A DNA stretch of 64,000 nt, from positions 51,837 to 115,836 of the IMG/VR virus record IMGVR_UViG_3300047157_000068; one strand, 5' to 3'. Numbering within the stretch: position 1 is the first letter of the stretch; each line of letters starts with the position of its first letter. The notes below the pieces were generated by a model. The model had not been told where the DNA came from and searched no databases. It saw only the letters and a list, made by a program, of their open reading frames with translations. This document shows, one piece after another, positions 1 through 64,000 of the stretch. A program made the translations under genes and the position numbers. The DNA is from a virus.

Positions 1-1014
1 GATAAATAATCCTGCCATACCAATTGCTCCCTCAGCATCCATTAGATTTGTTTCTACAGCATATATATCATTAGCACTTGGATTAAGTATCATTTCTTTT
101 AATGGACCACATTGTTCTAAATCACCCACTGATCCAGCAGCTATAAACATACCTGTAGTCATCATACCGGATGACATTGCAGGACGCAAATACTCATATG
201 TCTGCATCATGTTTTTAGCAATTCCTGCCTCCTCATGAAAGAAATATGTACATGGACCCCCTACCCCTGTAGTAGCATTCTTTTCAAATGAAGCACCTTG
301 TATCTTTGATTTGAGACCTCTTGATGTTTTTCTATTGTTTACTTTGACCTCAATTTGCTGTTGCCATAGTAAAACCTTTTCAGGATTACTTGGTCTATAC
401 CATGCGGTATGTTCATTAAGAAATGTTTTATATTCTTCTAAAAACTTCCATGAACCTTTATCATTAATATAATCTTTTAATGATGCTCCTACTTTACAAA
501 TTGAACCTTCTTCAAACCAATATTGATTTATAATCTTACCCATATGAAAATATGAGGATGCTATCTGACGTTTTTTAAGTATTGCAGAATGCTGATTATT
601 TAACTCAGCTAATAGCTCATATAAAGCCATGTGATACTGTGCATCTCTTACCTTAGCAAAACCATAATGCTTTTCTTCTTTATCAAATATTGGTAAGAAG
701 TTTAACCACATGTAATAATCTCTAGTTAAATACCATTCATTATCACCATCTTTATATATAACTCCTACTCTACATTTATTTTTTTGATCTTCCCAATAAG
801 CAGTAAAATCTTTTGATCTAAATGGCTTATTACAATAAAACCCTTGCTCATTAAATACCCTTGCCTCTTTATTAAATTCAAAAGCTATTTTAGTAAAATT
901 ATATTTACCAGGTTCTTTAAAAATACTATATAGATATTCTGCAAAGTCTTCATCACTTTTAAATGATGTTACATCCCACTTTCCATTTTCATATGTAGGT
1001 ATGATTCTACTCAT
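1..1014 (-). CDS. Terminase large subunit (TerL), C-terminus beyond left edge
   Basis: The ATP-driven DNA-packaging motor and nuclease. The start is at 1014 on the minus strand and the frame stays open to base 1, so 338 N-terminal residues are visible. A deviant Walker A-like stretch, LKKRQIASS, lies near residues 146-154. An acidic Walker B, TYFFHEEAG, lies near 256-264, and a coupling-motif-like IAAGSVG near 291-297. This is the usual order of a phage terminase ATPase. The RNase H-like nuclease domain would lie outside the window. The start overlaps the end of the GroES-like gene by 8 bases, so the two are translated from one message. The portal and capsid genes are expected further left. 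The family call rests on motifs and context. Confidence 0.85.
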   Translation of the reverse strand, partial: MSRIIPTYENGKWDVTSFKSDEDFAEYLYSIFKEPGKYNFTKIAFEFNKEARVFNEQGFYCNKPFRSKDFTAYWEDQKNKCRVGVIYKDGDNEWYLTRDYYMWLNFLPIFDKEEKHYGFAKVRDAQYHMALYELLAELNNQHSAILKKRQIASSYFHMGKIINQYWFEEGSICKVGASLKDYINDKGSWKFLEEYKTFLNEHTAWYRPSNPEKVLLWQQQIEVKVNNRKTSRGLKSKIQGASFEKNATTGVGGPCTYFFHEEAGIAKNMMQTYEYLRPAMSSGMMTTGMFIAAGSVGDLEQCGPLKEMILNPSANDIYAVETNLMDAEGAIGMAGLFI

Positions 1015-1285
1015 ATCTTATGATAGCATATACATCACCTACTTGTAATAACAAATGATCTTCTCCTTGGTGTTTCATTGGTGTAGGCATTGCATGTTCT
1101 GCATATTGAACAACATCACCTATTTGTATTTCAGTAACCTCATCACCTCTACCTACCACTTTACCTTGAAATGTTTGCTTAAGTGCTATCTCAGGTAGAT
1201 ATAACCCTGACTTAGTTTTTGTTTCTGGTTTTATCTCTTTTATTAAGAGTTTCATCCCTACTGGTACTACTACTTGATTTTTCAT
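1007..1285 (-). CDS. GroES-like co-chaperonin
   Basis: A small beta-barrel co-chaperonin that would cap host GroEL during folding of capsid proteins. The 92-residue form starting MKNQVVVPVGMKLLIKEI matches the GroES beginning (a K-P-x-G-D-R-V-L-I-K-like pattern). It has the mobile-loop-like segment TKTKSGLYLPE, followed by GKVVGRGDEV and IGDVVQYAEHA, and the terminal V-Y-A-I-I-R. An in-frame ATG at 1324 would add 13 residues (MNRNLIINQQIKK) that do not look like GroES, so 1285 is preferred. It lies between a 172-residue protein gene and terL, a typical place for a morphogenesis chaperone. The fold is fairly clear; the host partner is inferred. Confidence 0.75.
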   Translation of the reverse strand: MKNQVVVPVGMKLLIKEIKPETKTKSGLYLPEIALKQTFQGKVVGRGDEVTEIQIGDVVQYAEHAMPTPMKHQGEDHLLLQVGDVYAIIRYE

Positions 1286-1364
1286 TTTTTTTATTTGTTG
1301 ATTTATAATTAAATTCCGGTTCATCCCAATAGCAAAATAACCATTGTGTTTTGTTTTTACTCAT
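1212..1364 (-). CDS. Possible 50-residue protein overlapping the GroES-like gene
   Basis: An ATG directly follows the TAG of the 172-residue gene and opens a 50-codon frame beginning MSKNKTQWLFCYWDEPEF and ending in a Lys/Asn/Ser-rich tail. Its second half overlaps the GroES-like gene in another frame. The aromatic, acidic N-terminus looks protein-like, but the tail could be noise. Expression is uncertain and no function can be given. Confidence 0.3.
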   Translation of the reverse strand: MSKNKTQWLFCYWDEPEFNYKSTNKKNEKSSSSTSRDETLNKRDKTRNKN

Positions 1365-1883
1365 CTACATTTGATCATAAGCAAGTCCTGCACCTCCACG
1401 TACTGAGCTTTCTTGTTCTTGTCTCATATCTGTAAATGCACCTTTATATGACTGTCTTATATTTTCAAACTTAGCAGCTGCATTTACCATAGCATTGATA
1501 TTTCCGTCTCTACCGTGTTCTATTGCCGTAACTTCCATATACTTAGCCAATCTATCTAACATAGATTTTATACCTACATATGCTCTATATGTTGGAGTTT
1601 CATATAATTTCTTACACATATCTAAAGCATATCTTATTTTACTGTCTTCAGGAGATTCTTCAAGTTGTATTTCTTCTATAATTATATCCTCTTTTTCATG
1701 TTCAGGTAAATTAAAAAAAGGATTTAGATCAGGATTAGGACATGACATATAAAATAAATATTGGTATACTGCCATATGTGTATCAGGATATTCTTCCATT
1801 ATACCTTTTAAAAATGGTAATGCATAACAGTGTTCTGTTAATACAACTTTACTATTTTGAATATCAAATAATCTTATCACCAT
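1365..1883 (-). CDS. Hypothetical protein, 172 residues (small-terminase candidate)
   Basis: Not recognised. It is mostly charged and helical, with an acidic stretch EHEKEDIIIEEIQLEESPED near the middle and a Gln/Glu-rich C-terminus ending RGGAGLAYDQM. The frame ends one base before the next small ORF and begins on the last base of the preceding stop, so it is tightly coupled in the packaging operon. A helical protein of this size encoded just before TerL could be the small terminase subunit, but no DNA-binding motif is visible, so this is a positional guess only. Confidence 0.6.
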   Translation of the reverse strand: MVIRLFDIQNSKVVLTEHCYALPFLKGIMEEYPDTHMAVYQYLFYMSCPNPDLNPFFNLPEHEKEDIIIEEIQLEESPEDSKIRYALDMCKKLYETPTYRAYVGIKSMLDRLAKYMEVTAIEHGRDGNINAMVNAAAKFENIRQSYKGAFTDMRQEQESSVRGGAGLAYDQM

Positions 1884-2164
1884 TATTTATTTATTTTTTG
1901 AAATGTTAATACATCTTTTTTTAATTCTTCATATCCAATAACTAAAATGATTGGTTTAGTTTGACCAAATAGCAATACTTCTGCATGTGTATTCTGAAAC
2001 TTATCTGTAGCTACATGAAAGTATTCTTTAAACCACACTACTTTACCTAGATCAATACATATTTTTGTTTGCTCAAATCTAAAATCAGTAGGTACTTTAG
2101 ATTTTCTTGATTGTATTTCTACTGCTGCTGTATATTCTTTCATAGTTTGTTGTCTTTTAACCAC
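1883..2164 (-). CDS. Hypothetical protein, 93 residues
   Basis: Not recognised. A compact alpha/beta-looking protein with a basic N-terminus (KRQQTMKEYTAAVEIQSRKSK) and a hydrophobic strand, HAEVLLFGQTKPIILVIGYEE. It overlaps the end of the upstream nuclease gene by 25 bases, indicating translational coupling inside the minus-strand late operon. No catalytic motif, membrane segment or signal peptide is seen. Confidence 0.55.
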   Translation of the reverse strand: MVKRQQTMKEYTAAVEIQSRKSKVPTDFRFEQTKICIDLGKVVWFKEYFHVATDKFQNTHAEVLLFGQTKPIILVIGYEELKKDVLTFQKINK

Positions 2165-2955
2165 ATTATAATAGAATTAACTTCATCCTTTAGATATGGT
2201 AGTTCATAGATTTTAATATTTTCTAAAACTGGCTCTCCATTTACATGTTCATTAATAGGATAACCATTAGCATCTTCACCAACTTGTTTAAACTTTACAT
2301 GTTGTATAGTTAGTTTGCCTATTTTTAATTTAGGGTTGTGCTTTTTAATAATATACGCATAAATACTGAGCTGTAAGTTATAATGATTTAAATTACAATC
2401 ATCTAAATGATTAACAGGCTTATACATTTTATTAGTTATTCCTTCCCAATTAGTAAATCCTTTTTCTTTTATTTCTTTATTTGTCTTGTAATCATTGATA
2501 TTTATGTAACCATTAACTACTTCAACTACATCTGCTTGACCACATAAACCAACTGATTTTAAATATACTAAATGTTCAGGATAAACTCCTTCATCAAGTT
2601 TTTGCTTTGGTGCAATTTTAATTCCTTGTTCATCAATAATAGGTTTAATGATAGGAACTTCCACACCATGTCTACCAATTGTTTTAAGATCTAGCATATC
2701 CGCTTCTCTTTGGTTATGATAAAAGTTACCAAGTTTAATTGCTCTTTCAGTTTCACCATCCCATGCAGCAATAATCTCTTTTGGTGTCATACCATACCAC
2801 TTAGATCTTTTATTCTTAGATGATTTTTTGGCTTGACCATCTCTATCAAACTTAGGTTTAAACTTAGCAATGAATGATGTTACACTTAGCCAGTTTATTT
2901 TTTCTTCGTTAGTGCTTTCATACACATGACCTTCTTCTATAAATTTTAGTCCCAT
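2140..2955 (-). CDS. PD-(D/E)XK nuclease (Cas4/RecB-like)
   Basis: A 271-residue nuclease of the PD-(D/E)XK superfamily. The signature is GLCGQADVVEV with D142, followed by the hydrophobic strand ININD-Y-K with D155 and K157. A later QLSIYAYII corresponds to the Gln/Tyr helix common in RecB/Cas4-type exonucleases. The N-terminal part, with FIEEGHVYES and SVTSFIAKFKPKF and a GNFYHNQREADML segment, resembles the family region before the catalytic core. It would cleave DNA with two metal ions; a role in DNA processing at packaging or in host DNA breakdown is inferred from its place in the terL operon. There is a clear gap upstream (2956-3033), so an internal promoter is possible. Confidence 0.75.
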   Translation of the reverse strand: MGLKFIEEGHVYESTNEEKINWLSVTSFIAKFKPKFDRDGQAKKSSKNKRSKWYGMTPKEIIAAWDGETERAIKLGNFYHNQREADMLDLKTIGRHGVEVPIIKPIIDEQGIKIAPKQKLDEGVYPEHLVYLKSVGLCGQADVVEVVNGYININDYKTNKEIKEKGFTNWEGITNKMYKPVNHLDDCNLNHYNLQLSIYAYIIKKHNPKLKIGKLTIQHVKFKQVGEDANGYPINEHVNGEPVLENIKIYELPYLKDEVNSIIMWLKDNKL

Positions 2956-3033
2956 ATCTATGATATTGTAGTATACCAGTATGAGTTAGTATTCTTTATC
3001 TCTAAAGAAGTTACAGTATCATTGTATACATAG

Positions 3034-3369
3034 TTAATTATTAATTTCATTATCTTCTATTTGTTTTGTTATTAATTCTTCTTGTTCTTCTGATGTATAT
3101 GAATCCCAATATCCTTTTGGACACTCAGAAGATAAAGATCTTACTTTAAAAGCTAAACTGCAACCACAACTTGCACAACAAGGCTGAGTACCAGGAGCCA
3201 TACACTTATCACCTCCTGCATCAAATAAAGAACATTTGATACAAACCTGAAATCTATCAGTTGCTACTGCTTCAATGTGTTCTTTTTTAAAAATGCTATT
3301 CTTAATTCCTTCTGCAATTTTATCTGCATTTTTAAATACATCAAGATATTTACTCCACTTCCCTTTCAT
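3034..3369 (-). CDS. Cysteine-rich zinc-binding protein
   Basis: A 111-residue protein whose centre carries two CxxC-type clusters, CIKCSLF and CCASCGC, with further cysteines in KCMAPGTQPC and SECPKGYW. This spacing suggests one or two zinc ribbons. The C-terminus is acidic (SEEQEELITKQIEDNE). It overlaps the IHF/HU gene by 20 bases. Small zinc-ribbon proteins of this kind occur in late operons of Bacteroidota phages, but the exact family is not recognised. No enzyme motif is seen. Confidence 0.6.
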   Translation of the reverse strand: MKGKWSKYLDVFKNADKIAEGIKNSIFKKEHIEAVATDRFQVCIKCSLFDAGGDKCMAPGTQPCCASCGCSLAFKVRSLSSECPKGYWDSYTSEEQEELITKQIEDNEINN

Positions 3370-3715
3370 TTCTAAATTCTTTTTTCTTTAGTATGTCTTT
3401 TTCTAATTGATCCATAGCGGCATTCATTTGCTTTATGTTATTGTGAATTTCTTCACTTTGTGCAAAACCGTTATATGTTCTTTTAGTTATATTACCCAAT
3501 AAACTTTTGTTTTTTAAAATAGCCTTTTCAAGTTTATTTTTTCTTAGGTAAAATGTACCTAATCCATCTATATTTATTCTAGGATAAGCTAAGGTTGAAA
3601 GTTTCTTTCTAACTTTTGCATAATAAAATGATATAAAATCATCTACAACTGATGGATGAACTCCAACCTCATCTGCAATACCCTTTCTCAAGTCTTTATG
3701 ATTCTTCGGATTCAC
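3350..3715 (-). CDS. IHF/HU-family DNA-bending protein
   Basis: 121 residues with the histone-like fold. The N-terminal helices (DLRKGIADEVGVHPSVVDDFISFYYAKV) and the beta segment YPRINIDGLGTFYLRKNKLEKAI match HU/IHF, in which the arm region contacts the minor groove. The C-terminus adds a helical charged extension beyond the usual ~95 residues. IHF-type subunits encoded near structural genes are a recurrent feature of crAss-like phages. It may act in DNA compaction, packaging or promoter architecture; which one is inference. It overlaps both neighbours. Confidence 0.75.
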   Translation of the reverse strand: MNPKNHKDLRKGIADEVGVHPSVVDDFISFYYAKVRKKLSTLAYPRINIDGLGTFYLRKNKLEKAILKNKSLLGNITKRTYNGFAQSEEIHNNIKQMNAAMDQLEKDILKKKEFRNEREVE

Positions 3716-4067
3716 GGCCTAATATTTTATAGTCTAATAAAACTAGACCATTGGATTGAACATTAATATTAGGATTTAATTTAATTGTTTTTTTATTGTG
3801 TCCCGTTTTAATCAATAAACCCTTTTTTTCTGCCTTAGTAATAGCATTTCTAGCAGATTGTGCACTTTTAAATATGTTAGTTTCAACAGTATTAGTGCAA
3901 AATTTAGTTAATTCAACGCCTTTTTGTTTTGCTAATTCACTTAAAAAATCTAAGTCAGAATTACTTATACGTATATCATTAAAGAAACAATATGTGACTA
4001 TCTGATACTTTATTGATACATTGATATCTACTTGGTGCTTAAGATCTACTTTATTTACTAGTGCCAT
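3696..4067 (-). CDS. Winged-helix-like DNA-binding protein (putative)
   Basis: 123 residues. The middle, LDFLSELAKQKGVELTKFCTN followed by SAQSARNAITKAEKKGLLIKTG and a Lys/Asn strand, reads like a helix-turn-helix plus wing: a recognition helix with SARNAITKAEKKG, then short strands. It overlaps the IHF-like gene by 20 bases and follows the amidase gene by 2 bases. It may be a late transcription regulator or a structural protein. The HTH reading is moderate and the function unknown. Confidence 0.5.
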   Translation of the reverse strand: MALVNKVDLKHQVDINVSIKYQIVTYCFFNDIRISNSDLDFLSELAKQKGVELTKFCTNTVETNIFKSAQSARNAITKAEKKGLLIKTGHNKKTIKLNPNINVQSNGLVLLDYKILGRESEES

Positions 4068-4068
4068 T

Positions 4069-4992
4069 TTATAAACTCATTATCATATCAACAAAATCAG
4101 GATGAGGATAACAATCCATCTTTCCTTTTCTAACATTGGTATGTGTTAACAATCCTTTGACTTTACCGTAATATGCATCTTCTTGAAAATCAAATCCTTT
4201 TGTTGGACCAAACTTTTTTATGTATTGCTTTAATCCAAGTCTTATGTCTATCTCATCTCTTTCAGCAACATACTTAATCCACTTTTCAGTTTCTTTAATC
4301 TGTTCATCTGAGTAGTTATGCCAATGTAATTTACCTTTAAAATGCTCAGGTAACTCACATACTTGTTCTTTAATACATTTAGAACCTACATAAGTAGTAA
4401 GATCTTTACTATCTAAGTAGCCCATATTACATATTTCTAATCCTACAGAATGACGGTTCATATAACCAGATCCTGTTCTACCTAAATGCCAACCCTGACA
4501 TCCTTCTGGAAATGCCTGAACCATAACACCATTAAATTCATCATCACCATTTCTATGATTAATACCACCTAAAACAAATTCAGTAGCAATTCTACCTCTT
4601 GAATCTCTTCCCCAGTGATCAATACATCTGTATGGGTTTGGGTTTCCTGCTGTATGATGTAAAAATATATAGTGATTTTTTATTGGGCCTTTAATATATT
4701 CTCCTTTAGGTAAATAATGTCTGTGGATTACTTGATCAAATCTTGTAGTAAAATACTGTGATGTTGAATCAGTATCCTCATCTATTGCCTCATCTATAGT
4801 ATACTCCATGTTAAGTACTAATACCCACATGTCTGCATCAACTACTCCAGTCACCATTAGACCTTTGTCTAATTGAAATCTTTCTACAGCTTTTTCTGTT
4901 AAGGGTCCAAAGACCCCATCTGCGGTAAGTCCTAATGCTGTCTGTAGAGTTTTTACATCAGAACCTCTGCTACCTTTCTTAAGCTGTTTCAC
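4069..4992 (-). CDS. Endolysin: N-acetylmuramoyl-L-alanine amidase with peptidoglycan-binding domain
   Basis: A 307-residue lysis enzyme that cuts the amide bond between muramic acid and L-alanine. Residues 1-60 form a PG_binding_1 domain (GSRGSDVKTLQTALGLTADG, then VFGPLTEKAVERFQ). From about 105 an Amidase_2 (T7 lysozyme) fold follows, with the zinc-ligand segment FLHHTAG, a GWHLGRTGSG loop, and a C-terminal ligand region LTHTNVRKGKMDC, where His and Cys would complete the zinc site as in T7 lysozyme. There is no signal peptide, so export depends on a holin. Its start overlaps the end of the 103-residue gene by 14 bases. Confidence 0.88.
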   Translation of the reverse strand: MKQLKKGSRGSDVKTLQTALGLTADGVFGPLTEKAVERFQLDKGLMVTGVVDADMWVLVLNMEYTIDEAIDEDTDSTSQYFTTRFDQVIHRHYLPKGEYIKGPIKNHYIFLHHTAGNPNPYRCIDHWGRDSRGRIATEFVLGGINHRNGDDEFNGVMVQAFPEGCQGWHLGRTGSGYMNRHSVGLEICNMGYLDSKDLTTYVGSKCIKEQVCELPEHFKGKLHWHNYSDEQIKETEKWIKYVAERDEIDIRLGLKQYIKKFGPTKGFDFQEDAYYGKVKGLLTHTNVRKGKMDCYPHPDFVDMIMSL

Positions 4993-5290
4993 CTTGCATT
5001 GCTTTTACCATTGCTTCTTGAAATGCTTTACCTTCTTCTGTATTAGGATCTGGAGCACCTTCACCTTTTTGAGCAGCATACTGTTGAGCCATAAACATTT
5101 GAGCTTGCATACGCTCTGCTCTAGCTTTTTCAATAGCAGCTAAAAGTGTTTCATAATCTGCTTGAACTTCTAAATGAGGAATGTTGTCTTTGTAGAATTG
5201 AGTTATCTCTTCTCTACGTGCTGCCATTTCTTCTTTTGACATTTCTGGATTAGTATCCTGAAGATTTGGGTTGGTTTTTGAATTTGACAT
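4979..5290 (-). CDS. Hypothetical helical protein, 103 residues
   Basis: Not recognised. A disordered Asn/Ser/Thr-rich N-terminus is followed by a long, Ala/Met/Gln-rich helix (KARAERMQAQMFMAQQYAAQ) and an acidic C-terminus. This composition is typical of small virion or scaffold-associated proteins. It is co-transcribed with and overlaps the endolysin gene. An AT-rich gap of 60 bases (5291-5350) separates it from the previous gene and could hold a promoter, although no clear element was found. Confidence 0.5.
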   Translation of the reverse strand: MSNSKTNPNLQDTNPEMSKEEMAARREEITQFYKDNIPHLEVQADYETLLAAIEKARAERMQAQMFMAQQYAAQKGEGAPDPNTEEGKAFQEAMVKAMQGETA

Positions 5291-5350
5291 GTTACTGTTT
5301 TTAAAGTTAATAAAAACAAAAGTAACAAAAATAGTTTAAATAAAAAAAGT

Positions 5351-5611
5351 TTAGATAGTTATTTTAGAAACCGTATTACGTCTAAGTACGTCAATTAACA
5401 TTTTGGCTTCCGAATATTGCCATATTTTGATTGTCATTGCAGGATCTTGAATATACCATCCTCCATCTTCTTCAGCTTCATCATTACCTCCAGTATGAAA
5501 CAGCATGTCTCCAAATTCAATGCTAAAATAATAATATCCTTCTGGCCAATCATCATCTTCATGATGACCCATTTTAGTAAATCCTAGTTCTTTCAAATTT
5601 GCTGCTGTCAT
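5351..5611 (-). CDS. Hypothetical acidic protein, 86 residues
   Basis: Not recognised. It is strongly acidic and aromatic (HHEDDDWPEGYYYFSIEFGDM, then GNDEAEEDGGWYIQD) with a short helical end. It is soluble, with no signal peptide or membrane segment. It begins 3 bases after the DUF6321-like gene ends, so it belongs to the same transcript. Confidence 0.5.
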   Translation of the reverse strand: MTAANLKELGFTKMGHHEDDDWPEGYYYFSIEFGDMLFHTGGNDEAEEDGGWYIQDPAMTIKIWQYSEAKMLIDVLRRNTVSKITI

Positions 5612-5614
5612 ATC

Positions 5615-5908
5615 CTACCATTTAACTTTGTCTGCCCAGTAAGCAGCAGACATTTTGCCTTTCTTTATGTTTTTGCCATGCCTAGCCTTAAAACTTTTAC
5701 GTTTAGCTTTCATTTTAGCTGACTCACCTGCTTTTGGTTTACCGGCAGTCTTTGCACCCTTTTGTCCAAAACGTATAGTCTTAATCTTGTCTCCTTCTTT
5801 GGCTACAACAATATGAGATTTCTTTGGGTGTCCTGGTGTACGTTTAGGCTTGTTATATCCTGATACACCAGCTTTAGCTAATCTACTATCTTTTTTCTTA
5901 ACTGCCAT
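5615..5908 (-). CDS. Small lysine-rich phage protein, DUF6321-like
   Basis: 97 residues, extremely basic. The pattern SGYNKPKRTPGHPKKSHIV, then KTIRFGQKGAKTAGKP, and finally KSFKARHGKNIKKGKMSAAYWADKVKW matches a small protein family found widely in marine phages, which I recall as DUF6321. The biochemical role is unknown. The charge suggests binding to packaged DNA or RNA. Its stop shares a base with the start of the DUF5872-like gene, so these two are coupled. Confidence 0.6.
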   Translation of the reverse strand: MAVKKKDSRLAKAGVSGYNKPKRTPGHPKKSHIVVAKEGDKIKTIRFGQKGAKTAGKPKAGESAKMKAKRKSFKARHGKNIKKGKMSAAYWADKVKW

Positions 5909-6150
5909 TATCTTTTCTTTCCTTTATGCAAACCATGTTTTGCGTGTTGTTTACCTTTCTTGGTAGCAGCACGTTTCTTTGCATTAGCTGCAGCCAATTT
6001 CTTTTTACCTTTCTTAGTACTCTTAAGTTTAGATATAGTTCTAGAAGGTGCATATACCTCTCCGGTTTCGGAAGATTTCTTTCCGCTTGCCGTTCTCCAT
6101 TTCTGCTTAGTCCATCTAGTTAGACTTTTTTGTTGTTTAGTCTTTGCCAT
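5908..6150 (-). CDS. Small lysine-rich phage protein, DUF5872-like
   Basis: 80 residues. The N-terminal motif LTRWTKQKWRTASGKKSSETG, then EVYAPSRTISKL, resembles the DUF5872 domain. The rest is almost entirely Lys/Ala/Gly and His, like a histone tail (KKGKKKLAAANAKKRAATKK). It is probably a nucleic-acid-condensing protein, possibly in the virion; this is inference from charge. One-base overlaps join it to both neighbours. Confidence 0.58.
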   Translation of the reverse strand: MAKTKQQKSLTRWTKQKWRTASGKKSSETGEVYAPSRTISKLKSTKKGKKKLAAANAKKRAATKKGKQHAKHGLHKGKKR

Positions 6151-6371
6151 TACTTACATCTTGATTCTTGTAGCCTAATAATTTCTTTTTCTAATTCTAC
6201 AATCTTATCTTCCGATTCATTGATCATTTTTATTTTTTTTTCTAGCCTAGATTCTAGTACAATCATATCATCTGATAATTGTGCTATTTGGCTATATGCT
6301 ATACCCATTGTGAATATAATACCTATGATCCAGATTATATTACCAATATTTAGCGTTAGGTCTTTCATCAT
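6150..6371 (-). CDS. Small membrane protein with coiled coil (spanin-like architecture)
   Basis: 73 residues. One transmembrane segment near residues 10-28 (IGNIIWIIGIIFTMGIAYS) is followed by a long heptad-like, Glu/Lys-rich helix up to the C-terminus. This N-in anchor plus periplasmic coiled coil is the architecture of an inner-membrane spanin, and it lies a few genes from the endolysin. However, the classic partner overlap is absent, so a tail or membrane-scaffold role is equally possible. Confidence 0.5.
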   Translation of the reverse strand: MMKDLTLNIGNIIWIIGIIFTMGIAYSQIAQLSDDMIVLESRLEKKIKMINESEDKIVELEKEIIRLQESRCK

Positions 6372-6574
6372 TTCTTGGATTTGTATCCACCTCCGTTAGC
6401 TTTGTAACGTTTAGCAAGCATTTGAGCTTTACGTGCAGACCATTGACCCGGTGCACCACCTTTACTACCAGCCTTGATAGAATTAAATAATCTTTTACGC
6501 ATTCCCGGTTTAGTGTAGTTACCACTACTATTTACGGTACTTTTCTTTTTAGTTGTTTTTCTTTTTAATGCCAT
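6368..6574 (-). CDS. Small basic protein, 68 residues
   Basis: A third lysine/arginine-rich small protein in the block: a KRKTTKKKS start, then NYTKPGMRKRLFNSIKAGSK and GGAPGQWSARKAQMLAKRYKA. The TKPGxRKRLF...GGxPGQWSARKAQ pattern is one I have seen in aquatic phages, with no known function. No membrane segment. It overlaps the following gene by 4 bases (ATGA type). Confidence 0.52.
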   Translation of the reverse strand: MALKRKTTKKKSTVNSSGNYTKPGMRKRLFNSIKAGSKGGAPGQWSARKAQMLAKRYKANGGGYKSKK

Positions 6575-6578
6575 AACT

Positions 6579-6902
6579 TTATGCTTTGTATGTTTCTGGA
6601 TACGCCTTAAACATTATATCTCTTAATTTTGCACACTTTTCATAGTCTTCTTCTTCTACGAAGTACGCTATTATATTTTCTAATTCTTCAAGTTTTGGTC
6701 CGTTATCTGGATCATAAGCCATCACTAATTCTTTTCCTTCACTGAATTGACTTGATATAAGTTCGTCAAAAGTTATTTCTCCGGCCAGCAACATCCAAGC
6801 ATTATTGTATGCAGTATCTAATATAATAGCATCCATTTGCATTTGTTGTATATCTGACAGTCCACCCCCTTCTGTCTTATCATTATCATCCCAGTCTGCC
6901 AT
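6579..6902 (-). CDS. Hypothetical acidic protein with UVR-like motif
   Basis: 107 residues, acidic throughout. The end LENIIAYFVEEEDYEKCAKLRDIMF resembles the short UVR helical-hairpin motif (E-D-Y-E-x-A-x-x-L-R-D), a protein-protein contact module known in UvrB/UvrC and Clp regulators. This is the first gene of the minus-strand late operon. The region upstream (6903-7417) should hold its promoter. Function unknown. Confidence 0.5.
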   Translation of the reverse strand: MADWDDNDKTEGGGLSDIQQMQMDAIILDTAYNNAWMLLAGEITFDELISSQFSEGKELVMAYDPDNGPKLEELENIIAYFVEEEDYEKCAKLRDIMFKAYPETYKA

Positions 6903-7063
6903 ATCATTTTATTTAGTGAGTAACTCTTCTATAAGAACAATATACTAAATTTAAAAATCCTATGAAAATTTTTCTAGCACAACATGCCCCCGCCTACTGT
7001 AAAATTGTCCCTACGCCCCACCAAAAAATTGTGTGTTTGGCACTTTCAAGAGGTATTACTGTA

Positions 7064-7077
7064 CTGCTCCCCAACTA
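7064..7077 (+). repeat. CTGCTCCCNAACTA motif, copy 1
   Basis: CTGCTCCC-C-AACTA. The same 14-base consensus recurs at 7321 and 7928. This copy lacks an obvious hairpin directly upstream, unlike the other two. Confidence 0.55.
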
Positions 7078-7133
7078 AGTTTTGCACCGGTGGTACCCCC
7101 TATCAACATTGGCTACTGCTGTGCAACTTGTGT

Positions 7134-7242
7134 AGAGATACAAAACAAGTGTACTAAAAAATAAAATGTACACATCTGTATCTCTCACAACGGAGTAGTG
7201 TAGTGCTACTGTGTCAACGTAAGTATCTACTGAATATCAGTA
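7134..7242 (+). ncRNA. Candidate structured RNA (nested stem-loops)
   Basis: AGAGATAC (7134-7141) pairs perfectly with GTATCTCT (7178-7185) and encloses GTGTAC/GTACAC (7149-7154 with 7168-7173). It is followed by AGTAG/CTACT (7194-7198 with 7206-7210) and TACTGA/TCAGTA (7228-7233 with 7237-7242). Four perfect stems in about 110 noncoding bases suggest a folded RNA or an operator array. The strand is assumed from the downstream plus-strand genes. Confidence 0.4.
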
Positions 7243-7302
7243 CATCATTGATTTGTTTGTATTCATCAGTAACTATAGTACGTACACACACTCACTACAT
7301 AA

Positions 7303-7334
7303 AGGCATTTTCCAATGCCTCTGCTCCCAAACTA
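7303..7334 (+). ncRNA. UUCC-loop hairpin with motif copy 2
   Basis: A 7-bp perfect stem AGGCATT/AATGCCT (7303-7309 and 7314-7320) closes a TTCC loop and is followed at once by CTGCTCCC-A-AACTA (7321-7334). The element ends about 80 bases before the ATG at 7418. A second copy with a different stem sequence but the same loop and tail follows that gene. Confidence 0.55.
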
Positions 7335-7417
7335 TATAACGCATAGGTAATTATGCTTAATAAACTTTCAGTAAATGTATTACCACATTTATAATCAAAA
7401 ATTAAATATTAAACATT

Positions 7418-7888
7418 ATGAATTTAGTAACAGTAAGAAAATCAGAAGACGGATTAACAGTAAGAACATCTAAAAACCCATTATACGGCTTTGTAGTAAT
7501 GGAACAAAAAGGTGCATTTGCTGTATCAGCAACAGGCTGGGTGGATATAAAGACACCAACGTGTCTAATCCAAGGTACTATGGAAAACCTTAAAGCAATG
7601 GAAGAAACATTGAATAAAGGTTTAGTAGGTAAGATTGTGCATAAGGAAAGCTTAGAGCCTTTCAATCTAAAAAATCCTATGAATGATATTAAGTATGCAG
7701 GTAAAACAAAGATAGCTTGCTCTGTAAAAGGAAAGCCTATCTATAGAGTATCTACATTTAGTGCTGATATTAATGCTGTAGATGAATTGATTGCTCATGA
7801 TAATGGTAAACAAATATCTGAAGCTAACTTAAAAGGTCAGGCTGTAGAGAGTTTAAGTGCTCTTAAAGCAGAACCTGTAACTGCGTAA
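7418..7888 (+). CDS. Early phage protein, paralogue of the 11866 gene
   Basis: 156 residues, not recognised as a named family. It aligns along most of its length with the product of 11866-12463. Shared blocks are NPLYGFV/NPEYGFI, then GWVD/GWLA, and LVGKIVHKESLEPFN/LPGKIVVIESLEPFN. Further on come YAGKTKIAC/YAGQTGIIC and GKPIYR/GQPIYR. It is a beta-rich soluble protein with no signal. Phages with two such copies presumably use them in an early nucleic-acid or host-interaction step; this is inference. It is flanked on both sides by the UUCC hairpin/CTGCTCCC element and by an 11-base inverted repeat. Confidence 0.7.
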   Translation: MNLVTVRKSEDGLTVRTSKNPLYGFVVMEQKGAFAVSATGWVDIKTPTCLIQGTMENLKAMEETLNKGLVGKIVHKESLEPFNLKNPMNDIKYAGKTKIACSVKGKPIYRVSTFSADINAVDELIAHDNGKQISEANLKGQAVESLSALKAEPVTA

Positions 7889-8269
7889 CTGTAACATTAG
7901 GCTGTAGGCGTGCATTTCCATGCACGTCTGCTCCCTAACTACAGCATGTTAGAACAAAATAGTTAACATTAACTAACAAAACTAAAAATGTTAGACTATA
8001 GTTACAAAACAGTTAGATAAACTTATTTATTGTGGTAATTTTATTTTATTTGTGTGTGTCACTCTGAATGTGAGGTCTTATACCCACTAAATACCACCTT
8101 TTACCACTCTTGTAACTATGAGTGTTACTAATAATATAAATATAGCTAACGTTACTACAAGCGTAACAATTACACTCAACAATACAACAAGGGTAGTCTT
8201 TGTCTCTTCCTCTATAGGATAAGAGCCATATTACCCGCAATATCAATAATCCTTAAATACTAAATCATT
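7889..8269. promoter_or_regulatory. Noncoding spacer with hairpins and palindromes
   Basis: No credible gene. After the UUCC element (7901-7945) there is a 16-base near-palindrome TAGTTAA-CA-TTAACTA (7960-7975). An ACTATAGTTAC copy (7995-8005), inverted relative to 7269-7279, follows. Further stems are CACTC...GAGTG near 8111-8130 and GTTAC...GTAAC near 8152-8168. It ends in the start context ACTAAATCATTATG shared with other genes here. Confidence 0.5.
7901..7945 (+). ncRNA. UUCC-loop hairpin with motif copy 3 and closing stem
   Basis: The inner stem CGTGCAT/ATGCACG (7909-7915 and 7920-7926) closes a TTCC loop. It is followed by CTGCTCCC-T-AACTA (7928-7941). An outer perfect stem GCTGTAG/CTACAGC (7901-7907 and 7939-7945) locks the whole element. 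The stem differs from that at 7303 while pairing is preserved, which is compensatory change. Confidence 0.6.
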
Positions 8270-8608
8270 ATGCAAATCAAATCAAAAACTAAATTACCAG
8301 AAACTGTAATAACTATCAGGTTAACCTCAGCAAAAGAAATGTATGACTTCAGTGAACTTACACATAGCCATACAGAGTATGATACTGATTGGGATGAACT
8401 ACTGTATACATTGAGTGAGTACAAAGGTATTGATTCACATATATATCTTCAGTATCCATCAGATATGCAACTCAAGAATGGGGATGTAGTTTGCACTATA
8501 ACTTTGTATTGTAAAGATTATGAGAAACTAGATTATCTTGAGGCAGAGATAACCAAAAGAATATCAACTGTATTAACAGTTACTTGGCCTTGGGAAAGGG
8601 ATAACTAA
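8270..8608 (+). CDS. Hypothetical protein, 112 residues
   Basis: Not recognised. It is acidic and beta-strand rich (PETVITIRLTSAKEMYDF; DVVCTITLYCKDYEKLDYLE) with a C-terminal WPWERDN. It is soluble with no signal peptide. It starts after the recurrent leader ACTAAATCATTATG that also precedes the genes at 8633 and 9408, with no Shine-Dalgarno sequence. Probably an early accessory gene. Confidence 0.6.
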   Translation: MQIKSKTKLPETVITIRLTSAKEMYDFSELTHSHTEYDTDWDELLYTLSEYKGIDSHIYLQYPSDMQLKNGDVVCTITLYCKDYEKLDYLEAEITKRISTVLTVTWPWERDN

Positions 8609-8632
8609 ATCATTCACTAAAACTAAATCGTA

Positions 8633-8809
8633 ATGGAAATAGCAAACATAGAAAGAAACTACAACAAGCATGAAGATAAATATGAAATCGTTATGTGGGT
8701 AAAAGATACCGTAAATCATTCTAGAACACCAATAGTAGTAAAAGATACTACAAACAATAGCCTTAACTATGCTTATGCAAGTAAGCTATTTAAATCTTGG
8801 AATAAATAA
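8633..8809 (+). CDS. Small hypothetical protein, 58 residues
   Basis: An ATG at 8633 after AAACTAAATCGTA opens a 58-codon frame: MEIANIERNYNKHEDKYEIV, then VVKDTTNNSLNYAYASKLFK and SWNK. Charged, soluble, not recognised. Its TAA shares a base with the ATG of the next gene, which supports both as real coupled genes. Confidence 0.5.
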   Translation: MEIANIERNYNKHEDKYEIVMWVKDTVNHSRTPIVVKDTTNNSLNYAYASKLFKSWNK

Positions 8810-8979
8810 TGTTCTTTGAAGATGCACAAGATGCTTGGGATTTATATAGTATAAGTCCTGAGCTAACATGTACCTGTGATGAAGTACATACATGTCAACA
8901 ATGCTATGAAGAATGGCAAGAAGAAAAGAAACTTAGACTTCAAAGACTTGAAGATGCTCTGAAAGAGAGTAAAGAATAA
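8809..8979 (+). CDS. Small cysteine-motif protein, 56 residues
   Basis: 56 residues with a compact cysteine cluster CTCDEVHTCQQC (C-x-C-x6-C-x2-C), likely one zinc site, followed by a highly charged helix (EEWQEEKKLRLQRLEDALKE). It could be a small regulator or adaptor; the function is not known. It overlaps the previous gene by one base. The structured noncoding segment starts at its stop codon. Confidence 0.5.
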   Translation: MFFEDAQDAWDLYSISPELTCTCDEVHTCQQCYEEWQEEKKLRLQRLEDALKESKE

Positions 8980-9390
8980 TAACTAATAATCCTACCGTAT
9001 GGATGGAGGTAAATAACGGAGTGAATATCTCTATTAGTTATATCTTTTTAACCCGTGGCAACGGGAGTGCTGGGTGTCACTTTGTACACCAAGAGGAATA
9101 GTTTGTCAGCTTAACCTCGTATACGTTAGGGCCAATGTGCCTGTAAGGTTTGACAACCTGAAACCGTGTATTTGACTTGTCTGTTGAATATGTAACAGTC
9201 ATCGTCAACCGGGTAAACGGTCGTTAAGAGGTAATCAGGCTCTTTATTTTTAACTACACTGATTGATGACACTAGAGATCAGTATAAATGTATGTGTCAA
9301 AAACTTAGAGCAATGAGTCACGCAATACCACTGACTATTCTGTAATAGTGTCAGCCAATAATGGATAAGCACTCTAAGTTATTTTTAATC
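8979..9390 (+). ncRNA. Large structured noncoding RNA candidate (~400 nt)
   Basis: No frame of useful length, unusual GC, and dense complementary pairing. ATAACTAATA/TATTAGTTAT (8979-8988 with 9032-9041) closes domain 1. CCCGT-ggca-ACGGG (9052-9065) and GGTGT/ACACC (9073-9077 with 9086-9090) follow. TGTCA..AACCT pairs with AGGTT..TGACA (9104-9117 with 9146-9155). CCTGA/TCAGG (9157-9161 with 9235-9239) encloses CTGTT/AACAG (9181-9198) and ACCG/CGGT (9208-9221). AACTTAGAG/CTCTAAGTT (9302-9310 with 9372-9380) closes the last domain. Two domains end in TTATTTTTAA. It could be one RNA or two or three. It does not match tmRNA, RNase P, group I/II intron or a riboswitch that I know. The plus strand is assumed from its neighbours. 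Confidence 0.6.
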
Positions 9391-9407
9391 ACTAATACTA
9401 AATCGTT

Positions 9408-9587
9408 ATGAAAAAGAAATTTTGTTACCTTATGCTACTCCTATTCATAGGAGGACCAATACTTCAATCATGTGGATCATCTCGTGGTTGTAAGAAAATG
9501 AGAAAATACCGTAAGAAAAGAAGTAAAACTTCATATGCATATCAAAATGCATTAATCATTAATCAATTAAATACTAAACTATCATGA
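9408..9587 (+). CDS. Small lipoprotein with basic tail
   Basis: 59 residues. The N-terminus KKKFCYLMLLLFIGGPILQSC is a typical signal peptide with lipobox LQSC, so the mature protein would be a ~38-residue lipid-anchored peptide beginning CGSSRGC and rich in Lys/Arg (KKMRKYRKKRSK). Such tiny envelope lipoproteins encoded early are often superinfection-exclusion or host-surface factors; that role is inferred. The start context ACTAAATCGTTATG repeats the one upstream of 8270. The TGA overlaps the ATG of the next lipoprotein gene. Confidence 0.62.
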   Translation: MKKKFCYLMLLLFIGGPILQSCGSSRGCKKMRKYRKKRSKTSYAYQNALIINQLNTKLS

Positions 9588-10045
9588 AAAATTTAATCTT
9601 ATCCTTATTTATTGGGCTATCATTTGCTTCTTGTCAGAAAGAAGAACTTGAAATAGTTCAACCAATGCCACCAAGTAATACATCGTATGAAATATATGCT
9701 ATGTCAAGTACTGGTGCAGGTGCATCTTTACTATGGACATACTTTATGTATGAGTCTATTGATAGTAATGGAGTAACCGCAGCTGATAAACTCGTAGCTA
9801 ACTATAATGCTTGGCAACTTGTTTGTACTGAATGTGACAATGAGGATGAGTATTATATTTATTCTATGGACACAAGTCTAGTTAGTAATCCTGACGCAGT
9901 TGTAATAAGCTCGTTTAATTACGTAGACTTTGCAACAGTATATTTTAATAATGCTAACTCGCCTGTTGGTGATGGTAGATTTTATCTCTATCCTCATGAC
10001 ATGTTAGATAGCTACAACAATCTAGATCAAGTAACCTTATATTAA
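9584..10045 (+). CDS. Lipoprotein, 153 residues
   Basis: A signal peptide MKNLILSLFIGLSFASC with lipobox FASC is followed by an acidic, Tyr/Asn-rich mature domain. The mature part contains CTECDNEDEYYIY and a Ser/Asn-rich end. It is probably anchored to the outer membrane or the periplasmic face of a Bacteroidota cell. The domain is not recognised. It overlaps the preceding small lipoprotein gene by 4 bases and precedes a two-helix membrane protein gene, so the three form an envelope-modifying set. Confidence 0.65.
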   Translation: MKNLILSLFIGLSFASCQKEELEIVQPMPPSNTSYEIYAMSSTGAGASLLWTYFMYESIDSNGVTAADKLVANYNAWQLVCTECDNEDEYYIYSMDTSLVSNPDAVVISSFNYVDFATVYFNNANSPVGDGRFYLYPHDMLDSYNNLDQVTLY

Positions 10046-10064
10046 TCAAATCAATAAAACTATC

Positions 10065-10379
10065 ATGAAACAAATTTCAAAGTATCTAATCAAATTACTT
10101 TATGTAATTATCATTCCACTAGCTGTAACCTATGTATTCATAGAAATATTAGCTAGTGATGGCACAGTATCAACAGAGAGCTTAGCTCTTATCATGGCAT
10201 TTTGGGTTATAACATTCTTTAATGCAGTTTTCTGGCTTATAAACATGAAAACAACTCATCTTTTACCTAAAATGAAATGTCAGTGGAGAACTGGCTTTGG
10301 TATTTATATGAGAAAGGTCAACTTCCACTGGGAGTTAGATTTACCACTATTCACTATAATCTTCCAAAGAAGAAAATAA
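10065..10379 (+). CDS. Inner-membrane protein, two transmembrane segments
   Basis: 104 residues. Two hydrophobic helices lie near 8-28 (LIKLLYVIIIPLAVTYVFIE) and 40-60 (SLALIMAFWVITFFNAVFWL), with a basic cytoplasmic tail of ~40 residues. No catalytic motif. It follows the two lipoprotein genes with the same ACTATCATG-type start context, pointing to a common envelope function such as exclusion or membrane remodelling. Function unknown. Confidence 0.6.
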   Translation: MKQISKYLIKLLYVIIIPLAVTYVFIEILASDGTVSTESLALIMAFWVITFFNAVFWLINMKTTHLLPKMKCQWRTGFGIYMRKVNFHWELDLPLFTIIFQRRK

Positions 10380-10400
10380 AAGGCTCACATATGAACCACT

Positions 10401-10444
10401 AACAACACCAGTAATTATATCTATATATTAATACTAGTGTTGTT
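10401..10444. other. Intergenic stem-loop
   Basis: AACAACACCAGTA (10401-10413) pairs with TACTAGTGTTGTT (10432-10444) with one mismatch over 13 positions, around an AT-rich loop. There is no T tract afterwards, so it is unlikely to be a simple terminator. It may be an RNA processing site or operator. Confidence 0.4.
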
Positions 10445-10470
10445 GGCTGTGTTCGCAATCAATAATTATT

Positions 10471-11024
10471 ATGCAAAAACAATATAACGTTCAGCAAGAG
10501 ATACTTAAAGGTATCTTACATAAATTATTTGACGGTAAAGCTGTCAATCAAGTAAAGAATCTAAGTTTAATAACAGATATTATCTTTAGAGACCTTAAAG
10601 AGTCAGCTCTAGAAGCTATTACTCATCTTATGTTAACTGAAAAAACATTTATACCAACAAAATTGGTGATTATGTCAAAGTAATACCACCTAAGTACCAT
10701 GAAGGTAGTGAATTTGAGGTAGATGTACTTGAAGACATGGGTTTATTGGGTAAAGGAGATGAATACAGTCCATACTATGTCTATGGTCGTGTTAAAGGAG
10801 ATACATCATGGGGATCTGATCCTTATGATCCATTTCATAGTACAATAAAAGTTGATCTTATGTATCATGATGAAAATAAAGTAATTAAACATGTAGAAGG
10901 AACATTTAGTCCTTTACATGCTCTTCATGTACAGAAAAGATTTATACCTTTTTTAAAAGACATTAATCAAACAGAATTAAAATTTCAAGAAAATGGCACA
11001 GATATCAATGGAGTTACTGCATAG
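10471..11024 (+). CDS. Hypothetical phage protein, interrupted by -1 frame change
   Basis: Two coding halves in different frames. The first (from 10471) is a helical ~58-residue segment, MQKQYNVQQEILKGILHKLF, ending in NLSLITDIIFRDLKESALEA. After the A6 run at 10640-10645 the -1 frame continues as KNIYTNKIGDYVKVIPPKYH, EGSEFEVDVLEDMGLLGKGD and YVYGRVKGDTSWGSDPYDPF, reaching the stop at 11024. The second half alone has no convincing start. One more A would fuse them into about 184 residues. The beta-rich C-terminal half (G-D-Y-V-K-V) looks like a conserved phage protein of unknown function. The cause may be a homopolymer error, slippage or decay. Confidence 0.55.
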
Positions 11025-11205
11025 TGAGCAAGCATCATGGAGGTTATTAGATAACGCACTCAAAGATGCTGATGGCAAAAATATATCTTTTGGAAGGTAT
11101 ATGAATGATAAGTATAGTATGAATGATGATGAACTAGCTAAAGAAGAGAGTGAATCAATGGCCATGCTTATACTTTTAAAAAGTCATGTCAAAGAAATCA
11201 GATAG
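10993..11205 (+). CDS. Small hypothetical protein, 70 residues
   Basis: Not recognised. Charged and helical (LHSEQASWRLLDNALKDADG, then DDELAKEESESMAMLILLKS). It overlaps both neighbours by 20-32 bases in other frames, typical of tightly packed early genes. No motifs. Confidence 0.45.
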   Translation: MAQISMELLHSEQASWRLLDNALKDADGKNISFGRYMNDKYSMNDDELAKEESESMAMLILLKSHVKEIR

Positions 11206-11437
11206 ATTTGGTATAGTTAAGCATGTTGTCTGTACAGATCCTAACTTGTCTATTCAAGCTAAGGGTCTGTATAGTATTTTATGCTGTTATGCCAATAAAA
11301 ACAGAATTTGTTGGCCATCAATTAGTACACTTGCAGATGACTCTGGCTCAAGTCAATCATCTGTTAAAAGATGGATAAAAGAGCTAAAAACACATAAATA
11401 CATAAAAAGAATAGGTAATAAGTTAACCATATTATGA
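11186..11437 (+). CDS. Helix-turn-helix protein, replication-initiator-like
   Basis: 83 residues resembling the N-terminal winged-helix of plasmid/phage replication initiators and DnaD-like loaders. The pattern is F-x-x-V-x-x-V, DPNLSIQAKGLYSILCCYAN, RICWPSISTLADDSGSSQSS, then VKRWIKELKTHKYIKRIGNK, so the recognition helix is SSQSSVKRWIKEL. It may regulate early genes or help start replication. The protein stops soon after the wing, shorter than full initiators, so it may be a stand-alone regulator. A 110-base AT-rich spacer follows. Confidence 0.65.
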   Translation: MSKKSDRFGIVKHVVCTDPNLSIQAKGLYSILCCYANKNRICWPSISTLADDSGSSQSSVKRWIKELKTHKYIKRIGNKLTIL

Positions 11438-11520
11438 TGCGTTAGCTATATTTATGCTTTTTATTTTTGAATTAAGTCCAAATTCATTTTATATTTCTGA
11501 CACAGGTTAAGTTATATTAT

Positions 11521-11528
11521 TATCTTTG
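11521..11528 (+). promoter_or_regulatory. Bacteroidota-type -7 promoter element TATCTTTG
   Basis: TATCTTTG fits the Bacteroidota -7 consensus TAnnTTTG and lies 19 bases before the ATG at 11548. The -33 element is weak (TTTCTG about 20 bases upstream). The same octamer recurs upstream of other genes in this window. Confidence 0.5.
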
Positions 11529-11547
11529 ATAAACATTAAATAAGATA

Positions 11548-11820
11548 ATGATAATACAACTTCCTAATGGCAGAATCATAGAATGTTCTTTAGAACAGTA
11601 CCTCTCACTCTCAGATGAGGAGTACAATGATCTTAATGGCCTTAGTTCAGCATACACAAAGGAAGTGGTTGATCCATGGTATAATAAGTTTGCAAAAGCA
11701 ACTGGTAAAGCTGTCTCAGATGAAGCAATAGAGAATATTGAAGAGTATGAGCCTGCACTAGATGAGATTGAAGCTTATGAAAAACTGGAAGACCCGTATT
11801 TTCACTCTGATGATAGTTGA
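11548..11820 (+). CDS. Hypothetical acidic protein, 90 residues
   Basis: Not recognised. Acidic and helical, with a beta start (MIIQLPNGRIIECSLEQYLS) and a C-terminal run of Glu/Asp (EAIENIEEYEPALDEIEAYE). It lies directly behind a TATCTTTG promoter element, so it probably starts a transcript that continues into the paralogue gene at 11866. Confidence 0.55.
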   Translation: MIIQLPNGRIIECSLEQYLSLSDEEYNDLNGLSSAYTKEVVDPWYNKFAKATGKAVSDEAIENIEEYEPALDEIEAYEKLEDPYFHSDDS

Positions 11821-11865
11821 TCATCACACACAATTATTTTATTAATCATTTAAATTTTATTAAAA

Positions 11866-12463
11866 ATGCAAAATCAAGTAGAAGTCCTAGCGGATGACAT
11901 GGGTAATGTTGTACGCTTAAGCAAAAACAATCCAGAGTATGGATTTATTAGATTAGGTCAAACAAGATCTATAATTACTAAAGATGGTTGGTTAGCGCCA
12001 AAGAATCTTACAACTTTAGTATTAGGTAAAGCAGAAGATTTAACAACTTATGCTAAAACTTTAGGTAAAACATTACCTGGTAAAATTGTAGTAATAGAAT
12101 CATTAGAGCCTTTTAACTCTAAAGATCCAGACAGAGATTATAAATATGCAGGTCAAACTGGTATTATATGCTGTCAAGACGGACAACCTATTTATAGGAA
12201 AACACAATACACTCTTGATCTAAATAAAGAGGATGTATTGGTAGAGCACACTAATGGTGATGCTATCCGTGCTGCAAATGAAACTGCTTTTAACTTAGAC
12301 AAAAAAACCTAAGAAAGCAACAACTGCAGAAGCATTTGGTTTGAAAACAGATGATGGTACACCACCATTAGATGAAGTTGAAGACATGGATGTTGTTGAA
12401 GAAGAGGTAGTTGCTGAAACAGAAGAAGAACTAGTTGAAGAGGAAGAAACTTTTGAACTATAA
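11866..12463 (+). CDS. Paralogue of the 7418 gene with acidic tail, frame change in A7 run
   Basis: The first 148 codons align with the 156-residue product of 7418 (GKIV-ESLEPFN and DYKYAGQTG and GQPIYRKT). The frame stops right after an A7 run (12301-12307). In the +1 frame coding continues without a break as PKKATTAEAFGLKTDDGTPP and then a strongly acidic tail ending EEEETFEL at 12463. An A6 run would make one protein of about 198 residues. A Lys-rich linker plus acidic C-tail with a terminal aromatic residue recalls the protein-docking tails of SSB-type proteins. The role is unknown; a DNA-replication accessory is inferred. Confidence 0.6.
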
Positions 12464-12476
12464 TTAAACAGTTATG

Positions 12477-12502
12477 AGGCTGGGGTGTAAAAACCTCAGC
12501 CT
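12477..12502 (+). terminator. Strong hairpin after the 11866 gene
   Basis: AGGCTGGGGT (12477-12486) pairs with ACCTCAGCCT (12493-12502), ten pairs including one G-U, around a short A-rich loop. No T tract follows, so it is either a factor-dependent or stability element rather than a classic intrinsic terminator. Confidence 0.45.
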
Positions 12503-12550
12503 ATATAACAAATCTCTTACTAAATTCATAACTAAATAAATCCAACAAAC

Positions 12551-13078
12551 ATGCTATCTAATGAACAAATTTCAAAACTCAAACTCAATGAACAAAAAGA
12601 AATCTTAAGCAAACGTATTGAGCGTTATCAGTACTTAGGATTGTTAGATGAATATCAACTTCATCCACCTTCAATTATTAACTCTTTTGAATACAGTAAA
12701 CTTAATCCATATCAACATTTTTTGTTTAAACGTGTTTTACATGGTCTTAATGTTTATAAACCTGAAGAAGTTACTAAACTACACTGGGATAAGAAAAGAC
12801 GCATTACAAAAGTTTGGAAACGTGGGCAAAGAGAAATCAATGCTTGGAAACAAACGCTTTGTAATAAAAGAATTAATGCTTATCTTAGGAAAACATTTCC
12901 TCATAGCCCATTAGCTTTATTTATAGCTGATATTCCGGCTGAAGAAACGTTAGATGATTACAAAAACACAATGACTTTCAAAGACTTAGGTATATCTTAT
13001 GAAGATATTATACTAAAGTTCATGTCTGTGGGTTTGTTACCTAATAATTTTTTTACTATTAAATCAAATGGGAATTAA
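12551..13078 (+). CDS. Hypothetical protein, 175 residues
   Basis: Not recognised. It is basic and helical, with a Tyr/His-rich N-terminal half (PPSIINSFEYSKLNPYQHFL) and a Lys/Arg/Trp patch (LHWDKKRRITKVWKRGQREI) that could bind nucleic acid. The C-terminus is amphipathic. It overlaps the start of the HNH gene by 11 bases, so a nucleic-acid job is plausible but unproven. Confidence 0.55.
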   Translation: MLSNEQISKLKLNEQKEILSKRIERYQYLGLLDEYQLHPPSIINSFEYSKLNPYQHFLFKRVLHGLNVYKPEEVTKLHWDKKRRITKVWKRGQREINAWKQTLCNKRINAYLRKTFPHSPLALFIADIPAEETLDDYKNTMTFKDLGISYEDIILKFMSVGLLPNNFFTIKSNGN

Positions 13079-13337
13079 AAAAGTCTCAAGCAAAATGTCT
13101 AAATTAAATACTGCTTATAGCAAATTGCGTAGGCAGTATTTAACAGACAAACCAGTATGTCATGCAAAGATCCATAAGTGTTCTGTGCAAGCTACTGATG
13201 TCCATCATAAACATGGGCGTGGTGTATACTACTTAGATACATCTACATGGCTACCAGTGTGTAGGAATTGTCACATGTGGATAGAAGAACATCCAGAAGA
13301 ATCTTATGAATTAGGATTTTCAGGCTCTAGAACATAA
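13068..13337 (+). CDS. HNH-type zinc nuclease-like protein
   Basis: 89 residues with an HNH/treble-clef core. VCHAKIHKCSVQATDVHHKH provides the first Cys pair and the catalytic His pair, and LPVCRNCHMWIEEHPEES provides the second CxxCH zinc site. The N-terminus is basic. The pattern matches small HNH proteins common in phages of Bacteroidota, sometimes grouped with recombination endonucleases. It lies immediately upstream of the tRNA cluster; HNH genes often accompany tRNA arrays in phages, but no homing intron is seen. Confidence 0.7.
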   Translation: MGIKKVSSKMSKLNTAYSKLRRQYLTDKPVCHAKIHKCSVQATDVHHKHGRGVYYLDTSTWLPVCRNCHMWIEEHPEESYELGFSGSRT

Positions 13338-13343
13338 TTTTAT

Positions 13344-13420
13344 GGTCCTATAGCTCAACTGGATAGAGCAACAGCCTTCTAAGCTGTAGGTTCTAGGTTC
13401 AAATCCTAGTGGGATCACCA
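13344..13420 (+). tRNA. tRNA-Arg (anticodon TCT)
   Basis: A 77-base cloverleaf. The acceptor GGTCCTA pairs with TGGGATC (two G-U wobbles). The anticodon stem is ACAGC/GCTGT with loop CTTCTAA, giving TCT. The T-loop is GTTCAAATC and the encoded 3' end is ACCA. It reads AGA/AGG. The next tRNA begins at the following base. Confidence 0.92.
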
Positions 13421-13509
13421 GGCCGGATGATGGAATTGGTAGACATGACAGACTTAAAATCTGTTGAACTGGATAGTTCGTGTGGGTTCAAGTCCCACTC
13501 CGGCTACCA
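13421..13509 (+). tRNA. tRNA-Leu (anticodon TAA)
   Basis: 89 bases with the long class II variable arm (GAACTGGATAGTTC). The acceptor GGCCGGA pairs with TCCGGCT. The anticodon stem is ACAGA/TCTGT with loop CTTAAAA, giving TAA. CCA is encoded. It abuts both neighbouring tRNAs with no spacer. It reads UUA/UUG. Confidence 0.92.
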
Positions 13510-13585
13510 GGACTCTTAGCTCAGTTGGTCAGAGCACTCCGCTCATAACGGATAGGTCACAGGTTCAAGTCCTGTAGGGTCCACC
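13510..13585 (+). tRNA. tRNA-Ile2 (anticodon CAT, lysidine type)
   Basis: The acceptor GGACTCT pairs with AGGGTCC. The anticodon loop CTCATAA gives CAT. Body sequence such as CTTAGCTCAG, the CTCATAA loop and GGTTCAAGTCC closely follows bacterial tRNA-Ile2, in which C34 becomes lysidine and reads AUA. Elongator tRNA-Met is the alternative. The 3' end reads ACC-T, so the final A must be added after transcription. Confidence 0.85.
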
Positions 13586-13602
13586 TTTAACACCAAAGAG
13601 AA

Positions 13603-13719
13603 ATGAAACAATATCAAAAAGACAGGCTAATTAGAATATTAGCTTGGACAATCGTACTATCAATAACAATAATATTATGGCAAATAATTCTGGGACAGCT
13701 GTTCCAACTAGAAACGTAG
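13603..13719 (+). CDS. Small membrane peptide, 38 residues
   Basis: A basic N-terminus (MKQYQKDRLIRI) precedes one transmembrane helix (LAWTIVLSITIILWQIILGQ). It starts 17 bases after the tRNA array and overlaps the start of the helicase gene in another frame. It is small but well formed; no function is known. Confidence 0.4.
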   Translation: MKQYQKDRLIRILAWTIVLSITIILWQIILGQLFQLET

Positions 13720-14802
13720 TTCAAGAAGATGCACTAGCAATAGCAGTGCAACATAAAAGGTGTGGCTTAGCCATATCTATGGGTGTAGGTAAAACTAGAA
13801 TAGCAATACAGCACCTTCAAAGATACTATGATCAGTTCATACAAGTACTGGTAGTAGTTCCAAAACATTCAGTAGCTCAATCATGGATTGATGAGTTAGG
13901 TAAAATGGGATTAGAATCTTTAGTTAAGCATATCACATTTACTACATACATCTCATTAAAAAAGAGAGAACCACAATAACTATGATATAGTATATTTAGA
14001 TGAGTGTCATTCACTTAAATATGTTCATGAGTTATTTCTAGCTAGATTTACAGGTAGAATTCTTGGTCTTACTGGTACACCACCAAAAAACACAACCTCT
14101 GAAAAGGGAATGTTAGTACAAAAGTATTGTCCTATTAAATATACATTTACTACGGATGATGCAACTGACTCTAAGATACTTAATGACTATAAGATCATTA
14201 TACATCAGTTAGAATTGTCTAAGTTACCTTCTTTAAAGAAGAAAAACAAGGCAGGTGGATTCTGGTACACATCAGAGAAAAAAGATTATGATTATGTTAC
14301 CAATAGACTAGCACAGGCTAATACTGACAAACAAATACAGTTTGGTAGAATTATGCGTATGAGAGCTCTAATGGATTACACTAGTAAAGAAGCATATGTA
14401 AAAGGTATACTTGGTAATGTAAGCAGTAAATGTATTGTATTTGCTAATACCCAAAAACAAGCAGATAGAATGTGCAAGCATAGTTATCATTCTAAAAATC
14501 CTAAATCAGATGAGAACCTTGAGTTATTTTCTGATGGAAGGATAGATAAGCTATCCTGTGTGTTACAGTTATCAGAAGGTGTTACAATACCAGGCCTCAA
14601 AGCAGGTATTATTATGCATGCATATGGTAATGAAAGAAAGACAGCACAAAGAATAGGAAGATTACTCAGGTTAAATCCAACTGAGACAGCTACATGTCAC
14701 ATACTTATGTACACAGGTACACAAGATGAGAAATGGGTGGCTGATGCAGTTAAAGGATTTGATCAATCAAAAATTAAATATTATAATCCACTTAAAAAAT
14801 AA
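13677..14802 (+). CDS. SNF2-type superfamily 2 helicase, frame change in A6 run
   Basis: A DNA-dependent ATPase/helicase of the kind found in the crAss-like replication block. With the start at 13677 (MANNSGTAV; the earlier ATG at 13644 adds an unlikely Asn-rich leader), Walker A SMGVGKT lies at residues 34-40. The frame stops after the A6 run at 13958-13963. One base fewer continues as KRENHNNYDIVYLDECHSLK, giving the DEAH-type box DECH, then LGLTGTPPKN (motif III). The C-terminal RecA domain has SKCIVFANTQKQADR and the arginine-finger motif TAQRIGRLLRL. The gene is thus complete apart from one extra A. It could remodel forks or strip host proteins. Confidence 0.72.
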
Positions 14803-14806
14803 CATT

Positions 14807-15046
14807 ATGGGAAGAATGAAAGAGCTCTTTATTGAGCAACAAGAAGAACTAGAATACCGTGGTGCACATGATGCAATGATACACAGTTATGCTAGAAAAG
14901 CAATAGAAGAATATATAGAAGAAGGTGATACACCTTGTCCTAACTGTAATATGCCAACTTTGTTACGCAATGAATCAAACGCCAAGTGCACTGAGTGTGG
15001 GCAAGAGTTTGTTTATGTTGACGGAGGAGCACTAAGATTTTTGTGA
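14807..15046 (+). CDS. Zinc-ribbon protein, 79 residues
   Basis: The start at 14807 (MGRMKELFIEQQ), 4 bases after the helicase stop, is preferred over the upstream ATG at 14726, which lies inside the helicase gene. A charged helical N-terminus is followed by a zinc ribbon, CPNC...CTECGQEF. It is probably a nucleic-acid or protein adaptor in the replication operon. Family not recognised. Confidence 0.55.
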   Translation: MGRMKELFIEQQEELEYRGAHDAMIHSYARKAIEEYIEEGDTPCPNCNMPTLLRNESNAKCTECGQEFVYVDGGALRFL

Positions 15047-15047
15047 T

Positions 15048-15290
15048 ATGGAATTTATAACAAACACAGGAGAAACAGTAGAAGTAGAATATACTTATGA
15101 TCCAGGAGAACCAGACCAATGGTATGATTCTAATGGAGATCCAGGTACACCAGGTTATGGACCATCAGCAGATATAAAGCATGTTTGGTACACTAACACG
15201 GATACTAATGGTAATGAAGTTACCATAGATGTACAACACTTATTAGAAGAAGACATAGAAGAAAAAATACTAGAATATCATGAAGAATAA
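15048..15290 (+). CDS. Hypothetical acidic protein, 80 residues
   Basis: Not recognised. Acidic and rich in Gly/Pro/Tyr (YDPGEPDQWYDSNGDPGTPG), with a helical acidic end (LLEEDIEEKILEYHEE). It overlaps the next gene by 11 bases. No motif. Confidence 0.5.
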   Translation: MEFITNTGETVEVEYTYDPGEPDQWYDSNGDPGTPGYGPSADIKHVWYTNTDTNGNEVTIDVQHLLEEDIEEKILEYHEE

Positions 15291-15510
15291 TCTAAAAACC
15301 AAATTTATAGGAAATACATATATATTAGACAATGGCAGATGGGTCAATGTCTATGGAATGGATTTAGATCCACATGATCCTAATTATTTATTATTTACAC
15401 CTAAAAAATCAAAATCAGATGAAAAAGATAACAAAAACATATTAATTTATTCCTCTGCTATAAAAGCAATGTCTCATTTAGATAAGGTAGACATACATCC
15501 TGGCAAGTAG
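15280..15510 (+). CDS. Hypothetical protein, 76 residues
   Basis: Not recognised. A mixed alpha/beta protein with aromatic residues (NTYILDNGRWVNVYGMDLDP) and a Lys/Asp-rich middle. The stop at 15510 may not be the true end: removing one G at 15502-15503 joins it to a second coding-like stretch that runs to 15700 (see next entry), giving about 139 residues. Confidence 0.5.
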   Translation: MKNNLKTKFIGNTYILDNGRWVNVYGMDLDPHDPNYLLFTPKKSKSDEKDNKNILIYSSAIKAMSHLDKVDIHPGK

Positions 15511-15700
15511 CCAAAGAAACTTAGATGCAGCATATGAAAGACTAGTTGATATAAAAACTATATCTCAAATAGCTGTAGATGAAAGTCTATTGATGAAAAA
15601 ATGTCTGTCTATAAACCAAAGAAAGCAAGACAGTACAGAAGTAACCAAGGAAGATCACCTGAAAAAATGGAAAAGATTTATAAAGGTTGCTTTTGGGTAA
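15504..15700 (+). pseudogene. Out-of-frame coding stretch, probable 3' part of the 15280 gene
   Basis: The +1 frame reads SSQRNLDAAYERLVDIKTIS, QIAVDESLLMKKCLSINQRK, then DHLKKWKRFIKVAFG and a stop. It is helical and protein-like but has no ATG start. It would follow in frame from the 15280 gene if the GG at 15502 were a single G. The alternative is a non-ATG start (CTG at 15500). Confidence 0.35.
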
Positions 15701-15771
15701 CACTAGTAGGTCTATTACTGATACTAGTGTTTTTGCTGCAGGGATATATAATGACAGCAACTCTTTTATGA
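15601..15771 (+). CDS. Small membrane protein, 56 residues
   Basis: A basic N-terminus (MSVYKPKKARQYRSNQGRSP) is followed by one strong transmembrane helix (GCFWVTLVGLLLILVFLLQG). Its TGA overlaps the ATG of the gene at 15768 in an ATGA junction, which supports both. It overlaps the preceding stretch in another frame. Function unknown. Confidence 0.45.
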   Translation: MSVYKPKKARQYRSNQGRSPEKMEKIYKGCFWVTLVGLLLILVFLLQGYIMTATLL

Positions 15772-16151
15772 AAGATAACTTATATATAAAAGCATCAGTC
15801 AAAGACGGTCAACTACATTTTCCTATTAAAGCAATGGGTACTAAATATAGAAAGTTCTTTGAACAATTAGAAGATGGTTCTAGACTGGAGATATTTGTTG
15901 GTGTGAGTGGTGCTAAGGGTAGTAACCCACAATTAGCACGCTTACATGCAATGATTAGAGAAATAGCACAAGAAATTGGCTACACTTTTGAAGAAGCCAA
16001 GATACAAGTAAAAAGATCCGCAGGATTATGTTTTGTAAAAGACAAACAAGAGTATTGTAAATCTTTTGCAGACTGTGATAAAGATGAATTGAATTTAGCA
16101 ATACAATCATGTATAGAAATAGGAGACTTTAATGGTATGCAGTTACGCTAA
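15768..16151 (+). CDS. Hypothetical protein, recombination-accessory-like
   Basis: 127 residues with the start at 15768 (MKDNLYIKASVKDGQLHFPI), chosen for the ATGA overlap with the upstream membrane gene. An earlier ATG at 15687 would add an unrelated stretch. The C-terminal half, LARLHAMIREIAQEIGYTFE followed by EAKIQVKRSAGLC, resembles in outline the helical region of phage NinB/Orf-type recombination mediators. This is a weak similarity. The end converges with and overlaps the minus-strand gene at 16143 by 9 bases. Confidence 0.5.
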   Translation: MKDNLYIKASVKDGQLHFPIKAMGTKYRKFFEQLEDGSRLEIFVGVSGAKGSNPQLARLHAMIREIAQEIGYTFEEAKIQVKRSAGLCFVKDKQEYCKSFADCDKDELNLAIQSCIEIGDFNGMQLR

Positions 16152-16568
16152 AGTAATTTTACTTTGTATTTCTTTTAGCTTAGCTTCTGCTTCTTCACTA
16201 CCCTCCATCATTAATGCAGTAGCTTCTCTAAGATCTGCTTGAGTAGCTGTAGTTTTAGTAGGCTTGTTTAGTTTTTGATCATAAGCTCCTACTTTTATTG
16301 TTTGTAATAATGAGAAAAGAGTATAAACTTGTTTTTCCCAATTATCAAGAGTGACACCTTCCATTGGATTAGTTCCATTACGGTGTTGTTCTGTGATTTT
16401 ATCAAACTTTGCAAAAGTTTCACCTACAGTATCAAGCTTTTGATCTTTGTGTATCATATCAGTAATAATGTTTTGTAATGAAACAATATATACTGTAGAT
16501 AATTCAATATTTTTGACTACATCTTTGTAGTCCCACTGATCATAAGTTAAAAGCTTTTCACTTGCCAT
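16143..16568 (-). CDS. Hypothetical protein on the opposite strand, 141 residues
   Basis: A lone minus-strand gene inside the plus-strand block. The start at 16568 (MASEKLLTYDQWDYKDVVKN) is favoured over the ATG at 16589 because a TATATTTG element lies 18 bases upstream of it. Predominantly helical, with an Ala/Glu-rich end (LREATALMMEGSEEAEAKLK). No motif recognised. Its own promoter and orientation suggest separate timing, perhaps a regulator or anti-host protein. Confidence 0.55.
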   Translation of the reverse strand: MASEKLLTYDQWDYKDVVKNIELSTVYIVSLQNIITDMIHKDQKLDTVGETFAKFDKITEQHRNGTNPMEGVTLDNWEKQVYTLFSLLQTIKVGAYDQKLNKPTKTTATQADLREATALMMEGSEEAEAKLKEIQSKITLA

Positions 16569-16586
16569 AATAATTAATTTAGATAA

Positions 16587-16594
16587 CAAATATA
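16587..16594 (-). promoter_or_regulatory. TAnnTTTG promoter element for the minus-strand gene
   Basis: CAAATATA on the plus strand is TATATTTG on the minus strand, matching the Bacteroidota -7 box, 18 bases before the ATG at 16568. The -33 box is not clear. Confidence 0.45.
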
Positions 16595-16612
16595 CTATAA
16601 TTTACTAAAAAA

Positions 16613-17323
16613 ATGGAAATAAACATCAATACATTAAGAGATAATTTAAATGATAAACTAGAACAGAGCGGTTGGAGCCGCATGCTTTCACCTTATGTTA
16701 ATGGTTTAAGCTTTGATCATATAATGAATACACTAATTGAAAACGTTGAGCAAGGCAAGCGCTTTACTCCAAGATTTAAAGATGTGTTTAATGGCTTTTA
16801 TGAATGTCCTTATGATGATATGAAAGTTGTTATAGTGGGTCAAGATCCTTATCCACAACTAGGTGTAGCTGACGGAATTGCATTTAGCTGCAGTAGAAAA
16901 GGTAAAGCTGAAAAGTCTTTACAATATATATTAAAGCAAACAATTGGTGGATATGAGCAAACAGGTAGAGTTATGTATACACCAGAAGAATGTGATTTAA
17001 GACGTTGGTCTAACCAGGGCGTGTTATTAATTAATACAGCATTTACATGTGAGATAAATAAAATTGGTTCTCACTATGCCATATGGAAAAGCTTTACTGA
17101 ATATATTTTTGATAATATAAATAGACACAATAAAGATACTGTGTTTATACTTATGGGTAAGAAAGCAGAACAATGGCAAACATTAATTCCAAACTGTAAA
17201 ATTTTAAAATGTCCTCACCCTGCATCAGCTGCATATAGAGGTGGAGAATGGGACTGTAATGACGTTTTCAACAAGGCTAATCAAGAATTAGAAAAGCTAG
17301 AGAAAACTTGTATAGAATGGTAA
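16613..17323 (+). CDS. ung: Uracil-DNA glycosylase (family 1)
   Basis: 236 residues, near the usual length of Ung. It removes uracil from DNA. The catalytic water-activating motif VVIVGQDPYPQ (Asp about residue 78), the uracil-binding phenylalanine in FSCS, the LLINTAFTCE strand and the DNA-intercalation loop HPASAAYRGG (HPSPLSA in the classic family) are all present, so the enzyme should be active. Its presence argues against uracil-substituted phage DNA and suggests repair of deaminated cytosines in an AT-rich genome. It starts 23 bases beyond the divergent minus-strand promoter element. Confidence 0.92.
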   Translation: MEININTLRDNLNDKLEQSGWSRMLSPYVNGLSFDHIMNTLIENVEQGKRFTPRFKDVFNGFYECPYDDMKVVIVGQDPYPQLGVADGIAFSCSRKGKAEKSLQYILKQTIGGYEQTGRVMYTPEECDLRRWSNQGVLLINTAFTCEINKIGSHYAIWKSFTEYIFDNINRHNKDTVFILMGKKAEQWQTLIPNCKILKCPHPASAAYRGGEWDCNDVFNKANQELEKLEKTCIEW

Positions 17324-17338
17324 ATTTTATTACCTTTG
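17308..17338 (+). promoter_or_regulatory. Promoter TTG-N20-TACCTTTG
   Basis: TTG at 17308-17310 and TACCTTTG at 17331-17338 with a 20-base gap match the Bacteroidota promoter (TTTG/TAnnTTTG). They overlap the end of ung and lie 22 bases before the ATG at 17361. Confidence 0.55.
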
Positions 17339-17360
17339 ATAACCTTAAATTATAATATAA

Positions 17361-17476
17361 ATGGCTAATAACCAGGAACTTAACAAGAAGCAAGAGCTAT
17401 TGATGAATTTAAAAAATCTTTTTACACAACATATGGTGTAAAATTGTATATTTACACTCCTGAAGAAAAAGAATGA
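17361..17476 (+). pseudogene. Small gene with frame change
   Basis: The start MANNQELNKK is followed in the -1 frame by ARAIDEFKKSFYTTYGVKLY and IYTPEEKE, ending at 17476. Inserting one A near 17391-17395 joins them into a ~38-residue protein. The first frame instead ends after MNLKNLFTQHMV. It is the first of several frame breaks in the next 600 bases. Confidence 0.4.
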
Positions 17477-17939
17477 AAGAATTCCTTAGGTATATTTCAT
17501 GATAGCTGCATTAGCAGCTCTACATGAAATGAACCAAAATTATAGTAGAGTTAAAAATCTACAACATAGAACTAGATTCAGAGATTATCTTGTATATGTA
17601 CAAGTTATGTCTTACTTAGCTCATAAAGAAGGGTCATAGTAAAACTAGTATAGGTAAATTTTTAAAACGCAACCATGCTACTGTTATTAATTCATGTAAA
17701 ATGATTGACAATGGTTTTTTCAGCAATGATAAAAAAGTATATGGATGCTCATAATAACACTTTAAAACACTTAGAAAAATATGTGGGAACTATTTCAGAA
17801 GATACTGAAAGCAAACTTGACTCCAAACCAGAGCTTGATCCTATTTGGTATGAAGCAAAAAATCTCCTTACCAGAGGCAGTAGCAAAGGATAGAGATGCT
17901 TTTAGTAAAAAGCAAAGGTTTTCTAGAATTAAAAGATGA
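17473..17939 (+). pseudogene. DnaA domain IV-like DNA-binding gene, broken in several frames
   Basis: Successive frames read AALAALHEMNQNYSRVKNLQ and HRTRFRDYLVYVQVMSYLAH; then, after GGG at 17631, HSKTSIGKFLKRNHATVINS. After A6 at 17731 comes KYMDAHNNTLKHLEKYVGTI, and after A6 at 17857 comes LPEAVAKDRDAFSKKQRF. The segment SIGKFLKRNHATVINSCK matches the DnaA domain IV signature (a DHTTV-like recognition helix), so the intact ancestor bound DNA, perhaps the origin. Removing one G and two A's restores most of the frame. Either decay or assembly error; see findings. Confidence 0.5.
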
Positions 17940-18375
17940 CCAATATATAATGACAGATAAAGCCAAAGCAATTTGTGCTACTCTAGATAGTTATTTTATT
18001 AAAGCTAAGAAAAAGACTGATATTCAATTAATGGGTAAAGACTTTGTAGAAAGAATAAATGGCTATAGAGAAGTATTTCCTGCTAAAAAATTACCAAGCG
18101 GTAAACCAGCAAGAAATAATGTCAAAGCTTTAGGAGAAGCATTTAGATGGTTCTTTGAAACATATGATCATACATGGGATGAAGTACAAAAAGCAACTAA
18201 GATGTATGTAAATGAGTATAGAGATGCAGAGTATATGTACATGCAAACAAGTCAATACTTTATATGTAAGCAAGATAAGCATAGGGTCAAACATTCTACT
18301 TTAGCTGACTACTGTGATATGATAGTAGAAGGTGTAAGTACAGAAGAAGATCACTTTAAAGAAAACGTAGTATAA
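17896..18375 (+). CDS. Hypothetical protein upstream of the helicase
   Basis: 159 residues, not recognised. It begins MLLVKSKGFLELKDDQYIMT and continues with a Lys-rich helical region, then a Trp/Tyr-rich part (ALGEAFRWFFETYDHTWDEV, KATKMYVNEYRDAEYMYM). The start at 17896 overlaps the broken DnaA-like gene by 44 bases; 17951 is an alternative. Its position directly before the DnaB-type helicase suggests a helicase loader or primosome partner, which is inference. Confidence 0.55.
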   Translation: MLLVKSKGFLELKDDQYIMTDKAKAICATLDSYFIKAKKKTDIQLMGKDFVERINGYREVFPAKKLPSGKPARNNVKALGEAFRWFFETYDHTWDEVQKATKMYVNEYRDAEYMYMQTSQYFICKQDKHRVKHSTLADYCDMIVEGVSTEEDHFKENVV

Positions 18376-18392
18376 CTAATTAAATAAATAAT

Positions 18393-19349
18393 ATGGGTAA
18401 ACCAACACCAGCATGGGTGGGCCAGTACACAGCCTTCAATGATGCACTAAAATATATGTATGCTAGGTCAACAGGAGAAGAGAAATCTATTTACACTCCT
18501 TGGCCTAAGTTTAATGATGCAGCTACTGATGGCTTAGAATGGAACACACTAACTGTTATTGGTGGTAGACCTGGTTCAGGTAAAACTCTGATTAAAGATC
18601 AGATTATACGTGAGTCTTTTATGCTTAATCCTAATGATGAATTTAGAGTTCTTGAATTTCAATTTGAGATGGTTGGTAGAACATCAGCTATTAGAGAATT
18701 TAGTTCTATAACCGGTAAAACATATAAAGAATTATGTAGTGCTGGATCTGTCTTAAGTACTGAAGCATTAAACACATGTCATCAGTATGCTAAAGAAAGA
18801 GTAAAGTATCCTGTAGATATTATATCAACACCCTTGACTGTAAATCAAATGCGTGATCAAATTGATCAGTATATGACTAAACATCAAGGTAAGAAAACTA
18901 TAATTACACTAGATCATACAATGCTTGTAAAGAGAGCGCCTTATCAAAACAATTCATTAGATATGTTATTTGAATTAGGTGAATTCTTTACTCAATGTAA
19001 AAGAGATTATCCTTGTTTATTTATTGCACTGTCACAACTTAATAGAAATATTGATAACCCTGACAGAGCAATTGATGGTAAGTATGGTAATTATATTCTT
19101 GAGTCAGATATATTTGGATCAGATGCTATGCTACAGCATGCAGATATGTTGATTGGTATTAACCGGCCAGCTAAACAAAAGATTAGGTTCTATGGACCTG
19201 ATAGATATATAATAGAAAATGATAGGACATTGGTATTGCATTTCTTAAAAGCAAGAAATGGTGATGCAAGAATGAGTTTTTTCAAAGCAGAGTTTGAAAA
19301 GATGCAGATTGCAGAAATGCCTACTCCTGGACAACAAGAACGCAGATGA
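18393..19349 (+). CDS. DnaB-type replicative helicase (SF4)
   Basis: A 318-residue helicase that lacks the N-terminal DnaB domain and consists of the RecA-like motor. Walker A GGRPGSGKT is near residues 57-65. A conserved FQFEMVGRTSAIRE segment stands in for the H1a region, and IITLDHTML supplies the Walker B. FIALSQLNRNID is the H3 motif (SQLxR), and HADMLIGINRP and FLKARNGDA form the H4/arginine-finger region. It should form a hexamer at the fork with the toprim primase at 21365. It overlaps the next gene by 4 bases. Confidence 0.85.
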   Translation: MGKPTPAWVGQYTAFNDALKYMYARSTGEEKSIYTPWPKFNDAATDGLEWNTLTVIGGRPGSGKTLIKDQIIRESFMLNPNDEFRVLEFQFEMVGRTSAIREFSSITGKTYKELCSAGSVLSTEALNTCHQYAKERVKYPVDIISTPLTVNQMRDQIDQYMTKHQGKKTIITLDHTMLVKRAPYQNNSLDMLFELGEFFTQCKRDYPCLFIALSQLNRNIDNPDRAIDGKYGNYILESDIFGSDAMLQHADMLIGINRPAKQKIRFYGPDRYIIENDRTLVLHFLKARNGDARMSFFKAEFEKMQIAEMPTPGQQERR

Positions 19350-19909
19350 TAAGCACTAAAAAATTAAATACAGAAATTATGGGATTAACTCCTGAGCAAC
19401 GTAAGCAAAAAGTAAATAAATTAAGAGAAGAGCATGAAGATTACTTTCAAACAATGGGTAATCTAAATGCACTGTATATACCAAAGATGGCTTATAGGCC
19501 TAAAGGTAAAGATGAATTATATGTATCATTCTTTCCTAGTGAACTAGAGAAAGATAAAGATATATATACAGAGTTTGTTAGTATTGACTATGATTCTGAA
19601 GACCCAAAGAGAACATTATATCTACATAGATCTAATCCTCATTGGAAATCAGAGTATGAGTTGGTTACTTCTAGCTCAGGATTTCAAAGACATCTTATAC
19701 CTGTAAGTGAATTAAAAGTTATTAATGATATAACTTCTAGGGGAAAATCTATTATAGAGGAACCTAAATTTGTAGCAGATATAGGTAAAACATTATTTGA
19801 TTTACCAAATCCAGATGCAGGATCAAACACTGATCTTGTAGATAAGCTTGAAGAAATCAATCAAACATTAATCACATTAACCAAAGTAATCAATAAATTC
19901 AATAAATAA
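19346..19909 (+). CDS. Hypothetical protein, 187 residues
   Basis: Not recognised. An N-terminal charged helical part (NTEIMGLTPEQRKQKVNKLR) is followed by beta strands (ELYVSFFPSELEKDKDIYTE), a Ser-rich segment and a C-terminal coiled coil (DKLEEINQTLITLTKVINKF). It overlaps the DnaB-type gene by 4 bases and lies 3 bases before the Sak4-like gene, so it is part of the replication unit, perhaps a scaffold protein. Confidence 0.55.
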   Translation: MISTKKLNTEIMGLTPEQRKQKVNKLREEHEDYFQTMGNLNALYIPKMAYRPKGKDELYVSFFPSELEKDKDIYTEFVSIDYDSEDPKRTLYLHRSNPHWKSEYELVTSSSGFQRHLIPVSELKVINDITSRGKSIIEEPKFVADIGKTLFDLPNPDAGSNTDLVDKLEEINQTLITLTKVINKFNK

Positions 19910-19912
19910 ATC

Positions 19913-20596
19913 ATGGCAAACAGCGTATTAGTAATTGCTGATTCAGGTACAGGAAAGTCTACCTCAATCAGAACATTAGATCCCAAAGAGACTTTCATTA
20001 TAAACATAGCAAATAAACCTCTACCTTTTAAGGGTTGGAAGAGTAAGTATACTCAGATAACTAAAGATAATCCTAAAGGTAATCTTACCTCAGCTGCTAC
20101 AGCTCCTGGTATTATTAAGGCAATGCGTCATGTAAATGATAAAATGGGCCATATCAAAACTATTGTTGTTGATGATTGGCAATATATGAGTTCTTTTGAA
20201 TATTTTGATAGAGCTAATGAAAAAGGATATGAAAAGTTTACTCAGATTGCAGCTAACCTAGCACAAGTTGCTAAGTTACCTAAAGATCTAAGAGATGACT
20301 TGACTATTATTTTTCTAACTCACTCAGAAGATTCAACTGATATAAATGGGAATAGAAAGATCAAAGCTAAGACTGTTGGTAAAATGATTGACAACACACT
20401 AACTTTGGAAGGCTTATTCTCAATTGTTTTATTTGGAAAAGTAAATAAAAATGATGATGGTGAACTTGAATATGGTTTTGAAACTCAAAACAATGGAGAG
20501 AACACATGTAAATCACCAATGGGTATGTTTGAAGATAAATTTATCAAAAATGACCTACAATTTGTAACCAGTTGTATTGAAGAATACAACAAATAA
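19913..20596 (+). CDS. Sak4-like RecA-fold ATPase (single-strand annealing/recombination)
   Basis: 227 residues. It begins directly with the P-loop, VLVIADSGTGKSTSIRTLDP (residues 5-24). Walker B is in IKTIVVDDWQYM and the sensor strand in LTIIFLTHSED. This AAA_24/Sak4 organisation (a shortened RadA/RecA core) is found in many phages next to an SSB gene, exactly as here. It promotes annealing or strand exchange dependent on SSB. The next gene, the SSB-like protein, supports the call. Confidence 0.8.
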   Translation: MANSVLVIADSGTGKSTSIRTLDPKETFIINIANKPLPFKGWKSKYTQITKDNPKGNLTSAATAPGIIKAMRHVNDKMGHIKTIVVDDWQYMSSFEYFDRANEKGYEKFTQIAANLAQVAKLPKDLRDDLTIIFLTHSEDSTDINGNRKIKAKTVGKMIDNTLTLEGLFSIVLFGKVNKNDDGELEYGFETQNNGENTCKSPMGMFEDKFIKNDLQFVTSCIEEYNK

Positions 20597-20621
20597 TTAA
20601 TAATTAATAAAAATCAAAATT

Positions 20622-21296
20622 ATGTTAAGTACTAAAGACATGTCTGCCGGATCAGGTGGAACTAAACCAGTAATTGGAACAGGTAATCAAAAAGTAATGA
20701 TCAATTCAATAACATTTGATCAAACACCATATGATGTAAATGCATATAATATTACATTACATGTAGAAAGTGAGCCTATTGAAGGAGAGTTTAATGGCTT
20801 TCTTAAAGATGTAAATAATCCTAATGGTGAGCGTTATGCAGGCCAAGTAGGTAGAGTAAGATTTTCTCCATATCCATTTAAAGATGCTACATTGGCAAAT
20901 GGTAATGAGATTAACCGTGATACTGAAGTATTGAAAGCAATGGTTTTCTTATCTGAAGTTGTTGGTAAGAGAGATGAGCTTGATGCTATTGAGGCAGGAA
21001 CAATTGAAGACTTTATGATTAAAGCTGCAAAGATTTGTTCTGGTACAGGTTACATCAACGCTTGCTTAGGTGCACGTGAGTGGGAAAATAGAGAAGGTTA
21101 TGTTAACAATGATCTATTCTTACCAAAGAGAAACAGAATGGGTGTTCCTTTAGAAGCACTAGAAACAGAGAACTCTAATCTTGTACAATTTGATAAGAAT
21201 GATACCAATCATTTCAGACCATTTGTAAAGAAAGATGCAGCTCCTGCTAATAACTTTGAACCAGCTCCTACTGCAGGATCTGATTTTGAACTTTAA
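20622..21296 (+). CDS. Single-stranded DNA-binding protein (phage type, putative)
   Basis: 224 residues. A beta-rich core (VMINSITFDQTPYDVNAYNI, then AGQVGRVRFSPYPFKD) is followed by a helical domain and a flexible Pro/Ala/Asn tail ending in the acidic TAGSDFEL. An OB-like core with an acidic, aromatic C-tail next to a Sak4-like gene is how phage SSBs usually appear. The core has little obvious similarity to bacterial SSB, so the call depends on context. The same terminal F-E-L occurs in the product of 11866-12463. Confidence 0.62.
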   Translation: MLSTKDMSAGSGGTKPVIGTGNQKVMINSITFDQTPYDVNAYNITLHVESEPIEGEFNGFLKDVNNPNGERYAGQVGRVRFSPYPFKDATLANGNEINRDTEVLKAMVFLSEVVGKRDELDAIEAGTIEDFMIKAAKICSGTGYINACLGAREWENREGYVNNDLFLPKRNRMGVPLEALETENSNLVQFDKNDTNHFRPFVKKDAAPANNFEPAPTAGSDFEL

Positions 21297-21316
21297 TATC
21301 TCCAATTAGAAAGTGT

Positions 21317-21349
21317 GGGCTCGGTATATTGCCGGGCCCATTTCTTTTT
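21317..21349 (+). terminator. Intrinsic terminator after the SSB-like gene
   Basis: GGGCTCGG (21317-21324) pairs with CCGGGCCC (21332-21339), eight pairs with one G-U, followed by TTTCTTTTT. The stem-loop lies 20 bases after the stop and ends the helicase-SSB transcript. Confidence 0.8.
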
Positions 21350-21351
21350 AA

Positions 21352-21359
21352 TATCTTTG
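21352..21359 (+). promoter_or_regulatory. TATCTTTG promoter element abutting the primase start
   Basis: TATCTTTG directly follows the terminator T tract, and its last base is only 5 bases from the ATG at 21365. A promoter here would start transcription at or next to the ATG, giving an almost leaderless message. Confidence 0.45.
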
Positions 21360-21364
21360 GTTTT

Positions 21365-22342
21365 ATGTTTAACACAAAAAACATTGTAGGAGAAGGACAG
21401 GATGTACCAAGTACTTGGGTATTTCAATACTATTTAGATCTTCCTGAAAAGCTTACCGGCCAAGACATTAAGATTAAATCAATTTTTAATCCTAATGAAA
21501 GGACACCAAGTTTTTGCATATATGTAGATAAATCCATTATGCAGTATAAGTTTAAAGACTTTTCAACAGGTAGAAGTGGTAATAAAATAGACCTAGTCAA
21601 ATTGATGTTTGAGTTACAGTATCATGATGCTATGACTAAGATGACATCAGATTATAACAAGTATGTTAGGTCATCAGAATATGTACAACAAAAATTTACT
21701 CCTCAATCAAGATGGAAAATTGACTTTATTAAAGAAAGACAATGGACCACTGAGGATAGAAAGTTTTGGTTATCTTTTAGAATAGGTAAAACTATGCTTG
21801 AAGAGTACAACGTCAGACCAATTGATTATTATAATTTAATTAAAGATGATTCAGGTGAAATAAGAAAGCTAACTATAGGTAGTAAATGGTGTTATGGTTA
21901 CTTTGATAAGAATGGTGAAGTTTATAAAATGTATCAACCTTTTAGTAAGAAATACAAATTTTATAAAGCAAAGCCATATTTACAAGGTAAAGATCAGTTA
22001 ACATACAAGCAGCCTTACTTAGTTATTTGTTCATCACTTAAAGATTCAATGTGCTTAAAAAGCATGGGTTATAACATAGATGTTCTTAGCCCTGATTCAG
22101 AAAATACTATGATTAAACCTCATATTATAGAGCACCTAAAGAAGAAGTATAAAAAAGTAATCACTCTATTTGATAATGATGATGCAGGTAGGCATGCTGT
22201 GGAAGTATATTTAAAAGAATATAAAATCCACGGTTTTGTGCCAACTATATGTAAAGACATATCAGACGCTATGAAAGAGCATGGGTTTGATAAAGTGCAT
22301 AGTATGCTAAAACCATTATTAAAAGAGACCTTAAATAAATAA
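21365..22342 (+). CDS. DnaG-like toprim primase
   Basis: 325 residues with the start at 21365 (MFNTKNIVGEGQDV); the ATG at 21329 lies in the terminator stem. The N-terminal part, SIFNPNERTPSFCIYVDKSI through YKFKDFSTGRSGNKIDLVKL, follows the CHC2 zinc-domain fold of phage primases but lacks the zinc cysteines. The C-terminal toprim domain has VICSSLKDSMCLKSMG, in which the usual catalytic Glu appears as Ser, and ITLFDNDDAGRHA, with the DxD metal motif intact. It synthesises RNA primers with the DnaB-type helicase. The RusA-like gene follows after 3 bases. Confidence 0.8.
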   Translation: MFNTKNIVGEGQDVPSTWVFQYYLDLPEKLTGQDIKIKSIFNPNERTPSFCIYVDKSIMQYKFKDFSTGRSGNKIDLVKLMFELQYHDAMTKMTSDYNKYVRSSEYVQQKFTPQSRWKIDFIKERQWTTEDRKFWLSFRIGKTMLEEYNVRPIDYYNLIKDDSGEIRKLTIGSKWCYGYFDKNGEVYKMYQPFSKKYKFYKAKPYLQGKDQLTYKQPYLVICSSLKDSMCLKSMGYNIDVLSPDSENTMIKPHIIEHLKKKYKKVITLFDNDDAGRHAVEVYLKEYKIHGFVPTICKDISDAMKEHGFDKVHSMLKPLLKETLNK

Positions 22343-22345
22343 TAT

Positions 22346-22714
22346 ATGAAATGGTTTATACCGGGAAACGTACCTTCTAGTAAAAATGGAAGAAGATGGA
22401 CGGGTAAATACTTTATTGCTAGCAAAGCTGTTATGAATTACAGAAAAGCTACTAAAGATATTTATCTTAAATATACTGAAGAGTTTAAGAAAGAACTCAA
22501 GAAGCATGAGCTTCCAGTTAAGATATCTTTTGAATTTATTAGAGGCAGCCGCCATAAGTTTGATTATATAAATCCTGCACAAACAGTGCAAGATGATATG
22601 GTTAAATATGGTTGGATAGAAGATGATAATGCAGAGTTTATATTGCCTGCATTTGAGCAATACACTTATGATAAGAAGAATCCAGGCGTATGGATAGAAA
22701 TAATTACAAAGTAA
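22346..22714 (+). CDS. RusA-type Holliday junction resolvase
   Basis: 122 residues, the usual RusA length. Start motif WFIPGNVPSSKNGRRW. The catalytic acidic cluster HKFDYINPAQTVQDDMVKYG then WIEDDNAEF corresponds to the conserved Asp residues of RusA (D in FDYINP, D in QDDM, DD at the end). It resolves four-way junctions made during replication or recombination, probably before packaging. It overlaps the next gene by 25 bases. Confidence 0.82.
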   Translation: MKWFIPGNVPSSKNGRRWTGKYFIASKAVMNYRKATKDIYLKYTEEFKKELKKHELPVKISFEFIRGSRHKFDYINPAQTVQDDMVKYGWIEDDNAEFILPAFEQYTYDKKNPGVWIEIITK

Positions 22715-22992
22715 TTACATTAGATGAGTTTTTTAAATTAAAAGAAATGTTTCAAGGTTTACCTGATGATCAGGAGATGGCTTGGGAGATTTACAAGAAT
22801 AATTATAAAGATGATGCTATTGATTTACTTATGCATAAAGCATTAGTTTTTAAGCATAGAAAGAAGTTTGCTGATGCGGTTCAGTTTATTGATGAACCTG
22901 TAATTGGTAAGCAAGCTTTATATTACTATATAGAATTCCATAAAGCGGATGCTATTTATAAAGAAATATTAGATAAAATTATGAATCAATGA
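22690..22992 (+). CDS. Hypothetical helical protein, 100 residues
   Basis: Not recognised. All-helical and acidic/basic mixed (LDEFFKLKEMFQGLPDDQEM, KALVFKHRKKFADAVQFIDE). It overlaps RusA by 25 bases and the VWA gene by 4, so it is part of the same operon. No motif. Confidence 0.5.
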   Translation: MDRNNYKVITLDEFFKLKEMFQGLPDDQEMAWEIYKNNYKDDAIDLLMHKALVFKHRKKFADAVQFIDEPVIGKQALYYYIEFHKADAIYKEILDKIMNQ

Positions 22993-24152
22993 TAAACATA
23001 CAAGATCAGGTTGCAAGAACAACCAAAAGTTTAATATTTACAGAGCCCTTTTACGGGCTCTTTTTAATTGGTATCAATAAACAATATAGTGAGCGTATTC
23101 CTACAGCAGGAGTAAGTAAGCAAGGTATTGGTATACAATTGACAATAAACCCAGAGTTTTATAATGGACTTAGTGAAGATCACAGATTTGGATTAATTAA
23201 ACATGAGCTTTTGCATATTGCATTTGGACATCTTTTATTAAGAGATCTATATTCTAATCATAAGTTATTTAATATAGCTGCAGATTTAGAGATCAACCAG
23301 TACATACTGGAAAGTAAATTACCTGAAGGTGGTTTATTACTCTCAAGTTTTCCTGAATTAAATCTTCCTACAAAAGCAGGTACAAAAGAATATTACAGAC
23401 TTTTGGAAGAAGCACAACAGGATGGAACTTGTCCTTCATTAGATAATCTAATGGATCAGATGGATGGTAATTCACCATACTGTCATAGTACATGGGAAGA
23501 GTTTGATGCATTACCTGAAGCAGATAAAAAGTTAGTTCAAAAACAAATTGAACATCAGCTTAAAGAATCTGCTGAACAAACAGAAAAGAAACAGGGTACT
23601 GTCCCTGGTGAACTTGCTGATTTGATTCATAGGTTAACACACATTGAACCGCCCAAGTTTGATTGGAAAGGATATCTAAGAAGATTTGTAGGTAACTCTA
23701 GTATAGTATATACTAAAAAGCTGAGACGTAAATACAATAAACGTTATTCAGCTAATCCAGGACTTAAGATTAAATTCAAGAATCATATTCTTGTTGGTGT
23801 TGACACAAGTGGATCTGTAAATAATGATGAGCTTAAAGAGTTCTTTAGTGAACTTGCACATATGTATAAGACAGGTCATAAAATTACAGTAGCACAATGT
23901 GACACCCGCTTGAATAGCGTGAAAGAGTTTAATCCAAAAAAAGATTGGGAAATACATGGTCGTGGTGGGACAAGCTTCCAACCAGTAGTAGATCATTTTA
24001 ATGAAAACAAAGGGCAGTATACAGCTCTAATATATTTAACAGATGGTGAGGCTTATTCTCCAGAAAACTGTCCAAACAACACCTTATGGGTATTGAGCAG
24101 TATTTCTGATATGAATAATGAACTACCAGGACAAGTAATTAAATTAAATTAA
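22989..24152 (+). CDS. VWA-like metallopeptidase-like protein (DUF2201 family)
   Basis: 387 residues. N-terminal half: a conserved lead (SLIFTEPFYGLFL), NPEFYNGLSED and an HExxH zinc motif HELLHIAFGH at residues 72-81. C-terminal half: a von Willebrand A-like domain with MIDAS sequence VGVDTSGSVNNDE (Asp about 272) and IYLTDGEAYSP. This is the two-domain DUF2201 arrangement that pairs genetically with MoxR-type AAA ATPases, as here (next gene, 7 bases on). Together they probably act as a chaperone or metal-insertion machine on a phage or host complex; the client is unknown. A terminator-like hairpin lies inside the 5' coding part. Confidence 0.78.
   Translation: MINIQDQVARTTKSLIFTEPFYGLFLIGINKQYSERIPTAGVSKQGIGIQLTINPEFYNGLSEDHRFGLIKHELLHIAFGHLLLRDLYSNHKLFNIAADLEINQYILESKLPEGGLLLSSFPELNLPTKAGTKEYYRLLEEAQQDGTCPSLDNLMDQMDGNSPYCHSTWEEFDALPEADKKLVQKQIEHQLKESAEQTEKKQGTVPGELADLIHRLTHIEPPKFDWKGYLRRFVGNSSIVYTKKLRRKYNKRYSANPGLKIKFKNHILVGVDTSGSVNNDELKEFFSELAHMYKTGHKITVAQCDTRLNSVKEFNPKKDWEIHGRGGTSFQPVVDHFNENKGQYTALIYLTDGEAYSPENCPNNTLWVLSSISDMNNELPGQVIKLN
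23042..23065 (+). terminator. Terminator-like hairpin inside the VWA-like gene
   Basis: AGAGCCC (23042-23048) pairs perfectly with GGGCTCT (23055-23061), followed by TTTTT. It encodes the conserved E-P-F-Y-G-L-F. It would terminate transcription ~70 bases into the gene unless translation or an antiterminator prevents it. Confidence 0.5.
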
Positions 24153-24159
24153 TAGAAAA

Positions 24160-25428
24160 ATGGCACAAGTAAATTTAAATGTAACAGAGTTAAAAGGATT
24201 TGTAAATCACATAATTACTAATAACAGATATTTGCAAGAAGCAGGTAAGAATTCTGTATCTGTAGAAGTTGTAGGTGAATCAGGTATTGGTAAGACTTCT
24301 ACTATAGTAGAGCTTGCTCAAGATAATAACCTAAAGTTTGTAAAGCTTAATTTAGCTCAGATAGAAGAACTAGGTGACTTAGTTGGTTTCCCTGTACGTC
24401 AATTTCAGATGTATAAAGAAAAGCAAGTACCTGCAAAGAAGATTGATGACATATCTTATACAGCAGCACAAAGAGCTGCAGCATCATCAGATTTAGCTAA
24501 TCTGAAAACTACTACCAAGAAAGTTGGTATGTGGGTTGATGAACTTGCCGTACAAGAGTATCTAAAAAATGGATACAAAATGACTGGTAAGAACAGAATG
24601 TCTTATTGTGCTCCTGAATGGATTGCAGATGCAAAGGCCGGTGGTATCTTATTACTAGATGACTGGAACCGTGCTGACACAAGATTTATTCAGGCAGTTA
24701 TGGAATTGATTGATAGACAATCTTATATTTCATGGACATTACCAAAAGACTGGCACATAATTTTGACAGCAAATCCAGACAACGGAGATTATATGGTTAA
24801 CAGTGTAGATAGTGCACAGAAGACTAGATATGTAACCGCTAACTTGAAGTTTGATGTTAATGTATGGGCACAATGGGCTGAGGGTGCAGGAATTGATACT
24901 AGATGTATTAACTTCCTGTTGCTCCATCCAGAGTTAGTAACACAAGAAACTAATGCAAGATCAATTACTACATTCTTTAATGCAATATCAAGCTTTGATT
25001 CTTTTGAGGATAACCTCAGCATGATTCAGATGATTGGTGAGGGTAGTGTTGGTGATGCTTTTGCTTCTATGTTTACAACCTTTATTAATAATAAGCTTGA
25101 TAAGCTTGTAACACCTAAAGATTTGTTAACTCATGAAAATGAATCATACATCTTGGGTGAGCTTAGAAGTTGTATTGGTAAAGATGATACGTACCGTGCA
25201 GATATTGCATCTACTCTGGCTACAAGGCTGGGTAACTTCTCAGTTGTTCATTCTAAAGAGAATACAATAACTCAGAAGTTGACTGATAGATTAATAGCAC
25301 TATGTACTAAAGATTATTTTACTAATGATCTTAAGTATTTGATTGTGCGTACAATCTTTAATGGTAATAAAAAGAAGTTTAACAAATTGATGATGGTTCC
25401 TGAAATCATCCAAATGACAATGAAATAA
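24160..25428 (+). CDS. MoxR-type AAA+ ATPase
   Basis: 422 residues. Walker A VVGESGIGKTS at 38-48, Walker B GGILLLDDWNRAD with the acidic pair near 167-168, sensor 1 ILTANPDNGDY (the MoxR A-N-P motif), then an arginine-finger region around SAQKTRYV. MoxR ATPases act with VWA-domain partners to mature enzyme complexes. The partner is encoded immediately upstream. The C-terminal ~200 residues are helical. The two paralogous proteins encoded downstream may be adaptors or substrates. Confidence 0.82.
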   Translation: MAQVNLNVTELKGFVNHIITNNRYLQEAGKNSVSVEVVGESGIGKTSTIVELAQDNNLKFVKLNLAQIEELGDLVGFPVRQFQMYKEKQVPAKKIDDISYTAAQRAAASSDLANLKTTTKKVGMWVDELAVQEYLKNGYKMTGKNRMSYCAPEWIADAKAGGILLLDDWNRADTRFIQAVMELIDRQSYISWTLPKDWHIILTANPDNGDYMVNSVDSAQKTRYVTANLKFDVNVWAQWAEGAGIDTRCINFLLLHPELVTQETNARSITTFFNAISSFDSFEDNLSMIQMIGEGSVGDAFASMFTTFINNKLDKLVTPKDLLTHENESYILGELRSCIGKDDTYRADIASTLATRLGNFSVVHSKENTITQKLTDRLIALCTKDYFTNDLKYLIVRTIFNGNKKKFNKLMMVPEIIQMTMK

Positions 25429-25429
25429 A

Positions 25430-26464
25430 ATGGCAAATAAATCAGTATATCAAAATTTTGATACTGATGCTTTAAAGCACTTTGGACTAGAAGCTGACCC
25501 TGTATATGGGTTGGTTTCTAGTACTGGTGTTAATAAAGTATTATGTACTCAAGACCAAACAACATATGAAAAAATAAACACTATACTAACGGTCCCTACA
25601 GAGGATGACCAAACTTTTAGAACCAAAAAGAAAGCTTTCATACTACCAAAGTGTAATGTATCACAGGATAGATTGAAGGCTGCTCTTAAAGAGCATGGTA
25701 TAACTGTAACAAATGATTATGAAATAGCAGATCTAATTATAGGTCATGATGAAATATCAACTTATAAATTAACTAATGCTGAGAATATTCCTTCTACAGT
25801 AATGATGAATAAGTTATGGAATTATGAGACTACAAAAGGAGATGTGAATGGACATGGTATTATTAAAAAAATAGGTGATTCAGGTTTGGAATGTATTATT
25901 ACACCAAAGATCACAGATAAAGTAAGATACTATGATATAGATATAGAAGATAGTTTGTATGATAGCTGGATGTTAACTGGTATGGCTATAAACTTGGCTC
26001 ATATAATTGATACTACAGATGTTAGTGTTATTGATCCTGAGACAGTCCTTCATGCGTCTGCTACTAAAATGACTCTTGATGAACAGCTTCTTAGTGATCT
26101 TAAAACTCAGTTAAATTCATATTCTGATGATAAATCTTTAGCTCTTAAAATTATACCAACTATAGATTATAAGAAAAACTATCATTTATTATGGCAGTTT
26201 GCACAAGACTGTAGTAGTATAACATATGCAGATAATAGAGATAAAGATTTGCAGTATTGGTTAGAGGCATCAAACTTTAATGATTTTAATCGTAAGAGTG
26301 CACAAGACATGATATTATGGTTAGAGCAAGAAGAGAAACTTGATAAAGTAACATTCAGATATCTTGAGCCTATAGTAAGAAGAGAAATAAGCATTCACAA
26401 CAGAGATCTTTATACATTTAAAGTAGCTGTTAAAAAAGAATATCAAAAATATTTAAAGAAATGA
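25430..26464 (+). CDS. MoxR-cassette protein A (paralogue of protein B)
   Basis: 344 residues, not a named family to me. It shares with the next gene a segment KKKAFILPKCNVSQDRLKAA, LKEHGITVTNDYEIADLIIG (protein B: KKIYRYPKLDLPRQKVDLLK, ERFNCKVIRDINKADVGIVS), and later DDKSLALKI (DNRSLALEM). The G-hydrophobic...ADLIIG pattern weakly recalls a BRCT or Rossmann-like fold. The rest is helical. It starts one base after the MoxR stop. Probably a working part of the MoxR/VWA system. Confidence 0.6.
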   Translation: MANKSVYQNFDTDALKHFGLEADPVYGLVSSTGVNKVLCTQDQTTYEKINTILTVPTEDDQTFRTKKKAFILPKCNVSQDRLKAALKEHGITVTNDYEIADLIIGHDEISTYKLTNAENIPSTVMMNKLWNYETTKGDVNGHGIIKKIGDSGLECIITPKITDKVRYYDIDIEDSLYDSWMLTGMAINLAHIIDTTDVSVIDPETVLHASATKMTLDEQLLSDLKTQLNSYSDDKSLALKIIPTIDYKKNYHLLWQFAQDCSSITYADNRDKDLQYWLEASNFNDFNRKSAQDMILWLEQEEKLDKVTFRYLEPIVRREISIHNRDLYTFKVAVKKEYQKYLKK

Positions 26465-27609
26465 GAAAAAGAGTAAAATTAGAAATTAATTGTACAAATG
26501 ATACAATAGATACCAATGGAAGATTGAAAGGGGATGCATTCAAATGGAATTTCCTAGATGGTATGCACATGTATAATAGTAATTCATGGGAAGTTAGACC
26601 TGAAGATATGGTTAAGCTTGGTGTACCAAATCTTGCAGATACTGTTGACTTACAAGATAAAAAAATCTATAGGTATCCAAAATTGGATTTACCTAGACAG
26701 AAAGTAGATCTTTTGAAAGAAAGGTTTAACTGTAAAGTTATTAGAGATATAAATAAAGCTGACGTAGGGATTGTTTCTATGAAGTTTTTTGATAAACTTA
26801 TTCAAAGAGAATGGGGAACCTCTGTCTCTTATGTAGAAATGTATAGAGTTTTAGCAGAACTTAAAAATTCAGATTTATTATCTGACTCTGCATTGGCTAT
26901 ACTAAGAGATTTTATGTCTCAAACAGATACTACATATAGAGTTAGTTATAAATACAACAAAAACTGGGGTACTCAAGATGCTGCTGTAACAAAAATGTAT
27001 GAGTTTATAGAACAAATAACTCAGGCAAATAGATCAAAATATGATGATGGTCATGATTGGATATTACCAAAAGAGAACTACGCTGTGTATGATAGTATTA
27101 TAAACTCTAAGGTTACTCTTATTGTAGACACTAGTGTGTGTGCTATAATAGATGAGGATCTTGCTGTTTTAGAAAGTGAAAAGTTTGATGAGGTAGAGAA
27201 AATGGTTACTAGTAGTGATATAGATAATAGATCATTAGCCTTAGAGATGTTGGCTAACTCCAATATTGAAAAATCATTTGATGTAGTATCTGGTATTTAT
27301 TTTTGGCACTATGATTGGCTTAAAGCTACTACAAACTGGAATACAGTTAACGTTAAAGCTTTTAGAAAAAGAATGAAAGCTTATGAAGGAAATCATAATA
27401 CTCAAGCTATTTACTCTTTCAATAAGTATCTAAATCTTTTGGCTGCTGACAGAAAATTAACTAAATTTGCTGTGGATAGTACAAGAGAAAAGCTTCATAC
27501 AACATTTCTAGCTAGTTTAGTAGGACCAAGTGCAAATGTATTTAAGGTTGACTTAGATTCTTTGTACATTAATGAAGAATTAACTAATAAAATTATTTCA
27601 GATGAATAG
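26461..27609 (+). CDS. MoxR-cassette protein B (paralogue of protein A)
   Basis: 382 residues, homologous to the preceding protein in the middle (see protein A) and in the D-(N/K)-x-SLAL region, with a different N-terminus (RKRVKLEINCTNDTIDTNGR) and C-terminus. Overlapping ATGA junctions join it to both neighbours. The tandem pair suggests duplication and specialisation, for example a heterodimeric adaptor. No enzyme motif is evident. Confidence 0.6.
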   Translation: MRKRVKLEINCTNDTIDTNGRLKGDAFKWNFLDGMHMYNSNSWEVRPEDMVKLGVPNLADTVDLQDKKIYRYPKLDLPRQKVDLLKERFNCKVIRDINKADVGIVSMKFFDKLIQREWGTSVSYVEMYRVLAELKNSDLLSDSALAILRDFMSQTDTTYRVSYKYNKNWGTQDAAVTKMYEFIEQITQANRSKYDDGHDWILPKENYAVYDSIINSKVTLIVDTSVCAIIDEDLAVLESEKFDEVEKMVTSSDIDNRSLALEMLANSNIEKSFDVVSGIYFWHYDWLKATTNWNTVNVKAFRKRMKAYEGNHNTQAIYSFNKYLNLLAADRKLTKFAVDSTREKLHTTFLASLVGPSANVFKVDLDSLYINEELTNKIISDE

Positions 27610-28591
27610 AAACATGGAAAGGGAAGAAGACTTTTATGCAAATAAAGATTTTGCATTTAGTTATTCTTCTCTTAACAAAATTTTATTTTCACCATCCTTG
27701 TTTTACAAGGACTATATTCTTAAACAACGTGAGGTTAAGACAGATAAACATTTAGTAGAAGGTAAACTTGTACATTGTTTAGTGTTTGAACCTGAGAACT
27801 TAAACAAAAAGTTTAACATTGTACCCGGTAAAGCACCATCAGATAGTGTTAGAAAGGTCCTAAAAAACATGTCTTTATATACTGATGCAAAATTGTTATT
27901 TGATGTTCCATCTGAAATAGTATTGGATTCACTCAAAGAAATGAATTTATATCAATCTCTTAAAACAGATGAACAACGTATTGTAAAGATCATAAAAAAA
28001 GAGTTTGAACCTTATTGGGAATTCTTATCTAATACTAATGTAGATGTCATTAATGAAGAGACATTATTAGATTGTACTGCTAAAGCTGAAGTTATAAAAG
28101 CTAATGAAGAGGTTATGAGTTTATTTAAAAATGAACAGACTGACTTTGATTTAGATCCAATAACTACATATGCAGAACAATATCTTGTTTCTGATCTAGA
28201 TGGCTATCCATTTAAATTACATGGATATGTAGATTACTATACTGTTGACTCTGAGTCAAAGACAGTAACAATATGTGATCTTAAAACATCTGGTAAAACT
28301 GTTGATGCATTTGCAGAAAGCGTAGACTTTTATAATTACTGGTTACAAGCTGCTATTTATTCTAAAATGGTTTATGATTCTCTTGGAGATGATAGAGATG
28401 ATTACACTATAGAATTTAAATTTATTGTGATTGATAAGTATAATCAAGTATATGTTTTTGATGTATCTCAAGAATCTATGGGCAATTGGGCTCAGGGTCT
28501 TGGTGGTGTATTAAAGACTGCAGGATATCACTACAATGAGAGAAACTATTCATTACCTTATGAATTATTAGTGAAAAAGGTTAAATTGTAG
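27602..28591 (+). CDS. PD-(D/E)XK exonuclease (RecB/DUF3799-like)
   Basis: 329 residues. FSYSSLNKILFSPSLFYKDY and HLVEGKLVHCLVFEPENL are the usual family lead (S-x-S-x-L...G-x-x-x-H). The catalytic core is LHGYVDYYT (Asp about 211), VTICDLKTSG (D226, K228), and WLQAAIYSKM (Gln helix). This is the arrangement of phage RecB-type 5'-3' exonucleases that make single-stranded ends for an annealing protein, which fits the Sak4-like gene. A start a few codons later (MEREEDF) is possible. It overlaps protein B by 8 bases. Confidence 0.8.
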   Translation: MNRNMEREEDFYANKDFAFSYSSLNKILFSPSLFYKDYILKQREVKTDKHLVEGKLVHCLVFEPENLNKKFNIVPGKAPSDSVRKVLKNMSLYTDAKLLFDVPSEIVLDSLKEMNLYQSLKTDEQRIVKIIKKEFEPYWEFLSNTNVDVINEETLLDCTAKAEVIKANEEVMSLFKNEQTDFDLDPITTYAEQYLVSDLDGYPFKLHGYVDYYTVDSESKTVTICDLKTSGKTVDAFAESVDFYNYWLQAAIYSKMVYDSLGDDRDDYTIEFKFIVIDKYNQVYVFDVSQESMGNWAQGLGGVLKTAGYHYNERNYSLPYELLVKKVKL

Positions 28592-28592
28592 T

Positions 28593-29171
28593 ATGGGCGT
28601 ATATTTAGAATATTTTCAAAAAAGCAAAGTATTTCTTTATCCTTTACTACAAATAAAGAAAGGCATAACCCATGTACCAATACAAACGTATGTTGCATGG
28701 GATAATGTCTATTCTGTTAATGATCATAAATTCTTTTGTGAATATAAAACTAAAAAGACAAAAGTCTTTAATAAATTTGCAGCAGATAACTTGATAAATA
28801 ACCCACTTTTTGAAGAGGCTATTGAATTAAATGAAAATACACAGTTGTATATATATGATTTTTCTAGCTTTAAAACTGATATAAAAAGATTTATCAATGG
28901 TAAATACTCACAATATAGTTTAGATAGCAAAATCAAAATAATAGATTTCTTTGGAGGACAAGATAAAATAGGAAGTTATGTTGAAGGCTTCTTAACTCCG
29001 GATAGTGTACATGATAAATATGCAGAAACTTTAGGTGTTAGTATTAAATCTATAGAAGATGTATATGAAGTATGTACACCACCAGATCTTGAAAAAGAAA
29101 CATTAATTGATAATAATCACGTTATTAGCCAATTATTAAAAAATAGTTCCATATCTTTGACAAACAAATAA
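28593..29171 (+). CDS. Hypothetical protein, 192 residues
   Basis: Not recognised. Aromatic and Lys-rich, alpha/beta (KSKVFLYPLLQIKKGITHVP; ENTQLYIYDFSSFKTDIKRF). The start is one base after the exonuclease stop. No motif or signal. Its 3' end carries the promoter element for the next gene. Confidence 0.55.
   Translation: MGVYLEYFQKSKVFLYPLLQIKKGITHVPIQTYVAWDNVYSVNDHKFFCEYKTKKTKVFNKFAADNLINNPLFEEAIELNENTQLYIYDFSSFKTDIKRFINGKYSQYSLDSKIKIIDFFGGQDKIGSYVEGFLTPDSVHDKYAETLGVSIKSIEDVYEVCTPPDLEKETLIDNNHVISQLLKNSSISLTNK
29152..29159 (+). promoter_or_regulatory. TATCTTTG promoter element
   Basis: TATCTTTGACAAAC at the very end of the preceding gene, 20 bases before the ATG at 29180, matching the -7 box seen at 11521. 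The -33 box is not obvious. Confidence 0.45.
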
Positions 29172-29179
29172 TATATATT

Positions 29180-29599
29180 ATGGCAAACCAAATAGGACAA
29201 AATATGATGTTAGTAAATTCTACTTTTAGAAATGCTAAATCATTTACATTAATTCCAGTGAGTTTAGACTCACCATACACAGAAGCTATGTTTGACCCTG
29301 CGTCAGGCATTTTAGCAGTCATCAGTAAAGTGATGAAACAATCTTACCACATGGTTCCTAAGTTAGATGATGATGGTCAACCTATGAGACTTAAAGCACC
29401 TAACAAGCAAACAGGTAAAACACATAAAGAAGAAAGAAGGTTAGTAGATACATTTTCTGAGTTTTATCTTAGTGATAGAGCTGATATAGAAACATTTATT
29501 CATATGTTTGCAATTAATGCAGATAACTTTAATATAGAAGAATTCTTTGTAGATTTACAAAAAACTGAGCCTTCTAAAATTATTCTTCCAGGTCAATAG
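29180..29599 (+). CDS. Hypothetical protein, 139 residues
   Basis: Not recognised. A beta-rich front (FRNAKSFTLIPVSLDSPYTE) with a Lys-rich middle (KQTGKTHKEERRL) and an acidic back. It appears to be a single-gene transcript: a promoter element 20 bases upstream and a terminator 35 bases downstream. A stand-alone, separately transcribed gene suggests high or early expression. Confidence 0.55.
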   Translation: MANQIGQNMMLVNSTFRNAKSFTLIPVSLDSPYTEAMFDPASGILAVISKVMKQSYHMVPKLDDDGQPMRLKAPNKQTGKTHKEERRLVDTFSEFYLSDRADIETFIHMFAINADNFNIEEFFVDLQKTEPSKIILPGQ

Positions 29600-29633
29600 G
29601 TTTCCCATACTATCCACCTATAACTTGGTACAG

Positions 29634-29661
29634 AAAAACCTCATTGATTTGGGGTTTTTTT
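29634..29661 (+). terminator. Intrinsic terminator
   Basis: AAAAACCTC (29634-29642) pairs with GGGGTTTTT (29651-29659) through nine pairs including one G-U, running into a T7 tract. It closes the 29180 gene. Confidence 0.8.
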
Positions 29662-29679
29662 GGCTCTAATAATTTTTAT

Positions 29680-30012
29680 ATGTCTAAATTAACAGAAGAA
29701 GAAATAATGGATGTCAACATCCTATTTGCTATGACCAAGTGTATGGGTGAACTTGCACACGGGTTACAGTATATACACACTCAACAAGTCAAACAAAAGA
29801 TCAAACATGTGATAAAAACAGTTGACTTATATGAAAAAGAGATAAATAAGAAGTTAGAACGTGATGGATCACCAGAAGCCGTAGAAAATATCTATGATAG
29901 TATTATGGATTTAATACTAGAAGCAAAAGTAGTAGCACTTAAAAATTATAAAGATGGAAACACTAATTCAAATGAGAGAGAGAGTAATGACTCTAGCTCT
30001 CAAAAAACATAA
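29680..30012 (+). CDS. Hypothetical helical protein, 110 residues
   Basis: Start at 29680 (MSKLTEEEIMDVNILFAMTK); the ATG at 29644 lies in the terminator. Helical, with a Lys/Glu coiled-coil-like middle (QKIKHVIKTVDLYEKEINKK) and a Ser/Asn/Glu tail. Its last 20 codons overlap the small HTH gene in another frame. Not recognised. Confidence 0.55.
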   Translation: MSKLTEEEIMDVNILFAMTKCMGELAHGLQYIHTQQVKQKIKHVIKTVDLYEKEINKKLERDGSPEAVENIYDSIMDLILEAKVVALKNYKDGNTNSNERESNDSSSQKT

Positions 30013-30100
30013 AACAGTAGAAGCAGCAGCTAGAGCTTTAGGTATTACATCAAGAACTTTACATACATTTAAAGATAAACTTAAAAATAGAAAAGAATGA
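29954..30100 (+). CDS. Fis-type helix-turn-helix micro-protein, 48 residues
   Basis: METLIQMRERVMTLALKKHK followed by TVEAAARALGITSRTLHTFK, DKLKNRKE. The second part is a textbook Fis/NtrC C-terminal HTH (T-V-x-x-A-A-R-x-L-G-I-T-x-R-T-L). At 48 residues it is little more than the DNA-binding helix pair. It ends in an ATGA overlap with the DNA polymerase gene, so it may regulate or be co-produced with it. Confidence 0.6.
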   Translation: METLIQMRERVMTLALKKHKTVEAAARALGITSRTLHTFKDKLKNRKE

Positions 30101-32088
30101 AGCATTGGGTAATGGACTATGAAACTTTATCTAATTGTTTCACCGGGGTATTTGAACACTATAAGACTACAGAAACAAAAGTCTTTGTTATTCATGACCT
30201 GCGTAATGATTTAGATGAGTTCATTAGTTTCTTAGAAGAAAACTTTAATAATAAAGAGTGGCATATATCCTATAATGGATTGGCCTTTGATGCTCAAGTC
30301 ACTCACTATATAATAGATAACCATATTGATTGGTCAGATCTTAGTGGTTGTGAGATTGCTAGTATTATTTATAGATATGCCCAACGTTGTATTCAGAAAT
30401 CTAACAATAAAGAATTCAGTGATTACCCACAATGGAAGATGATAATTGGTCAAATAGACATATTTAAACTTCATCATTGGGATAATCCAGCTAAGCGTTC
30501 AAGTCTTAAGTGGATTCAGTATAGCATGGATTGGGAAAACATCCTTGACATGCCTATTCATCATGAGACAGAGATAACTAAACAAGAAGAAATAGATACT
30601 ATACTTGAATATTGTATTAATGATGTAAGATCTACTAAAGAAATTTATAATAGATCTAAGTCACAGGTTGGTTTAAGAAAAGAACTGACCCAGACTTATA
30701 ACATTAATCTGTTTAGTGCTTCTGAGCCCCGTATTAGTAAAGAACTTTTTGGATTTTATTTATCAGAAAAACTTAATATACAAAAGAGGGACCTAAAACA
30801 AATGAGAACTCATAGAACTGTAATTAAAGTTGATGATATTATATTACCATACATCTCGTTTACATCTCCTGAGTTTAAAACATTACATGATAGGTTTAAA
30901 TCTCTTGAGATAGATGCAACAAGATTAAAAGGTAGTTTTAAATATCATATTAATTACAAAGATGTGAAGACTCACTTTGGTTTAGGAGGTGCACACGGTG
31001 CTGCTGCTAAAGGAGTTTATGAAAGCTCAGATGATATGATCATTATGTCTTCGGATGTAACTAGTTTTTATCCTAATCTAGCTATTAAAAACAAGTGGTC
31101 TCCTGCGCATTTTCCAGTTGACCAGTTTTGTGATCAGTATGAGTGGTTCTTTGAGGAGCGTAAGAAGATACCTAAGAGCAATCCAATGAATTATGTATAC
31201 AAGATTATACTTAATTCTACTTTTGGTCTTAGTAATGATGTAAACAGCTTCTTTTATGACCCTGAGTTGTGTATGAGAATTACAATTAACGGTCAACTAA
31301 CGTTGATGATGTTGTATGAACAAATAATGGAGCGTATACCGGGTGCTGTTGCTTTATTACAAAACACAGATGGTGTAGAAACTATTATACCTAGGGAGCA
31401 CTATGATTTATATATGCAAATATGTGAAGAATGGGAAAATGCTACAAGTTTAAACTTAGAACATGATGAATATCAAAAGCTTGTTTTATCTGATGTAAAT
31501 AATTACATTGGTGTAAACAACTTTGTAAACGTTGACATTACTAAGTGGAGAGAAGTTAAACAAAGTCAGCCTCATTACCTATTTAAGGTTGAGAATGATA
31601 AATTTAGCTTTGCACCTGTTAAGCTTAAGGGTAGATTTGACTTTCATAATCTTCAATTGCATAAGAATAAGTCTAAGCTAGTGATCCCAAAGGCCATATA
31701 TCAATACTTTGTTAATGATGTGCTACCAGAAGATTACTTAGAAGAGAATAAAAATATTCTTGATTATTGTATAGGTGGTAAATCTAAAGGTGATTGGCAA
31801 CAAGTAGCCCGCAGTATATTAAACGGTGCTTATAATGAAGAGCCATTGCAGAAAATCAATAGATATTTTATATCTAAAGAAGGTGTAAAGATTATTAAAG
31901 TCAACAAGAATGATGGGCGTGAGATACAGTTAGAATCAGGTAGATGGTTGCAAACAGTCTTTAACAAGATGGAAGTTAAACCTAAATGGTCTGATTATAA
32001 TATAGATAAGTTATATTATCTTCAAGCTATTGAATCTGAGATAAATAGTATACTCTCTGTAAAAACAAATCAATTAAAATTATTTTAA
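30097..32088 (+). CDS. DNA polymerase, family B, with 3'-5' exonuclease
   Basis: 663 residues, compact for family B. Exonuclease motifs: ExoI VMDYETLS (D8, E10 region), ExoII SYNGLAFDAQ, ExoIII YCINDVRSTKEIY, so proofreading should work. Polymerase motifs: A SSDVTSFYPNLA (Asp 320), B LNSTFGLSND (Asn 373), C ALLQNTDGVETI (Asp 425). In motif C the first Asp of the canonical D-T-D is Asn, leaving N-T-D. This short PolB type is one of the two polymerase forms in crAss-like phages. The start overlaps the HTH micro-protein gene by 4 bases. Confidence 0.88.
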   Translation: MKHWVMDYETLSNCFTGVFEHYKTTETKVFVIHDLRNDLDEFISFLEENFNNKEWHISYNGLAFDAQVTHYIIDNHIDWSDLSGCEIASIIYRYAQRCIQKSNNKEFSDYPQWKMIIGQIDIFKLHHWDNPAKRSSLKWIQYSMDWENILDMPIHHETEITKQEEIDTILEYCINDVRSTKEIYNRSKSQVGLRKELTQTYNINLFSASEPRISKELFGFYLSEKLNIQKRDLKQMRTHRTVIKVDDIILPYISFTSPEFKTLHDRFKSLEIDATRLKGSFKYHINYKDVKTHFGLGGAHGAAAKGVYESSDDMIIMSSDVTSFYPNLAIKNKWSPAHFPVDQFCDQYEWFFEERKKIPKSNPMNYVYKIILNSTFGLSNDVNSFFYDPELCMRITINGQLTLMMLYEQIMERIPGAVALLQNTDGVETIIPREHYDLYMQICEEWENATSLNLEHDEYQKLVLSDVNNYIGVNNFVNVDITKWREVKQSQPHYLFKVENDKFSFAPVKLKGRFDFHNLQLHKNKSKLVIPKAIYQYFVNDVLPEDYLEENKNILDYCIGGKSKGDWQQVARSILNGAYNEEPLQKINRYFISKEGVKIIKVNKNDGREIQLESGRWLQTVFNKMEVKPKWSDYNIDKLYYLQAIESEINSILSVKTNQLKLF

Positions 32089-32092
32089 ACAT

Positions 32093-32437
32093 ATGGATTA
32101 TTTTGAATTAGAATGTGCAGTTGAAAGCTGGGCAGAAGAAAAAGGTATTTTAGAAAAAGCAACGCCAATGGCCCAAGCTTTAAAGACATTAGAAGAAACA
32201 ACTGAGCTCTGCACGGCTATCAATGCTGATGACCGTGAAGAGATCATTGATGCTATGGGTGATATTATGGTCACCCTGATTATTCAGGCTAAGATGCAAA
32301 ATGTATCTTTAGAGTATTGTCTTAAGTCAGCTTATAATGTAATTTCTAAACGTACCGGTAAAATGGTTAACGGTCAGTTTGTAAAAGATATAGATATTAT
32401 ATCTGGTACTGAGTCAGCTTACATAAAGAATGATTAA
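32093..32437 (+). CDS. MazG-like nucleotide pyrophosphohydrolase
   Basis: 114 residues. The all-alpha NTP-PPase signature is visible: ALKTLEETTELCTAINADDR then EEIIDAMGDIMVTLIIQAKM, i.e. the E-E-x-x-E...D-x-x-G-D metal sites. It would hydrolyse dNTP or NTP (or ppGpp-like signals in phage MazG) to the monophosphate and pyrophosphate. It is located just behind the polymerase gene and overlaps the next gene by 8 bases. Confidence 0.75.
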   Translation: MDYFELECAVESWAEEKGILEKATPMAQALKTLEETTELCTAINADDREEIIDAMGDIMVTLIIQAKMQNVSLEYCLKSAYNVISKRTGKMVNGQFVKDIDIISGTESAYIKND

Positions 32438-33263
32438 GGTACAAAGAACTAAGACCCTTGTAACTAAACCAAATAACAATAGTGCTAACTGCATAGCTCC
32501 CAATATTATCTACGGATGTTTTGGCGGCTGTGTAGATACCTATTGTTATATGTCTAGATATAATGGCAAAAGAGTCTTTGTTAATGAAAACGTTGACCAG
32601 ATCTTCCAGTCTGTAGTTAATTGGGAAAAATCTTACTATAAAGAACCTGATCAACAAGACCCTATATATACTATGGTAGATGTAGCATGCAATTCAGATT
32701 TAGTTCTAATGCAAAAACATATGCCTGAACCTTTAATTGATTACCTTAAACGTTATGATGATCATCCTCAGCTTAATAGCACTATGGCCACTAAGTATCC
32801 GGGGTTGTTGAAGCTTGACGTAAAAAAGTTCAACAAGCCTCCAAGAGTACGTGTAAGTCTTATGCCTCAAGCTTACTCTACGGTTTTAGAACCTAAGATG
32901 TCAAGTATTGAGAGCCGAATACATGACATTAACCGTCTAAAAGATTTAGGCTGGCAAGTTCATCTTAATTATAGCCCTTTAGTCTTTTATCCCGGTTGGA
33001 AAGAAGAGTATGATAAACTTTTTGCACAGGTAAAAGAACAGGCAGGCATAAATAAATGTGAAGTTATTGCACTTACTAATCATACTAATCAAATGGCCAA
33101 GGCATCACCAGAAGCTCAGGACATGATGAAGTATAGTTCAGAAGTAAAGAATCAAAGCGGTGTCATGAGATATCCTCTGATGCATAAAGGCCGGTTATTA
33201 AGAGAGTTTAAAGAGATATACAGTAAATATTTTCCTTTAAATACAATAAGATATATATTTTAA
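32430..33263 (+). CDS. Spore-photoproduct-lyase-like radical SAM protein
   Basis: 277 residues. The N-terminal cysteines, APNIIYGCFGGCVDTYCYMS, form a CX3CX4C cluster instead of the standard CX3CX2C of radical SAM enzymes. The body, IESRIHDINRLKDLGWQVHL and NYSPLVFYPGWKEEYDKL, strongly resembles the SplB family (E-R-I...L-x-x-x-G-W...P-x-x-x-x-x-G-W-x-x-x-Y). SplB repairs UV-induced thymine lesions, so a DNA-repair role for an AT-rich phage is reasonable but inferred. It overlaps the MazG-like gene by 8 bases. Confidence 0.65.
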   Translation: MIKVQRTKTLVTKPNNNSANCIAPNIIYGCFGGCVDTYCYMSRYNGKRVFVNENVDQIFQSVVNWEKSYYKEPDQQDPIYTMVDVACNSDLVLMQKHMPEPLIDYLKRYDDHPQLNSTMATKYPGLLKLDVKKFNKPPRVRVSLMPQAYSTVLEPKMSSIESRIHDINRLKDLGWQVHLNYSPLVFYPGWKEEYDKLFAQVKEQAGINKCEVIALTNHTNQMAKASPEAQDMMKYSSEVKNQSGVMRYPLMHKGRLLREFKEIYSKYFPLNTIRYIF

Positions 33264-33294
33264 TTTGCTGTGTCAGATTAATTTATTATATTTA
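33264..33294 (+). promoter_or_regulatory. Promoter TTTG-N19-TATATTTA
   Basis: TTTG (33264-33267) and TATATTTA (33287-33294) are spaced by 19 bases, the classic Bacteroidota promoter with the last G replaced by A. The ATG of the DUF932 gene follows 20 bases later. Confidence 0.6.
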
Positions 33295-33314
33295 CACTTT
33301 AAAAGTTTAATATT

Positions 33315-34196
33315 ATGGGACATAAAAAACCAACAGAGACCACAAGGTCTTATTTAGAGAATGCACCCTTACCTAATCATGGTAAGACATACACAGTTGT
33401 TACACACAAAGAGGTGATTGACAATACGTTAACTTTACTCAAGAAGAGTGGGTTCACAGTTCAAAGGGAAATATACAGAGCAAATACTAATGCTACAATT
33501 GCACAAGGTATTTATCATATTTACCCTAGTAGAAGCGTTGATGAAGATATCATTAATGAAACTGAATTAGGGATGATGTTTGCCTGGACTAATTCATATA
33601 ATAAACTTGTTAGATTCCAATGTGCTATTGGGGCCTATGTTAAGGTTTGTTATAACGGTATGGTTGCTGGAGATATGATGAATTTCAAAAGAAAACATAC
33701 TGGGACGGCAAATTTGGATTGCTCTATAAATATAGCTGATCAAGTTAAAAATGCTGAGAAGTATTATAAACGTATCATCAAAGATAGAGACGCTATGAAG
33801 AATGTTATTCTTACTGAAAGACAACAAGCTGAATTAGTAGGTAGAATGTTTGTACAGGAAGAACTTATAGATTCTCAACAAACATCTATTATTAAGGCTG
33901 AGCTAGCTAAACCATCATTTCACTATGGTACTGATGCTGAATCCTGCTGGACTTTTTATAATCATGTTACACATGCATTAAAGAAAGCACATCCACGCTA
34001 CTGGTTGCAAGACAGTCAAAATTTTCATGACTTTATTGTTGCAGAATGTTTAAATACATCTAAGCCAACCATAAAAAAAGAAGCTTTATTATCTGATAAA
34101 GTTATTGTAATGTCAGAATCAGTAGAAGAAGTGGTAGAAGTTGATGAAGATGTTACTGACACACAACTAATTGAAAATGTATTTCTAGATCAGTGA
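33315..34196 (+). CDS. DUF932 family protein
   Basis: 293 residues. The DUF932 pattern is clear: a G-x-I-Y-H-I-Y lead, then MFAWTNSYNKLVRFQCAIGA, YVKVCYNGMVAGDMMNFKRK and HTGTANLDCSI, with a helical, Gln/Lys-rich later part. Proteins with this domain are common on phages and plasmids, sometimes near anti-restriction genes, and have no proven activity. It has its own promoter. The acidic C-terminus (SVEEVVEVDEDVTDTQLIE) may be a docking tail. Confidence 0.75.
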   Translation: MGHKKPTETTRSYLENAPLPNHGKTYTVVTHKEVIDNTLTLLKKSGFTVQREIYRANTNATIAQGIYHIYPSRSVDEDIINETELGMMFAWTNSYNKLVRFQCAIGAYVKVCYNGMVAGDMMNFKRKHTGTANLDCSINIADQVKNAEKYYKRIIKDRDAMKNVILTERQQAELVGRMFVQEELIDSQQTSIIKAELAKPSFHYGTDAESCWTFYNHVTHALKKAHPRYWLQDSQNFHDFIVAECLNTSKPTIKKEALLSDKVIVMSESVEEVVEVDEDVTDTQLIENVFLDQ

Positions 34197-34267
34197 AGCT
34201 AATTGTTGCACTCATATTAGCTATACTCTTTTTATACATTAGTAGTCAAAACAAAATGAATAAATAG
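34193..34267 (+). CDS. Possible 24-residue membrane peptide (GTG start)
   Basis: A GTG overlaps the DUF932 stop (GTGA) and begins KLIVALILAILFLYISSQNK, a single hydrophobic helix. The same GTG-overlap arrangement occurs at 46936. Small and unproven. Confidence 0.3.
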   Translation: MKLIVALILAILFLYISSQNKMNK

Positions 34268-34346
34268 GAGATAACCAACCGGGGCCTGAGTTTTTGCATT
34301 CTTGGGCTCTGGCTCCTTATTTACTCCCTTTACAAAAGAATAACAC

Positions 34347-34538
34347 ATGAAGAAATTTCTAGAATTTGCTTTGATATGGTACAGTCAACAGATGGCTATA
34401 CCATTCTGGGTGATCGGACACGTACATTTAAGCGTAAACACATATAAAGACTTGCATGAAATCATAGCTAGCTTAGGATTGAACATTCTCGTAGCTGTTG
34501 GTTTTATAATAGACTATCGTAAAAATAAAGACAAATGA
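34347..34538 (+). CDS. Small membrane protein, 63 residues
   Basis: Two hydrophobic stretches (LEFALIWYSQQMAIPFWVIG; SLGLNILVAVGFIIDYRKNK) and a basic end, so probably a two-helix inner-membrane protein. It ends in an ATGA overlap with the next gene. The 80 bases upstream (34268-34346) hold a weak GC hairpin. Function unknown. Confidence 0.5.
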   Translation: MKKFLEFALIWYSQQMAIPFWVIGHVHLSVNTYKDLHEIIASLGLNILVAVGFIIDYRKNKDK

Positions 34539-34738
34539 AAAAAAAAGATAAAAGAATAGAAAAATACTCCAAACTTGGTATTAAATTTATACCCTGTGAT
34601 GAAGATAGTCAAACATATAATTGGCAAAGAACAAATAGGAAAGCAACCTCTCGTGCTTCTGATGGTCCTTGTGGAGCATATGAAGTTAGAAAGATTGAAG
34701 ACGTTATGGCTGAAAGAAGAAAAAGAAAAAAGAAATGA
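34535..34738 (+). CDS. Small basic protein, 67 residues
   Basis: Very Lys/Arg-rich at both ends (MKKKDKRIEKYSKLGIKFIP; EDVMAERRKRKKK), with a middle YNWQRTNRKATSRASDGPCG. It may bind nucleic acid. Coupled by ATGA overlaps to both neighbours. Not recognised. Confidence 0.5.
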   Translation: MKKKDKRIEKYSKLGIKFIPCDEDSQTYNWQRTNRKATSRASDGPCGAYEVRKIEDVMAERRKRKKK

Positions 34739-35049
34739 TTAAAAAAGAATGGCTATTTATGGACAAAGCTGAAAAAAGAAAAGAAAGACCAGTATTTACT
34801 GGTGTACTTAGATACTTCCCGGATGCTATTATGGAAATAGCTCGTGTATCCTTACAGGGAAACAAACAACATCATCCTGATAAACCTCTTCATTGGGATC
34901 GTAATAAGTCTAATGATGATTATGATGCATTAGCTAGACACTTAATTGATGCAGGTACAATTGATGATGATGGGATTCGTCACACCGCAAAGGTTGCTTG
35001 GCGTGCTCTTGCATGTTTACAAAAAGAACTAGAAGAAACTAAAGAATAA
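34735..35049 (+). CDS. dATP/dGTP diphosphohydrolase-like protein (DUF5664-like)
   Basis: 104 residues (or 96 from MDKAEKRKER at 34759). The phage family pattern is present: RYFPDAIMEIARVSLQGNKQ, then LHWDRNKSNDDYDALARHLI and a D-D-D-G-I-R-H-T-A-K-V-A-W-R-A-L end. It matches the R-H-x-x-A...H-x-x-x-x-x-W-x-x-L helical fold of DUF5664, described as a purine dNTP diphosphohydrolase. It ends the plus-strand block at a bidirectional terminator. Confidence 0.62.
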   Translation: MIKKEWLFMDKAEKRKERPVFTGVLRYFPDAIMEIARVSLQGNKQHHPDKPLHWDRNKSNDDYDALARHLIDAGTIDDDGIRHTAKVAWRALACLQKELEETKE

Positions 35050-35053
35050 AAAA

Positions 35054-35073
35054 AGCCCGGAATTAACCGGGCT
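35054..35073. terminator. Bidirectional terminator between converging blocks
   Basis: AGCCCGG-aattaa-CCGGGCT is a perfect 7-bp hairpin with an A run on the left and CTTT on the right, so it works in both directions between the replication block (ending 35049) and the fibre block (ending 35100 on the minus strand). Confidence 0.85.
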
Positions 35074-35099
35074 CTTTAGTTATTATATGGCCTTCTTAA

Positions 35100-38000
35100 T
35101 TAAATTCCTGTGTAACCATGATTAATTAGTGCCGTTCTTATTTGATTATACCAATAAGCACCTGGAGTTGCTGGAACATTATTTAAATCACTTCTCCATC
35201 TTAAACGTATAGGCGCACCTGTTGACCAAGCTGTCATTTGTTGGAATTGTGCTGAACTATATCCTGCAAATGTTGCAGCTGGAGGTGTAAATTCTGTACC
35301 GTTAATACCAAATGGTAATAAACCTCCTCCATCTGTACCTGCATTTCCTCCATCAGCAACTAATGGTGCTAAATCTGGAGTTGCACCATTTACTTGGAAG
35401 AAAGTAGATCTATATATTGAATTATTACCTGCTGCTGCTTCAACTGTATTTATAAAGTTTACAACTGAGTTAACATCTGTATTAAGATTAGCAACCATAG
35501 AATTCTGTCTATCTGCCCATCTTCCATTACCTACACCATTAAGACCATAGTTATCAGATTCATCTGCAAAACATAAGAACATTAAGTTATCTGCATCTGG
35601 AAAATATCCGCCTGTTCCTATTGTTGTACCTTGACCTCTATTATTCATCATATCAATTTGCCTTTCTGCTGCAGAATGACCCCAATAAAGATGAGAATCA
35701 TACATGTCTTGTCCATTAGTAGCTGGATTAGGCGTTACACCTCCTGCAATTTCCTGTGCTAAAGTTTGACCTACAGCATAAAAATCTTGTAATAAGTTTC
35801 TTAAGTTATTAGGATCTTGATAATCTGCAAGTACCATTGCATCAGTTAATGAAAATGTAATTATATCTCCATTATTAGTGTTTTGTAATGTTTGAATACC
35901 CGTTGTTGCATCTACTAAGAATATATCAGGATTACCAATATTTGCAGTTCCTACTATAGTATTAGGAGGAATTCCACTACCTGTTACTGACATACCCGCC
36001 CTAATCAATAAGTAAGATTTGCTAGTCAGACCATTTGGATTAGATACAAGTCCTGTATTTACACCATTAGATAGTCTTAGCTGATCTGTACCTGTAAACT
36101 GACCGGTTGATTGTGTATAAAAAACAGGAACACTTGATATTTGTGATGTTTGAAATATTGTACTATTCATAGATCCTGAAGTGTCATGCCAAGTAACAAA
36201 GTAAGTATCTTTAGTTACTGCTAAACCACCAATTGTAAATGTTTGTGTGTCTACTAGACCATCTGGATCTTCAACAATCATTTGAACTACATAATTTCCA
36301 CCTGCTGCAGGATAAGTTCCTGATAATGTTCCAGTACAATCATTATTATTTACAAAAGATAACCAACTTGATCCAGCTGCAGGGAATATTTCAACTCCGT
36401 CAACTGTAATTGTATAAGTTAAATCAGTACATGGATGATCTGGATCTGTTGTTGTCCAGTTATATGTCCATACATCATTACCTGTTAAATTAGGATATGT
36501 ATTTGCAGTTACAGGATCGGTAGATGTCCACAATGGTGGCTCTACTACGCTGTTAACTACTATATTAATAGTAGAAATATTAGATGTACAATACCCATCA
36601 AATACTTGAAATTGAAAGCTTGTTGTACCATACCAGTTAGCATCTGGTGTAAATAAAAATGAACCTGTTCCCGTATCATAAGAGAATACTCCATTTGACG
36701 GTCCTGGCCCTACTAATTGAAAAAGATTACCATATCCACCATAACCGTCATCAATAACAACCATAGTGTTAGTTAAACTTGTATCTTCATCTATAATATA
36801 TGTTGCTCCTGCTGTTACAGGGCATGTATTTTCAGAATAAAGTTTACAACATGACTCCCAATATAATACTGAGTTTGCTGCATCAACATCATAATAATGA
36901 TATTTTATTTTAATTGACTCACCATATAGTAATTCACTAGTTTTGTATCCTAACTGAGGTATTGTTGGTTCATACCAAGAAACTCTATTAGTTACATTTG
37001 CTAAACCGTTAGCCCAATTACCAAATCTTATTGCTCCATCTGGAAGAAGAGACCCTGTTTGAGCATTTTCTGCTATAACTACTCCTGTCATACCATCTTC
37101 TAATGGTGTCATTCCTTTTATAATTCTATAAGATGCAGAAGCTGTTTCTTCTAAATTTATAAAGGCGTTTCTATATCCTGATACTTGATCCCAATCAGCA
37201 GTTTGACTCATTGGAAGAGTATCAAAACCTACTGCAGGTACAATTGTAGATACATCTCTAAATTTAACTTCATTAGATGAACCTGTATCTCTTACTAATA
37301 CTTCAGTAAGAGTGTCATCTTGCGCTACTGTATCTAAAAATAATTCTTTTGTTTGTACTAACTGGCCATCATTAGTAATCTTAGTAGCAGGAGTACCTGA
37401 ATCACCATCTTGTATTAATAAAGAACAACCCAATGTATTAGAGTTAGGTGTCCATAATGGTATTCTATAAATATCACATTGCTCTCCTACAATTGCTGCA
37501 GGATTGTCTTCCCAAGAAAAAGTTACTCCATCAGAAATAAGAATCTGATCTGCTGTTCCAATAGGTAACTCTTGTTTTAAATTGTTTACATTTCCTTGCC
37601 ATAGACTTCCATAAGTTAAAGCTTCTACAACATCATCATCTGACCATATTACTCTTCCGTCACCTAAACCTACAAGAACTTGAGATAGTTGACCTACATT
37701 TCCTTGTGAATCGGTTATTGGTCCATTAAGTACAATATTAGAGTTAAGTGTTGTAGTTGTAGGAGGTACTGTAGCCATAGTTAAACTACCGTGCTGAGCA
37801 TTTACTAATGCAGTAAATGTAACTCCATCCATTGTGAAATTTGGATCATCTTCTAATACACCTCCAGGACCAACTATAACTATACGGTCTTCTGTTAGTG
37901 TTGGAGTTGTTATTGTACCCTCTACATATAAATCACCTGCTATATTTATAGTATCACCTATAGCGTTTTGTGTTATAATAGAATCCATTAAAGTATCCCA

Positions 38001-38273
38001 TGCACATGACCCTTCAGGTGTAGTATAAACAGGAACAAAACCAAGTTTACCTTCACCCGGTTTTGTTCTGGTTAAGTTTTCTGTTGCTTCACAAACTAGA
38101 TCTCCCCACTTTACTACAAAAGGTTCCATCTTAGGGTTATAAGCAGCACCAGTATTTAAATTACTAGTGTGATAAAGCTTACCAAACTCAAAATGATCTC
38201 TCATTTTGTCTAGTTTCTTTTTCTTTTTATTCCTTTTTAATAGTCCTAAGACCTCTTGTATATAAACACTCAT
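35100..38273 (-). CDS. Virion fibre/appendage protein with a C-terminal VWA domain
   Basis: 1,057 residues, last of the minus-strand structural genes. It begins with a short amphipathic, Lys-rich peptide (MSVYIQEVLGLLKRNKKKKK) shared in pattern with the two other fibre proteins. A beta-rich, Asn/Thr/Gly-rich shaft runs to about residue 480. Ig/cadherin-like parts (PDANWYGTTSFQFQVFDGYC; TVDGVEIFPAAGSSWLSFVN) lie around 490-690. From about 690 a von Willebrand A-type domain begins with the MIDAS motif WHDTSGSMNST (Asp about 697). This suggests a host-binding tip that uses metal-dependent adhesion. The binding target is unknown. Confidence 0.7.
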   Translation of the reverse strand: MSVYIQEVLGLLKRNKKKKKLDKMRDHFEFGKLYHTSNLNTGAAYNPKMEPFVVKWGDLVCEATENLTRTKPGEGKLGFVPVYTTPEGSCAWDTLMDSIITQNAIGDTINIAGDLYVEGTITTPTLTEDRIVIVGPGGVLEDDPNFTMDGVTFTALVNAQHGSLTMATVPPTTTTLNSNIVLNGPITDSQGNVGQLSQVLVGLGDGRVIWSDDDVVEALTYGSLWQGNVNNLKQELPIGTADQILISDGVTFSWEDNPAAIVGEQCDIYRIPLWTPNSNTLGCSLLIQDGDSGTPATKITNDGQLVQTKELFLDTVAQDDTLTEVLVRDTGSSNEVKFRDVSTIVPAVGFDTLPMSQTADWDQVSGYRNAFINLEETASASYRIIKGMTPLEDGMTGVVIAENAQTGSLLPDGAIRFGNWANGLANVTNRVSWYEPTIPQLGYKTSELLYGESIKIKYHYYDVDAANSVLYWESCCKLYSENTCPVTAGATYIIDEDTSLTNTMVVIDDGYGGYGNLFQLVGPGPSNGVFSYDTGTGSFLFTPDANWYGTTSFQFQVFDGYCTSNISTINIVVNSVVEPPLWTSTDPVTANTYPNLTGNDVWTYNWTTTDPDHPCTDLTYTITVDGVEIFPAAGSSWLSFVNNNDCTGTLSGTYPAAGGNYVVQMIVEDPDGLVDTQTFTIGGLAVTKDTYFVTWHDTSGSMNSTIFQTSQISSVPVFYTQSTGQFTGTDQLRLSNGVNTGLVSNPNGLTSKSYLLIRAGMSVTGSGIPPNTIVGTANIGNPDIFLVDATTGIQTLQNTNNGDIITFSLTDAMVLADYQDPNNLRNLLQDFYAVGQTLAQEIAGGVTPNPATNGQDMYDSHLYWGHSAAERQIDMMNNRGQGTTIGTGGYFPDADNLMFLCFADESDNYGLNGVGNGRWADRQNSMVANLNTDVNSVVNFINTVEAAAGNNSIYRSTFFQVNGATPDLAPLVADGGNAGTDGGGLLPFGINGTEFTPPAATFAGYSSAQFQQMTAWSTGAPIRLRWRSDLNNVPATPGAYWYNQIRTALINHGYTGI

Positions 38274-38302
38274 TGTTTTTTATTTTATTGTTTATTTTTT
38301 AT

Positions 38303-41119
38303 TTAGACAAATTCTCTTGGATTGTAAAATCTTATTTCTATATTACCTTGAGATATTCCTTTAGTGCTGCCAGTAAAATCTTCTTCTAGAAAATCTAGAT
38401 AAACAGCATTTTCAGTAGGTGTTAATTCCCACTCTCTAAAAAAGATTTCTGCAGGACGTACACCTTCTACTATTTCTGATCTACCATTTGCCATAACCCA
38501 CGGAAATTTACTAGAACCACATCTTGTATTTGGGTCTCCTTGTGCATGTATAAGGATTTTATATAATGCTGTTCCTCCTTGCCAAGTGAACTCACATCCT
38601 GTATCATTTGATAATTCTTGAATTGCAATTGCACCTCCTTTAGGATGACTGAAACGTGCAACATAAGATGTATAGTTTACTCCACTACCACCTGAACCAT
38701 TTGATGCTGCAGTAAGTCTACCTTGAGCATCAACTTCAATATTAGCATTTGTATAAACCCCTGGGGTAACAGATGTATTTTCTAAATCTATAGTTAATTT
38801 ATCTGTAGCAACAGTGCTTGTTGCAATTCCTACACCACCTGCTAATAAAGCTGTATCTCCATCAGCAACAACTTGTCCTGTTCCAATATCACCTGTTAAT
38901 GTCCATCCTGCAGATGAGTTTGTCCAAGGTACATTAACAACTAGTTGATTACTATCATTAAATTGAATTCCATAAGTTCTTTTCTCTACTTCAGTTACTG
39001 CCTGTGCTGCTTGTGATTGCTGAACATCACTAAATAATTTACCAATACCAAGAACAGTTGATGTCATTGTTACTACACTTGGAACAGAAGGAAATGCTTG
39101 TAAATTACCCTGTCCATCTATATAATCTGTAGCTAAACCTGCCCATGTAAAGTCTAAAGTACTATCTCCTGTATTACTACTATCATTTGTTACTGCAACA
39201 TCTAATGCATCACCTGCTGTTGTTGCTCCTATAGTTAGTACACTTGCAAAAGTAATTAGTTGAGGATTAGGATTAGTATCCATTGTAACGCCCGGTCCTG
39301 TAAACTCAAACATTCCAGAAGTAGTAGTGTTTCCTACCTTAATACTAGTTACTGTATTAACTGATACAGCACTTATTGTTAATGTTTTTTCTCCGCCTAC
39401 ACCGGTGTTAACTGAACCTGATAAACCTGAACCTATTACTACTTTATCAGTAAAATATCCTGCTGTAGTATCTGCTGAATCTATTTTAAACTTAACATCT
39501 TCTGATGAACCTGACCAAGGTACGTTTACCACTAATTGATCATCTGAATTAAATTGAACACCGTATGTTCTATCTTTAACAGTTGATACTGCCTCAGCTG
39601 GTTCAAGTTGTACTGTATCATCCCATAGTTTACCTGTTCCAGTTACCGTAGATGTCATCACTGGTACTGCTGCAGGAATAGTAGGGAATGTTTCTAAAAC
39701 ACCATCGCCTCTAACATATTGAGCTGGCACACCTTGAAAATCTAAAGTTAAAAAAGGTGTAGTAGTTGAATTTGCCACAGAAGGTACTATTGCATCTGCT
39801 ATACCTGGGGTTACATCACAATTAAAATCTGTTACTGTCCCTGTCCCTACAGAAGGGAATGTTTGTAGTGACCCTGTACCATCTATATATTGTTGTGCAG
39901 TACCTGCACCTGTAAATGTAAGAGTACCTGATCCTGTTACAGGAGATCCTGAAACAGTAAATGCAGATGGTGCTGCTAAACCAACACTAGTAACAGAACC
40001 TGATCCGCCAGATGCTGATATAGTAATGTTATTTATTCCGTCATCAAATATTGTAATATTAGCTCCAGCCACTAAATTAAGAGCTCCGGATAAACCTTGT
40101 AATGACGTTACATGAGTTGGAAAAGCAGGAATGACAGCACTAACTTGTACTGTATCATTGCCCTGATCTGTTAGTGTAATGTTATTACCAGCTTCAAGAC
40201 TTACTTTATCTAATGAACCATCAGAACCATTCAACGCTATTGCATAGTCATCAACATTAGATGCTTGACCACTTAAATCATATGTAGTATTACTTCCTGC
40301 TGCAGGTGTTGGTAAAGTGATTTCTGAAATTTCTATTTCTGTAGGGTGACCAGTTGCATCTTGAGTTATGCTTTTTATTACACTGAATGTATCACCAAAT
40401 GCTGGAGATATAGCAGTTGTATTATCAACTCTAGTTGTATCAAGATGAGTAATAGTTATTTTTTCCGGGTTACCTCCAGCTATTAATAGTGTAGTACCCA
40501 TTTTTGTTCCTCCTTCAAAAACAACTGCTTCATTGCTTTCTACAGTTCCTGTTACAAAACCATCACTAATTCTCCAACCAGTAAATAATTGGGGAAAGGT
40601 TTCTAAGTCTCCAGCACCATTAACATACTGAGTTGCATTACCTAAATAATTAAATGTAAGAATACCAGAAGTTGTAACAGGACCTCCAGAGACTGCAATT
40701 GCATTTCCATTAGTATCAGCGTCTATACTAGTAACAGTTCCAACAAACTCATCAGAACTACTTATAGTTATAGCATTAGAACCATCATCAGTTAGAGTAA
40801 TATTAGCACCAGCAACAAGCTTTACAATATCTGTGCTTGCATCTGATCCTGTAAGTATTAATTCTACATCAAGTCCACTTTGTGTACTACTATAATCATA
40901 TGTAGTATCTGTACCGGCACCAATAGCAGCTGCAAGATCATATATAGAGATTAATTCTTGTTCTAGTTTTGGCAAATATGCCATAACATTTAAGTTACTA
41001 TCTTGTTTAGTTGATAGAATTAAGTAATCTTCCTTACCATCTGTATTAAGATCATATGGTTTTGGTGCGTATTTCTTTTTGGAAAATAATCCAATTACGT
41101 CTTGCAGTAGTGAACCCAT
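38303..41119 (-). CDS. Repetitive virion fibre protein
   Basis: 938 residues. An N-terminal peptide MGSLLQDVIGLFSKKKYAPK resembles those of the flanking fibres. The body consists of recurring modules. AGxNITLTDxG...ITIS appears at least three times, and QY(V/I)xGxGxLETFP-type segments four times (QYVNGAGDLETFP, QYIDGTGSLQTFP, QYVRGDGVLETFP, DYIDGQGNLQAFP). A longer GIGKL...RTYGxQFNxxxQLVVNVPW unit appears twice. Such trimeric beta modules are typical of tail fibres. The C-terminus (from about 830) is non-repetitive and may be the receptor-binding tip. Confidence 0.75.
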   Translation of the reverse strand: MGSLLQDVIGLFSKKKYAPKPYDLNTDGKEDYLILSTKQDSNLNVMAYLPKLEQELISIYDLAAAIGAGTDTTYDYSSTQSGLDVELILTGSDASTDIVKLVAGANITLTDDGSNAITISSSDEFVGTVTSIDADTNGNAIAVSGGPVTTSGILTFNYLGNATQYVNGAGDLETFPQLFTGWRISDGFVTGTVESNEAVVFEGGTKMGTTLLIAGGNPEKITITHLDTTRVDNTTAISPAFGDTFSVIKSITQDATGHPTEIEISEITLPTPAAGSNTTYDLSGQASNVDDYAIALNGSDGSLDKVSLEAGNNITLTDQGNDTVQVSAVIPAFPTHVTSLQGLSGALNLVAGANITIFDDGINNITISASGGSGSVTSVGLAAPSAFTVSGSPVTGSGTLTFTGAGTAQQYIDGTGSLQTFPSVGTGTVTDFNCDVTPGIADAIVPSVANSTTTPFLTLDFQGVPAQYVRGDGVLETFPTIPAAVPVMTSTVTGTGKLWDDTVQLEPAEAVSTVKDRTYGVQFNSDDQLVVNVPWSGSSEDVKFKIDSADTTAGYFTDKVVIGSGLSGSVNTGVGGEKTLTISAVSVNTVTSIKVGNTTTSGMFEFTGPGVTMDTNPNPQLITFASVLTIGATTAGDALDVAVTNDSSNTGDSTLDFTWAGLATDYIDGQGNLQAFPSVPSVVTMTSTVLGIGKLFSDVQQSQAAQAVTEVEKRTYGIQFNDSNQLVVNVPWTNSSAGWTLTGDIGTGQVVADGDTALLAGGVGIATSTVATDKLTIDLENTSVTPGVYTNANIEVDAQGRLTAASNGSGGSGVNYTSYVARFSHPKGGAIAIQELSNDTGCEFTWQGGTALYKILIHAQGDPNTRCGSSKFPWVMANGRSEIVEGVRPAEIFFREWELTPTENAVYLDFLEEDFTGSTKGISQGNIEIRFYNPREFV

Positions 41120-41133
41120 TGTTTTTTATTTTA

Positions 41134-41346
41134 TTATTTGCAGTATCCTTTTTTAAAAGCAGCAGACTGCACCGGCTCTTTAGCTCTGGTAGACTTTTGC
41201 TTCGGATTCAAACTTGTTTTTTTAGCTAATTTAATTCTTGCTTCAACCTTTTTTCTATTCTTTTTTTGCTGTATAGCTTGTGGAATAGATGTAGGGTTAT
41301 AGTAACCATTAGTTACTTCTTTTTTTATTGGTAATGATTTTGCCAT
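41134..41346 (-). CDS. Small basic protein, 70 residues
   Basis: Very Lys-rich (IQQKKNRKKVEARIKLAKKT, LNPKQKSTRAKEPVQSAAFK). It lies between two fibre-related genes; virion-associated nucleic-acid binding is a guess. It begins 2 bases after the restored stop of the preceding gene. Confidence 0.5.
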   Translation of the reverse strand: MAKSLPIKKEVTNGYYNPTSIPQAIQQKKNRKKVEARIKLAKKTSLNPKQKSTRAKEPVQSAAFKKGYCK

Positions 41347-41348
41347 GA

Positions 41349-41655
41349 TTATTTCTTTTTAGATTTACTACTACCACCATACCCAAGGGCTCTCATGCTA
41401 GCAATATTTTTTTCTGTCTTGTTCTGTTTTGAACTTAGGTCTAAAAAAAGTACTTTCTTTAGCATCAAGCTCTCTTACAAGTTGATTGTCACTTTTGTTT
41501 GGTAAACTGTCATATACATTAGTTACATCACCACCTGCCATATAGCCTAATAGACCACCACCTCTAGAGTATACATCCATTTTCATTCTATTTGTTGGTA
41601 CAAAAGCATCTCCATCACCTTTAGTACCACCTTTTCCGTATTTCTTTTTCATCAT
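41349..41655 (-). CDS. Hypothetical virion-block protein, frame change in A7 run
   Basis: Start at 41655 (MMKKKYGKGGTKGDGDAFVP region), because codons before it overlap the upstream holin-like gene. As read, it stops at 41398 with ...EQDRKKYC. If the A7 run (T7 at 41407-41413 on the plus strand) had six A's, it would continue RKNIASMRALGYGGSSKSKK and stop at 41349, 2 bases before the next ATG, a natural operon junction. Gly-rich and basic. Not recognised. Confidence 0.5.
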
Positions 41656-41662
41656 TTTTAAT

Positions 41663-42127
41663 TTATTTATTACTAATTGCTTTAAATTTTTCAGCTCCCC
41701 TTGAACCAAAGTAAGCTACATATACTGTTATTAATAATGACTTTAATAGGTCTACCCATACTGAGTCTACTTTAAAGTCAATTTCAGAACTGTCCAATAG
41801 CATAAATATTACCATTGATATAGTTAAAAATATCAAGGTCATTGGTCTCGTATTTTTACTAAGCCAAGAATCAGAACTCATATCACTAACCCAACGCTTG
41901 CTTACTTCTTGCATTTCAACCATATCTTGCTCTAATAACTTTAAAGCAGTCTCTTTATCTACTGGAGATAAAGCTGGTTCTTTTTCTATTAAAGATTTAA
42001 CCATACCTAAAACACCTGCATCAGGAAGTAACTCCCCGGCAAGACCAAGTATACTAGGGACTTTCTTTGTAAGGAATTGTCCTACTTTAGTATCTTTAAA
42101 TTTCTTTTTAGGTTTTTTATCACTCAT
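41663..42127 (-). CDS. Holin-like membrane protein (3TM holin type)
   Basis: 154 residues. A charged cytoplasmic front with a central helix, then SDSWLSKNTRPMTLIFLTIS leading into two transmembrane helices (about 103-119 and 132-148: TLIFLTISMVIFMLLD; LLKSLLITVYVAYFGSR). The S-x-x-x-R-P lead before the membrane part is characteristic of the 3TM holin/GTA holin family. It could release the endolysin; a second holin candidate lies at 47120. Confidence 0.65.
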   Translation of the reverse strand: MSDKKPKKKFKDTKVGQFLTKKVPSILGLAGELLPDAGVLGMVKSLIEKEPALSPVDKETALKLLEQDMVEMQEVSKRWVSDMSSDSWLSKNTRPMTLIFLTISMVIFMLLDSSEIDFKVDSVWVDLLKSLLITVYVAYFGSRGAEKFKAISNK

Positions 42128-42136
42128 CTTTTTAGT

Positions 42137-43330
42137 TTAAGGGTATATTCTTATTTCTAATGGTGTATCAAGTAAAATACTATCATCTGCTATAGCTGTG
42201 TTTTCAACTAAATTAGTAGTGATAGTAAAACTATTTCCAGTTACACCAATAATATTAGCAATGTTTGGATGATTTTTAAATACTTGTGCAATGTTTATAG
42301 TCACTTTACTTGGATCAACTGATGTTGACCAAGTTGCAGTATAGCGTCCAACGCTAGGTCTTGACCATGATAAGGTTCTTCCTGTATCATTATAAATGAC
42401 ATTCTCTGTAGGTGCACTGTTACCTAGCTGAGTTACTTGAGATACATATGCCTCATAGTAATGAGATAATCCCATAGCCACAGACTTAGGATTAGCTGTT
42501 GTACCTAAAGGAACACCGGTTATAACTTCTACACCATTGCTTCCCCACATTAAAACATTATCTGATTCAGATACAGAAAAACCTGGACCTGCTCCACCTG
42601 GGTTTTCATCATATACATTAAAGGTAGTCATACCACCACCAGAAGATATTGTTACTTCATTTGAGCCATTATCTGTTATTGATACATTACTTCCTGCAAA
42701 AAGCTTTACATTGCTTAATGATCCATCTGAACCATCAAGTTTTAAGTTTACATGCTGAGGTCCTCCAGTTGTTTGACCTGCACTTGAAAGGGTATAAGTC
42801 ACACCACCAGATGAAACACCATTGATTATTATTTCATTTGTTGTCTCAGTTAAAGTAATATTAGAACCTGCCAATAAAGATTTAAAGTTTAGAGTTTCCC
42901 CTACTTTGTCTTTCCATATACCAAGTCCTGATCCTACATTAGCTGCTAAATTAGGTTCTCCTTCTGTATCAATTTCTACATAATTATCATCAGCTGACTG
43001 AGCCAAAGTTAAATTAGGGCTCATAGATTTTAGTGTACGGAAATAAACAGTACATTCACCTGTGTCAGGATCAACTTCTGTTTTTTGATATACAGTTGCA
43101 GTATCTCCTTTAGGAACCTCCGGTGTGTTTTTATGATCACATCCTGCTCCTTCAACTTTAAAGTCTGATATCTTAATTAATTTAACTGCTTTATAAGGTA
43201 TAGGAGATGCTACACCAGTCATATCAGGTTGCTCATTCCATTTACCTAATACTAGCACATCATTCTTTTCTGCTACTTTAGAGTATTTTCCTTGTCTAAT
43301 TAAACTTAATATGTCAGTTAAAATATTCAT
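42137..43330 (-). CDS. Virion fibre protein, short form
   Basis: 397 residues. The N-terminal peptide MNILTDILSLIRQGKYSKVA parallels those of the 938- and 1,057-residue fibres. The middle carries two copies of the AGSNITLTE/AGSNVSITDNGSNEVTIS module. The C-terminal third (DENPGGAGPGFSVSESDNVL onward) is a separate beta domain. It is probably a smaller fibre or an adaptor in the same appendage. Confidence 0.7.
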   Translation of the reverse strand: MNILTDILSLIRQGKYSKVAEKNDVLVLGKWNEQPDMTGVASPIPYKAVKLIKISDFKVEGAGCDHKNTPEVPKGDTATVYQKTEVDPDTGECTVYFRTLKSMSPNLTLAQSADDNYVEIDTEGEPNLAANVGSGLGIWKDKVGETLNFKSLLAGSNITLTETTNEIIINGVSSGGVTYTLSSAGQTTGGPQHVNLKLDGSDGSLSNVKLFAGSNVSITDNGSNEVTISSGGGMTTFNVYDENPGGAGPGFSVSESDNVLMWGSNGVEVITGVPLGTTANPKSVAMGLSHYYEAYVSQVTQLGNSAPTENVIYNDTGRTLSWSRPSVGRYTATWSTSVDPSKVTINIAQVFKNHPNIANIIGVTGNSFTITTNLVENTAIADDSILLDTPLEIRIYP

Positions 43331-43333
43331 ATC

Positions 43334-43552
43334 TTATTTACCATCATAGGACCAGCCGCCCATTTTATATTTTTGTTTTTTTGACTTTCCGTCTCTGCCT
43401 TGTACAACTCTTTCTGTTTCAACACCCTTGCGCATTTTTTCTTGTACTGAACCTAGCATCATGTCTTCTAATTCACCACCTGTTCTTAATAACATCTTGC
43501 TTTTTTGCCTAGATATTTTTTGCTTTGGTAAACACGGTCTTTTTTTTGCCAT
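43334..43552 (-). CDS. Small basic protein, 72 residues
   Basis: Lys/Arg/Gly-rich (KKRPCLPKQKISRQKSKMLL, VVQGRDGKSKKQKYKMGGWS). Soluble, not recognised. Directly upstream of the short fibre gene in the operon. Confidence 0.5.
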   Translation of the reverse strand: MAKKRPCLPKQKISRQKSKMLLRTGGELEDMMLGSVQEKMRKGVETERVVQGRDGKSKKQKYKMGGWSYDGK

Positions 43553-43563
43553 CTTATTTTAAT

Positions 43564-43710
43564 TTATATATCCAATGTAAACGTTACAAAGAATAAGTAC
43601 ACTTTCACTGTTGAATAATCAAACTCAGCATCTGGTTGTATAAACTCCCATCCTAATGCTAATCTATTATGTGGCCAATGAAATGCTATTTCTAATTGCC
43701 AATCACCCAT
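43564..43710 (-). CDS. Small hypothetical protein, 48 residues
   Basis: MGDWQLEIAFHWPHNRLALG followed by WEFIQPDAEFDYSTVKVYLF and FVTFTLDI: an aromatic beta-rich micro-protein. Its ATG overlaps the TAA of the preceding gene (TAATG), supporting coupled translation. No known function. Confidence 0.5.
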   Translation of the reverse strand: MGDWQLEIAFHWPHNRLALGWEFIQPDAEFDYSTVKVYLFFVTFTLDI

Positions 43711-43811
43711 TATATTTTACTTTTAGTTTTTTTACAAAGTCCTTGACGGCAATGTCCTAAACAGACTTTACCTTTTGTGACCCACTGTATTAACAAACAA
43801 ATTTGTCTCAT
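43710..43811 (-). CDS. Cysteine-rich micro-protein, 33 residues
   Basis: MRQICLLIQWVTKGKVCLGH then CRQGLCKKTKSKI: four Cys (5, 17, 21, 26) that could hold one zinc. It overlaps the upstream gene by ATGA and the downstream gene by TAATG, which makes chance less likely. Confidence 0.4.
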   Translation of the reverse strand: MRQICLLIQWVTKGKVCLGHCRQGLCKKTKSKI

Positions 43812-44068
43812 TTTTTAACTGCCTTTTTTTTAGGTGCTCTTTTTTTAGTTTTACCTGCAACTGCTTTAGGTACATGACCTAACTGATTGCCAACCTCTTT
43901 AATTGCTCTACCTACATCAGCTAATTCATTAGCTGTGAGCTTATATCTTTTTACAATTTCAAGTAAAGTCTTTTCAGCTTTCTCATCAATTGTAGTCTTT
44001 GACCAAACAGCTCTCCAAGAATCTTGTAAGCTGTATGTCCAAATGACATGTATGATTTTTTTAAACAT
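43808..44068 (-). CDS. Hypothetical protein with lysine-rich tail, 86 residues
   Basis: First gene of the minus-strand fibre block. A hydrophobic/aromatic front (FKKIIHVIWTYSLQDSWRAV), a helical middle and a tail of Lys/Ala/Arg (KTKKRAPKKKAVKK) like a histone tail. It may be membrane- or DNA-associated. Its promoter should lie in 44069-44328. Confidence 0.5.
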   Translation of the reverse strand: MFKKIIHVIWTYSLQDSWRAVWSKTTIDEKAEKTLLEIVKRYKLTANELADVGRAIKEVGNQLGHVPKAVAGKTKKRAPKKKAVKK

Positions 44069-44097
44069 AATTAGTTTTTTAAAAGTACTATATGAAT

Positions 44098-44186
44098 AAT
44101 ATACAAATTTTGTGTCACTTAACCAACTGATTAAGATATATAAATCTTATCTTTGTGTTGCTTACTGATAACAATATACAAATTTT
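44098..44186. repeat. Direct repeat AATATACAAATTTT (two copies)
   Basis: Identical 14-base copies at 44098-44111 and 44173-44186, 75 bases apart, in the divergent region between the fibre block and the RNR genes. The left copy lies 30 bases upstream of the minus-strand gene start. Candidate operator or phage-specific promoter element. Confidence 0.45.
44148..44155 (+). promoter_or_regulatory. TATCTTTG promoter element for the RNR genes
   Basis: TATCTTTG matches TAnnTTTG and the octamers at 11521, 21352 and 29152. A start here gives a leader of about 165 bases before nrdB. The -33 element is not clear. Confidence 0.5.
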
Positions 44187-44276
44187 AACTTAGTTAAAAT
44201 AAATATAATGGTCTATAAAAAGTGATAGTTCTCTTTTATATCTCAGTTACATTTAGTAAATTAAATACATCCAGTG

Positions 44277-44308
44277 GCCGCATTTTCTTTTTGAGAATGG
44301 GGCTTTTT
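44277..44308 (+). terminator. Terminator-like hairpin in the nrdB leader (attenuator candidate)
   Basis: GCCGCATTTTC (44277-44287) pairs with GAGAATGGGGC (44293-44303), ten of eleven positions with one G-U, followed by TTTTT. It lies 20 bases before the nrdB ATG and downstream of the promoter element, so it would stop transcription before the gene unless antagonised. Confidence 0.6.
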
Positions 44309-44328
44309 AATCCTTAATAAATAACCTT

Positions 44329-45309
44329 ATGAACAAAGACATCTTTAAACCCAGAGTAAACATACTGCCTTATGAGTATCCACAACTATTAGCATACAAA
44401 GACGCAATTAGGCATTCCTACTGGATTGATACAGAATTTAATTTTACAGAAGACATACAAGACTTTAAAGTCACTATATCAAATGAAGAAAAAGATGTCA
44501 TTAAAAAGACAATGCTTGCAATTGCTCAAATAGAAGTAAATGTAAAAACTTTTTGGGGAGATCTTTATAAGAGAATGCCAATCACAGAAGTAGGTGATGT
44601 AGGCTTTACTTTTGCTGAGTCAGAAGTAAGACACAAAGATGCTTATGCTAGGCTACTTAGAATACTAGGATTAGAAAAAGAATTTCAATCAGTAGTTGAA
44701 GTACCTGCAATAGAGGGTAGACTAAAGTATTTAAAGAAGTACTTAGATGGTACACGTTCTAGAGACAATAAAATGTATACTAAATCTGTATTGCTATTCT
44801 CTTTATTTATAGAGCACGTAAGCTTGTTTAGTCAGTTCTTAATTATGATGAGCTTTAACAAAGAAAAGAATGTACTTAAAGGTATATCTAATGTTGTTGA
44901 GGCTACTAGTAAAGAAGAGGAAATACATGGTAACTTTGGAGCAGAGTTAATTAACATAATCAAAAGAGAAAATCCAGAATGGTTTGATAAAGAATTTGAA
45001 GATTTGATCTACTCTGCATGCATGAAAGCTTATAGTGCAGAGTGTGGTATACTTGATTGGATCTTTGAGAAAGGAGAACTTAGTTTTCTACCTAAAGAAA
45101 CAATACAACATTTTATAAGAAACAGATTCAACAACTCTTTAGAAAAGATAGGTATGAAACCAATCTTTGAAGTTGATCAAGAAATATTAAAAGCAGTAGA
45201 ATGGTTTGATATTGAGATAACTGGCACCAAAGAAGGAGACTTCTTTTACAAAAAGAGTGTTGACTATAACAAGAAAAGCAAAAGCATCACAGTTGATGAT
45301 TTATTTTAA
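44329..45309 (+). CDS. nrdB: Ribonucleotide reductase class I, small subunit (NrdB)
   Basis: 326 residues. It holds the di-metal site and tyrosyl radical that drive ribonucleotide reduction. Metal ligands are visible in FAESEVRHKDAYARL (E, H, and the radical Tyr four residues after His) and KEEEIHGNFG (E, H). The C-terminal tail SKSITVDDLF is the peptide that docks on the large subunit. It forms an operon with nrdA 12 bases downstream. The enzyme supplies dNTPs for phage DNA synthesis. The unpaired position near the virion genes suggests separate regulation through the long leader. Confidence 0.92.
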   Translation: MNKDIFKPRVNILPYEYPQLLAYKDAIRHSYWIDTEFNFTEDIQDFKVTISNEEKDVIKKTMLAIAQIEVNVKTFWGDLYKRMPITEVGDVGFTFAESEVRHKDAYARLLRILGLEKEFQSVVEVPAIEGRLKYLKKYLDGTRSRDNKMYTKSVLLFSLFIEHVSLFSQFLIMMSFNKEKNVLKGISNVVEATSKEEEIHGNFGAELINIIKRENPEWFDKEFEDLIYSACMKAYSAECGILDWIFEKGELSFLPKETIQHFIRNRFNNSLEKIGMKPIFEVDQEILKAVEWFDIEITGTKEGDFFYKKSVDYNKKSKSITVDDLF

Positions 45310-45320
45310 AAACAAAACCA

Positions 45321-46946
45321 ATGGAATATAATAAGTATTACTGGCTGAATGAAGACAGCCGCACATTTTTATCAAGAGGGTATATATCAGAAAGCCCTGA
45401 ACAAAGAATCAAAGACATTGCTATTAAAGCAGAAAAGTATTTGAATATAAAAGGCTTTGCAGAAAAGTTTGAGGATTATATGGCAAGAGGGTTTTACTCT
45501 TTGTCTACTCCTGTATGGATTAATTTTGGTAAACAAAAAGGTTTACCTATAAGTTGCTATGGATCTAACGTTGATGATAACTTAGATAGTATTTTAAATG
45601 CCGGTCGTGAGATTGGAATGATGAGTAAATATGGGGGAGGTACAAGTGCTTTTATTGGCAACATTAGAGCAAGAGGAACTGAAATATCTACAGGTGGTTT
45701 TGCTGATGGTCCAGTGCACTACGCTAAGATATATGATACTGTAGTAGATGTATGCAAGCAATCTGAGGCTAGACGTGGTGCTTGTGCAGTATACCTACCA
45801 GTTGAGCATGCGGATATCTTAGAGTTCTTAGATATTGGTACAGAAGGTAACCCTATACAAAATTTACAGTATGGTGTTACAGTTACTGATCAATGGATGA
45901 CTGAAATGAAAGAAGGAGATAAAAGTAAGCGTAAGGTATGGGCTAAGATTATTCAGAACAGAAGTGAGTTTGGATTTCCTTATGTTATGTTTAAAGATAA
46001 TTCTAATAACAACTCTCCTTACAAAGAACTTGGGTTGGAAATTACAGCATCTAATTTATGTTCAGAAATCCAGCTTCCTACTGATAGTTATAACTCTTTT
46101 GTATGTTGCTTAGGTTCTATTAACCTATTACATTGGGACCAGATAAAAGAGACTGACGCAATTGAAACATATGTGTATTTCTTAAATGCAGTAATGGATG
46201 AATTCATTATTAAGTCTGAGACTATGCCGGGCATGAAGAGAGCGTTTAACTTTGCTGAGAAGCATAGAGCAATTGGTCTTGGTGTGTTAGGATATCATTC
46301 TTTGTTTCAATCAAAGCTTCTTGAGTTTGACTCATTGCAAGCTAAAGGATTGAACAGTGAAATCTTTAGAACACTTAAAGATAGAAGTGAGATTGCTTCT
46401 AGAGAGTTGCATAATGAGTATGGATACACGTCTCTTAGAGAAGGGTATGCTAACACCACTCTTATGGCCATTGCTCCTACTAAGTCTAGTTCATTTATAC
46501 ACGGTGCTGTGTCTATGGGTATAGAGCCTATCAAGTCTAATTACTTTATTAAGGATCTTGCTAAGTCTAAGACTATTTATAAGAACCCGTTTTTAGAAGA
46601 GGAGCTTGAGAAGTACGGTCTAAATACAGACAAAACTTGGAAATCTATCTTAAAGAAAGATGGTAGTGTTCAACACTTAGATTTTCCTACAAAAAAAGTA
46701 TTTAAATCATTTGTTGAAATATCACCAAAAGAGATTGTATTACAAGCAGCACAGAGACAAAAGTATATTGATCAGTCACAGTCATTAAATTTAATGATTG
46801 ATCCATCTGTGTCTGCCAAGCACATCAATCAACTATACATGTACGCCTGGGAAGAAGGTGTCAAAACTTTATACTATCAATTTAGTAAGAGTAGTGCACA
46901 AGATTTTGCAAGAAACATTTTAGAATGTAGTAGTTGTGAAGGTTAG
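45321..46946 (+). CDS. nrdA: Ribonucleotide reductase class I, large subunit (NrdA)
   Basis: 541 residues, shorter than typical NrdA because the N-terminal ATP-cone is missing, so overall activity would not be shut off by dATP. Active-site residues are present: LPISCYGSN (first redox Cys), ASNLCSEIQLP (N-x-C-x-E catalytic triad), FVCCLGSIN (second redox Cys), the radical-transfer pair in TLYYQFSKSS, and the C-terminal redox pair ECSSCEG. It works with NrdB encoded upstream. The GTG of a lipoprotein gene overlaps its 3' end. Confidence 0.92.
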   Translation: MEYNKYYWLNEDSRTFLSRGYISESPEQRIKDIAIKAEKYLNIKGFAEKFEDYMARGFYSLSTPVWINFGKQKGLPISCYGSNVDDNLDSILNAGREIGMMSKYGGGTSAFIGNIRARGTEISTGGFADGPVHYAKIYDTVVDVCKQSEARRGACAVYLPVEHADILEFLDIGTEGNPIQNLQYGVTVTDQWMTEMKEGDKSKRKVWAKIIQNRSEFGFPYVMFKDNSNNNSPYKELGLEITASNLCSEIQLPTDSYNSFVCCLGSINLLHWDQIKETDAIETYVYFLNAVMDEFIIKSETMPGMKRAFNFAEKHRAIGLGVLGYHSLFQSKLLEFDSLQAKGLNSEIFRTLKDRSEIASRELHNEYGYTSLREGYANTTLMAIAPTKSSSFIHGAVSMGIEPIKSNYFIKDLAKSKTIYKNPFLEEELEKYGLNTDKTWKSILKKDGSVQHLDFPTKKVFKSFVEISPKEIVLQAAQRQKYIDQSQSLNLMIDPSVSAKHINQLYMYAWEEGVKTLYYQFSKSSAQDFARNILECSSCEG

Positions 46947-47130
46947 GTTATTATTACTGTTGGTTTGCCTAGGTTGCAAGCCACAGTATAATCCTGATAA
47001 AGACCCGGATGTATTAGACTGGTATGTTGATGAAGGAAAACTTATTATCTATACTAAGCAAGATTCAATACAAGATGAATATGATAGAGCTAAATATATT
47101 GACTCATTAAAAAAGGACTCTATTTTCTAA
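46936..47130 (+). CDS. Small lipoprotein, 64 residues (GTG start)
   Basis: The GTG overlaps the end of nrdA. The signal peptide MKVRLLLLLVCLGC has lipobox CLGC, and the mature part is acidic/Tyr-rich (PDVLDWYVDEGKLIIYTKQD). It is anchored in the cell envelope; third lipoprotein of this size in the window. It could be an outer-membrane spanin partner (lysis genes lie opposite) or an exclusion factor. Its stop lies in a shared bidirectional terminator. Confidence 0.55.
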   Translation: MKVRLLLLLVCLGCKPQYNPDKDPDVLDWYVDEGKLIIYTKQDSIQDEYDRAKYIDSLKKDSIF

Positions 47131-47137
47131 GTCCTTT
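47112..47137. terminator. Bidirectional terminator overlapping converging stop codons
   Basis: AAAGGACT (47112-47119) pairs with AGTCCTTT (47130-47137). A's precede it and T's are part of the stem. It includes the stops of both the 46936 gene and the minus-strand holin gene. Confidence 0.6.
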
Positions 47138-47533
47138 GTGATTATCAATTCTATCTAGAATTTTATTGAGTTCTTCTGTTTTTATTAAGCCTGCCATTGA
47201 AGCATTCTTCAAAGCACTTATAAGTTGTAAGATCATAAAAGGAACTACAACTACTTCTGATAACCAACCTGTACCATTAAATCCTTTCTCTACCATAAGG
47301 ACTACTGTCAGGATAGCTACCCAAACAAAAGTGTTTCTGGTAATTCTTAATGCTTTGTATGTTTTAAAGCCTTCTCTTTTACAGCCTGCCCAAACCCCAA
47401 AGATTCCATCTAACCATAATACTGAACAAACCGCCAGGTATTGTTCCATGTTTTCCATTGATAAATCAAAAAAGTACGTACATAAGTACGTGCAGAATGC
47501 TGTTATGCTCACTATGAATAGTTTAGTTGTCAT
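47120..47533 (-). CDS. Holin, phage_holin_4-like
   Basis: 137 residues with three or four transmembrane segments (KLFIVSITAFCTYLCTYFFD; YLAVCSVLWLDGIFGVWAGC; TFVWVAILTVVLMVEKGFNG; VVVVPFMILQLISALKNASM) and a charged C-terminus. The central L-D-G-x-x-G-V-x-A...S/T-Y-K-A-L-R-x-x-R-N pattern is that of the phage_holin_4 (Cph1-type) family. It makes the membrane lesion that frees the amidase. It overlaps the spanin-like lipoprotein gene by 11 bases, so the pair is a lysis cassette. Confidence 0.75.
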   Translation of the reverse strand: MTTKLFIVSITAFCTYLCTYFFDLSMENMEQYLAVCSVLWLDGIFGVWAGCKREGFKTYKALRITRNTFVWVAILTVVLMVEKGFNGTGWLSEVVVVPFMILQLISALKNASMAGLIKTEELNKILDRIDNHKGLRK

Positions 47534-47897
47534 TGTTAAATTTAATTTTCTTTTGTACTCTTATGGGTGCAACAACTTTTACTGGCTTTACTGGTTTAAT
47601 TATTGGTATTGTTACCGGTCTCGTGTGCATTACAGGAGGACTGTATGTATTTCTCACATTAATGTTTGGAATATAATATCTACTCCAATTTCTATATTGC
47701 CATTCTTGTCTATACTGATATCTAAAAGGATCATCTTGACGCAATATTCTAAATTTAAAGTCTCTAACAGGAACAGCAAGAGTATCTCCTTTTTCTGTTA
47801 TAGTTAAAATACTTTTAATTTTATATGTTGTGGATATATTATATGTTCCACAAGATGAAACCATTCCTAACATTAATAATAATAATAATCTTTTCAT
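47523..47897 (-). CDS. Lipoprotein, spanin-like, in the lysis cassette
   Basis: 124 residues. The signal peptide MKRLLLLLMLGMVSSC has lipobox VSSC. The mature part is basic/aromatic (RDFKFRILRQDDPFRYQYRQ) with a Pro/Val/Lys-rich end (TIPIIKPVKPVKVVAPIRVQ). A lipid-anchored, Pro-rich protein next to a holin is typical of outer-membrane spanins, which fuse the membranes in lysis. Family identity is uncertain; it could also be a receptor-blocking lipoprotein. Confidence 0.6.
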   Translation of the reverse strand: MKRLLLLLMLGMVSSCGTYNISTTYKIKSILTITEKGDTLAVPVRDFKFRILRQDDPFRYQYRQEWQYRNWSRYYIPNINVRNTYSPPVMHTRPVTIPIIKPVKPVKVVAPIRVQKKIKFNNDN

Positions 47898-47981
47898 AGT
47901 TTACACTATACATCTTAGCCTGTATACTATAATATAAGTAAATTATATGTCATCTATCAGATTTAAACCTGTTAATTTGTC

Positions 47982-50900
47982 TTATTTAATATAGAAATCA
48001 GCATTTTTAATATAGGATTTCCATTTTTGTATTGAATAAACTATTGGGAATACATCTCTAAAGTTTTTGTGAACTTTAAATTCTCCTTTTCTATCACCTC
48101 TTTGATATACATATGTAGAATTAGATAAAAACTCTTCTTCATTACCGGTTAATTTTGATAAACCATATCTAGCATTTCCAACAATAAACATTTCTAAAAA
48201 TTCTGACATTTCTGTTACAGACCTAGCAGAAGCAATAGGAGAGTTTGCCATTTGATCAATCTGCTTAGCACCAGCAAAAGAAGGCATAAATAATACTAGT
48301 TCTTTATAAGCTCTATCTGCCTGGTATCTTGTTAAGTTCTTAAGTCTTTTTTCAAAATCAGTATCATCGTCATCTCCTCTTAAAATTTTATCAAGTATCA
48401 TTGAGGTAAACATAACACTAAACATTATTCCTAATTCACCCATAGTTCTATAAAAACCAAATAGTTTATTCTTAGCTCTTTGATCCATGTTACCTCCTTC
48501 TCCATACTTTCTATCTACACCATACTTTTCATTACTATAAAAGTTTACTTGAGCATCCATATAATCTTTACCCATTGTTTTAAAATGAGTATTCTGATTT
48601 ACAAAAACTTCTTTCATTGCATAATTTATAAATGATAAAGCAGATCTATATCTACCTTCCATCCATCCTAAGTTTTGATCAAAATATTCTCTTTGATATC
48701 TTGCTCTAATTGCAGGAGCTACCCACTTTTTAAACTGAACAGCAAGATTTCCTAAAGTATGAGATTGTAAAACCATTCTATCGTCTTTAGCATAGTTACC
48801 GTGAATTTGCTTGTTGACTTCTCTAATTTCATTTCTTATCTCATATCTCATATCATCATTCCATTCAACCTTTGTACCATCTCTTTTAATAAGAAACTTA
48901 TATCCTGGTTTTAAAATGTTGCTGTGAGTTTTTGTATCATATTCAAAAGCATCATATAAAGATAAAGCATTACCTCCCTCATCTTCTATCATGTAATCCA
49001 TTAAAATAGCCATTCCAACTTTAGTTTGAGAGTTATACTCGGCAGCATCCTGCATTATATAACCCCATTCAGTTGCTCTATCAAACCAGCTTTTACCTCC
49101 ATCAGTAGCAGAACTTTGTTCACGTAGATCAGCCATGTTATCCATCATTCTAAATCTGTCAACAAAAGCCTCATATTTATTATTAGGCAATTTTTTATTA
49201 TAATCTGCCTTAGCTAATCCGGGTATTACTCCTAATGTAACTACGTCAAGTAAATCTTCTGCACCTCCGTGTGATGTTCTTTGTACTAATGCGGGCAGGG
49301 CTCTTTTATTAAATTCCCACGTTGCTCTTTTAAATGCACTTTGAGAATAGAATCTACCCCCTAATGCTTCTACATTATTGTTTAGTCTACCAATTAAGTA
49401 GTTATTAAAGTTACCAAACGGGTTAAATGCTACATATGATAAAGAAGAAAACTGAATAATACCATCAGCTATTTTATCAAATGCACCTTTAGTTACTAAT
49501 TCATTATCATAATGAACCATTGACATAAACTTTTTAGCTCTTCTTACAACATTCTTTTGTTGTTCTGTTCTATTAACTTTAGTACCTATGTTAGATATTA
49601 CCTTATTAGCTGTTCTACTAACTAAGTTTAATCCAGCTGACGGAGCAGGTGTATATGTTCTCTCTTCAATAACTTTAACAAAAGCATTTAATGTATCATC
49701 AATTTGACCCATTGTTTCAAAGTTCTCTGCCATTGCACTAAACTTAAGTAAACTAGAAGCCATATCTGTATCTATTTGACCCAATGCCGGAGTAGACATA
49801 AGCTTAGACATCTTACCATTTAAAATAGCAATATCAGCTTTGTATTGATCTCTTGTTATTTTGTTCTTTTTGTATTGACCTTTTAATATATCAATATCTT
49901 TTTGAACACTAGCTCTTTCTTCATCTGTTCTTGGTTTACCTGTATAGTATATTGGAAGTTGATTTATTATATAACCCTGATTATCTACTTGTATGTTTTT
50001 TTGCTGCTGAGTTGTTTTAAACATATTCCAGGCCTTAGTACGGGCAGCCTTAGCGTACATTTTACTATATAACGTTCCTTTATTAGACACTTGATCTAAT
50101 AACCTATTCATTACTAAAGGTGCTCTTCCTAACATGTCAGCTGCTATACCAATAGGTATTTTTTTAAGAAGGTCTTCTTCAAACATACTTACATACATTT
50201 CATAAAACTCTCTTTGTGCAATAGATAACGCATCTGTTTTACTAGGATCCATAATAGCTTTGTATTTTGGATTAGTCATGCTGTCACCGTTTCTTGGCTC
50301 TAGTACTGCTTCTACATACTCTGGTCTTACAGCATCAAACTCTTCTCCCACAATCTGAATTGTACCATCCGGTGTATCGTTTACCCTGTTTGCCTTTGTA
50401 TAAGGTTTTCTATCAAAGTACCTAGCACGGTATGTAATCCATTCTGCATGTGGAACGTTTTCTCTTTTTTGCCAATAACCCCTTGTAGCTGCTTCAGTTC
50501 CAGGATTCCAAACTTCATATTTAGCTCTTGCATTTTTAAATTCTTGAGTATACTTATGGTACATCCCATCAATTAACTTATCATTTTCATCTTTATCTTC
50601 TGCTTGAAAAAAATCACTGTATGCTCTTTTCTTATTAGCTAAGTCTATGTTATACTTAAGATCTTCTCTGCCCTGCTTTGTTTTTAGGGCTTCTTCTAAA
50701 TTAAATACCGGTCTATACTCATACCAAGTACCTTCATTATCTGATAAAACAGATCTTAATTTATCTTGTTTTATATTATATTTTTGACTTAATGCTTTTA
50801 CATACTGTCCACTAAACACTTGTTCTCCATCAATTTCTACAAACTCAAGCATAAAATTATAAAGATCCTTTAAATCTATACCAGGATTAAGTTTAACTAG

Positions 50901-53753
50901 TTTTTGCCCTGCAGCTCTAATTATACTTTCTCTTTGTGATACCTTATCTAATAATTTTTGTGTTTGTATCTTTCTAATTTTAGCCATGACACCAAGTAAA
51001 ACATCTCCAGATGTATCCATGTCTCTAGTCTGATACTCTACTCCATCAATATCTGCAGCAAATTCCATGACCAAATCAAGATCCTCTTTAGTAAAGTAAC
51101 TTCCTTCACCACCATAATTATTACTGGACTTTTGTCTTACTTGCTCTTGAACGTAATCATATAACGCATTGTCAACAATACCTCTGTTTGATTTAGACCC
51201 ACTTAGTGCATTAAGCTGAGTTTGTAATGATAAAATTAAATTTTTCTGTGTATTATTTAAACCAATTAAATCTGTTAACTCATATAGACCTTTAAATGTT
51301 TCTAGATATTTTTCAAAGTGTAATGCATATGATAAATACTCAGGCTTATCAATGTTGTTAGGGTCTTCCATATATGCCCTAAATTCTTTTATTTGTTGTA
51401 ATGCATCCTGTAATACTTCAGATAAAACAACTGATTGTTTTCCGGCATCTTCAGACAATGCAATTGCAATATATGCAATGGTCTTTGATATCTGATCAAT
51501 CTCTTTCTGCTGTGTAGACTGAATGTAAATACTATTCTTTACTAAAGGTATAAGATCTCTCTTAGCAATTAGTTTACCCATATAGTCTTCTAGTAGACCA
51601 GCATGAATATTATATTCTGTATAGCCTTCTGCATCCTTTTTATCTTGCTCTGTTGTTTCTGTCTTTTCATTTTTACCATCCCACCTTGCATTGTATGCAT
51701 CACGTTGTTTTTTGGACAAAGAATCTTTCTTAGCAGAATTTCTTGATATAGGTATTAATTTGTTTACTTTATCTAACTGTGTGCTTATTGGATGTGGCTC
51801 AATTCTATCATAATTTATTTCACCATTAAATACTTGATCAACACCTTTTCCATCAACACCTACATGGAAGTGTATGGTTGCCATAGCAAACTCATCATAT
51901 GCAACTTCATAGCCCATATTCTCAGTCATTCTTCTGTATAAAGCTACTTGTAGATTATGTTGTGCTCTTGTAGACAACTTAGTTACACCGTGTTCTATCA
52001 GTTTACTGTCATTACCTAATGAATATGGAAAATTATATTTTTTAATACCATCATCATTTACATCATCTAGGTTATTCTTGCTTGTCTTTAAGTCAAAAAT
52101 TCTAACCTTACCCTTTGCATCAATAATAAAAATATCAGCCATACCTGCTATTTTTGATTCTTCATCAAACAATACTACTTGTGATAAAATAAGTGATCCT
52201 GTCTCACGGTAGTTTTCTATTATAGAATCTAATGTATCATATACTTCTTTTGCTTTTTCCTTAGATATATTATTAGTCTTTAGGTTTTTATATGCAGCAT
52301 TAAATTTTAAATTTCCAATAACCCCTTCTAATAAAGTATCTACCTCATTACCAATTTCAAGATTCAGCCTGTGTTCAACTACTTTAGTTGGAGATAATAC
52401 TCCTTTGATAGCTGTTGTAGCTGATGTATATACATCCTTAGTTTTATTTGGATTATAGTATACATGATCTTCTTCATTTAATATTACCAGTGTATCACCA
52501 GCAGCAGCATTTTTTTCAGAAGCAGAAAACTGATGCACTTGTTCATCGTAAAGCTGAGCTAAATTAAATATTTGATCTACTATTGGTCTTTGAAGAGGGT
52601 TTGCTTTAGCTCTTATTGCTTTTAATTCAGATGCTTTTTCTTTTGATAAGCTATACCTTACATTTCCATTTACCCTTTTCTCTAACTTAAATTGTATACC
52701 TTCTGTATTTAGCAGTTTTGCAATATCACTCATAGATGTACTAGCTACTATAGCTGACACAGGTAAAGGTTTACCTGTCAGATAAATGCTTAAGTTCTCT
52801 ATAACACTTTTAAACCACTCTAATAATTCACCAATTGCATTTAAGAAACCTTTTGTTGGTTTGCTTTCATATTCTTTTTTGAAGTGTCTGGCTAAAGCTT
52901 GCGTTACAATTTCTAGGTCTCTTTCAGTTTCACTAAAATTTCTAGATTGATTATTGTATGCATCTTTAATTTGCTCAGATAGTTCAGGAAAATTAGTTAC
53001 TGCTTCATCTAATAAATTATTAAACAGTTGTTCATTTTCCATTTTTACTGCATCTATAAAAGGATGCAACATTTCTTCAATTGCTATTTCATCAGTAACC
53101 CTACCTTTAATTAAGTATGCTACTCCATTATAATAAAAAGACTTAACATTTTTAAATCCTATATCTTTAGTATTGTACTTTGGTAAGCTTTCTAATAATA
53201 CTCTAGCTTGTGCAACTGATATCATTTTTACATTAACCTGTGGAAACATTCTTTTTAAATGCATCACTACAGCTCTTGATCTATTTGTATCCCATGATCT
53301 TGATTTTTCTAATAAATCTCTTCTACTAAATACACTATCAATTGCTTCTATTTTATAGCTTTGTTTTGTTCTGGTTACACTAAAAGCTGACTCAGGTATA
53401 TTATTAATTTCTAAATACCTATAAAATCTTTTTAAATTATTTTGCAAAAAAGACTCATCATATAGTAAGGTATCAGGATTAGAATTGTTTATAAGAAACT
53501 GTCCCGCCAACCTGCTTCCAATTTTTTCCCTTCTTATATTATCAAGCACAGCTTTACCAAAATCTTTTTGTTGTAAACTAAATGCAATCTTTTGATCAGA
53601 AACCATTGCTTTAGCTTGAACAGGACTTGGAAAAATATCAGATTCATTTACTTCTTGCCAATTACTAATAACTTGAGAAGTACGTAAATCAGACTTATAA
53701 ACATCTTTTAATGCTTGATATCCCGGATCATTTCTATTATAACATTTAGCCAT
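47982..53753 (-). CDS. Giant virion-type protein with embedded PD-(D/E)XK nuclease
   Basis: 1,923 residues, 14 bases downstream of the RNA-polymerase giant, so probably co-made and packaged with it (cargo/ejection protein). Near residues 225-233 a zincin-like helix, IEEMLHPFI (His about 230), resembles a degenerate HExxH. Residues ~530-600 carry a full PD-(D/E)XK core: KIAGMADIFII (Asp 540), VRIFDLKTSK (D554, K556), and QHNLQVALYRRM (Gln helix). Later parts are Lys/Asn-rich helices with one hydrophobic segment near 1780 (MFSVMFTSMI). The nuclease may process host or incoming DNA. No N-terminal signal. Confidence 0.7.
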   Translation of the reverse strand: MAKCYNRNDPGYQALKDVYKSDLRTSQVISNWQEVNESDIFPSPVQAKAMVSDQKIAFSLQQKDFGKAVLDNIRREKIGSRLAGQFLINNSNPDTLLYDESFLQNNLKRFYRYLEINNIPESAFSVTRTKQSYKIEAIDSVFSRRDLLEKSRSWDTNRSRAVVMHLKRMFPQVNVKMISVAQARVLLESLPKYNTKDIGFKNVKSFYYNGVAYLIKGRVTDEIAIEEMLHPFIDAVKMENEQLFNNLLDEAVTNFPELSEQIKDAYNNQSRNFSETERDLEIVTQALARHFKKEYESKPTKGFLNAIGELLEWFKSVIENLSIYLTGKPLPVSAIVASTSMSDIAKLLNTEGIQFKLEKRVNGNVRYSLSKEKASELKAIRAKANPLQRPIVDQIFNLAQLYDEQVHQFSASEKNAAAGDTLVILNEEDHVYYNPNKTKDVYTSATTAIKGVLSPTKVVEHRLNLEIGNEVDTLLEGVIGNLKFNAAYKNLKTNNISKEKAKEVYDTLDSIIENYRETGSLILSQVVLFDEESKIAGMADIFIIDAKGKVRIFDLKTSKNNLDDVNDDGIKKYNFPYSLGNDSKLIEHGVTKLSTRAQHNLQVALYRRMTENMGYEVAYDEFAMATIHFHVGVDGKGVDQVFNGEINYDRIEPHPISTQLDKVNKLIPISRNSAKKDSLSKKQRDAYNARWDGKNEKTETTEQDKKDAEGYTEYNIHAGLLEDYMGKLIAKRDLIPLVKNSIYIQSTQQKEIDQISKTIAYIAIALSEDAGKQSVVLSEVLQDALQQIKEFRAYMEDPNNIDKPEYLSYALHFEKYLETFKGLYELTDLIGLNNTQKNLILSLQTQLNALSGSKSNRGIVDNALYDYVQEQVRQKSSNNYGGEGSYFTKEDLDLVMEFAADIDGVEYQTRDMDTSGDVLLGVMAKIRKIQTQKLLDKVSQRESIIRAAGQKLVKLNPGIDLKDLYNFMLEFVEIDGEQVFSGQYVKALSQKYNIKQDKLRSVLSDNEGTWYEYRPVFNLEEALKTKQGREDLKYNIDLANKKRAYSDFFQAEDKDENDKLIDGMYHKYTQEFKNARAKYEVWNPGTEAATRGYWQKRENVPHAEWITYRARYFDRKPYTKANRVNDTPDGTIQIVGEEFDAVRPEYVEAVLEPRNGDSMTNPKYKAIMDPSKTDALSIAQREFYEMYVSMFEEDLLKKIPIGIAADMLGRAPLVMNRLLDQVSNKGTLYSKMYAKAARTKAWNMFKTTQQQKNIQVDNQGYIINQLPIYYTGKPRTDEERASVQKDIDILKGQYKKNKITRDQYKADIAILNGKMSKLMSTPALGQIDTDMASSLLKFSAMAENFETMGQIDDTLNAFVKVIEERTYTPAPSAGLNLVSRTANKVISNIGTKVNRTEQQKNVVRRAKKFMSMVHYDNELVTKGAFDKIADGIIQFSSLSYVAFNPFGNFNNYLIGRLNNNVEALGGRFYSQSAFKRATWEFNKRALPALVQRTSHGGAEDLLDVVTLGVIPGLAKADYNKKLPNNKYEAFVDRFRMMDNMADLREQSSATDGGKSWFDRATEWGYIMQDAAEYNSQTKVGMAILMDYMIEDEGGNALSLYDAFEYDTKTHSNILKPGYKFLIKRDGTKVEWNDDMRYEIRNEIREVNKQIHGNYAKDDRMVLQSHTLGNLAVQFKKWVAPAIRARYQREYFDQNLGWMEGRYRSALSFINYAMKEVFVNQNTHFKTMGKDYMDAQVNFYSNEKYGVDRKYGEGGNMDQRAKNKLFGFYRTMGELGIMFSVMFTSMILDKILRGDDDDTDFEKRLKNLTRYQADRAYKELVLFMPSFAGAKQIDQMANSPIASARSVTEMSEFLEMFIVGNARYGLSKLTGNEEEFLSNSTYVYQRGDRKGEFKVHKNFRDVFPIVYSIQKWKSYIKNADFYIK

Positions 53754-53767
53754 TTCTTATCTTTTTA

Positions 53768-56700
53768 TTATAGTAAACATTTAAGTCTATCTATTAGTTC
53801 TTGTTCTCCAAGCTCTGTTTGTGAAAACAAATCTCCATATGCAAACATAGCATCTTGCAAAGAGTTTATACCTTGTTCACTCATTTTCTTTTCTGCTTCT
53901 GTATTACCAGCAACATTATCAGACCACCATTTCTCAAGACTTACAACCTCACTCATTTCTTCTGACTCAGCTAAATCTAGCTTTAATTGGTTTTCTTGAC
54001 TTTGTTGTTCTTCAGTCCTAGTATCTAAGGTCTGTGAGTTATTCTCCATTTCAGCATTAGCTACTTCATCAAAGGTACCACTTGCTGTCAAATCTGACAA
54101 GGCTTCAAGTGCTTTTGCTGTGTCTGCTATATTAGTATTAGCTTGTTCATCATTTTCTTTTACCTCTACACTGTTATTTGTAACTTCAATAATTGCACCT
54201 GGAGTTCTTAATATATCTTGTTTTTGTTGTGTTTCTACAGCACTAACACCAACGCTTGCACCAGCTTCACCAGTTTGTTGCATTGGTTGTTCTATTTCTA
54301 AAAATATATTTTTAATATCTTCTGAAGAAAAGTTAAAAATGCTAGGGTTTACATCTATATCTTTTAGAGTATTTGGATTATAGAAAGAAGGGTCTATTAT
54401 TTCACCATTCCTAGATATAGCCATATCATAGTTACGTCCTTTATACTTTAAGTTTAATGAATATGAATCATCACTAATTTTATCATATACTTCATTTACT
54501 ACTTTAACCTTACTACTTTGTTGTATTGGTTGTACTGATCTAATAACATCATTAACTGGAGTATTACTATTAATATTTCTTGTCTGAATATATGTTAATC
54601 TTGGACCACCTACAAAACCGGCAGCAAATTGCTGGTTAGATCCCATTGATGGAACTAATCTATATGCAACTTTTCCATCTACAACATCTGCTTCCTCATC
54701 ACGTTTAAAGAGTTTATATGTTTTAGACATAGCATCACTAAGGTCTAATCTAAAGTAATCAATCATTTTACCATTGTCTTCCATTTCATCTTTGATATAG
54801 ACTACTTCTTCAACAGGAAGATACTCAACATCGCTTGTCTTATAGTTGCGTAGTATAGGTCCTGTTGGATTAGATTCTAGGTAACCCTCTTTAAATTCTT
54901 TTATAAGTTCTTCTTTTGTTATACCAAATGCTTTCTCATAAGGTATAATTCCTTTTAATGCTAGTTCAACTGTATTTACATTATTAAGATACTTCTCCAT
55001 AACAAAAGGACTCATTGCTTTTAATAAAGAACCATACTTTAATTGCAAGCCGTCTTTAACCATCATATAATGAAGAATAGATATTGCTAAATCTCTTGTT
55101 TCCAATCCACCATATAATTTTGCAAAGGAGGTTTGAAGGTCAATCAAGTTTGCTGCATTTAATCTTCTCCAAGTATTTGAAGTAGCTATGTTTAATCCTG
55201 TAGTATTTCCATTGTCTGTTGCATACTCAGTTCCTACAAATGAATCTAAAAAGAAATTACTTTCTTCATTGTTCTCTGACCTTCTTGTTTTTTCATCTCT
55301 TATCATTTTAACAATAGATAAGTCTGCTTCATTTATTGGACCAGGATAAATTAAATTATTTGTAACCGGTGCTGCATTGCTAGAACTATTGTTTAGCAAA
55401 TGTTTATAGCTCTTTATTGTTAAGTAAGAAAGTAAATCTTGTTCTACCTTTGCTGCAGTATCAAATCCAAATTTATTATTATCAATATCTAGATTATCAT
55501 TAACCGGACTTAATATTTCTGCAAACTCTGGAGACATTGTTAAAAGAACATTTGGTAATAAATCTTGGTAAATCTGACTAAAGACTTTAAGGTTAGTACT
55601 TTGCCATGTTTTGCTTTTAAAAATTGAAGTAACATCAGCTTGAGCATCTTTTCCAAACAGCTCTTGTAAGTCTTTAATGTTCTTCTTAGTAGTTGGAACA
55701 TTTTGAGGCAACCCTTGTGATAACACAACTGCGGGTCTCATTTTTGCAGTCCAGTTTTTTATTTTGTTTAACCTACTAAAAGCATATAAGATTTGTAATC
55801 TCTCATTATCACTTAAATCCTTAGTACTATCTACAGCTTTTACTAGTAAATCTTTATTTACTTGGGCAAACTTTACTTTTCCATTTTTATTTTTTTCTTC
55901 TGTTACTTTTGCTTTTAGAGATGCTATTCTACTATCAAGTAACATTTTTAAATTTGGAGATGTATTATCAACTTTGTTCTGAGATAAGTCATATAAATCT
56001 CTAACTTCAGCAGAGTTTAATAAAAGCAATGTTGTTTCTAAAGGTATACCCAATGAAATCATATTAGCAGCCATACCTACAGCATGTATATTTAATCCTA
56101 ACTTAGATATGAACCTTTCTTTAGCGTTATCTGTTTCCATTGTAACTAAAGAAGAAATTATATCTTGCTTTCTTTCACCGTTTATAATCTTGCCTCCAAA
56201 ACCATTATAGGGAACATTGCCTAGTTTAAAAGGTTTAAATAGATCAATATTGTATTCAGTTAATAAATTAAGATATACGTTAGGTAATACTACAGCACCA
56301 ATAGCTGCTCCTTTGTTTGCTTCAAAAGATTTAATCATACCAGTCAGTGAGTCTACATCAACAGGAGAATCTTGTCTATCCTTAAAAAGTTGTATGTCTG
56401 GATTAGCTACAAGGTTATTAAATGCAGTCTTTAATACTTCTATATCTGCCGCTTGATATGCAATAGGTAAATCTTTTTTAAGATCTTGTTGAAGTAACTC
56501 TGTGCCTGTCATACCTTCATTACCAGCAAGTGCATAATTATAATCTAAAATTTTATTATTTAATACTGCCTCATTAGGGTTGCCATGCTTTTCAACATAG
56601 TCAGTAAACTGTTTTTTTGTTGCTGGTAAGCCAAGCATTAAAGCAGCTCTTAAAGAATCTTCATTAAATTTATTCTCACCTTCTTGATCAGTCAATCTAT

Positions 56701-59700
56701 TCATTTCTTGCGGTGATAAAGCATTATCCATTCTAATAGCAAGCTGATCATTATTAAACATTGATGCAGCTTTATTATAAACTGTATCTGGTTTAGCTGT
56801 TAGGTTATTTATATTTTTAACATACTCTGTATATGGATCACCTTGACCAAACTCTATAAAATTATTATTATCATCTAAATAATATTCTTTAATTTTTGCA
56901 TATACTTTATCTATATCAAAATCTGCACCTGATACTTCAACTATTTCTTTAGGAAATATAGCAGAAGAGCCATAATAAGCAGGTAGAAAATCTACAATCT
57001 TTATGTTTACAGCAGAGTGTTTATCTTGAGTTGGTATACGTACACCAAACATCTTAGATATAGCATCAGGAATTTTAGCATCTGTATTAGCAATTAAATC
57101 CATTACATTCTTATCCATTGCCGGCATAACAACTTCACTATATCTTTCACCAGTTTTAGTAGATGCATCAGCAGGATTAGTATAACCCATTAGCCCTGTT
57201 CTTAAAACATCTAGAATAACTATACCTTCTGGATAAACACCATCTCCTGGAACTCTATCTGCAAAGTCTCCTTTGTATTGACTTTCTCTTAATATTTCAG
57301 ATCTTACAGGTATACCATTTTTAACTTCATATACTTTTCTATAATATCTAGTACCAAAAGATGATACTAAAGCTAGCGCTGTACCAGGAACTTTTTCTCT
57401 TAATGTACCTTTACTAAAATATGAAAGAAATAGTTGTTCATACTTCTTAGCTGTAAAAGGATTATTAAGATTAAACTTTTGTTCATTTTTATCTGATGTA
57501 AAAAACTCTAATAAATTTGATGCTGAGCCAGATGCCTTTAAAGAATTTTGTGCATAGTCTAAAAATGCTCCAAGATTAGGTGTTATAGCACCTTTCTTTT
57601 TAGATAATTTAAATTCATCTAGTGCTGTATCAAAAGTAAATACTAGGTTTCTTTTATTTTTATATTTTAATATTACTCTTTGTGATGTTGCAGCATTATA
57701 TAATCTTCTAACATCACCAACGTTCATTGTTTCACCTTTTTCATTTAAACCCAGCCCAGGTATTTTAACTGTATCATCTTGTTCAGATGTAATTATATCC
57801 TTAATCTGAGTCATGTCAGTAATTTCCATCTTATTGGATGGCTGAATAACTTGAAGCCCCAAGTACTCTGTACTTAATTTAGTAGATTTTAAATTCTGAC
57901 TTAAATCAAAACCGCTTGAGTCATCATTTAATTTGTTTACAGTATTCTTCATCATCTTTACAGCTGATAATGGGGCAGCCATAGCAAAGTTTTTATTGGC
58001 TTCCTCATTGGCTTCCATTTGCTCACGTAAATAATGAAGCTGCTCTTTAGTTGGTTTAGGTTCCCACTTACCTAACTCAGCATTATAATTAGATGTATAC
58101 TCTTTTGTTAAGACAGTAACAGACATTTTAACTGCTGTTTTACCATCCATGTAAACATACTTTTTAGAATTTATAAGTTCTTGTTTTTTTGCAAGACCTA
58201 TAGGTTTGTCTTCAGTTCCAAATATAGCATCACTGTTTGGTGCTTGTCCAATGTCAAGTGTATCATACATGCTAGCCATAGAAGGACTTAACCTACCAAA
58301 ACCAAATGTAGCATACCTTGATCCTTTAGTTGTAATATATGCTTGTGCATCTGCACTATCAATATCATTACCTGTTAAAGATGATTGCTCTGTTATTTCA
58401 TCAAATACAAACATATCAAAGTTTGTACTTGCATGATTTATTCCAAGTTCAGGTGCAGACAATACACTGTATGCACTATAGTATGCGGCATTATTTAACT
58501 TAGCTCTTTTAACTTTATCAACCATACTTTGCAGTGTCATTGCTTGATCACCTAGTAAAAGGTCATTAATAGAAGCTGAGTTAATCCAGTTATTAAAAAA
58601 TATCTGTTGTAGGTTATGAGATTCATTGGTGTTTAAGTTTAATTGACTACCAGCTAAATCAACCATAGTTCTAGCAACTCCTTGACCTATAGTCAATCCT
58701 TGTCTAACTTGAGTTGATAAATTATCTTTTACTTTTAGTTTTGTAATTAATTCATTAAACTCTTCAAATGCTCCATTCAAACTTGAAGTAACTTCATTTT
58801 TTATAGTTGATCTTGACACACCTATAGCTAGCTTAACACCTTGATCAAAAGTCATTACTTGTTTTTGCTTACCTGCATTAATAGCTACATTAGCTAGTGT
58901 TTGTTGAGTAATAGGATCTAACAATAATCCTGTGTTTGCAAAACTAAATGCTCTACCTTGCATGGAGTCATTATATCCTTGAATATCACCACCAAGCTCA
59001 CCAAAAGCAATAGCTTCTCTATTTATCCTTTCAAACTCTGAAGCTATTCTATCTATAAACGCATTTACTAGTTGAGGAGTAAGCTCAACGTTTTCACCTT
59101 TCATAGTTACAGCTTTTATTACAGGCAAACTTGTTAAGTCTCCAGTATTAGCTGCTTCCATTACTCTTAAAAATACAGGTGCTGTTGCTATAGGTAGCTT
59201 TCCAACACCTTCTACTGAATCTACTTTACCTGTTCTTCTGTTAAAATTAGATACATAATTATTAATTAATGATACAGCAAACTCTTTTGGTGTAAACTCC
59301 CCAAAGCTTTGTGTAGACTTACTATCTTCTAAAGATGTATTTAATATATCTTCTGCAACGCTATCATTAAGATCTGTTGTAACAATAGATTTAATTTTGC
59401 TACCCGCAATTCTAGTTACTTTTATTCTACCTTGAGATGATAAATTTCTAAATGCCTCATTATTTAATAAATAATTATTGCTTAGATATTCATCATTTGA
59501 TAGTTGATCTATTTTTTTTGGATTATTTAATGCAGATATTGCTTTTAAATGATAAGTTGGAAGTTGATGACCATAAACTAAATCACCATTTGGATTAATA
59601 AATGATGATGCACCAATTGATTCATCAAAGATTGCATTATTTAAACTTATATAAGTAAGTCTAGATGCCATACCATCTGATTTCTTAGAGAAAATATTAT

Positions 59701-62700
59701 CATCTCTATACATAAGATCATATAGAGTTACTAAAAACTGCTCAGATATAGGCTCAATAGAGTAAGCGTTATATAATATTTTTTGCTCTGGATCTAATTT
59801 AGCATAATCAAAAGTCTTAATGTAACTATAGTTTAAATACATTGGACTTAACCTTATACCTGTTAGATCAAATAATTTTTGAGAATGCTCTCTAGCTTTC
59901 TCATCACTCTTTTCACTAGTTAAGTATTTGGTTTTGTCACCTAAAACAAGAGACATGTTTTTAACTAAGTCAAGCAAGTCATCAATTTTTTGACCAGACT
60001 CATCTAAATTCATTTCTTTCCTCTTAGTTATATAAGCTTGTGACCACTCATCTAATTGTGAGTTAATATCATCACGTTCTGAGGCAGTGTATATTAATAT
60101 GTTTCCTGCACCATCTCTTTCATTAAATATATAATCTACTTTATAGTTTTCAAAACCTTTAACTATTGACTGCAATAGACTAGCATTGGTAACATTTATA
60201 AAAGGTGATTCAGAAGACAAAGACTTTATATCTAGATTTGCATCATTAAATAATTTGTCAACTACTGCTGCCATATTAGGATTTAACCTAGAGTATGAAT
60301 ACATACGTCTAAGCATAACAGCCTGATCACTTATATTAGATACAGCTTTTAGTAAACCATTATATGCTTCATTAAATTTAACAGGAACAATTAATGGTTC
60401 TCCTTCCGTTAATTCTGTCTTACCAAAAAAGTCTACATCTTTCATTGTTGAAGTAGCAATGTAAGACCTCACCTTTTTAGTTAATGAATTAAACCCTCCT
60501 ATCTCAGATGCATCTTTGTCAAATTCATCTGCTTTTCTTAATCCAGTTGAATCTTCTTCTGCTTCTGATTTAAATTCACTCTCATTATCTTGATCTGATA
60601 TTATATTAATTAAACCAAAAACCTCTTTCTTTATATCTTCAGGGTAATTAGTAAATGCATCCTCTAATTCTTCAAGTTGTTTTATTTTTCCTGCTCCTAA
60701 AATTTTATTGCTAGCATCTTCTGGATCAAGTAAAATTCTAAAGTCACGTGCAATACTCTTATAAACATCTTCAGGGTTATAGCTTTCTTCTTCTAAGTTA
60801 TTAACTCTAGTTATAAACATACCGGCCATTGATCTAATTAATGGATCAATTACCATTGAATCAACATATAAAAACCCTGATACATTCTCATCTTTAGATA
60901 CCACATCGTGTCTTACCAATGCATTTGCAACAGTAATTCCAGCATCTGATGTGAATTCATTTAATTGTACAGTTGCACTTTTAAATTTACCAGCATCAAT
61001 ATTTTCATACAATGTTTGTAATTCATTAGGGGTATACTTAGATAACACACCTTTAATCCACTCAATTATCTTAGTAAAGAATGATTTAATCTCTGTGTTA
61101 GTCTTAGTACTTCTTGGGTCCTTTTTAAATGCTTCAAACTCATCAGCCAAGTATTCTTCTATAAACTCATTCTCTAATTCAATATCAGAAAGATCTTCAT
61201 ATTGTTTTGCGGTTGTTCTAAATTTTTCTAATTCAGCTTTATACTTTGAACCATACTTGCTTTTTAATTCTGACTTACCAAGTTTTCTATATCTATCTAT
61301 TTGTTCTTGTGTAAGTAGCATTCTAAAGACACCATGAAATGCTTCATGATATTTAAAAGGATTATTAGCACCAACATATACAGTACCGTTTACACTTACC
61401 CCTCCTGCTATCTTATGTATATCTAAAACAAAAGCACCAACTCTTTTATAACCTTTAGTTATGCCATTATCTGCTAGAGTAAGTACATCTTCTATACCTA
61501 TTATAGATGGTAATGATTCATTTGCCCAATCTAAAAACTCATTGTAGTCTTCTATTCTCTCTACTTCAGTAGTTGCTTCAACTAATTTGTTTGCTGTCTT
61601 AGAAAGTTTTTTAACTATTGCAAGTTGTTTTTGATATTCTTTGCTTTCATCTAATGCATCAATTTTAGCTGCACCTTTTAATCCTTCTGTTAGTGTAGCT
61701 TTTAGTTCTTTAAGTTTAGCTTTTTCTTTATCTAGTGTTGTCTCCTTTGTTTTTTCTTGTGGTTTAAGACTTCCTATGCCACCTGCAGCAGCAACACGTA
61801 AATTAACCCCATTAGAAATAACAGGGTTATTCATCATTTTTTCTTCTGCTTCATTTAGAGGCTCTCCTCTAAGCATTTTATTTATTATATGCTCAATGCC
61901 TACAGGATGACCTTGAAAATCATTATCAATTCTAGATATTAATTCTTCCTCTGACATATCAAGAACACTGTCATCAGACTCTTCAGATATCTCAGGTAGT
62001 GCTACTTCTTCTTCAATTCTCTTATCCTCATTCTTAGGTCTAACACTTGCAAATGCCACAGCTTGTTGTGCTAGTATTGCATCTGACTCAGCAGAAAGAA
62101 CTAATGAGTTGTCTGTTACTACTTCAATTCCAACTTCAGTTGTACTCTTATCTACTATATCTTGAGCAGGGGCACCTGATGCAAAAGACTTTCTTATATT
62201 TTTGTCTCTTACTTGTGCATTATTTGCAGCAACTTTTTCTAATTTATTATACTTAGTAATTAAACTTTCTATTATTTTAACGGCACTTGTATCTGAATTA
62301 ACAACAGGAAAGTCAATGCTTACAGATTCTATATTGACTATCTCTTCTCCTTTTTGTTGATCCAATTGAATAAATATACTTCCATCTTGCCCAACTTTTA
62401 AATCAAGAAGATTTCCAGGATAACTACTTAAAAATAATTTATCTGATAATTCTTCATTGTATTTAACAGCCGCAGCATTTCTTTTGAGATCATCTTTTAT
62501 TGCTTGAATTTCTTTAGCTTTATCAACAATCTCTACAAAAAGAGCTTCTTTTTCTTCTTTTGTATATGTCACTGCTTTAAGATTAACTAAAGCATAAGTA
62601 CCATTTGGTAGCTTAACTGCAGCAAGATATCTATCTGTTCCTGCTAGCAAACTATCTCTAGTAATTCCTTGTTTTTCTAATTGATTTAGTACTTTATTCT

Positions 62701-64000
62701 TTAAATCAACTTCATCAGTAGCAGATGTGGTATAGTTAAATATTCTACCACCTTGTTTTTTATCATACTTTAAATCAAATATAAAGTAGTTATTATTTTC
62801 ATCTGCATATTGATAATCTAATGCAGGCATATAAACAGGGTTACCTTTACTATATACAATCCTTCCTCCTTTTGAATCAAGCTTTATATTAAAAGGTAGA
62901 TCTTTTATACTAAAGTATTGTTTCTCTTCTGCTACTCCAAGATTATTAAATGTTGTAGTAAGCATAGAGTTTAATGTAAATGCTTTTTGAATTTCTTTTA
63001 ACTGTTCTTCGGTAGTTATACTTTTACCAAATGGAGTATACATTACATTCTGAGCTTGTCTTAGATTCATTGATCTAGGATCTACATTAGCTCCTGTTAG
63101 TTGATCTTTAATTAAAAATGAAGCATTGTTCATATATGCAAATATTCCATCTGGTGAATCAGAAGGTTGTATTTTCTTTTCTAATAGTTTTTGATTTATC
63201 CTATCTTGTGTTACAGTATTATTAATTCTAATACCCACAACATATTCACTACTATATCTTTTAATTAATGGGTTTGAGCTTTTATATTGATAACCAGACA
63301 TATTCTGAACAGAATACTCTTTTACAGTCTGTGGATTTGGATTTCTATATACAACAAACTCTAACTGTTCTCTTTCAGCTGGTGTCAACTCTTTTAGTAT
63401 AGCTTTAAGTCTTTCTTTGCCTTCGGCATTTTCATATGTTAAAGCTTGTGCTATTTGCTCATCTGATAAACCTTTCTTGTCAGATCTATTTGCATGTGCA
63501 TAAGGAGACAATAATGATTGAATGTCTAACTTACTAACTGAGTCATCTAATACATCCATTGTTATTTCTTCAACAGAAAAAACATTCTTAAACTCTCCTT
63601 GTTTTATATATTCAAATTTTCTTGTTGATATAGGCCCAACATTATTAGATTCTTTAATTACTCTAAGCTTTTGATTTTTACCAAATTTCTTTGAGCTGTT
63701 GGGTTTTTGAATTATAATATACTTCTCACTTCCTTTGTAAATAGACATTCCATAAAACAAACCACTAACACCATCAAACTCAAAAGTTGTTGAATCAGGA
63801 GCTTGATCATCAAGAGCAGACAAAGCATCATAAGCTGTAGCAGCAGCATTTTCATTAAACGTACCTCTTGTTGATTCAAATTGTTGATCAACAAAATCTA
63901 ATAAATCTGAACTTAACTTGTTTCCTTTTTTATCTAGCAACTCATAAATAGTTATAGGCTCCTGTCCAGGAACTTTTACTACTCTTTTATATAAGTCTGC
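53768..64000 (-). CDS. Giant virion RNA polymerase polyprotein (N-terminus beyond the right edge)
   Basis: The frame is open from 64000 to the stop at 53768: at least 3,410 residues. A TTG at 63940 is not a true start, since coding (LYKRVVKVPGQEPITIYELL) continues upstream. Numbering from 63940: a zincin domain has the metal motif KYHEAFHGVF at about 864-873. The catalytic double-psi barrel of a crAss-type RNA polymerase is recognised by VEVSGADFDIDKVYAK with DxDxD at 2340-2344, as in the Cellulophaga phage phi14:2 enzyme gp66. The C-terminal ~300 residues are Gln/Asn/Glu-rich. Expected to be packaged, injected, and to transcribe early genes. The fusion of protease and polymerase is striking. 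Confidence 0.8.
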   Translation of the reverse strand, partial: ADLYKRVVKVPGQEPITIYELLDKKGNKLSSDLLDFVDQQFESTRGTFNENAAATAYDALSALDDQAPDSTTFEFDGVSGLFYGMSIYKGSEKYIIIQKPNSSKKFGKNQKLRVIKESNNVGPISTRKFEYIKQGEFKNVFSVEEITMDVLDDSVSKLDIQSLLSPYAHANRSDKKGLSDEQIAQALTYENAEGKERLKAILKELTPAEREQLEFVVYRNPNPQTVKEYSVQNMSGYQYKSSNPLIKRYSSEYVVGIRINNTVTQDRINQKLLEKKIQPSDSPDGIFAYMNNASFLIKDQLTGANVDPRSMNLRQAQNVMYTPFGKSITTEEQLKEIQKAFTLNSMLTTTFNNLGVAEEKQYFSIKDLPFNIKLDSKGGRIVYSKGNPVYMPALDYQYADENNNYFIFDLKYDKKQGGRIFNYTTSATDEVDLKNKVLNQLEKQGITRDSLLAGTDRYLAAVKLPNGTYALVNLKAVTYTKEEKEALFVEIVDKAKEIQAIKDDLKRNAAAVKYNEELSDKLFLSSYPGNLLDLKVGQDGSIFIQLDQQKGEEIVNIESVSIDFPVVNSDTSAVKIIESLITKYNKLEKVAANNAQVRDKNIRKSFASGAPAQDIVDKSTTEVGIEVVTDNSLVLSAESDAILAQQAVAFASVRPKNEDKRIEEEVALPEISEESDDSVLDMSEEELISRIDNDFQGHPVGIEHIINKMLRGEPLNEAEEKMMNNPVISNGVNLRVAAAGGIGSLKPQEKTKETTLDKEKAKLKELKATLTEGLKGAAKIDALDESKEYQKQLAIVKKLSKTANKLVEATTEVERIEDYNEFLDWANESLPSIIGIEDVLTLADNGITKGYKRVGAFVLDIHKIAGGVSVNGTVYVGANNPFKYHEAFHGVFRMLLTQEQIDRYRKLGKSELKSKYGSKYKAELEKFRTTAKQYEDLSDIELENEFIEEYLADEFEAFKKDPRSTKTNTEIKSFFTKIIEWIKGVLSKYTPNELQTLYENIDAGKFKSATVQLNEFTSDAGITVANALVRHDVVSKDENVSGFLYVDSMVIDPLIRSMAGMFITRVNNLEEESYNPEDVYKSIARDFRILLDPEDASNKILGAGKIKQLEELEDAFTNYPEDIKKEVFGLINIISDQDNESEFKSEAEEDSTGLRKADEFDKDASEIGGFNSLTKKVRSYIATSTMKDVDFFGKTELTEGEPLIVPVKFNEAYNGLLKAVSNISDQAVMLRRMYSYSRLNPNMAAVVDKLFNDANLDIKSLSSESPFINVTNASLLQSIVKGFENYKVDYIFNERDGAGNILIYTASERDDINSQLDEWSQAYITKRKEMNLDESGQKIDDLLDLVKNMSLVLGDKTKYLTSEKSDEKAREHSQKLFDLTGIRLSPMYLNYSYIKTFDYAKLDPEQKILYNAYSIEPISEQFLVTLYDLMYRDDNIFSKKSDGMASRLTYISLNNAIFDESIGASSFINPNGDLVYGHQLPTYHLKAISALNNPKKIDQLSNDEYLSNNYLLNNEAFRNLSSQGRIKVTRIAGSKIKSIVTTDLNDSVAEDILNTSLEDSKSTQSFGEFTPKEFAVSLINNYVSNFNRRTGKVDSVEGVGKLPIATAPVFLRVMEAANTGDLTSLPVIKAVTMKGENVELTPQLVNAFIDRIASEFERINREAIAFGELGGDIQGYNDSMQGRAFSFANTGLLLDPITQQTLANVAINAGKQKQVMTFDQGVKLAIGVSRSTIKNEVTSSLNGAFEEFNELITKLKVKDNLSTQVRQGLTIGQGVARTMVDLAGSQLNLNTNESHNLQQIFFNNWINSASINDLLLGDQAMTLQSMVDKVKRAKLNNAAYYSAYSVLSAPELGINHASTNFDMFVFDEITEQSSLTGNDIDSADAQAYITTKGSRYATFGFGRLSPSMASMYDTLDIGQAPNSDAIFGTEDKPIGLAKKQELINSKKYVYMDGKTAVKMSVTVLTKEYTSNYNAELGKWEPKPTKEQLHYLREQMEANEEANKNFAMAAPLSAVKMMKNTVNKLNDDSSGFDLSQNLKSTKLSTEYLGLQVIQPSNKMEITDMTQIKDIITSEQDDTVKIPGLGLNEKGETMNVGDVRRLYNAATSQRVILKYKNKRNLVFTFDTALDEFKLSKKKGAITPNLGAFLDYAQNSLKASGSASNLLEFFTSDKNEQKFNLNNPFTAKKYEQLFLSYFSKGTLREKVPGTALALVSSFGTRYYRKVYEVKNGIPVRSEILRESQYKGDFADRVPGDGVYPEGIVILDVLRTGLMGYTNPADASTKTGERYSEVVMPAMDKNVMDLIANTDAKIPDAISKMFGVRIPTQDKHSAVNIKIVDFLPAYYGSSAIFPKEIVEVSGADFDIDKVYAKIKEYYLDDNNNFIEFGQGDPYTEYVKNINNLTAKPDTVYNKAASMFNNDQLAIRMDNALSPQEMNRLTDQEGENKFNEDSLRAALMLGLPATKKQFTDYVEKHGNPNEAVLNNKILDYNYALAGNEGMTGTELLQQDLKKDLPIAYQAADIEVLKTAFNNLVANPDIQLFKDRQDSPVDVDSLTGMIKSFEANKGAAIGAVVLPNVYLNLLTEYNIDLFKPFKLGNVPYNGFGGKIINGERKQDIISSLVTMETDNAKERFISKLGLNIHAVGMAANMISLGIPLETTLLLLNSAEVRDLYDLSQNKVDNTSPNLKMLLDSRIASLKAKVTEEKNKNGKVKFAQVNKDLLVKAVDSTKDLSDNERLQILYAFSRLNKIKNWTAKMRPAVVLSQGLPQNVPTTKKNIKDLQELFGKDAQADVTSIFKSKTWQSTNLKVFSQIYQDLLPNVLLTMSPEFAEILSPVNDNLDIDNNKFGFDTAAKVEQDLLSYLTIKSYKHLLNNSSSNAAPVTNNLIYPGPINEADLSIVKMIRDEKTRRSENNEESNFFLDSFVGTEYATDNGNTTGLNIATSNTWRRLNAANLIDLQTSFAKLYGGLETRDLAISILHYMMVKDGLQLKYGSLLKAMSPFVMEKYLNNVNTVELALKGIIPYEKAFGITKEELIKEFKEGYLESNPTGPILRNYKTSDVEYLPVEEVVYIKDEMEDNGKMIDYFRLDLSDAMSKTYKLFKRDEEADVVDGKVAYRLVPSMGSNQQFAAGFVGGPRLTYIQTRNINSNTPVNDVIRSVQPIQQSSKVKVVNEVYDKISDDSYSLNLKYKGRNYDMAISRNGEIIDPSFYNPNTLKDIDVNPSIFNFSSEDIKNIFLEIEQPMQQTGEAGASVGVSAVETQQKQDILRTPGAIIEVTNNSVEVKENDEQANTNIADTAKALEALSDLTASGTFDEVANAEMENNSQTLDTRTEEQQSQENQLKLDLAESEEMSEVVSLEKWWSDNVAGNTEAEKKMSEQGINSLQDAMFAYGDLFSQTELGEQELIDRLKCLL

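Follow-up and report, generated by a model that had tools for sequence, protein, structure and literature searches.

How does a single open reading frame of more than 3,400 residues come to hold both the signature of a zinc metalloprotease and the catalytic loop of an RNA polymerase, and what might the protease do there? The frame lies at the right-hand end of the window, a stretch of 64,000 nucleotides from the IMG/VR virus record IMGVR_UViG_3300047157_000068. A preliminary description of the window had proposed that one frame joins an HEAFH motif to the GADFDIDK loop of a crAss-type virion RNA polymerase and that it continues past the window. Both proposals hold. On the minus strand, the frame runs uninterrupted from position 64000 down to 53768 (3,410 residues) and contains one HEAFH and GADFDIDK. 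The HEAFH motif occupies residues 885-889 of the open frame; the position of about 865 given earlier had been counted from a TTG at 63940. This TTG is ruled out as the start, since the frame extends past it to an ATG at C1:3783, across the end of the record.

The window comprises bases 51837-115836 of the 115,836-base record and its end is therefore the end of the record. The remainder of the gene was located through L003, a near-identical phage (99.9%) in which the whole giant gene is present in one piece and encodes 4,590 residues. Residues 1262-4590 of the L003 protein align to the window from base 64000 downwards, while residues 1-1261 align to record bases 3783-1 on the minus strand, with zero residues missing at the junction. 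Because the L003 protein spans both ends of the record without a missing residue, the record is circular. The first 1,261 residues are thus encoded outside the window, across the circular join (C1:1-3783, minus strand), and the ATG at C1:3783 is the true start that the preliminary description had sought to the right of the window. The stretch at 53768-64000 encodes the C-terminal 3,410 of 4,671 residues. The difference from the L003 protein is an insertion of 81 residues within the variable tail at the C-terminus (segment 54266-54535, minus strand), which is not found in L003 nor in any other relative compared. Single-sequence searches of the whole giant protein against Pfam, PHROGs and the PDB gave nothing useful, and the sole match in a nucleotide search against phage records was a ribonucleotide reductase.

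The catalytic loop GADFDIDK is located at residues 2358-2365 of the open frame (56906-56929, minus strand), and its three aspartates (D2360, D2362 and D2364) are invariant in all 35 aligned sequences. A DxDxD motif alone proves little, because about 1.1 such motifs are expected by chance from the composition of the 3,410 residues. The surrounding core, residues 1788-2807 (55580-58639, minus strand), was modelled with AlphaFold from the 35-row alignment (pLDDT 81.3, pTM 0.84). In a Foldseek search of the PDB, the top match by far is 6VR4, the crystal structure of the virion polymerase of crAss-like phage phi14:2 (E 2.2e-27, probability 1.00, TM 0.63 over the query), and the second is QDE-1 (E 4e-4); the assignment as a two-barrel RNA polymerase core describes the overall fold match to 6VR4 rather than the barrels viewed singly. 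A profile search of PDB sequences returned 6VR4 only (E 1.3e-18). Furthermore, a full-length profile built from 26 relatives detects the polymerase of phi14:2 (E 1e-13) and also phiCrAss001 gp50, crAssphage gp44, cr1_1 gp076 and others. Among viral predicted structures, the closest match comes from Virus NIOZ-UU157 (a protein with 36% identity). Since homology and fold agree, we regard the identity of this part as settled: the modelled core and its sequence relatives confirm that the giant holds a crAss-like virion RNA polymerase. The fold and the profile similarity to crAss-like RNA polymerases, on which the earlier assignment depended, are both found. By analogy with phi14:2 and phiCrAss001, this polymerase would be packaged in the virion and would transcribe early genes.

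In L099 the catalytic loop reads GSDHDGD instead of GADFDID, and DxDGD is the usual form in cellular polymerases. The protein XAI97385 carries a ILLSDWDGDYFM motif, reminiscent of QDE-1-like polymerases.

The putative protease lies in the first half of the open frame, at residues about 800-1015 (60956-61603, minus strand). Its HEAFH motif (61334-61348, minus strand), predicted to bind zinc and to be catalytic, is a far less probable accident than DxDxD: only 0.007 HExxH motifs are expected by chance, with 18 histidines in 3,410 residues. The domain was aligned with 31 relatives reaching down to 34% identity. Throughout this alignment, the H, E, F and second H of HE[AG]FH are invariant, as are both glutamates of the following EE[YFH] and the aspartate after it (alignment positions H146, E147, H150, E209, E210 and D214 among them). 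The second motif, EEYLAD at residues 948-953 (61142-61159, minus strand), probably supplies the third zinc ligand, a glutamate. No other part of the first half of the chain is as well conserved as the stretch that holds these motifs. Directly before the zincin domain lies a variable acidic linker at residues about 640-740 (61780-62083, minus strand). Among 26 full-length relatives, no stretch of the N-terminal half is less conserved or has more gaps, which makes the linker a candidate cleavage zone.

Structural evidence for this domain is more modest than for the polymerase. The structure prediction that the preliminary description had suggested for both regions succeeded for the polymerase core; the zincin model, built from 5 sequences only, reached a pLDDT of 52 and its fold search gave no match. 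Within this overall poor model, the HExxH and glutamate motifs are both placed on predicted helices, as in zincins, with EEYLAD on the second helix and a block pLDDT of about 69-84. No family match was obtained in Pfam, and a profile search of PDB sequences yielded nothing significant, the best hit being a Pro-Pro endopeptidase (a zincin) at E 0.076. In contrast, phiCrAss001 gp47 is matched by the domain at its C-terminal end (residues 2156-2295) with E 9e-14, and weaker matches were obtained to cr1_1 gp076 and cr85_1 gp056. In the Pfam, PDB and phage sequence and profile searches, its significant homologues are crassvirus proteins only. On the strength of the invariant residues and the homology to gp47, the zincin-like domain is very likely real, and its presence in the polymerase frame agrees with what had been proposed. 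Zinc binding and proteolysis are activities that we infer from these residues.

Just downstream of the giant, and in the same direction, lies a partner gene encoding 1,923 residues (47982-53753, minus strand). The C-terminus of this protein matches phiCrAss001 gp49 (E 3e-32) and a middle segment matches gp47 at residues 1705-1836. The partner also has a zincin-like segment, in which the first histidine is lost: the motif reads EEMLH here and EEVLH in L039, whereas the aligned sequence of Leptolyngbya phage Lbo-JY46 is HEFMH. Corresponding proteins, identified by weak alignment, have HELVH in cr1_1, HEIVH in cr115_1 and HEIMH in phi14:2. This second protease is probably dead, judging by its motif across the relatives compared. 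Given EEMLH in the partner and HExxH elsewhere, one of two zincins seems to have been retained in the clade while the other decayed.

Comparison with named crassviruses places both proteins in a familiar setting. Closest in layout are two Suoliviridae proteins, cr1_1 gp076 (4,551 residues) and cr115_1 gp52 (4,493 residues, with many in-frame stops that are read through). Each has HEA[FW]H at about 2,000-2,030 and G[AS]DFD[VI]DK at about 3,450-3,560 in one chain and, as here, is followed in the same direction by a partner that has 1.8-2.0 thousand residues. They differ from our giant in their very low sequence identity to it and in their partner, which keeps HExxH. Their annotations are hypothetical or 'nuclear pore complex protein-like'. 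In the Steigviridae, phiCrAss001 shares the homologous zincin, polymerase (E 3e-19) and partner, but these reside in three separate genes on two strands, with the zincin at the C-terminus of gp47 and the polymerase, gp50, unfused. CrAssphage (Carjivirus communis) likewise encodes a zincin-bearing protein beside its giant polymerase protein; there, the zincin is in the separate gp45, and gp44 fuses the polymerase to a gp49-like part. The annotation of KP06_gp45, 'putative RNAP associated protein fused to zincin protease', indicates that a zincin in the crassvirus polymerase gene block was already known. Lastly, phi14:2 gp66 (PDB 6VR4; locus tag gp077, 2,180 aa) has the same polymerase fold and catalytic loop as a separate protein; gp078, encoded by the gene ahead, is without HExxH, and gp076 has HEIMH. 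The phi14:2 homologues are annotated as structural from MS/MS. Of the named crassvirus gene blocks, 12 were examined; all of them encode at least one large protein with HExxH, whether or not it is joined to the polymerase.

From these homologies a role for the chain can be proposed. The giant would correspond to the C-terminal zincin of phiCrAss001 gp47 joined to the gp50 RNA polymerase, with about 1,900 further residues ahead. In phiCrAss001, mass spectrometry detected gp47, gp49 and gp50 in virions, and these proteins are presumed to pass out through the tail partly unfolded (PMC10172136). By homology, the giant would be packaged in the capsid and threaded through the tail along with the DNA; the polymerase part would then refold in the cell and begin early gene transcription, and the zincin would be a zinc protease carried in on the same chain. 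We consider it probable that a crassvirus virion cargo polymerase is here made as a single chain with a co-delivered zinc protease.

The substrate of such a protease is a matter of narrower judgment. The zincin may cut the cargo itself, at packaging or entry, for instance in the variable acidic linker ahead of it. We favor proteolysis of the cargo as the most likely use, with a confidence that falls slightly below even, because the linker before the zincin is the most variable stretch of the first half and because self-processing has been proposed for the zincins of polyvalent proteins. Two points count against it: we know of no cleavage product of such a chain, and the zincin-bearing N4 polymerase is packaged uncut (PMC5512222). 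In addition, freeing the polymerase is not the only purpose of the zincin, since the domain is kept where it is unfused, as in phiCrAss001 gp47.

The same retention, fused or unfused (phiCrAss001 gp47, crAssphage gp45), would also suit an injected effector that enters attached to the polymerase and cleaves a host protein, be it a defence component, a host polymerase factor or an envelope protein, without any processing of the cargo. Host-directed effectors usually vary fast, whereas the zincin is among the best conserved parts of the chain in relatives down to 34% identity. Zincin-like domains do act as effectors in other conflict systems, and both self-processing and host targets have already been proposed for the zincins of polyvalent proteins (PMC5512222). 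On this balance, we judge a purely host-directed protease rather unlikely. Less likely still is that the fold is kept chiefly to help package or thread the giant chain and has little or no proteolytic role. In N4 the zincin region is needed for encapsidation though the protein is packaged unprocessed (PMC5512222), and the zincin-like segment of the partner is kept despite the loss of its first histidine. A scaffold, however, would not need the presumed zinc-binding and catalytic residues, all of which are invariant in the 31 relatives.

The preliminary description had treated the fusion as something that stands out. To estimate how widespread it is, 80 IMG/VR loci were collected with a zincin profile; some of these represent the same or nearly the same phage, and 41 zincin sequences are left at <90% identity. 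The zincin and a G-x-DFD-x-D loop share one frame in 74 of the 80 loci, or in 75 when L099 with its GSDHDGD loop is counted. Of the other five, three are truncated by contig ends and two have a frame break. The complete fused proteins span about 4,460-5,460 residues, and the literature describes crAss-like polymerase genes that encode as many as about 6,000 residues (PMC10136315). The fusion is thus no distinguishing mark of this record but a conserved, ordinary trait of at least two crassvirus groups, with the same order in cr1_1 and cr115_1. The earlier statement that other crAss-like phages split these functions over several genes applies to the Steigviridae and Intestiviridae examined and fails for the two Suoliviridae checked. 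With the zincin already known in the block, the giant is another case of a known arrangement. That the fusion is an assembly artefact or a one-off oddity of this record, as could be argued from the record end that cuts the gene and from the two overlapping frames in L067/L011 and L093, is rejected as practically excluded by its conservation across the 80-locus set and the two named genomes, and the break in L011 is likely a sequencing error because L012, 97% identical, is intact.

As a cause of the lengthening of these proteins, insertion of an intein or of a mobile element between the zincin and the polymerase was also considered and was rejected, because only expansions of 25-72 residues stood out. 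L114 has an insert between zincin and polymerase, about 1,060 residues past the zincin, with a further HEQFH.

As judged from its genes, the phage belongs to the Crassvirales: it has a crassvirus-type primase (the top-scoring hits are primases of crassviruses, with E as low as 6e-32), the virion RNA polymerase and the partner gene block. The major capsid protein is closest to that of Leptolyngbya phage Lbo-JY46 and is distantly related to those of Cellulophaga and epsilon crAss-like phages. In the polymerase tree, the relatives of the window form one clade apart from the sampled Steigviridae, Intestiviridae and Suoliviridae (support 100/99). A grouping with the Suoliviridae was not recovered in this tree; the clade is separate and its exact place is unsure because of its long branch. 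Its nearest named relatives (Virus NIOZ-UU157 and the Leptolyngbya phage) and the lack of close gut records suggest that the clade is aquatic. A search for relatives of a protein of the structural region (L015:7443-9665) found none. Elsewhere in the window, the protein of 1,057 residues encoded at positions 35100-38273 (minus strand) contains bacterial Ig-like (Big_9) domains and probably belongs to the surface or to a fibre; an adjoining protein of 938 residues gave no family match. Three adjacent tRNA genes, Arg-TCT, Leu-TAA and Met-CAT, lie at 13344-13585 (plus strand).

Metalloprotease domains also accompany other injected polymerases. The virion polymerases of N4-like phages (Schitoviridae) are reported to be fused to a zincin-like domain in every case and, as here, form a giant injected chain (PMC5512222). 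The N4 polymerase differs in that it belongs to the T7 type, which has no relation to the two-barrel one, and its zincin is C-terminal of the polymerase. Thermus phage P23-45 gp96 combines a two-barrel virion polymerase with a metallopeptidase domain in a chain of 5,002 residues (PMC10770324). That protein is, by contrast, fused to the tail tape-measure protein of a long-tailed phage, and its metallopeptidase is likened to ours by description only. Conceivably, these three unrelated or distant kinds of injected polymerase (T7-type in N4, two-barrel in crassviruses and the two-barrel tape-measure fusion in P23-45) all carry a metalloprotease because a giant polymerase that has to pass through a phage tail generally needs one for its delivery or activation; we offer this as a speculative and somewhat improbable generalization.

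For the crassviruses themselves, the zincin-like domain emerges as a standing part of the injected polymerase set. This locus and its relatives add a sizeable crassvirus group, for the most part undescribed, whose polymerase and protease share a single chain of at least about 4,500 residues. Through phiCrAss001 gp47, the question of the substrate becomes a practical one in a cultured phage.
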